The notes beneath the pieces are model-generated. The model was given only the letters and a program-made list of their open reading frames with translations. It was not told where the DNA came from and ran no database searches. Positions 1 to 26,802 of a stretch of 26,802 bases of DNA are shown one piece after another. The stretch is from a virus. Each line of letters starts with the position of its first letter. Positions within the stretch are counted from its first letter, which is position 1. The stretch is from positions 1-26,802 of IMG/VR virus record IMGVR_UViG_3300046794_000035; one strand, 5' to 3'. The position numbers and the translations under genes were made by a program.

Positions 1-25
1 CAACCAACAGCACGAACGCTATCAT
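1..25 (-). CDS. 5' end of a minus-strand gene, partial
   Basis: On the minus strand an ATG at 25-23 overlaps the TGA stop (24-22) of the upstream gene in an ATGA arrangement. It opens a frame reading M-I-A-F-V-L-L-V before the window ends. The eight visible residues are hydrophobic, which would fit the start of a signal peptide or membrane segment, but this is too little to assign a function. The support is the tight stop-start overlap, which repeats the coupling between the two genes upstream in this leftward operon. No strong ribosome binding site is visible. Confidence 0.45.
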
Positions 26-261
26 ACTAGTTCTCTGATCCAAACACGCTGTCCTGATGCCGTAGTGCCAGCACTCCACGTAGGCACACCCTCTTGCGGA
101 TGTTCTACACGTAGCGGGAATGTTTGATCCCAAGGAAACTGAACACCCATGAAGATACGCACGGCAGCATGCGGGCTATTGGCAGCAATAGTTGACACTG
201 CCTGTTTCGTGTTGCCAACGCCGTGATACAAACTGACTTTGAATGAGCGCATGTTAATCAC
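22..261 (-). CDS. small hypothetical protein of the leftward arm
   Basis: This is a minus-strand frame of up to 79 residues that I do not recognise. The longest start is a GTG at 261-259 overlapping the TGA of the preceding gene (GTGA). An ATG three codons later (252-250) has a GGGTGA stretch six bases upstream and may be the true start, giving 76 aa. Either start would be translationally coupled to the upstream gene. The product is a mixed hydrophilic protein with no clear membrane segment, cysteine cluster or known motif. By position it is probably an early or middle accessory protein. Its reality rests on the coupling on both sides, not on similarity. Confidence 0.6.
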   Translation of the reverse strand: MINMRSFKVSLYHGVGNTKQAVSTIAANSPHAAVRIFMGVQFPWDQTFPLRVEHPQEGVPTWSAGTTASGQRVWIRELV

Positions 262-749
262 CCGTAGATTGTAGCGTCATGTCCGCCGATAATCACACCT
301 GCGAGATAACGTGCTTCGTCGTCCCATGAATGCCAGTCTTCAGCACGAAACCCTACTTCAGCACGCTTACGCTCAGACTTAGCCCAAAACAACTGGTTAG
401 CTGTGTGCGAATGTCCCTCCCATGTGTACGGCACACACGGCACGCTGCGTTGAATCTCCGCTGCATCGCAGAACACCTGCACCAGATCAACGCTATCATC
501 CTTTGCTGCCTCTCGTACTACACGATGTTGAGCAATGCGCTTGACTGCGTAATCACTCAGCTTGTCTTGATGGTCTTCACGTACCTGCGCTTCAACCTTA
601 GCAGTAACGCTATTGAACCCTGCCATGTATGCCTTGGCTTGCCAGCTAGTACCATTCACAAACGATTCATAACGAGCACGACAATAACGATTCTGTTGGC
701 ACGTTGCATCGTTAGCCCCTTGTGCTGCGTATTCTTGCTTGGTCTTCAT
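258..749 (-). CDS. hypothetical protein, first gene of the leftward arm
   Basis: This 163-residue protein of unknown function is the first gene downstream of the minus-strand promoters at 793-820 and 880-908. Its ATG (749-747) is preceded on the minus strand by AAGGGG about eight bases away, a good ribosome binding site. The N-terminal part is hydrophilic and probably helical (roughly residues 1-90, with many K/R/E/D). The C-terminal part is rich in Trp and His, with two tryptophans in a short W-H-S-W-D-D segment. There is no membrane segment. The position beside the control region suggests an early gene such as a host-takeover or defence-counter protein, but nothing in the sequence proves this. 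Confidence 0.7.
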   Translation of the reverse strand: MKTKQEYAAQGANDATCQQNRYCRARYESFVNGTSWQAKAYMAGFNSVTAKVEAQVREDHQDKLSDYAVKRIAQHRVVREAAKDDSVDLVQVFCDAAEIQRSVPCVPYTWEGHSHTANQLFWAKSERKRAEVGFRAEDWHSWDDEARYLAGVIIGGHDATIYG

Positions 750-792
750 TTGCTACCCCTTAGAGAATGTTGTCTGCCTGCCCACAACCCAG

Positions 793-820
793 ATTCTAGA
801 TGAGCTACAGAGTATGTCAA
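793..820 (-). promoter_or_regulatory. sigma70-like promoter for the leftward arm
   Basis: On the minus strand there is a perfect -35 TTGACA (820-815), a 16-bp spacer and a -10 TAGAAT (798-793, five of six consensus). Transcription would begin near 786, leaving a leader of about 37 bases before the ATG at 749. It is the best host-type promoter I could find in the window, and it sits exactly where an early promoter is needed. Confidence 0.75.
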
Positions 821-879
821 GCATTATCTTGCACATTCTCTTACGGCATTATCTAGGACGGTGCGAAGCACGGGCTTTT

Positions 880-908
880 ACTATAGCGCCCATGGCGCAC
901 ATTCCCAA
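880..908 (-). promoter_or_regulatory. second sigma70-like minus-strand promoter with palindromic spacer
   Basis: On the minus strand there is a -35 TTGGGA (908-903, four of six), a 17-bp spacer and a -10 TATAGT (885-880, five of six). The spacer holds a perfect GCGCC-CAT-GGCGC inverted repeat (886-898), which could be an operator or simply chance. The promoter lies about 90 bp upstream of the stronger one and points the same way. Confidence 0.5.
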
Positions 909-966
909 TAGAAACAACAGCTTAGGCATTATGTAGCACACCACTACCCAATGAATATTGGCCTAT

Positions 967-1069
967 GTGTGCATTCTGCCCAACATACAGTGTAACCAGT
1001 AAAGGCGCGTTAGCGCGGTTACATACAGCGTGCATGTCTACCTACTGGTAGACCATTGCATATGCACAC
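967..1069. repeat. nested inverted repeats, multi-arm structure
   Basis: An outer 8-bp perfect inverted repeat, GTGTGCAT (967-974) and ATGCACAC (1062-1069), encloses two further arms. Arm one has a 7-bp stem TGTAACC (991-997) / GGTTACA (1017-1023), capped by GCGC-GTTA-GCGC (1005-1016). Arm two is GTCTACC-TACT-GGTAGAC (1036-1053), extendable by TGCA pairs at 1031-1034 and 1057-1060. The last of these overlaps a 10-bp palindrome TGCATATGCA (1057-1066). The 8-mer ACATACAG occurs at 983-990 and 1021-1028. No gene covers this. It could act as DNA (origin or operator cluster) or as RNA in a leader; the sequence alone does not decide. Confidence 0.65.
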
Positions 1070-1225
1070 TCTGATAATGTGACGTTATGTCAAGTGGACT
1101 GTCCTTGCCGAAGGCGTTCTGTGTCAGCTCGCTACCCCCGGGAGAGGGGGCTTGGGGGTGTTGCTTTCTATTGCACTGACACTTCAGTATTTCTACAGGA
1201 AATGTCAACAAATGGGAGCCTGTGT

Positions 1226-1254
1226 AGTAAATGTGCTTAATGGGCAGTAAATGT
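1226..1254 (+). repeat. tandem AGTAAATGT repeat upstream of the late arm
   Basis: AGTAAATGT occurs at 1226-1234 and again at 1246-1254, exactly 20 bp apart, with partial similarity extending on both sides. Two helical turns between copies would place them on the same face of the DNA. The repeat ends 63 bases before the holin start, a suitable place for an activator site or a phage-specific late promoter element. I found no consensus -35/-10 pair tied to it. Confidence 0.45.
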
Positions 1255-1317
1255 ATTGAAGGCCGATAGGCGGGCTTCGCGCGCGATTAATGTCTATTCC
1301 GAAGGAAAATCAAAACA

Positions 1318-1527
1318 ATGAATATTTTAGATATTGCATCTAGTCCAGCCGTGGCTATCCCTACAACGGGAGTTGTCTCGGTAGCCAATCTCATGGCTTG
1401 GATTCCATTAGCAGTGAATGTCCTCACCCTCCTCTACCTAGCCATTCTCATTGGGCATAAGGCTTGGGTGTGGTACAGAGAATATAAAGGTAAGCAAGCT
1501 ATTGTTGATGAGGACAAGTTGCCATGA
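1318..1527 (+). CDS. putative holin (pinholin candidate)
   Basis: This small 69-residue membrane protein has one long hydrophobic stretch at about residues 18-46, followed by a short basic, aromatic tail (HKAWVWYREYKGK). Its size and layout resemble the small holins of T7-like phages. Its role would be to time host lysis in the inner membrane. The lysis set downstream contains a SAR endolysin, which does not need a large hole; such enzymes are usually paired with pinholins that only collapse the membrane potential. The ATG is preceded by GAAGGA eleven bases upstream. Its TGA overlaps the start of the tail fibre gene (ATGA). The role is inferred from topology and context only. Confidence 0.65.
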   Translation: MNILDIASSPAVAIPTTGVVSVANLMAWIPLAVNVLTLLYLAILIGHKAWVWYREYKGKQAIVDEDKLP

Positions 1528-2927
1528 GCAAGATTAATGTCGTCACGGTTACTAACGGACAGAACATTAGTGCCATCAATAGTAATTTCCAAGATATCGC
1601 CAATCATCTGAATACGCTTGTCTCCTATCGGAACAATCCAGTAGGGGAACCCAATCAGATGCAGAACGATATTGATTTCAATGCTTTCCGGATTCTTAAT
1701 CTCGGAGAGTTGAATGTCACTTCGTTGGTAGTGGATGGGGTGTCTATTGACAGCGCCATTTCACAGACAGCCGCTAATGCAGCAGCCGCAGCTAATAGTG
1801 CATTGAGTGCAGCAGACAGTGCAGCACAGGCAGCAGCTACGGTAGCTAATACCTTGCTTAAGGTGAACAACCTGAGTGATGTAGCCTCTCCTGTGGTTAG
1901 CCGTACCAATCTCGGTCTTGGGAATGTGGATAACACTTCTGATGTGAACAAGCCTATTAGTACAGCACAAGCCTCTGCGCTTGCTCTTAAAGCCCCTCTG
2001 AATGCTCCTGCCTTCACAGGTGGTGGTACATGGGCGGGGATTGTTACATTCGGAAATGCACCACGCTCTTCCAACTACGTAGTGAATGATGTTGCTGGTG
2101 TTAGTAGGTCTTACAACTTCCAGACAGCCGGGCTTAATCGATGGGCTCTTACCGCTAGTGCTAATGCAGAAGCCGGAACTAATACAGGTACAGCTTTTAA
2201 CATCACTAGGTACGATGATGCAGGGAATGCTATTGATAATCCATTGAATATCATCCGTGCCACTGGTGTAGCTACTTTCTCTACGGCCCCTGTAGCTCCA
2301 AATTATATAGTTAATGCTAATCCGGGAACTACTCGTAATGTTACATTCAATTCAAATACAACTAATCGATGGACGGTAACAGCTACAGGAGATACTGAGA
2401 GCGGTAGTAATGTAGGCACTGATTTTAATATCCGGCGATTTAATGATGCTGGTACTTTCATTGACGCTCCTATCTCTATCTCTCGTGCATCTGGTCAAGT
2501 TAATATCAAAGGAACTAGCACCAATGATGTAGCTATTGCAGGATATGTTGGTGAAACACAAGTAGCTACAGCTACATCAGTTGCTGCATCTAATAACGTT
2601 CCTTTCAATGTCACCTCTATTTCTCTTCCGGCTGGTGATTGGCTAGTTAGTGCTATTTTCGCCACAGCACCAGCAGGCACCACTACCACTTCATTTTCTA
2701 ATGTTGGGTTGTCCACTACCTCGGCGACATTCGGAGTGGTGTCTGGGGTATTTACATTGGCTGTAACTGGCCCCTCTACTGGCGCAGGTGGACCGGCAGG
2801 AGTAGCTGTACCTAATTTTAGATTTAGTCTCGCCGCCACAACCACTGTGTTTCTTGTTGCCACTATTGGCTTTGCAGTTAGCACAATGGCTGCTCACGGT
2901 CGTATCACTGCTCAACGAATCAGGTAA
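1524..2927 (+). CDS. tail fibre protein with repeated shaft domain
   Basis: This 467-residue protein is probably a receptor-binding fibre. Residues 1-60 form a virion-anchor domain that aligns without gaps to the start of the next gene's product (shared SKI at 2-4, AIN at 17-19, YR at 35-36, GEPNQM at 41-46). Residues 76-110 are Ala-rich and probably coiled coil. Residues 113-166 carry the NLSDV...NLGLGNVDNTSD...KP.STA pattern common in phage fibres. Two consecutive 76-residue repeats follow (about 176-251 and 252-327; matching NRW at 205-207 and 281-283). The C-terminal 130 residues are Thr/Ser/Gly-rich with the SLPAGDWLVSA pattern of a small beta-sandwich tip. Start and upstream stop overlap, so translation is coupled to the holin. 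Confidence 0.85.
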   Translation: MSKINVVTVTNGQNISAINSNFQDIANHLNTLVSYRNNPVGEPNQMQNDIDFNAFRILNLGELNVTSLVVDGVSIDSAISQTAANAAAAANSALSAADSAAQAAATVANTLLKVNNLSDVASPVVSRTNLGLGNVDNTSDVNKPISTAQASALALKAPLNAPAFTGGGTWAGIVTFGNAPRSSNYVVNDVAGVSRSYNFQTAGLNRWALTASANAEAGTNTGTAFNITRYDDAGNAIDNPLNIIRATGVATFSTAPVAPNYIVNANPGTTRNVTFNSNTTNRWTVTATGDTESGSNVGTDFNIRRFNDAGTFIDAPISISRASGQVNIKGTSTNDVAIAGYVGETQVATATSVAASNNVPFNVTSISLPAGDWLVSAIFATAPAGTTTTSFSNVGLSTTSATFGVVSGVFTLAVTGPSTGAGGPAGVAVPNFRFSLAATTTVFLVATIGFAVSTMAAHGRITAQRIR

Positions 2928-2929
2928 CT

Positions 2930-5221
2930 ATGTCAAAAATAACACTAAATAATACGGCATCGGGGTATAACCTTGCGGCTATTAATGCCAACTTTGACAA
3001 GATCGAAGACGCATTAAACAATGATGTTCTCTACCGGGATAATCCTCCCGGAGAGCCAAACCAGATGGATCAAACGCTGGATATGAACAGCCAGCGTATT
3101 ATCAACCTTCCTGAACCGATGGCTGATTCTGAACCGGCTAGATTCAAAGACCTCAAGGATTTCTCTCTCGGTAAGGTTAAGGCTTCCCTCGTCCCCTTCA
3201 CTCCGTATCTGGATGTCACTAGTACGAATGTACAAGATGCTATTCAGGAAGTGAAGGATGACATTATCTCCGGATTGGCATCAGAGGTAGCAGCACGGCA
3301 GGCAGCAGACAGCGTAATTGTAGATCGCGCTCTCTATCGGACTAATCCGGATGGTAAGCCTAATACGATGCTCATTCCTTTGGACATGGGTCTCAATAAG
3401 ATTACCAACCTTGCTGCTCCTACTACGTCCAATGATGCAGCCCGGATTGTAGACGTACAGAATGCTATTGCTGGTATTGCAACAGCTTCCACTACCCTGT
3501 TCTCTCCAATCACTCATGTGCCGTCTACGAATGTGCAGGGTGCTATTGCAGATGCAGTGGCTTACACGGATGCAGCAATTGCCCCTGTCAGCGCTTCTAT
3601 TACGTCTGTATCCAATACGCTCAATGCGGATATTGCCTCTCGGACGGTTTACAACATGAAGAAGTTGGGTGCAGTTGGAAATGGCGTTGCTGACGATACC
3701 GCAGTCATTCAAGCAGCCATCGCTACAGCTTCCGCTTCAGGGTTGTCCAGTGTTATCTACTTCCCCCGTGGGAACTATCGTATCTCTGGCACGCTCACGC
3801 TGAATGCACCCGGACTCATCTTGCAGGGTGAAGGTAGCACGGCTTCTGTGATTACGGCTCTGAACAATGTAGGAACCTTCACAGGCAATCCAGCAGCAAT
3901 GGTCGTGATGAATGGCAACAACTGTGCCGTAAGAAATCTAGCGATTGATGGGAATATCGCTAATAACACGGCTAGGTCTTTTTACGGCATCAGCAGCAAT
4001 GCAGCTGGTCTGAGTGGTCTTGCTATCGATAATTGTATTATCCAGAATGTGATTGGTAGTGGAATTGCCTTTGCTCCGGATACAGGAGTGAACTTCGATT
4101 TCCAGATTACCAATAACCGACTTGCTAATATCGGTTGGGCGGGTATGGAATTGTACAACACCATTGGTGGCTTGATTAGCGGCAACCGGATTGCTACAAC
4201 TGCGGCCCACGGTATTGTCACAGGCTACAACAGCAACAAGAGCAATTTCAATGTCTCGAATGCCAATCGTATCATCGGTAACTATGTGAATCGAAGCAGC
4301 CTTCCTACGGCTAACCTTGGGGGCCTTTCTACTCGTGGTTTTATGATTGCCGTAGGTGCTGGTGATGTTAATACGGTGATTGCTAACAACATCTGTTTCG
4401 ATAATCGTCTTGCGGGTGAAGATGGTATTGGCTTGGGTCAAGACGGTATCCGATATAACCAAGGCATCCTTGTCATTGGCAACGTGGTTCAGTTCGCTGG
4501 CTTGTTTGGCATTGATGCTACTACGGGCTCTACGATTCAAGATAACATTATTATCCAATCTACGCAGTGTGGTATCAAGGTGGGTACTGACGTAGGAGGT
4601 AACTGCACGGATTGTATTATCTCTAACAATCTCATCATCCAGCCTAACAACCCTACTGCATTCTGGCCTTCGGTACAAGACGCGGGGATTATTGTGTCTT
4701 CAGCATTCTCTTCGGGCATCTATGCTGGTATTAAGATTGTTGGGAATTCGGTGGTAGATAGTCGAGTGGGTGGGGCTAAGCTGACTAACTATGGTGTGGT
4801 TGTGGACTATAACGGTGTAACTTATTTCAATAATGAGTTTAGCCATAACAACTTCGGCAGCGTAAAACTTGGTGTGGCTTTCGCTAGTGGCTCTATTCCT
4901 TCTGGCGATTGCGGTTGGCGTTATCTGAACAATGTAGGCCCCATTGCTGTGCCACAAGTCACAGGAACAGTCCCCAATATCTTTGGTAACGACAATGTTT
5001 CAGTGAGTCATGCTGGTCCCACTACGGTGACAAACATGCTAGGTGGATTTAATGGGCAGGCTTTGGATGTTCAAATGAACACCAGTAACACTACTTGGCA
5101 ATTCAACAGCAATGCCGCTATGTATGGCAATGGCAATTCCAATCTTACTACCGCTGGTGGCAACTTCTTGCGCTTTAAGATGCATAACGGTGTGTGGGCA
5201 GGAGCGAGGACTGTATTTTGA
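2930..5221 (+). CDS. tail spike with pectate-lyase-like beta-helix
   Basis: This 763-residue spike probably binds and may cleave host surface polysaccharide. Residues 1-60 are the same anchor domain as in the fibre encoded just upstream. The region 34-108 is duplicated at 135-210 with a constant offset of 101 residues (LYR, PN, LDM, NL, AR and STNVQ.AI all recur). A K-L-G-A-V-G-N-G-V-A-D-D-T segment at 245-257 marks the entry to a right-handed parallel beta-helix of the pectate lyase 3 type. Many N-N-x-I/V turns follow to about residue 680. The last 80 residues look like a Gly/Asn-rich trimerisation or tip region. Catalytic residues cannot be assigned by eye. The ATG follows the preceding stop by two bases. 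Confidence 0.88.
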   Translation: MSKITLNNTASGYNLAAINANFDKIEDALNNDVLYRDNPPGEPNQMDQTLDMNSQRIINLPEPMADSEPARFKDLKDFSLGKVKASLVPFTPYLDVTSTNVQDAIQEVKDDIISGLASEVAARQAADSVIVDRALYRTNPDGKPNTMLIPLDMGLNKITNLAAPTTSNDAARIVDVQNAIAGIATASTTLFSPITHVPSTNVQGAIADAVAYTDAAIAPVSASITSVSNTLNADIASRTVYNMKKLGAVGNGVADDTAVIQAAIATASASGLSSVIYFPRGNYRISGTLTLNAPGLILQGEGSTASVITALNNVGTFTGNPAAMVVMNGNNCAVRNLAIDGNIANNTARSFYGISSNAAGLSGLAIDNCIIQNVIGSGIAFAPDTGVNFDFQITNNRLANIGWAGMELYNTIGGLISGNRIATTAAHGIVTGYNSNKSNFNVSNANRIIGNYVNRSSLPTANLGGLSTRGFMIAVGAGDVNTVIANNICFDNRLAGEDGIGLGQDGIRYNQGILVIGNVVQFAGLFGIDATTGSTIQDNIIIQSTQCGIKVGTDVGGNCTDCIISNNLIIQPNNPTAFWPSVQDAGIIVSSAFSSGIYAGIKIVGNSVVDSRVGGAKLTNYGVVVDYNGVTYFNNEFSHNNFGSVKLGVAFASGSIPSGDCGWRYLNNVGPIAVPQVTGTVPNIFGNDNVSVSHAGPTTVTNMLGGFNGQALDVQMNTSNTTWQFNSNAAMYGNGNSNLTTAGGNFLRFKMHNGVWAGARTVF

Positions 5222-5682
5222 TTAAAGCCAATAAATGGTTGGTTGGCCTAGCAGGAGCAGCCGTGCTTTCTACGGCGGCTGTTCTTGAAGGGTCCAAGAC
5301 CACTCCCTATTACGACATAGGAGGCATTCCAACGGTTTGTGATGGTCACACTGGCCCTGATGTCAAGATGGGTCAGCCGTGGTCACCAGCAGCCTGTAAA
5401 GCCGTCCTAGAGCGAGATTTCATCAAACACGGCAAAGGAATCCTTCAGTGTGTGAATGTCCCTCTGACAGAAAACCAATATAACGCCTTCACCCTCTTTG
5501 CATTCAATGTAGGAGTTGAAGCGTTCTGCACTAGTTCTACTGTACTGAAACCTCTTAATCAAGGCCGATATAATGAAGCCTGTGAGGGAATGTACAAATG
5601 GGTATATGTCAAGGGTAAATATATTGAAGGGCTATATAATCGCCGAAAGGTAGAGGTGGCAATGTGCAAAAGTATTTCTTAA
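5218..5682 (+). CDS. SAR endolysin, GH24 lysozyme (muramidase)
   Basis: This enzyme cleaves the glycan strands of peptidoglycan. I place the start at TTG 5218, overlapping the spike's TGA (TTGA), because GAGGA lies seven bases upstream; that gives 154 residues. A longer in-frame GTG at 5194 lies inside the spike gene and is less likely. Residues 7-23 form a Gly/Ala-rich, weakly hydrophobic segment, the signal-anchor-release type, so export and activation would not need a large-hole holin. The catalytic pattern E24-x8-D33-x5-T39 matches T4 lysozyme spacing, followed by VCDGHTG and a C-terminal GLYNRRKVE motif. Six cysteines (41, 60, 78, 104, 122, 150) suggest disulfides formed in the periplasm. 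Rz follows with an overlap. Confidence 0.93.
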   Translation: MIKANKWLVGLAGAAVLSTAAVLEGSKTTPYYDIGGIPTVCDGHTGPDVKMGQPWSPAACKAVLERDFIKHGKGILQCVNVPLTENQYNAFTLFAFNVGVEAFCTSSTVLKPLNQGRYNEACEGMYKWVYVKGKYIEGLYNRRKVEVAMCKSIS

Positions 5683-6128
5683 TCGCAGCACTCGTCCTCG
5701 GCCTATTAATCGGAGCTATTCCCACTTGGTTCTACTACAGTGGGAAACTCACTAAGCAAGAGGCTGATGCCATTGTGGCTACACAGGATTTGGAGAAGAA
5801 ACTAAATGTTAACAAAGCTCAGGCCGATTTCGAAAAGCAGTTCGCTGTTGCTGCTGCCAGCACTCAGCTTCAGTCTGTTATTGACAGCTTGCGGAACCGC
5901 CCAATGCGTCCTGCCACAGTTGCCAGTACTCAGCCCGCCTGCACAGGCTCCGGACTTTATCGGGACGACTCAGAATTTCTTGCAAGGCTCGCTGAAAGAG
6001 CAGAGCAAGTAAAGATAGAAAGGGATTACTACTATGGACAATATGAAGCCGCTCGAAGACTTCTTGCCGGAGAAAAGCAAGATGGTGGATTCGGTGGGCA
6101 GGTATCTAACCCAAAGCCTCTTCCTTGA
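5664..6128 (+). CDS. Rz: i-spanin, Rz-like
   Basis: This is the inner-membrane spanin subunit, 154 residues. It works with the lipoprotein Rz1 to fuse inner and outer membranes in the last lysis step. The start is a GTG at 5664 inside the end of the endolysin gene, with AGAGG seven bases upstream. Residues 5-25 form one N-terminal membrane helix. Residues 32-80 and 105-140 are charged, heptad-like helices separated by a Pro/Thr/Cys-containing hinge, as in Rz proteins. The gene fully contains Rz1 in the +1 frame and overlaps the start of the small terminase by 95 bases, so its C-terminal third is constrained by other reading frames. Confidence 0.85.
   Translation: MQKYFLIAALVLGLLIGAIPTWFYYSGKLTKQEADAIVATQDLEKKLNVNKAQADFEKQFAVAAASTQLQSVIDSLRNRPMRPATVASTQPACTGSGLYRDDSEFLARLAERAEQVKIERDYYYGQYEAARRLLAGEKQDGGFGGQVSNPKPLP
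5806..6012 (+). CDS. Rz1: o-spanin lipoprotein, Rz1-like, nested in Rz
   Basis: This 68-residue frame lies entirely inside Rz, in the +1 frame. It has a basic N-terminus, a hydrophobic stretch at 14-26 and a lipobox Leu26-Thr27-Ala28-Cys29. Signal peptidase II cleavage would leave a lipoprotein of 40 residues, Pro-rich near its start (LPQLPVLSPPAQAP). This is the classical Rz1 design, anchored in the outer membrane and pairing with Rz across the periplasm. A second cysteine (Cys34) could support disulfide dimers. The ATG has GGAGAAG about eight bases upstream. Its stop at 6010-6012 is 21 bases before the small terminase start, in the same frame. Confidence 0.88.
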   Translation: MLTKLRPISKSSSLLLLPALSFSLLLTACGTAQCVLPQLPVLSPPAQAPDFIGTTQNFLQGSLKEQSK

Positions 6129-6558
6129 GCTTGGGTATAACGAAGACGCAATCTATACGCTCAAAGATAATGACCATTTTCATAATGGCCGTTTGTACAT
6201 CTCTGCTAAGCGTCTCTACCTCAGCATGGAAGACCCCACGGAATATCAGTTTGCTAACGTCTATTTCTGTGGCTGGAAGCACTGGCTCAAGATGACGGAG
6301 AACAAGGCTATCCGCAGGAACATCGATGAATGGCGTGAGGAGCTTGAGTTGAAGCTTCGGGCTAAGGGTGTGAAGGCCATGATCCAGCAAGCCCACACAG
6401 GCTCATTCCAAGCCTCCAAATGGCTCACGGATCGGGGTTGGGAGAAGCGTGGTGCTGGTCGTCCTAGCAAGGATGAAGTAGACGCAGAGAAAGAATACCA
6501 AACCCGAGATAAAGAAACCTACGGCGCTGACGTATTGAGGATGCTAAAGAATGGTTGA
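6034..6558 (+). CDS. terminase small subunit
   Basis: This 174-residue protein recognises concatemeric phage DNA and guides the large subunit during packaging. The C-terminal half has the pattern typical of podovirus small terminases: an ENKAIRRNIDEWREELELKL helix, then GSFQASKWLTDRGWEKRGAGRPSK and an acidic tail. The N-terminal part would hold the DNA-binding helices. ATG 6034 has AAAGGG nine bases upstream; an internal ATG at 6082 (residue 17) also has GGAGA eight bases before it and cannot be excluded. The gene overlaps Rz by 95 bases and the large subunit gene by eight bases. Confidence 0.85.
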   Translation: MDNMKPLEDFLPEKSKMVDSVGRYLTQSLFLELGYNEDAIYTLKDNDHFHNGRLYISAKRLYLSMEDPTEYQFANVYFCGWKHWLKMTENKAIRRNIDEWREELELKLRAKGVKAMIQQAHTGSFQASKWLTDRGWEKRGAGRPSKDEVDAEKEYQTRDKETYGADVLRMLKNG

Positions 6559-8152
6559 TAACTGGCTAGAAGATGCTAAGAAGAAACTTTCTAGGATGCC
6601 AGATGATGCAAAGGAACTAAGAGAACTGGCTAAACAGGATTTGTTCTTCTTTGCTCGTCTGGTCAATCCGGGTTATATGTACGGTGAAGTGCATAAGGAA
6701 ATCTTCACTTGGCTACAAGAATATACGCTGTATGGGATGGATGACGATCTCACCAGCAACAAACTAATTATGCTTCCTCGTGCCCACCTGAAGAGCCATA
6801 TGGTGGCTACGTGGGCAGCTTGGATTATTACACGGCATCCGGAAGTGACCATTCTGTATGTTTCTGCAACTAGTGAACTGGCTGAAACCCAGCTTTATGC
6901 AATTCAGAATATCATTGGCTCGTCCACGTATTGCCGTTACTTCCCTGAATACATTAATCCGCAGGAGGGTAAACGTGAAAGATGGAGCCAACGCAAGTTC
7001 TCAATTGACCATGAAGTCCGTAAGACCGAAGGTATTCGGGATGCTACTGTATCCACCGCTGGCCTTACTACTAATACAACTGGTTGGCATGCTGACATCG
7101 TAATTGCAGATGACTTGGTAGTTCCTGAGAATGCTTATACGGAGGACGGACGTGAATCGGTATCTAAGAAAAGCTCTCAGTTCACTTCGATTAGAAATGC
7201 TGGTGGTTTTACTCTGGCCTGTGGCACTCGTTATCATCCTAATGATGTCTACTCTGTCTGGAAGTCGCAAGAATATGATGTCTACGATAACGAAGGAAAC
7301 ATAACTGACCGTCAAAAGGTCTGGGAGATTAAAGAATATGTTGTCGAGACAGATGGAATTTTTGTATGGCCTCGGGTTGTCCGACCTAAGGACGGTAAAG
7401 CTTTTGGTTTCGATCCTAGAGTTTTATCAAGAATCAAAGCTGAATACTCCGACCGTACTCAATTCTATTCGCAGTATTACAACGACCCAAATGATCCCGG
7501 ATCAAATCGAATCGGGCGAGATAAGTTTCAATATTACGACAGAAAGTTTCTAAAGCAGAACGATGGGTATTGGTACTTCAAGGGCAATCGCCTAAACATC
7601 TTCGCTTCAATCGACTTCGCATTCTCCCTCGGTAAGCGCTCGGACGATACAGCTATTGTCGTCATTGGTGTAGACGCTGACAACTATATCTACGTTCTCG
7701 ATATCGCCTGTTTCAAGACAGACAAGATTAGTGATTACTTCAAAGAGATTGCACGGCTACATAGCAAATGGGAGTTCAAGAAGCTCCGGGCTGAAGTGAC
7801 CGTAGCACAGACAGTGATTGTCCGAGATTTGAAGGATCGGCTCCGTGCTGAGGGGCTAAGCCTCTCTATTGATGAATACCGTCCTAATCGTACAGAGGGT
7901 TCCAAAGAGGAGCGGATTGCTGCTGCTCTTGAGCATCGCTATGAGAACCGAGAGATTTGGCACTGCATGGGTGGCTATACGGACGTTCTAGAGGAGCAGT
8001 TGATTCAAGCTAGACCAGCCCACGATGACATTAAGGATGCCCTTGCTGCGGCTGTAAGCATTGCTATTAAGCCTAAATCGAAAGGCCACAGCACGATTCG
8101 AGAGAACATTATACCAATAAGCTCCCGCTTCGGTGGCGTAGCTTTCAGATAG
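6551..8152 (+). CDS. terminase large subunit (ATPase-nuclease)
   Basis: This DNA-packaging motor subunit has 533 residues. The N-terminal ATPase contains a Walker A-like loop PRAHLKSH at 76-83, where Ala replaces the Gly usually found in PRGxxKS loops. A Walker B segment follows (DIVIADD at 182-188). The C-terminal RuvC-like nuclease shows Asp355 in ASIDFAF and the D-D-I-K-D cluster at 492-496 near the end, which together would bind the metal ions that cut DNA. The length is close to that of T7 gp19. The ATG overlaps the small subunit stop by eight bases, so the two subunits are probably made in a fixed ratio. Confidence 0.95.
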   Translation: MVDNWLEDAKKKLSRMPDDAKELRELAKQDLFFFARLVNPGYMYGEVHKEIFTWLQEYTLYGMDDDLTSNKLIMLPRAHLKSHMVATWAAWIITRHPEVTILYVSATSELAETQLYAIQNIIGSSTYCRYFPEYINPQEGKRERWSQRKFSIDHEVRKTEGIRDATVSTAGLTTNTTGWHADIVIADDLVVPENAYTEDGRESVSKKSSQFTSIRNAGGFTLACGTRYHPNDVYSVWKSQEYDVYDNEGNITDRQKVWEIKEYVVETDGIFVWPRVVRPKDGKAFGFDPRVLSRIKAEYSDRTQFYSQYYNDPNDPGSNRIGRDKFQYYDRKFLKQNDGYWYFKGNRLNIFASIDFAFSLGKRSDDTAIVVIGVDADNYIYVLDIACFKTDKISDYFKEIARLHSKWEFKKLRAEVTVAQTVIVRDLKDRLRAEGLSLSIDEYRPNRTEGSKEERIAAALEHRYENREIWHCMGGYTDVLEEQLIQARPAHDDIKDALAAAVSIAIKPKSKGHSTIRENIIPISSRFGGVAFR

Positions 8153-8160
8153 AGGAATAA

Positions 8161-9933
8161 ATGGCAAATCGCCCACTAAACATTTGCGAGGAAGGCAATC
8201 GAGATTATCTCGCTAAGTACATCTCGCAGACGTGGTTTAACTACCACACCCAGATGTTCCCGAAGATTCAGGAATGGAAAGAGCTTCGTGATTATGTCTT
8301 CGCTACGGATACGCGTACTACCAGTAACAGCGATCTGCCGTGGAAGAATAAGACGACGCTCCCCAAGCTCTGTCAGATTCGGGACAATCTACATTCGAAC
8401 TACCTCTCTGCCCTCTTCCCTAATGATGAGTGGCTTCGTTGGGAGGCTTATTCGCTGAATGACGCAACAAAGGCCAAGAAGACTGCAATCGAATCCTACA
8501 TGGGCAATAAGACTCGTGAGAGCCATTTCCGTACGGAGATGAGCCGATTGCTGTTGGATTATATTGACTACGGGAATGTATTCGTCACGGCAGACTTTGA
8601 AAGTTCCTATCGTGAGGATGCAATAGGAAATAAGGTGATTGATTATGTTGGACCCAAGGGTCGCAGAATTAGTCCTCTTGATATTGTCTTTAATCCACTT
8701 GCTAGTTCATTCAAAGATTCTTTCAAGATTGTACGAAGTCTTACTTCTATTGGCGAGTTAGCAAGCAAGGCCGATAGTAATCCAGATAATGCTTTCCTGA
8801 AGAATGCTTTGCAGAATCGAGAGAAGATTAAAAGCTATGCTTCAGCCTATGGCATTGAAGAGGCTGACAAGAGCGAAGGGATGATGCTGGACGGCTTTGG
8901 TAACTACTCTGAATATCTGGGTAGTGACTATGTAGAGGTGTTGACGTTCTACGGAGACATCTTCGATACGGAAAGCCGTGAACTAAAGAAGGGACGTCAG
9001 GTAACTATTATTGACCGTATGTGGGTGATTGATGACAAGCCTATTCCTAGCTGGCTGGGTCACGCTCCGATCTACCACGCAGGCTGGCGTATTCGTCCGG
9101 ATAACCTGTGGGCTATGGGGCCTCTGGATAATCTGGTTGGTATGCAATATCGGATTGACCACCTTGAGAACTTGAAGGCCGATGCAATGGACTTGGCTGT
9201 CCTGCCTCCTCTGGTCATTGCGGGTGAGGTGGAAGAGTTTCGCTATGCACCGGGTGAAGAGATTCACATTGATGAGAACGGCAGTGTCACAGAACTGGCT
9301 AAGAACGCTCAGTGGGTCATCCAATCGGACAATGCAATCAACATCCTTGAACAGCGTATGGAACAGTATGCAGGGGCTCCTCGTGAGGCTATGGGTATTC
9401 GTACTCCGGGTGAGAAAACTGCATTCGAGGTACAGACCCTTGAGAACGCAGCCAGCCGTATCTTCCAAGAGAAAATCAATACGTTTGAAATTGAGCTTCT
9501 TGAACCTCTGCTGAATGCGATGTTGGAAGTAGCACGGCGCAATCTGGACGGTGAAGATGTGATCCGAGTGATGGATAACGATCTGGGTGCTCAGCAGTTT
9601 ATCTCGATTACAAAGAACGACATTACCGCCAATGGTGTTCTGAGGCCAATAGGGGCTCGCCACTTCGCTGCTCAAGCGCAGTTGGTACAGAACCTTCAAG
9701 GCATCTTCAATGGCCCCATGATTCAAGCTGTGAGCCCTCACCTGTCTGGTATTGCGCTATCACGTTTGCTTGAGGATACGTTGAATCTCCAACGGTTTGC
9801 GTTGTTCCGTCCGAATGCAGCCGTATTCGAACAACAAGAAACTCAGCGATTGGTTAATTCCGCACAAGAGAACATCGGTACGGAGATGGGGATGAATCCT
9901 AATCAGGCACCTCCGGGGGTTCCTCCGCAATGA
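8161..9933 (+). CDS. portal (head-tail connector) protein
   Basis: This 590-residue protein corresponds in size, position and overall composition to the T7 gp8-like head-tail connector, the ring at the single vertex through which DNA enters and leaves. It starts eight bases after the large terminase stop, with GAGGA upstream. The N-terminal W-x-N-Y-H-T-Q and RDYVFATD region, the central beta-rich region with a WRIRPDNLWAMGPLDNLVG segment (about 304-322), and a helical C-terminal region (about 400-470, EALGIRTPGEKTAFEVQ-like) fit T7-type portals. The tail is Pro/Asn/Gln-rich. Its stop overlaps the next start (ATGA). Confidence 0.9.
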   Translation: MANRPLNICEEGNRDYLAKYISQTWFNYHTQMFPKIQEWKELRDYVFATDTRTTSNSDLPWKNKTTLPKLCQIRDNLHSNYLSALFPNDEWLRWEAYSLNDATKAKKTAIESYMGNKTRESHFRTEMSRLLLDYIDYGNVFVTADFESSYREDAIGNKVIDYVGPKGRRISPLDIVFNPLASSFKDSFKIVRSLTSIGELASKADSNPDNAFLKNALQNREKIKSYASAYGIEEADKSEGMMLDGFGNYSEYLGSDYVEVLTFYGDIFDTESRELKKGRQVTIIDRMWVIDDKPIPSWLGHAPIYHAGWRIRPDNLWAMGPLDNLVGMQYRIDHLENLKADAMDLAVLPPLVIAGEVEEFRYAPGEEIHIDENGSVTELAKNAQWVIQSDNAINILEQRMEQYAGAPREAMGIRTPGEKTAFEVQTLENAASRIFQEKINTFEIELLEPLLNAMLEVARRNLDGEDVIRVMDNDLGAQQFISITKNDITANGVLRPIGARHFAAQAQLVQNLQGIFNGPMIQAVSPHLSGIALSRLLEDTLNLQRFALFRPNAAVFEQQETQRLVNSAQENIGTEMGMNPNQAPPGVPPQ

Positions 9934-10265
9934 AGACAGCGCTCCTAGCTGGTCTGAGTGACCAACAGAAAGAAGAGATGAGACAGACGTTTGCTCATTC
10001 CGCTGTCTTGCGACAGCAATTGATCAAAATCCTAACGAAGAAAGGCAAGGATGCACGGAGTGCTTCAGCGTCTAAGGACGCATACAGCATTCCTAATTGG
10101 GCTTTCCTACAGGCAGATACCGTAGGTTATGAGCGTGCTTTATCCGAAGTAATCAGCCTTCTTACGCACAGTGATGCAGGGGAGGATGTTGTGCCGCTAG
10201 GTACAACTCCTTCTCCTACGGTCAGAAAGCGTGGGCGACCGCGTAAGGTCGCAAGTACCGCGTAA
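9930..10265 (+). CDS. small basic protein with AT-hook-like tail
   Basis: This 111-residue protein of unknown function is coupled to the portal gene by an ATGA overlap. The first 50 residues look helical and Lys/Arg-rich. The C-terminus carries KRGRPRK at 100-106, which matches the core Arg-Gly-Arg-Pro pattern of AT-hook DNA minor-groove binders. The position between portal and scaffold suggests an accessory packaging or head-assembly role, and the immediately following 176 bases include a very AT-rich stretch. Both ideas are inference. Small genes at this place are common in T7-like phages without an agreed function. Confidence 0.75.
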   Translation: MKTALLAGLSDQQKEEMRQTFAHSAVLRQQLIKILTKKGKDARSASASKDAYSIPNWAFLQADTVGYERALSEVISLLTHSDAGEDVVPLGTTPSPTVRKRGRPRKVASTA

Positions 10266-10441
10266 GACGTAGACAAAATTTATTTTAAATATTTCTGTTA
10301 TAAAAAGTTGTCTCAAGGGGTAAATCTCATTGAATGCATATGAAGGACTGAGCTTCGGTAGATGCGAATGTCCGGCGTGAGGGAGTTGTTGAATTAATCC
10401 CTCACGACATATCTTATAGAACAATTCTAATAAGGAACAAG
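10266..10441 (+). promoter_or_regulatory. leader region before scaffold and capsid genes
   Basis: This is the only long gap inside the late arm. It begins with an AT-rich stretch flanked by a 6-bp inverted repeat AGACAA (10271-10276) / TTGTCT (10308-10313). Inside it lies an extended -10-like TGTTATAAA (10296-10304), but I see no good -35 at normal spacing. A perfect 9-bp inverted repeat, CGTGAGGGA (10376-10384) and TCCCTCACG (10398-10406) with a 13-base loop, precedes the scaffold ribosome binding site (AAGGA, 10432-10436). No U-run follows it, so it is not a standard intrinsic terminator. It could be an RNA-processing site, an mRNA-stabilising hairpin or an operator. Confidence 0.6.
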
Positions 10442-11251
10442 ATGACAGACCAGTCAATCTTTGGTAATCAAAGTAATCAAGGGAATGAACCTTCCCAACA
10501 ACAGCAGCAGACTCAGAATGTTAATCCTCTCGCTACCCTGCTTGCGGATATCAAGAACGAGAATGGACAGCAGAAGTATCAATCGGCAGAGGAAGCCCTT
10601 CGTGGTGCTGCTCATGCCCAAGAGTATATCCGTACCCTTCAAAGGGAAAAGGCAGAAGCGGAAGCACGGCTTACTGCTCTCGCAAGCAAAGAAGATAAGA
10701 CGGTAGAACTCGAACGTACTCTTGCTGAACTCATGCAGAAGGTAAACAAACCGGCTGAACCCGCCTCGAATGTTCCTACTGGTGATGACATTGCTGCAAT
10801 CGTAGCAAAAACGTTGGACAGTCGTTCTGCGGCTGAGACGGCTAAGAGTAATCAGGATGCTGTTGCGGCAGTCCTACTCAAGTCGTTTGGAGCCGAAGCA
10901 GAAACTAAATATAACGAAGCTGCTCAAGAACTCGGGCTTACTCCGGCTGAAATGAATCAATTGGCAGCTAAGTCCCCCAAGGCAGTGTTGAAGGCTCTTG
11001 GCGTATCGGAACAAGTGGCTAAGCCACAATCCTTTGCTCCGGCTAACTCGACATTTAATACTGCGGCTCTCCAGCCTCATCAGGATTCCTTCGTTGGTCG
11101 TAATAAAGACACTGTAGCAGTGGGTGCTACTACTGGCGACATGATGGCAGAAAGTGCCCGTGCTCGAAAGATGGCAGAAGAACTCCACGCTAACGGCCTT
11201 ACGGCTGCTGACCTCTCCGATCCGAAGGTATATCACAAGTATTTCAAATAA
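10442..11251 (+). CDS. capsid scaffolding protein
   Basis: This 269-residue protein probably guides procapsid assembly and then leaves the head. It lies directly before the major capsid gene, the usual place. The N-terminus is Asn/Gln-rich with a run of glutamines. Residues about 55-100 form a charged, heptad-like helix (LQREKAEAEARLTALASKED), and the rest is largely Ala/Lys/Glu-rich helix. The last 40 residues form a compact helical C-terminus (AADLSDPKVYHKYFK), the part that in scaffolds binds coat protein. The call rests on composition and gene order; there is no catalytic motif. The ATG has AAGGA five bases upstream. Confidence 0.85.
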   Translation: MTDQSIFGNQSNQGNEPSQQQQQTQNVNPLATLLADIKNENGQQKYQSAEEALRGAAHAQEYIRTLQREKAEAEARLTALASKEDKTVELERTLAELMQKVNKPAEPASNVPTGDDIAAIVAKTLDSRSAAETAKSNQDAVAAVLLKSFGAEAETKYNEAAQELGLTPAEMNQLAAKSPKAVLKALGVSEQVAKPQSFAPANSTFNTAALQPHQDSFVGRNKDTVAVGATTGDMMAESARARKMAEELHANGLTAADLSDPKVYHKYFK

Positions 11252-11268
11252 AATAGGAACTTAATAAA

Positions 11269-12213
11269 ATGGCACAAAATAGGTTTAATAGCCCCGCCTT
11301 TATTGAAGCAGAACAGTATTCCTCGTTCATTCTCCGGAATCTTCACGATGGTTTGCTCCCGGGTTCGTTCTTCCGGAATGTTACTGACTTCGGTAAGGGT
11401 ACTACGCTGCATATCAAAACCGTTGGTACGGTTACGATTCAAGATGGTGCTGAAGAAGTCCCGTTCGACTACACCCCGATTGAAAGCGGTGAAGTGACGT
11501 TGACGATTACTGATTATCTCGGTGACGCATGGTATGTCAACGATGAACTCCGTGAAGACGGCGATCAAGTTGAAGCACTTCTGGCTGCTCGTTCGCAAGA
11601 ATCGACGCGTGCTATTCAGGAAGTGTTTGAAACGCGTTTCCTTCGCAAGGCTAATACCTCGCAAACGAATGCCAATGCAAACACGGTGAATGGCTTTGCC
11701 CATCGTATCGCTTCGGCTGCTGCGAACAACCTCTTCACGCTTCAGCATCTTATCTCGATGAAGCTTGCATTCGACAAGGCTAACGTTCCGGCTGCTGGCC
11801 GTATCGCTATTGTTGATCCGGTTGTGGCTGCTACGCTTGATGGTCTGGTTAATATCGGTCGTGACGTTACGCCGTTTGGTCAGAAAATCCTTGAGAATGG
11901 TTTCGATCGTGAACACCAATTCCTCATGAACCTCTATGGATGGAACATCATCACGTCGAACCGTCTCGATAAGGGCTCGTTCTCAGATGGTACGACCACG
12001 GTTACTAACGGTGTGGCTAACGTGTTTATGTCGCTGGCCGATGACAACACCAAGCCGATTATGGCTGCATGGCGTCGTATGCCTAAGGTTGAAACGGAAC
12101 GTAATAAAGACCTGCGTCGTGACGAGTTTGTTACGTCGTGCCGTTGGGGCTTTGGTACGCAACGTGTCGATACCCTCGGCATCCTCATCACTGATGCAGT
12201 CAAGATTGCCTAA
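11269..12213 (+). CDS. major capsid protein
   Basis: This 314-residue coat protein would form the icosahedral shell with an HK97-type fold. The evidence is its position after the scaffold, its size, and a composition typical of T7/P22-like coats. These include an N-terminal arm (NRFNSPAFIEAEQYSSFILR), the FGKGTTLHIKTVG strand, and a helical middle (LAARSQESTRAIQEVFETRF). A C-terminal DTLGILITDA strand would complete the fold. Codon use differs from the tail genes: Thr is mostly ACG/ACC, Ser often TCG, Pro mostly CCG and Arg CGT, which suggests selection for high expression. AGGA lies 11 bases before the ATG. Confidence 0.93.
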   Translation: MAQNRFNSPAFIEAEQYSSFILRNLHDGLLPGSFFRNVTDFGKGTTLHIKTVGTVTIQDGAEEVPFDYTPIESGEVTLTITDYLGDAWYVNDELREDGDQVEALLAARSQESTRAIQEVFETRFLRKANTSQTNANANTVNGFAHRIASAAANNLFTLQHLISMKLAFDKANVPAAGRIAIVDPVVAATLDGLVNIGRDVTPFGQKILENGFDREHQFLMNLYGWNIITSNRLDKGSFSDGTTTVTNGVANVFMSLADDNTKPIMAAWRRMPKVETERNKDLRRDEFVTSCRWGFGTQRVDTLGILITDAVKIA

Positions 12214-12225
12214 TAAGGAATATAA

Positions 12226-12723
12226 ATGAGCTACGAAAATAAGACTGGCATCGGCGTGTTTTCTCAATATGGCGCTCGGACGGTTGGTACGTCCGTTGGC
12301 CTTGAAACGTCGAATGACTCGATTCAGAAACTCTCGATTGAGTTTAGCGGTACGTCGCTGCAAGACAGCTTCCTCCCTCCGCTGGTTATTCCGAAGGGTG
12401 CACACTTCCTTCGTTATGTCCTGACGGTGCATGAAGCATTCAACATCACTGGTACGACCCCCACGGTTATCTTCGGTGGTACGGCTCCGGCTACGAATGG
12501 TGTTGTGCTGACGGAAGCAGAACTTGAAGCAGTTGGTTCGAAGGTTCCAGCTTCGGCTGGTGCAGGTACTTGGAGCACCACGAGTGCAACGGGTACTTCG
12601 GCTTCGGAGAAAGTTACCTTTGCTCTTGGTGGCACGACCCCTGTGGTTGTTACCGGGGTGGGCAAGGCAACGCTCACGGCTGAGTACATCTACAAGAATC
12701 GCCAAATCGGTTCGGCTAACTAA
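12226..12723 (+). CDS. probable capsid decoration or minor head protein
   Basis: This 165-residue protein is not recognised by family. It is Gly/Thr/Ala/Val-rich and looks all-beta, without membrane segments. It follows the coat gene by 12 bases with a good AAGGA site, has the same ACG/TCG/CCG-biased codons as the coat gene, and is followed at once by an intrinsic terminator. Being in the same highly expressed block as the major capsid protein suggests a stoichiometric head protein, such as a decoration or cement protein. A tail or adaptor role is the main alternative. Confidence 0.7.
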   Translation: MSYENKTGIGVFSQYGARTVGTSVGLETSNDSIQKLSIEFSGTSLQDSFLPPLVIPKGAHFLRYVLTVHEAFNITGTTPTVIFGGTAPATNGVVLTEAELEAVGSKVPASAGAGTWSTTSATGTSASEKVTFALGGTTPVVVTGVGKATLTAEYIYKNRQIGSAN

Positions 12724-12729
12724 ATTGAA

Positions 12730-12767
12730 CAAGGGGCAGAGGCCAAAAGCTTCTTGCCCCTTTTTCT
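12730..12767 (+). terminator. intrinsic terminator after the capsid genes
   Basis: AAGGGGCA (12731-12738) pairs with TGCCCCTT (12755-12762). The stem continues inward through GAGGC/GCTTC around a CAAAA loop, with one bulged T. A T-rich tail (12761-12769) follows. It lies seven bases after the stop of the head gene. T7 has its main late terminator at the same place, just after gene 10, so this probably reduces transcription into the tail genes. Confidence 0.88.
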
Positions 12768-12784
12768 TTATCTGGAGATAGATT

Positions 12785-13468
12785 TTGACAATTCAGCACC
12801 GCAATATTCCTGATGCAGAACGACATGAACCCAAAGGTGCTTCTAGCGCTGCTGTAGGTTCTATCTACTCGTCAGATGGTGTTGGCAGTGGTGTATGGCA
12901 AAAGGTGAAGAGTAGCAATCTCAGTGGCGTTGCTGGTGATGGTGGCAACAATAACTTGAAGCTTGTTACAGATGGCTCTGGTGGCTTTGTCACTCGTACC
13001 AATGCCGCCTTTGGCACTATGGCAATCACTGGCAATACGAATGCATTCGCTGTGACGGCAGCAGCAGATGCGACCTTGAACACTAATACGGATTATGTCC
13101 TCCTGACGGGCACTGGTGCCCCTTGGGCTAGTGAGAACCTTGTAGGGGTCACCTTCACTACCAATCGCCTCACTGTTCCGGTTACGGGCTTTTACAAGAT
13201 TGACCTGTGGAGCACTATTGTTGGTTGGCCTTCTACGGCTACCAAAGTATCGGCTAAATACCGGGTTAATGGCACTACGTTCTCTACCCGGCACCCTATG
13301 GCTCGGAGCCCTTCCTCCACTAGCGATCCGGGTGAACTCACAGGCTTTGGTCATATTATGCTCAACGCTAATGACTTCATTCAGCTTTACATCGCTTCTA
13401 CGGTCACTGGTGGGCTTATCCTTAGTGACCTGAACACCACCCTCACCTTGATTCAACAAACGGCATGA
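12785..13468 (+). CDS. virion fibre-like protein with C1q/TNF-like jelly roll
   Basis: This 227-residue protein starts with TTG at 12785. GGAG seven bases upstream (12774-12777) and the lack of a nearby ATG support that start. The N-terminal segment (RNIPDAERHEPKGASSAAVG...YSSDGVGSG) is a short pattern I associate with head-fibre and other virion-surface proteins of podoviruses. The C-terminal 120 residues have the strand pattern of C1q/TNF-like trimeric jelly rolls (GFYKIDLWSTI, KYRVNGT, GHIMLNANDFIQLYIAS, LTLIQQ at the end). A trimeric capsid or head fibre is the best guess. Its stop overlaps the next start (ATGA). Confidence 0.7.
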   Translation: MTIQHRNIPDAERHEPKGASSAAVGSIYSSDGVGSGVWQKVKSSNLSGVAGDGGNNNLKLVTDGSGGFVTRTNAAFGTMAITGNTNAFAVTAAADATLNTNTDYVLLTGTGAPWASENLVGVTFTTNRLTVPVTGFYKIDLWSTIVGWPSTATKVSAKYRVNGTTFSTRHPMARSPSSTSDPGELTGFGHIMLNANDFIQLYIASTVTGGLILSDLNTTLTLIQQTA

Positions 13469-14217
13469 AGCGCACTCTATTGGAACTGGTGCAGTCTGTT
13501 TTGAATGATCTCGACGCGGATGAAGTCAACTCAATTGACGATACCATCGAGAGTCAACAGGTTGCCACAATTATTAAGGATGTGTACCTCGGACTTATTG
13601 ACAGTAAGACTTGGCCCCATCTTAAGAAACTCATTCAACTGGATTCCTTGGCGAGCCTCGATAAGCCTAATTATCTGAAGCTGCCTGAGACGATTAAGGA
13701 ACTCATTCTATTCAAGTATGACAAGCGGCTGAAAGAAGATGATCCTGTCCGTATGGAAGAAGTGAAGTATCTGTATCCGGATCAATTCCTCAACATCACA
13801 GCAGCACGTAACAACTCAGATAATACGAAGGTGGTGGAAGACTTCAGTGGTTCTCCCATCATCATCTTCAATAACAAACCTCCGCAATACTGGACCAGCT
13901 TTGATGACAATTACATTGTCTGCGACAGCTACACCTTCAGTATTGAAGACACCCTGCAAACCAGCAAGACACAAGTGTTGGCCTATATGGACCCTGTGTG
14001 GGTTCACCTAGACAATGCTGTTCCTGATCTTCCTTCGGAAGCCTTCAGCCTGTTGCTGGAAGAATCCAAGAGTACGGCTGCTATTAAGATTAAACAATAC
14101 ACCGATCAGAAGGCAGAACAGAATTCTAGGCGTCATCGTAAGTTTATGAGCCGTAGGGATTGGCAAGCGCATGGTGGTGTTAGGTACGATAATTACGGAA
14201 GGAAGAGTCGAAAATGA
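13465..14217 (+). CDS. tail tubular protein A (gp11-like adaptor)
   Basis: This 250-residue protein corresponds to the T7 gp11-type head-tail adaptor that sits below the portal and joins the nozzle protein. It has an N-terminal helical part (VLNDLDADEVNSIDDTIESQQVA). A central beta region follows (FNNKPPQYWTSFDDNYIVCDSY at about 135-156), then a helical C-terminus (PDLPSEAFSLLLEESKSTAAIKIKQ) and a basic, aromatic tail ending in YGRKSRK. These patterns, with position directly before the long tail tubular B gene, make the call firm. It is coupled by ATGA overlaps at both ends. Confidence 0.88.
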   Translation: MKRTLLELVQSVLNDLDADEVNSIDDTIESQQVATIIKDVYLGLIDSKTWPHLKKLIQLDSLASLDKPNYLKLPETIKELILFKYDKRLKEDDPVRMEEVKYLYPDQFLNITAARNNSDNTKVVEDFSGSPIIIFNNKPPQYWTSFDDNYIVCDSYTFSIEDTLQTSKTQVLAYMDPVWVHLDNAVPDLPSEAFSLLLEESKSTAAIKIKQYTDQKAEQNSRRHRKFMSRRDWQAHGGVRYDNYGRKSRK

Positions 14218-14420
14218 TCGAACAGGAATACAAGGGATACTTGATTAAATCGTCCCCCTCCAACCCTAAAAGCTGGCTTATCCAGAACATGAAACGGGGT
14301 GGCTCACTCCCTATCGTATTCGATGGGTTGTTCACGGATAGGCATACTGCAATGTCTGCCATTGATACCTATATGGAACGAAAGGAGAAAGTGTATGGCA
14401 AAGCCGGGACAAAGGAGTGA
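14214..14420 (+). CDS. small hypothetical protein between tail tubular genes
   Basis: This is a 68-residue protein of unknown function. Its ATG overlaps the stop of tail tubular A (ATGA), and its end overlaps the start of tail tubular B by 26 bases. The sequence is a compact alpha/beta-looking segment (EYKGYLIKSSPSNPKSWLI, then FTDRHTAMSAIDTYMERKEK) with no membrane helix. The ribosome binding site of the next gene lies inside its coding sequence, so it may partly serve to bring ribosomes to that start. Coupling at both ends supports translation. Confidence 0.65.
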   Translation: MIEQEYKGYLIKSSPSNPKSWLIQNMKRGGSLPIVFDGLFTDRHTAMSAIDTYMERKEKVYGKAGTKE

Positions 14421-16698
14421 TGTAAATAACTTCATCGGAGGTTTGGTAACGGAAGCCAGCGTTCTGAACTTCCCGGCTAACGCCTCCGCTGATGAACAGA
14501 ATTTCGAGCTAGATAGAACTGGATTGCGTACCCGTCGGCTAGGTATGAACTTCGAACCTGACTTTGAGAATATTGTAGCTGGTCCTACATCGGTAGGCAT
14601 TGTCAGCGCCGGGTTTAATACCTTTCGATGGGAATCGGTTGGTGGTGATCCCAATACCAACTACGCTGTGATTCAAGTGGATCAGCGATTGAACTTCTTT
14701 GATTTGAGTAAGAACGCTATCACCGAAGGAGGGACAAATGGGGTGATGGACCTGACTGTATTCCCTGTCGGTGTACGGTATTCCTTCGCTTCGGTGGAAG
14801 GATATCTGGTAGTGGTGGCAGGAGCCGAGCAGTTTGCTATTATCTCTCGTAACTTCGTCGCCAACACCTTTGCACATGAATATGGACGTATCCTTGTTCG
14901 TGACGTATGGGGTGTTGAAGAGGTGCAGCAGCCTTTCTATGAGAATGACCCTACGGCTCGTTCTACTATCCCCGATCCGTTCCACTATTACAACCTTCAG
15001 AATCAATCTTGGGGCATCCCAAGGCAAAGCGCTACGAATGTCCAAGTAGACCCTATTACCTATTACGCCTCGGGAAATGCTGGATTGTTCCCTTCGTCAT
15101 CGGAACAGGTGTGGACAGGCTTGCAGTTTCAAGCAGTCGCTACGGGACAGCAGCCTTTCGAACGGATGTACACCAACCTCTATACGGAATCTCTAGGGGG
15201 TAAGTTGGACAGCGCCAAGGGCTATTACATCATTGATGCCCTCAGACGCGGTACAAGCCGTCAGGACGCCGCTCAGAATAATAAGACTAAGTACCCTGTG
15301 TGTAACGGTGCCGTGCCCGCCTTGGTAGATAGGACGGATTCTGGACCTAAGTGTACGACTGACTTTGCTGGACGAATCTGGTATTCAGGCTTTGAGGGTG
15401 TGGTGATTGGTGGAGACAAGCGCTCTCCTAATCTTAGCAACTATGTTTTCTTCTCTCAGCTTATCAAGAGCCGTAAGGAATTTGGGCTGTGCTACCAAGA
15501 TGGTGATCCTACTTCCCGTGAGGGCAGTGACATTGTAGCCACAGATGGTGGATTCATCCGTATCTCCGGTGCTCGTAATATCATCGCCATGCGCAACCTT
15601 CACACTCACCTTATCGTTATTGCTTCTAACGGAGTGTGGACGATTACCGGGGGTTCACAGGATTCCGGATTCGATGCTACCAATTACAAGGTTAGCCGTA
15701 TTTCTACCTTCGGTGGGCTGTCGGAGTCGTCTGTTATTGTGGCGGGTGACAATTGCTTCTATTGGAGTGAAGACGGCATCTACGCAGTGAGCAAGAACCA
15801 GTATGGGGACATGACGGTTGATTCCCTGTCCATTGGCACCATTCAGAGTTACTACGATTCGATCGGTGCCCTTTCTAGAGCCAATGCCTTCGGGGAGTAT
15901 GACCAACTGGCTAAGAAGCTACGTTGGACGTTTAAGACTGGAACACCGTTCTCTGCTGATTCGGCTACCACGGAGCTAATCTTTGATGTGACGCTAAAGG
16001 CGTGGACTAAGAATGCCATTATGAATCTAGCGGATAACAGTGTAGAGCTTATGGGTGTGTTCACTACGGCCAACTTTACACATTCGTTCATTGATGATTT
16101 GGTGTTTGCTGGTACAGATAATGTACTAACTCCAACAGACCAAGTGGTGATTCCTGCTGTCCAATTGGCTAATAATGTCCAAAGTCTCAGGTATTTGGCG
16201 GTACATATAGAAGGAGGCATTCCTTATTATACTGTGGCCTACTACAATGAAGCGACTTGGCTAGATTGGGTAAGCAAGGACGGTGTAGGTGTGGATGCCT
16301 TTGCATTCTGTTTGACTGGCGATTCTACCTTCGGCGATAGTGGTATGGAGAAACAAATCCCCTACCTCATTATGCATTTTGTCCGAACGGAGGAAGGTGT
16401 TAACTCTGACTTAACCCCTGCTCACCAATCAAGCTGCCTCATGAGAGGCCAATGGTCCTTCGCTAATAGCATAGTAAGTAATAAGTGGAGCCCACTTACT
16501 CAAGCCTATCGTTATCGTAAGGTTAGATATTCAGAATCCATTGCGGATACATTCGATACTGGATTCGAAGTGATTACAACCAGAAACAAACTCAGAGGCA
16601 GAGGCAAGGCATTTGCCCTGTACTTTGAAACTGAACCGGGTAAAGACCTTCAGATTCTTGGTTGGAATCTCACACTTAACGGAAATCAATTCACATGA
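14395..16698 (+). CDS. tail tubular protein B (gp12-like nozzle)
   Basis: This 767-residue protein corresponds to the T7 gp12-type nozzle of the short tail (794 aa in T7). I place the start at ATG 14395 because AAGGAG lies seven bases upstream (14382-14387). A longer frame opens at 14299, but its extra residues are just the overlapping small gene read in another frame. The N-terminus (NNFIGGLVTEASVLNFPANASADEQNFEL) is the conserved opening of this family, which continues with beta-propeller-like repeats such as WSEDGIYAVSKNQYGDM. Its stop overlaps the next start (ATGA). Confidence 0.92.
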   Translation: MAKPGQRSDVNNFIGGLVTEASVLNFPANASADEQNFELDRTGLRTRRLGMNFEPDFENIVAGPTSVGIVSAGFNTFRWESVGGDPNTNYAVIQVDQRLNFFDLSKNAITEGGTNGVMDLTVFPVGVRYSFASVEGYLVVVAGAEQFAIISRNFVANTFAHEYGRILVRDVWGVEEVQQPFYENDPTARSTIPDPFHYYNLQNQSWGIPRQSATNVQVDPITYYASGNAGLFPSSSEQVWTGLQFQAVATGQQPFERMYTNLYTESLGGKLDSAKGYYIIDALRRGTSRQDAAQNNKTKYPVCNGAVPALVDRTDSGPKCTTDFAGRIWYSGFEGVVIGGDKRSPNLSNYVFFSQLIKSRKEFGLCYQDGDPTSREGSDIVATDGGFIRISGARNIIAMRNLHTHLIVIASNGVWTITGGSQDSGFDATNYKVSRISTFGGLSESSVIVAGDNCFYWSEDGIYAVSKNQYGDMTVDSLSIGTIQSYYDSIGALSRANAFGEYDQLAKKLRWTFKTGTPFSADSATTELIFDVTLKAWTKNAIMNLADNSVELMGVFTTANFTHSFIDDLVFAGTDNVLTPTDQVVIPAVQLANNVQSLRYLAVHIEGGIPYYTVAYYNEATWLDWVSKDGVGVDAFAFCLTGDSTFGDSGMEKQIPYLIMHFVRTEEGVNSDLTPAHQSSCLMRGQWSFANSIVSNKWSPLTQAYRYRKVRYSESIADTFDTGFEVITTRNKLRGRGKAFALYFETEPGKDLQILGWNLTLNGNQFT

Positions 16699-17138
16699 TT
16701 AAAGAACTCCCGCTTGATCCGACCCTCTACGGATTACAAGATTTGTTTGAACAACATTTCGAAGAAGTATATCAGGGGGCTAATCCATTCCCCCCTAAAC
16801 CGGATATCGAAATGTACGGAAAGATGGAATCCGTAGGAATGGCTTTTGGATTGTTTGCGTATTACGAGGAAATCATTGTAGGGTATTCAGTGTGCTTCCT
16901 TGCTCCTAATATGCACTCGCGGGGGTTTCTCACATGCAATAACGATGTGCTGTTTGTTGATCCGCTGTTCAGAGATACGCCTTTGGGACTTCGTTTGATT
17001 AAAGAGACAGAGAAGAAAGCAAAAGAGAAAGGGGCTAGTATGATTGTTTGGAATACCCCTTTGAATACCAGTTTGGTTAAAATCCTGCCTCGTTTGGGAT
17101 ATAACTGTATAGAGGCAGTTCATGCTAAGGAGATTTAA
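16695..17138 (+). CDS. GNAT-like acetyltransferase, T7 gp13-like position
   Basis: This 147-residue protein has a GNAT-type core: an acidic N-terminal helix, a central beta hairpin (FGLFAYYEEIIVGYSVCFL), and a strand leading to the cofactor loop R93-D-T-P-L-G98-L-R-L. Then come a long basic helix (KETEKKAKEKGAS), a strand (MIVWNT) and a final ILPRLGYN segment. From family knowledge, T7 gp13 and related internal virion proteins belong to an acetyltransferase-like superfamily and sit after gp12, as here. The loop is close to the Q/R-x-x-G-x-G/A motif, so acetyl-CoA binding is possible, but a purely structural role is equally plausible. Confidence 0.78.
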   Translation: MIKELPLDPTLYGLQDLFEQHFEEVYQGANPFPPKPDIEMYGKMESVGMAFGLFAYYEEIIVGYSVCFLAPNMHSRGFLTCNNDVLFVDPLFRDTPLGLRLIKETEKKAKEKGASMIVWNTPLNTSLVKILPRLGYNCIEAVHAKEI

Positions 17139-17696
17139 ATGCCAGCAGCAGCATTAGTTGTTGCCGCTGTAGCTGCTGTTGCTTCCACTGCGGTATCAGT
17201 GGTATCAGGCAATAAAGCTAGAGCGCAGCAAAGGCACGCGCAGGACTTACAAGAGCAGAGTGCTAATGAGCAACGTGCTCAGAACGCTCAAGATAAAGCA
17301 GCAGCAGCTAGACAACAATATCGAGAAGAGCGAGTTCGTAGAGCCCGCATTATGCAGCAGTCGGAAGCTGGCGGTACGGAAGGTAGCTCAGGTGAATTGG
17401 GTGCATTAAGTGGCTTGGCTACTAATTACTCCGTAGCCTCTGGTGGCCTTCAAGGACGGTATGACCGTGGAGTGACAATTGGCAATCTGCAATCAGAAGC
17501 TAATAAGTCTATCTTCGGTGCTCAACAAACTCTCAGTCAAGGTCAAAGCTTGTCTTCGATCTTTAGTACGGTTGGTTCAATTGCTGGCTCGTTTGCCAGT
17601 TACGGAACTAAAGCTCCTACCGGAACTACCTCTCAGCCGGGACAAGCTGGTTACAACGCTAACAATGGTTTTGACAACCCTAGCAATTACGGATAA
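17139..17696 (+). CDS. internal virion protein, gp14-like
   Basis: This 185-residue protein matches T7 gp14 in size and position; gp14 forms part of the ejection channel in the host outer membrane. Residues 3-25 form an Ala/Val-rich hydrophobic helix. A long charged helix (about 26-75, rich in Gln, Ala and Arg) follows, then a Gly/Ser-rich region and a flexible Gly/Asn/Pro/Gln C-terminus. The ATG directly follows the preceding TAA. The family call is from layout, not from a motif. Confidence 0.72.
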   Translation: MPAAALVVAAVAAVASTAVSVVSGNKARAQQRHAQDLQEQSANEQRAQNAQDKAAAARQQYREERVRRARIMQQSEAGGTEGSSGELGALSGLATNYSVASGGLQGRYDRGVTIGNLQSEANKSIFGAQQTLSQGQSLSSIFSTVGSIAGSFASYGTKAPTGTTSQPGQAGYNANNGFDNPSNYG

Positions 17697-17704
17697 GGAT
17701 AACA

Positions 17705-20700
17705 ATGGCGGATGATATTTTTGGCGGAGAAGAGGCACAGTCTACACCGGTAGACATTAGCGATTTGGTGACGACAACCCCTTTGCCGTCAGTTCCGCTT
17801 CCTCTTCCTGCTACTCGGAATCAGGCAGTTAAGACGGCTCTTGTCGCTGATCCGGTTAATTCTCAAGAGCATTACAACACGATGATGAATGAGGCTGCTG
17901 CTGGTCAATCGACTACGCAACAAGCTCTCAAGCAACAAGCTCAAGTATCTACTGACGCTTACGATAAGCAGAGTGTTGCTGAACTTCTGTCAGACAGCAC
18001 GGTAGACTTCGCTACGAAGCAGCGGGCTGTACAAGGATTTGCAGATAACCGGTTCCGTAAGGACACTGGTGTAATGCTTCAAAGCAATCTTCTGGCTAAG
18101 GAATCAAAGGGTGAAACTCCTGATGCCGAAGTAGCTCGTATTTCTACGGCGGATGTTATGGGCGAGATTGCCGATAGCCGTGCAAAGATTCAAACGATTG
18201 TAAACGGATTCAAAGAGAAGGCAGACTCCACTAGCCCGATTACCGCTTTCTTCGACAATGCAGCAGGCTTTATCCCCTTCCGTAATCAGATTGAGACGGC
18301 GCAGGTGATGAACGATGTAGCAGCCCGTACGGGGATTCCCCGTGCGTGGTGGGAAACCTTTAATACGTATGCACGTCCGGGTACCGACATTAAGAAGCTT
18401 CAGGCTCATGTGGCCTCCCTTCCTCCGGATCAACAAGTGACCTTCGCTAAGGCACTGGCTGAGTCTGTGCAAGCGAAGAGTGGCTTTCTCTACGGTAATG
18501 ACAACCAGCATGAAGCCTTTGAGTTCATGAACAAGGTGTTCAATACGGAGAGCTATGGCGCTGGTTCAGAGTTTCTAGATAACCTAGCTGCTGCTGGTGA
18601 TTTGTTCTTTGTTGGCTCTACTGTGAAGGATATTGGTATTGCTGGACGTAATATCGCTCGTATGGTGACAGGCAACAACTCTCCGTTGGATGTCAATGAA
18701 GCTCGACAATTTGCTCAAGCTAATGCCAACACTGCTTCGAATGTCCGTGTAGAACCTACACTTGGACCTCAGCAAGCGTCTGGTCCGGTTAAAGCTGCCC
18801 CTCAGGCTGGCACTCAACTGAGTCCCGGTATTCCTCAAGTAGTGAATCCTGCTCGTCAAGCCCTTGAGGATGAACGTGCAAGCCTCTTAGGTGACGCTGG
18901 TGGGGCTCCTGTGAAGGGAGACGTAGGCATCCAAGGACAGATTGACCAAGCCAACCAAGCCCGTTCTGGTGCCCCTACTGTCGATGAACTGACTAAGCAA
19001 TTCCAGAAACAAGGCATGAAGGCTCGTGAAGCTAAGGCTGCTGCACAGAAAGAATTCGATTCTGCTGAAGCTGCGCACCAAGAGAATGTATCTCGTCTTC
19101 AGAATCAGGCGGGTAGTCGGGCTGATGGCTCTAGGGCTGAACAGCGTATCCAAGAGATTGATAACCAACTCGCTAATACGCCTACACACGTCCCTGCACA
19201 GAAGCGCGCTATCACCGAAGCTGTAGAGCAAACGATGGACCGTATCAAGGTGAACAGCGCAGTGCATGGTATTAATCCGGCTAGTCCTATGGAGATTGCA
19301 CAGAATGCTAATCCCGCTAGTGCTCGTCAGATGCATGAGGCTGTGGTTAAGGGTACGGATGAAGTAGCTGAAGCCCTCACTGGTACGGATCAAACTCAAG
19401 CCATTATCAACAACACGATGCCTCAGCACAGCAATACTGGTACGGTGTTCAGCCGTGTAGGGGATGTGGATCAAAACCTCCGGGTTGAAATGAATGATCC
19501 TAATCTTGTTGATCTGGTGAATGGGACTTCTGCTAATGCTTTCACTCCCTCGGAAACTGCAATTATCCGTGGACGTGTAAGCCATGACTTTGCTAATAAC
19601 ACTGGCATGCAGATGAATGAGAATATGTCTTCGTTCAAGTGGGATGGTGTAAGGGCTTCTATTCATGCGGTGTATGACTTGCCTGCTGGTAGCTGGTCTA
19701 AGCCGGAAGAGGCTATGGAACAAGCTAAGTATGCTCTACGTCATTACGGTATTGATGATGCAGATATTTCCCTTCTCCGTAAAGACGGTGTGAATCACAC
19801 TCCGGTTTCTCTGGACGAAGTAAGAGGGGTTGAAGGCGATTATAAAATTCAGGTTAAAAGCAATTACGAGATGAATCGTAATATGCTGGACGATGCAGAA
19901 AAACTAACGGTTAAGCGCAATTGGTTGGATAGGTTTGCAGGCACACATACCAAGTGGTTTGGTAGCCTTCAGCGTAATCTACTCGATGCAGCTTCCTCAC
20001 TCCATCCTGTGATTACGGGGAGCGCTTCTGTAGCGAAAGACTACGGTGCTCGATTCGAAAAATACCTGCTTAAGAAGGCAGCGGATTATAGCGACAGCTT
20101 CTCCAAACTTCCTAAGACGGTTCAAGCACAAGTGGATGACTATGTTAGGGAAGCGAACGTTAGAGGTATTGGTTTCGATCAAGCTGATTTGGCTGCTCGC
20201 GGATTTGGTTCAGCCGCAGTGGATGTCATTCGTAAGTGGCGCAATTTCTGGGACGATCACTTCGCTCTTGAAAATCTGGATGTAGTGAGAACGCTGAGGG
20301 GACAGGGATATGAGTATTTCAAGAATGCCAATGCTGAGCTTTATGCTCGTCCGCTTGGCAAGATTCACACAGTTCAGCGGTTCTATGATCCAGCTACCGA
20401 TACTGTGCGAAGTTTTAACGCAGGTGAGTTGGATGCTCTCTACAATTCGGGTGGGCATCTAAGCAAGCTGCGTAGGCCTGCTGCCTTCGGTGGTGAGACG
20501 GTGGAGCATATGATTATCCGTCAGACGCCTACGGAATACAGCCGTGCTCTTAGGGACAGCGATCGTATCCTGAATTACAAGCAAGGCTACTACACCATCA
20601 CCTATAAGGCTGCTAAGTATGTAGACGAAGTGGATGCTGATGGTAAGACTCTCCGTACTGTGGCTGTAGCTGGTGATACACAGGAAGCTGAACAGTTTGC

Positions 20701-22831
20701 TGCTCGTCATCGGGCTAATAACCCCGGTACGCTCACCCGTGTACGTAATGACAATCGCGCCTATCGTGCAGATCGTAATGAATATTGGGATGTGGAATCG
20801 ATGGGTGGGCGTATTGCTCAGAGGCATCGTGGGAAGCTCCTAGAGGACGCTAGCGCCCCTAACAGGCTTGGGGACATGAAGTATATCGAGAACCCGAATG
20901 CATCGGCTGTAAAGGCCGCTAGATCGATTTCTGGACGTACTGTGATGCGCCCTGTGCTTGAGACTGCCTCGGATCGATTCATGAAGGCATACAAGGATGT
21001 GCTGCCGAAGGATAAGTATGGTCAAGTCCGTTGGCCTCAGAACGCTAGTGAGATTGGCCGTAGTGGAGAAACTAGCACCAAGCAAGTAGCTGATGCACGT
21101 ACCACTTGGGAATACATCAACTTCCTTCGTAACGGTTATATCAACTCGATGGACGATGGTGTTAAGGCTGTGTTCAATTCGATGGCAGATACAGCAGGGT
21201 CTAAGGGGCACTCTCTGATTGAGCGTGGCTTGCGTGGTGCTGGTGAATTCCAGCCTACTAACTTCGCTAGACGCACTGCTTTTAATCTCTATCTGGCTAC
21301 ACACCCTCTGCGTCAGTTGATTGTCCAATCGACTCAGGCTTATCGGATGATTGTGTATAACCCGATTGACTTCGTTAACGGAAAGATTCCGGCTGACCTT
21401 GGGGCATTCCTTGGAGTGAAGGCAGGACAGATGGCTGATACGAAGTTCACCAAGTTCCTTGAAGAAAGCGGATTGGTGGCGGCTGTGGACCATCACAACC
21501 TTACGGCTAGTTCACTCACCTCGTTGGCGGATGAATCGAATCGAGTTGTTAGCGGAATCAACAAGGGCTTTGATGCTCTGCGTACTATCGGCTTTGATGC
21601 AGGCGAAACGATTAACATCGTCTCTCACGCTTCGGCTGTGTTCCGTAGGTATGAGCGTCTTGGTCGTGATCTGGCAAACAAAGATGTACGTGAACAAGCA
21701 TTCCAAGAGATTCGTGCTCTGTCGTACAACATGAATGCGGCTGGTGATATGCCGTATAACCAAACCTCGGCTGCTGCTCTGTTTCAGTTTATGCAAATGC
21801 CGCACAAGGCACTTCTCCAATTAACCAATCGACAGCTTGATGTTTCAACGCGGGCTAAGCTTTTGGTGGGAGATATGTTGTTGTGGGGTACGGCTATTGA
21901 CCGTCTTTCGGATGCTGTAGGGTTTGACTTCCTGCCTGCTGACGATACAGCCGGTAATAAAGTGCTGCACGATGGAATGGTTTCTGTTGGCTACAATGCG
22001 CTGCTTAAGAAGATTTGGCCGGATACGAAGGATATTGATTTTAGCTCCCTAGCTCCGATTCAGATTGACGGATGGGCTAAGCTCTTCACCAACAAGGCAC
22101 AGCTTGATTTGCTTCAAGCGATTTCTAATAGCCCGGCTGGTTCATTCCTTAAATCGAATGGCAAGTTTGGACAGGTGTTCTCGGATATGGCTCGTGTCTT
22201 TTCTCCGATGGAGTATGACGACCGTAATGTCTATGAACGATTCCAAACTCTTGTCTCGGATGTGGCTAAGCTGAGTTCGGGTTGGTCTGCTGCGGATAAG
22301 GCTCGGTTGATGGTGGAAGCGGGTAAGCGACGTGACCAATACAACAACATTGTTTCTGACAACACCACCACTGGTGATGTAATCGCTCAGTTGTTTGGCT
22401 TTGGAGACAGGCAAGTAGCGGATAACTACCACCTTGGAGAAAAGCTGAAGGGAGATGTTAAGGCACGTAAGGATGAAGTGCTGGCCCGATATAACGATAT
22501 TAAGAAGTATATTGCTAGTCAGTATGCTGGTGACAACGTTCCTGACTTCCAATATATGACTGCTGTTACTGGCGCTGCCCTTCAGATTTACAAGGATCAG
22601 CCTGATGCAATGGCGATTATCAATGAGCAGATGAAGAATGATTTGTCTGGTCCGGATCAAGATTTGATGTTTAGTTTGTTTAAATCGATGAATATTCCGG
22701 GTAGTACAGATATAGAGACTCAGATTGCTCGTGGTCCTTGGGATGAACCTACGAAGGAACAAATGCGCCAAGCGTATTCGTTTGCTAAGAATGCCCAAGA
22801 GCATTTAACCGATCAAGTAAAAGGAAATTAA
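17705..22831 (+). CDS. large internal virion (DNA ejection) protein
   Basis: This 1708-residue protein is the largest product in the window and probably forms part of the internal core that is ejected into the host with the DNA, like T7 gp16 (1318 aa). It lacks the transglycosylase domain at the N-terminus of T7 gp16; here that activity is in a separate gene 1.8 kb downstream. Visible parts are a Pro-rich N-terminus, a long low-complexity Gln/Ala/Glu stretch with coiled-coil character (about 370-510), and mixed alpha/beta regions. A helical part with hydrophobic segments lies near 1190-1400. I recognise no catalytic motif. The ATG has AAGGAT six bases upstream. Confidence 0.8.
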   Translation: MADDIFGGEEAQSTPVDISDLVTTTPLPSVPLPLPATRNQAVKTALVADPVNSQEHYNTMMNEAAAGQSTTQQALKQQAQVSTDAYDKQSVAELLSDSTVDFATKQRAVQGFADNRFRKDTGVMLQSNLLAKESKGETPDAEVARISTADVMGEIADSRAKIQTIVNGFKEKADSTSPITAFFDNAAGFIPFRNQIETAQVMNDVAARTGIPRAWWETFNTYARPGTDIKKLQAHVASLPPDQQVTFAKALAESVQAKSGFLYGNDNQHEAFEFMNKVFNTESYGAGSEFLDNLAAAGDLFFVGSTVKDIGIAGRNIARMVTGNNSPLDVNEARQFAQANANTASNVRVEPTLGPQQASGPVKAAPQAGTQLSPGIPQVVNPARQALEDERASLLGDAGGAPVKGDVGIQGQIDQANQARSGAPTVDELTKQFQKQGMKAREAKAAAQKEFDSAEAAHQENVSRLQNQAGSRADGSRAEQRIQEIDNQLANTPTHVPAQKRAITEAVEQTMDRIKVNSAVHGINPASPMEIAQNANPASARQMHEAVVKGTDEVAEALTGTDQTQAIINNTMPQHSNTGTVFSRVGDVDQNLRVEMNDPNLVDLVNGTSANAFTPSETAIIRGRVSHDFANNTGMQMNENMSSFKWDGVRASIHAVYDLPAGSWSKPEEAMEQAKYALRHYGIDDADISLLRKDGVNHTPVSLDEVRGVEGDYKIQVKSNYEMNRNMLDDAEKLTVKRNWLDRFAGTHTKWFGSLQRNLLDAASSLHPVITGSASVAKDYGARFEKYLLKKAADYSDSFSKLPKTVQAQVDDYVREANVRGIGFDQADLAARGFGSAAVDVIRKWRNFWDDHFALENLDVVRTLRGQGYEYFKNANAELYARPLGKIHTVQRFYDPATDTVRSFNAGELDALYNSGGHLSKLRRPAAFGGETVEHMIIRQTPTEYSRALRDSDRILNYKQGYYTITYKAAKYVDEVDADGKTLRTVAVAGDTQEAEQFAARHRANNPGTLTRVRNDNRAYRADRNEYWDVESMGGRIAQRHRGKLLEDASAPNRLGDMKYIENPNASAVKAARSISGRTVMRPVLETASDRFMKAYKDVLPKDKYGQVRWPQNASEIGRSGETSTKQVADARTTWEYINFLRNGYINSMDDGVKAVFNSMADTAGSKGHSLIERGLRGAGEFQPTNFARRTAFNLYLATHPLRQLIVQSTQAYRMIVYNPIDFVNGKIPADLGAFLGVKAGQMADTKFTKFLEESGLVAAVDHHNLTASSLTSLADESNRVVSGINKGFDALRTIGFDAGETINIVSHASAVFRRYERLGRDLANKDVREQAFQEIRALSYNMNAAGDMPYNQTSAAALFQFMQMPHKALLQLTNRQLDVSTRAKLLVGDMLLWGTAIDRLSDAVGFDFLPADDTAGNKVLHDGMVSVGYNALLKKIWPDTKDIDFSSLAPIQIDGWAKLFTNKAQLDLLQAISNSPAGSFLKSNGKFGQVFSDMARVFSPMEYDDRNVYERFQTLVSDVAKLSSGWSAADKARLMVEAGKRRDQYNNIVSDNTTTGDVIAQLFGFGDRQVADNYHLGEKLKGDVKARKDEVLARYNDIKKYIASQYAGDNVPDFQYMTAVTGAALQIYKDQPDAMAIINEQMKNDLSGPDQDLMFSLFKSMNIPGSTDIETQIARGPWDEPTKEQMRQAYSFAKNAQEHLTDQVKGN

Positions 22832-22834
22832 TAA

Positions 22835-24628
22835 ATGGCTGATTTTAGTTCAGCCGCTACGGAGATTTCGGACTCGGGTGCGGGTTCGAATCCTGTGGTG
22901 GAACAGCGAGTGCCTTTCATCCCCAATCAAACTGCACAAGCATTTGCTCAGCTAGGACAAACTCTGGCTGAGGGGGTGAAGGGTTATTTGCATCAGAAAC
23001 AGGTAGACACACAGAATGCAGTTATTGGTCAGTATGCTCAGAAGCAAGCTGTGATTAACCAAGCGCTTGACCAAGGGACGATTAGCCCGCAAGAGGCCCA
23101 CGCACGTAGTAATGCACTCTCCAATGAATCAATTGCTGCCTATCCGGCACTGGCTGAACAGCTTGGTAAGGTGCATTCCGTATTCAAGGCTTCTACTTCT
23201 CTCGGTGATGCAGATGCTTCTTTCGATGCTACACAGAAACAAGCACAAGCAGTGAAGGCGCAACAAGATTCGATTGCTACTTCCCAAGGTTGGATTCTTC
23301 CTACGGACCCTAACGACCCTGCTCGTGACATCATTATCAATGCCTCACAAGCTTCTAAGAAGGCTGAAAGTGATTTGGCTCAGCAGAAGAGTCGTTGGGA
23401 CTTTGAGAATTCGAAGGGGATTGCTCAGGACCGTGTGCAAGATCGCGAGCGTAAGGAGCAGAGCAACCAGCTAGTTAATCAAATCTGGAATAGCCAATCT
23501 GATGGTATTTACGCTCAGTTGTCTACTCTCCGTGAACAGGCGCAGTCTGGAAAGATTACTTGGGAAGCTGCTCAGTTCTCGTTCCAGAAGATTCTAAGCG
23601 ATACGAACGGTGTTATCCAATCGGCTGCTGTACAGAATCCTGAACTGGCTACACCCTATCGTGGGCTGGTGGATGGGATTGGCACACTGGCTAAAACCTA
23701 TCTTGATCCGAGTAAGTCCGCTGAGGAAGCTGAGAACGCTTACAAGCTGTCGATTACGAACGGGAAGATTGCTGCCATTGCTGATCCTCAGGTTAGGGCA
23801 TTGGCTGTTACTTCGGCAATCCTTGGTGGTAATCAGCCTATCCTTCAGGCAACTAGCGCAACGGCTGTGGTGAATACGGTTACTCGTCTCACCAACACTA
23901 CGGTTAGCAATGGACAGGCTTCAGGGTTTGCTCCGCAAATGATTGGTAATCCGGAAGTGGAGAGCGATGCATTCAAGACTCTCAAAGCTGGTGTTGACAA
24001 CTTGAAGGGCGGAAAGATTAAGAACGCGGATCAAGCTGTACAAGAAGGTAGCAATATGACCAACAACATTCTTATCCAAACAGGTAAGGCTGTTGACTCT
24101 GGTAATGCTGCCATTCTTAAACCGGCTGCTGACTTCTTTGCTTCGTCACAGTTTCTCTATCTCCAACAGAAAGGACAGCTTGACCCTGCTTCGTTACAGG
24201 CAGCTAAGAAGACTTTCCAAGTGCTGTATGAGCCTGCTGTACGCCAGAGCATTGGAACGCAGATTAATACTAAGGTGAATGTCGGGGATCAGCCGGTAGA
24301 TGCCAATACGCTTATTGACGTAAAGATGGTGAATGGTGCTCCTACGTTTGTCCCCAAGGCCAACCTGAGTGCTGAAGCTGCTACGGCTGCTAACGCCAAG
24401 ATTAAGGGGTTGACGCAATACCAACAAGGTTTGAATACGGTAGTGCGGATTGGGGCACATATGGAAGGCACTAGTGATTATCAAAAGTATTGGGAAGATA
24501 ACAAATACGTTCTTCTCCCGCAACTCTATCCGGTTAAACCGGGCCAAGTGGTTGGTGGCTTTAAGTGGAGTGGTAATGGGGATTGGCGTGATAAGTCCAC
24601 ATGGTCAAAGGCAGGTGCAAATGGCTGA
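22835..24628 (+). CDS. internal virion protein, gp15-like
   Basis: This 597-residue, mostly helical protein is rich in Ala, Gln, Asn and Ser. It sits between the giant ejection protein and the transglycosylase. Residues 30-220 look like long amphipathic helices, and there is no membrane segment. It would take the place of T7 gp15 (747 aa), which forms the middle tube of the ejectosome, though the order relative to the largest protein is reversed here. No motif supports more than this. The ATG follows the preceding stop by three bases, with AAAGGA upstream, and the stop overlaps the next start by eight bases. Confidence 0.72.
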   Translation: MADFSSAATEISDSGAGSNPVVEQRVPFIPNQTAQAFAQLGQTLAEGVKGYLHQKQVDTQNAVIGQYAQKQAVINQALDQGTISPQEAHARSNALSNESIAAYPALAEQLGKVHSVFKASTSLGDADASFDATQKQAQAVKAQQDSIATSQGWILPTDPNDPARDIIINASQASKKAESDLAQQKSRWDFENSKGIAQDRVQDRERKEQSNQLVNQIWNSQSDGIYAQLSTLREQAQSGKITWEAAQFSFQKILSDTNGVIQSAAVQNPELATPYRGLVDGIGTLAKTYLDPSKSAEEAENAYKLSITNGKIAAIADPQVRALAVTSAILGGNQPILQATSATAVVNTVTRLTNTTVSNGQASGFAPQMIGNPEVESDAFKTLKAGVDNLKGGKIKNADQAVQEGSNMTNNILIQTGKAVDSGNAAILKPAADFFASSQFLYLQQKGQLDPASLQAAKKTFQVLYEPAVRQSIGTQINTKVNVGDQPVDANTLIDVKMVNGAPTFVPKANLSAEAATAANAKIKGLTQYQQGLNTVVRIGAHMEGTSDYQKYWEDNKYVLLPQLYPVKPGQVVGGFKWSGNGDWRDKSTWSKAGANG

Positions 24629-25991
24629 TGAAGCACAAACGCAAGAGCTTCCGGAGGATGGTCCGTGGAGCAAGGGATGGGCTGAAGTATCGAAGGCAGC
24701 AGGTAATTTCTCAGAAGCCGTGGAGACGGCAGTGTCCGGTGTTAAGGATGCTGTCTCTTCCATCAAACTTCCTTGGGAGAGCAGTGCTGACGAACTGGCT
24801 GCACAGACCAAGAACGTACGCCCTCCTCTCCCTGACTTGCCCAAGAGCCAGCAGAACGCTCCTATGGGCTTCCAGAGCCTCTTCAACAGGCTGGTGGATA
24901 CGGAGAGTGCAGGACAGCACACCAACGCCTCTGGCGGGCTTCTGACAAGCCCTAAGGGGGCTAAGGGGATTACGCAGGTGATGCCTAAGACAGCAGCTAA
25001 CCCCGGCTACGGTGTTACTCCTATTCAAGATAACTCCCCTCAAGAATATCTACGCTTCGGTAAGGATTATCTCTCGGCATTGATTAAGAACTACGGTGGA
25101 GATCAAACAAAGGCTGTCGCTGCTTATAACTACGGCCCCGGTGCTGTTGACCGTGCTGTAGCTAAGGCAGAGAAGAAAGGTGGTGACTGGCTGAGCTTCA
25201 CTCCTGCTGAGACGCAGAAGTATGTACAGAAGATATTGGGAAACGCCCTAGCGGTAGCAACCGGATCGTCTAACGCGAATGCTGCCGCTGACTTCTCCCC
25301 CTACCTCGCTGCAAATAAGACGGAAACAGGCAAGACGTATGACGGTGGCAATTGGAACACCCAGACTAACGCTTACGGTAATGCGGCTGTAGACATCATT
25401 AAGAAAGACTTCCCAGATCACATTGACGCAATAAACACGAAGATTACCGCTAACAAAGCCTCTGAGGGAGCAGCAGCTTCTTTCGGCGGAGCACAAGGTG
25501 ATGTAATCAACATGGGGAATGTGGGAGGCAGTGACACTACTTGGACGGATAAGAATGGTAAGCCTTCTAAATCCAATCGTCCTCTTGATGTGAATAAGAG
25601 GAATGAGGTGTTGGCTACGATGCTTCACGAAGTACAGCACGCCCGTATGGACCAAGTTAATTCGTTCAACGCTGGCCTTGGTGATAAGTGGCACACCATG
25701 CTTGATGAAGCTGCTAAGGCTGGCTTCCCTAGCGTACAAGAGGGCATTGCATATAACAACGGCGATTCTCTGAATGAGTTCCTTGCTACGGCTACAACGA
25801 TTAAAGAGATGCAGCGTAAGGGGTATGAACCTACTGGCCGGTATGCAGAACCAGCAGCAGCCCTACCTAAGATGGAAGCTAAATATCCTTGGCTGAAGCA
25901 ATACATCATTAACTACATCTATCCGGAAGCTGAAGCTACCGCTAAGAATAAGACTCAAGTACAAAAAGAAAGGAAGAATCCTAATGGCTAA
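24621..25991 (+). CDS. virion lytic transglycosylase fused to zincin-like metallopeptidase domain
   Basis: I start this 456-residue protein at ATG 24621, eight bases inside the preceding gene, with AGGTG just upstream; a longer frame from 24450 runs inside the upstream gene and is unlikely. Residues about 82-200 are a soluble lytic transglycosylase domain: the catalytic Glu95 in DTESAG, then KGITQVMPKTA and AVAAYNYGPGAV. It would open the peptidoglycan for DNA entry. Residues about 225-440 hold a second domain with H336-E337-V-Q-H340 and a later Glu386 in NEFLATA, the layout of an HExxH zinc peptidase. The C-terminus is Lys-rich. The two domains together suggest cell-wall or virion-protein processing during infection. 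Confidence 0.88.
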   Translation: MADEAQTQELPEDGPWSKGWAEVSKAAGNFSEAVETAVSGVKDAVSSIKLPWESSADELAAQTKNVRPPLPDLPKSQQNAPMGFQSLFNRLVDTESAGQHTNASGGLLTSPKGAKGITQVMPKTAANPGYGVTPIQDNSPQEYLRFGKDYLSALIKNYGGDQTKAVAAYNYGPGAVDRAVAKAEKKGGDWLSFTPAETQKYVQKILGNALAVATGSSNANAAADFSPYLAANKTETGKTYDGGNWNTQTNAYGNAAVDIIKKDFPDHIDAINTKITANKASEGAAASFGGAQGDVINMGNVGGSDTTWTDKNGKPSKSNRPLDVNKRNEVLATMLHEVQHARMDQVNSFNAGLGDKWHTMLDEAAKAGFPSVQEGIAYNNGDSLNEFLATATTIKEMQRKGYEPTGRYAEPAAALPKMEAKYPWLKQYIINYIYPEAEATAKNKTQVQKERKNPNG

Positions 25992-26253
25992 GAAGGGGCA
26001 ATTGAAGGCTAACGCTACAGCGGATAGCAAGAGACAGCGGGCGTACAATAGTTCGCCACAACAGAAGAAGCGACGTGCAGAGCGTAATGCAGCACGCGCC
26101 AAGATGGTGAAAGCTGGTAAGGCACATAAAGGCGATGGCCGTGACGTCGATCACGTCAACATGAATACGGCTAACAACTCTACGAAGAATCTACAGGTTA
26201 TCTCTGCATCTAAGAATCGTGCTAAGAACAAACACCATTTGAAGGGAAAGTAA
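25984..26253 (+). CDS. HNH-like small nuclease candidate
   Basis: This 89-residue, strongly basic protein is of a type often seen in podoviruses. The N-terminal half is a Lys/Arg-rich helix (KRQRAYNSSPQQKKRRAERN). The C-terminal half has an HNH-like pattern, G-D-G-R-D-V-D56-H57, then NNSTKNLQVIS with Asn69 and ASKNR with Asn78. In many relatives the first pair is HH or DH, so the metal site may be intact, but the final histidine is uncertain. A role in cutting DNA during packaging or in structural DNA binding is possible. It overlaps the preceding gene by eight bases. Confidence 0.72.
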   Translation: MAKKGQLKANATADSKRQRAYNSSPQQKKRRAERNAARAKMVKAGKAHKGDGRDVDHVNMNTANNSTKNLQVISASKNRAKNKHHLKGK

Positions 26254-26522
26254 TGGCTACGATTAACGATATGAAGAAGGCTAGGCTCACTACGTTGCTG
26301 TTCACAGGAACATTGAACGATCAGGAGCTATCATTCTTTAAGGCTAACGGAGCAACGTCTAGCCAATATAACGAAGCTAAGCAGCAATGGCTTGCAGCTA
26401 AGGGCTTCACCTCTGGTACTTTAAACGATAGGGAGGATGCTTACTTGAAGGGATTGGGCTTTACAGGAGCGCTGAACGATAAACTCTATCAGGCGTTGGT
26501 GGCAGGAACGTATTACGCATAA
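26253..26522 (+). CDS. small repeat protein with three G-T/A-L-N-D motifs
   Basis: This is an 89-residue protein of unknown function, the last gene of the rightward arm. Its ATG overlaps the preceding stop (TAATG), and AAGGG is six bases upstream. It contains three short repeats centred on G-(T/A)-L-N-D at 19-23, 55-59 and 72-76, each preceded by F-T and followed by a short aromatic helix. Similar short L-N-D units occur at the ends of some phage tail proteins, so this may be a small virion-associated module. There are no membrane segments or cysteines. Confidence 0.7.
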   Translation: MATINDMKKARLTTLLFTGTLNDQELSFFKANGATSSQYNEAKQQWLAAKGFTSGTLNDREDAYLKGLGFTGALNDKLYQALVAGTYYA

Positions 26523-26575
26523 AGGAGGTGATCCTCTATCTCGCAGAGTGGAACTGCGTTATCAAAGATACAACT
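26521..26575 (+). promoter_or_regulatory. anti-Shine-Dalgarno complement without start codon
   Basis: The stop of the last gene runs into AAAGGAGGTGATCC (26521-26534), which is complementary to the 3' end of 16S rRNA over at least 13 bases. No ATG, GTG or TTG lies at a useful distance after it; the GTG at 26528 is inside the motif. GAGG-TGAT-CCTC (26525-26536) could fold on itself, and CGCAG (26542-26546) / CTGCG (26554-26558) forms a second small hairpin before the terminator. The role is unknown; a ribosome-binding 3' untranslated element is one option. Confidence 0.6.
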
Positions 26576-26606
26576 AAGGGAGGCTCATTGCGAGCCTCCC
26601 TTTTTT
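26576..26606 (+). terminator. strong intrinsic terminator of the late arm
   Basis: AAGGGAGGCTC (26576-26586) pairs perfectly over 11 bp with GAGCCTCCCTT (26592-26602) around an ATTGC loop, followed by a run of six T (26601-26606). On the minus strand the stem is followed only by a short T-poor stretch, so it acts mainly on rightward transcripts. It separates the late arm from the convergent gene to its right. Confidence 0.95.
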
Positions 26607-26607
26607 A

Positions 26608-26802
26608 TTATTTAAAATCTACCGTACCGTGGGGCCATACATCTTCTACTTTCCTCTTAGCTTGAAAGCCCGGATCGTTGTTAATGATGAAGCCAGTGAG
26701 AGGAAGAAGAGTGCCAGTTTCAGTGTTAATACTATCGCCCAACTTAGGAACAGTTTCCGAAGTGAAGAATACACGGTGCTCTCCTTCGTTATCAGTGTAG
26801 TC
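26608..26802 (-). CDS. 3' end of a convergent minus-strand gene, partial
   Basis: A minus-strand frame enters from the right edge and ends at TAA (26610-26608), giving 64 residues of a C-terminus (starting DYTDNEGEHRVFFTS, ending HGTVDFK). The sequence is a well-mixed globular one with balanced charge and no repeats, and it stops exactly at the late terminator, which supports a real gene. I do not recognise the family. It is probably the last gene of the leftward arm, with its start outside the window. Confidence 0.7.
   Translation of the reverse strand, partial: DYTDNEGEHRVFFTSETVPKLGDSINTETGTLLPLTGFIINNDPGFQAKRKVEDVWPHGTVDFK

Follow-up and report, generated by a model that had tools for sequence, protein, structure and literature searches.

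What would a phage transglycosylase do with a metallopeptidase-like domain attached to its C-terminus? This question is raised by a gene in a 26.8 kb virus record (referred to here as the window, meaning the whole stretch of DNA that was analysed), which contains a late region like that of Zobellviridae podoviruses, with genes for terminase, portal, scaffold-like, capsid and tail proteins, a gp14-like protein, proteins similar to internal virion proteins D and C (IVP-D and IVP-C), the fusion protein itself and an HNH-like ORF (Table 1). Ejected phage proteins contain many zincin domains, most of them within giant multidomain proteins, which makes their targets difficult to study. The window fusion is compact, with two domains in 456 aa, and has natural relatives that lack just the candidate zincin domain. 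If it is ejected together with its transglycosylase partner, the protease would act in the periplasm, where there are fewer candidate substrates, and the question would become testable.

Table 1. Positions in the window of the fusion gene, its domains and motifs, and the neighbouring genes discussed in the text.
Feature	Coordinates	Strand	Basis
GH24 phage lysozyme with N-terminal hydrophobic SAR-like stretch, likely lysis endolysin	5194..5682	+	Pfam PF00959, E 2.3e-36
Rz-like candidate spanin beside lysozyme	5664..6128	+	Position and N-terminal hydrophobic stretch only
T7 gp14-like internal virion protein	17139..17696	+	Pfam PF24072 T7_gp14, E 2.2e-6
Large IVP-D-like protein, 1708 aa	17705..22831	+	PHROG 18427; relatives annotated internal virion protein D
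IVP-C-like protein, 597 aa, directly upstream, 8-base overlap with fusion gene	22835..24628	+	PHROG 18587, E 4.1e-24; relative annotated IVP-C-like
SLT transglycosylase-HExxH fusion protein P0001, 456 aa	24621..25991	+	Translation; same architecture in homologues
SLT lytic transglycosylase domain, residues ~78-210 (catalytic Glu95, 24903-24905)	24852..25250	+	Pfam PF01464; invariant motifs
C-terminal domain, candidate zincin metallopeptidase, residues 209-456	25245..25988	+	Homologues; model; VIA-align Z 5.5 to PPEP-2
HEVQH motif, residues 336-340	25626..25640	+	Invariant as HE[VI]QHARM in 4 records
NEFLATATT with Glu386, candidate third zinc ligand	25773..25799	+	Invariant block; helix in model
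HNH endonuclease-like ORF, directly downstream, overlaps stop of fusion gene	25984..26253	+	Pfam HNH_3, E 2e-5, just below cut-off

The fusion ORF translates without interruption, and residues 78-187 of the product match Pfam PF01464 (E 2.2e-15, 56.7 bits against a cut-off of 21.3). The same SLT-HExxH fusion was found in three more IMG/VR records, representing two further lineages, through neighbouring genes and motif scans, and the motifs TES (T94, E95, S96), GITQ (G116, I117, T118, Q119) and AYN (A168, Y169, N170) are invariant across the four records. The N-terminal part is thus a genuine SLT lytic transglycosylase domain, and the transglycosylase core with Glu95 recognized in the preliminary description of this DNA is borne out, as is the presence in the translation of the HEVQH motif and of Glu386, the latter lying within LNEFLA. 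A linker rich in Gly, Ser, Asn and Ala (residues ~209-245) separates the SLT domain from the C-terminal domain.

Full-length identity to the window protein is 76% for L004/L046 and 61-62% for L222/L240 and L226/L241; L222 and L226 are almost identical in the fusion gene, so that the distinct lineages with the fusion number three, the window included. Within this range of divergence, HE[VI]QHARM and LNEFLATATTIKEMQRKGY are invariant in the window, L046, L222 and L226, as is the block that holds Glu386 (NGDxLNEFLATATTIKEMQRKGY), and HE[VI]QH is kept in every record that has the C-terminal domain. Wherever dS could be estimated in the C-terminal regions, dN/dS is ~0.1-0.25. The C-terminal domain is under purifying selection and, being conserved with a low dN/dS, is a maintained protein domain rather than read-through. 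Between the window and L226, identity is 65% in this domain, 57% in the SLT region and 41% in IVP-C.

The motif itself is unlikely to be a product of composition. The fusion protein has just five His, HExxH arises in only 0.23% of 20,000 residue-shuffled versions of it, and HEVQH is the sole HExxH among the ~8,600 residues of protein predicted from the window. H358, the only His downstream of HEVQH, is not conserved, unlike Glu386. By this pattern, the site would be of the gluzincin type, with His336, His340 and Glu386 as ligands and Glu337 as the general base; zinc binding, proteolysis and the substrate are predictions from sequence and model.

Structure prediction is consistent with this assignment. 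Whereas full-length single-sequence AlphaFold gave no usable model of the fusion protein (pLDDT 44.5), AlphaFold on four sequences of the C-terminal domain, a shallow alignment, gave a model with pLDDT 53.7 and pTM 0.58 that is better around the motif helices. HEVQH lies in a long helix (model residues 116-135); the following long helix that is well predicted (173-191, equivalent to residues 381-399 of the protein) carries Glu386, and a short helix separates the two in this low-confidence model. This order of helices is that described for the zincin-like core (PMC5512222). A Foldseek search of the model against the PDB and the BFVD viral models returned no significant match. In a VIA-align comparison confined to Foldseek's best 347 chains, the top row was the zincin Pro-Pro endopeptidase PPEP-2 (PDB 6fpc), with Z 5.5, rmsd 4.1 and 14% identity over 132 residues, where a Z below 8 may reflect a common arrangement; the next row, an unrelated structure, had Z 2.7. 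PPEP-2 is a secreted bacterial protease rather than a phage protein and has no profile sequence match to the C-terminal domain. Hence, the structural match gives modest support for a zincin and is not proof. The candidate zincin of the preliminary description nevertheless gains from these analyses, since the motif and Glu386 are invariant and the only notable structural neighbour is a zincin; its fold test came out in favour as to the identity of that neighbour and weak as to the model and the Foldseek result, while both motifs are kept in the three further records and HExxH does not vary.

It could be argued that the HExxH domain is an inactive structural or binding module, in which the motif is incidental or degenerate, as there is no family match, the model has low confidence and Foldseek found nothing significant. 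We regard this as quite unlikely given the rarity of HExxH in shuffled proteins, the invariance of the motif and the Glu386 block while the rest of the domain varies, and the structural match to a zincin.

Family searches place the domain outside the named families covered. The C-terminal domain, alone and as an alignment, has no above-threshold match in Pfam, NCBIfam, PHROG or PDB sequences; tblastn against 50,697 phage records returned nothing at E up to 10, matches among plasmids were chance matches only, and two scans of genome contigs yielded no relative. The best Pfam match is SprT-like PF10263 (E 0.04-0.05, 13.9 bits against a cut-off of 25.6), to which the HExxH region aligns weakly. 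Membership of that family was rejected because the match is below the cut-off and the window domain has a conserved Glu386 and no conserved third, downstream His.

Motif scans were also used to look beyond the close homologues. A scan for TxLHExQHA recovered many zincins of polyvalent proteins, but here the resemblance is the selecting motif itself, and these were set aside. A second pattern, HExxHA followed after ~35-50 residues by [ND]EFxA, was designed on the window fusion protein and matched 108 stretches in viral contigs, including two true new homologues, against a chance expectation of roughly one or two as estimated by base counting. Nearly all of the stretches are in frame in long ORFs, some of them in polyvalent proteins with LPD39 domains. 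Pfam searches of nine stretches identified LPD39 in two (one below the cut-off) and MuF together with a sub-threshold putative metallopeptidase in one. One 739-aa protein (L223:693-2909) carries a Phage_Mu_F domain, a C-terminal HExxH-DEFLAE region and a sub-threshold Peptidase_Mx match. The combination of HExxHA and [ND]EFxA is a recurring zincin-like signature in phage sequences. When the motif residues were masked, no profile similarity was left between the C-terminal domain and either the polyvalent-protein zincins or the other scan stretches, and an unmasked profile comparison with the polyvalent-protein MPTase aligned the motif regions only; in both cases, the query profile is very shallow.

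Zincin-like domains joined to lysozyme or transglycosylase domains were described in phage polyvalent proteins in 2017 (Iyer et al., PMC5512222), and the novelty implied by the preliminary description therefore does not extend to this kind of fusion. The MPTase domains of those proteins resemble the window domain, as modelled, in having an HExxH helix followed by a second, Glu-bearing helix, in being joined to a peptidoglycan-cleaving domain and, in phages, in probably being delivered at entry; the window protein likewise joins a candidate zincin to another putative entry domain (SLT) in one polypeptide. The polyvalent proteins differ in being giant and multidomain, whereas the window fusion has two domains in a compact form and is encoded beside internal virion proteins. 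On the profile evidence, we do not claim the window domain as a member of the polyvalent-protein MPTase family. What appears new is a domain outside the named families, its compact two-domain form in a podovirus internal virion protein cluster and its pattern of presence and absence.

The gene neighbourhood bears on whether the protein acts at entry or at lysis. In T7, the transglycosylase domain of gp16 has a role in entry (PMC11440229), and T7 gp16 is among the weak PDB sequence matches. In both phages, the internal virion protein cluster includes an SLT-type domain, and its role at entry is likely the same. The T7 domain forms the start of a large internal virion protein, while the window SLT domain is encoded by a separate gene following those for the gp14-like and large internal virion proteins, and the contrast with T7 drawn in the preliminary description holds. 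T7 gp16 is not known to have an HExxH extension. The 1708-aa IVP-D-like protein has no Pfam match and no detectable SLT domain. The SLT gene comes after the IVP-C gene in the window and in four relatives (G004, G005, G006 and PQ867852). Each of these genomes also encodes a separate lysis enzyme: the window has its GH24 lysozyme, G004, G005 and G006 have one SLT and one GH24 protein each, and PQ867852 has one SLT protein along with an annotated amidase and an Rz-like spanin. Because of this separate enzyme in each genome and the lack of a detectable SLT domain in the IVP-D-like protein, the fusion SLT is likely an entry enzyme. The fusion is probably an ejected protein, and its earlier designation as a virion protein agrees with the gene context, from which we infer that location, but is not written in the sequence itself.

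Annotation of other Zobellviridae suggests instead that the fusion could be a second lysis endolysin. The gene that follows IVP-C in CVT22, O4 and Pecta carries an endolysin annotation or lies within a lysis cassette, and the SLT protein of RIO-1 is annotated as a putative endolysin. The CVT22 and O4 genes are not, however, recognisably homologous to the window SLT gene (12-27% identity in uninformative alignments), the window and the four relatives have their separate lysis enzyme, and no holin or spanin was found adjoining the window SLT gene, all of which makes a second endolysin unlikely. The lysozyme and Rz-like pair of the window (the latter ORF without a spanin family match) lies between the tail fibre/spike and terminase genes, far from the post-IVP-C slot that holds the lysis cassette in other Zobellviridae.

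Taken with the domain analysis, this context leads us to lean, somewhat, towards the fusion being an ejected entry enzyme of a Zobellviridae-like podovirus, with a C-terminal gluzincin-type protease that rides along and cleaves a protein in the periplasm. The fusion would be ejected with the internal virion proteins, and its SLT domain would locally open the peptidoglycan, which is the job of the SLT domain in T7 gp16. The zincin domain would reach the periplasm joined to the transglycosylase; the protease is placed there because the SLT domain must act there and the two are covalently linked. Its target may be a host protein of the envelope or periplasm that obstructs DNA entry or the channel used for ejection; an ejection protein is a less likely target.

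Phage phi29 gp13 consists of two domains, one glycan-cutting and one a metallopeptidase, and resembles the window fusion as an entry protein in which such domains are paired. It is a tail-associated peptidoglycan hydrolase with D,D-endopeptidase activity (PMC9662197). By analogy, the HExxH domain could cut peptide stems or cross-links as part of a bifunctional wall enzyme, a reading that suits the glycan-strand enzyme to which it is joined. The gp13 peptidase is, however, of the M23 (LytM) type with an H(x)nD motif (PMC9662197), while the window fusion has HExxH with a distant Glu, and Pfam searches of the fusion protein found no M23, M15 or NlpC/P60 match. As phage wall endopeptidases such as that of gp13 belong to M23 rather than to the HExxH zincins, and the only structural neighbour, PPEP-2, is a protein endopeptidase, peptide-stem cutting, which had been put forward from the first inspection of this DNA, is the least likely substrate, and a wall endopeptidase is improbable.

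The main rival to cleavage of a host protein is self-processing, in which the zincin would cut either the fusion itself or the large internal virion proteins at assembly or ejection, freeing the SLT domain. Autoprocessing has been argued for related polyvalent architectures such as P1 DdrB (PMC5512222), the linker rich in Gly, Ser, Asn and Ala parts the two domains, and two relatives, L002 and L003, cleanly lack the entire extension and have a bare SLT protein. Yet self-release alone gives no reason to retain the domain, since these relatives manage without it, and the zincin domain is one of the more conserved segments of the module in the window and L226. On balance, self-processing seems unlikely, and cleavage of a host protein remains the reading that we follow.

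The relatives also suggest how the domain has been gained or lost. Gene order in L002 and L003 matches that of the window, with 64% identity in a neighbouring protein, and their SLT protein stops at the end of the SLT domain; short SLT proteins are also encoded by L005 and by PQ867852, a Zobellviridae reference. No zincin domain was found elsewhere in L002, L003, L005 or three Zobellviridae reference genomes, an empty answer that on its own proves little. Because the close relatives L002 and L003 lack it, the zincin domain is accessory. In the IVP-C tree, L002 and L003 nest with the window and L004 inside the domain-bearing clade (91% support), with L222 and L226 branching outside. The simplest history is one in which the zincin domain was ancestral to these phages and was then lost or replaced in L002 and L003. 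L240 and L241 differ by 2 mismatches in 1,540 positions, over a stretch of L240 (7347-8886) that corresponds to the fusion gene (7362-8753), while the flanks of this 1.54 kb tract are mostly 55-93% identical. The two phages seem to have exchanged the gene recently, unless the tract reflects an assembly artefact or a chimera. Some relatives dispense with the zincin domain, but it is well conserved where present and may travel with its gene, which suggests that it serves an accessory function directed at a variable target and is not a required step of maturation. A bolder version, which we offer tentatively and consider rather doubtful, is that this unnamed zincin family serves as an optional warhead on the podovirus entry transglycosylase and destroys a host envelope protein, with the whole gene being exchanged as a unit.

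Small HNH or endonuclease-type ORFs occupy the slot downstream of the SLT gene in L002, L004, L005, L226 and several reference phages, as in the window, and could help gene exchange at that slot. Elsewhere in the window, two adjacent tail fibre/spike-like proteins (1524-2927 and 2930-5221) share an N-terminal stretch (PHROG 17462) and differ in their C-terminal parts. A GNAT acetyltransferase-like ORF (16695-17138; Pfam Acetyltransf_1, E 1.9e-5) lies within the structural block, and PQ867852 has a GNAT gene at the same place.
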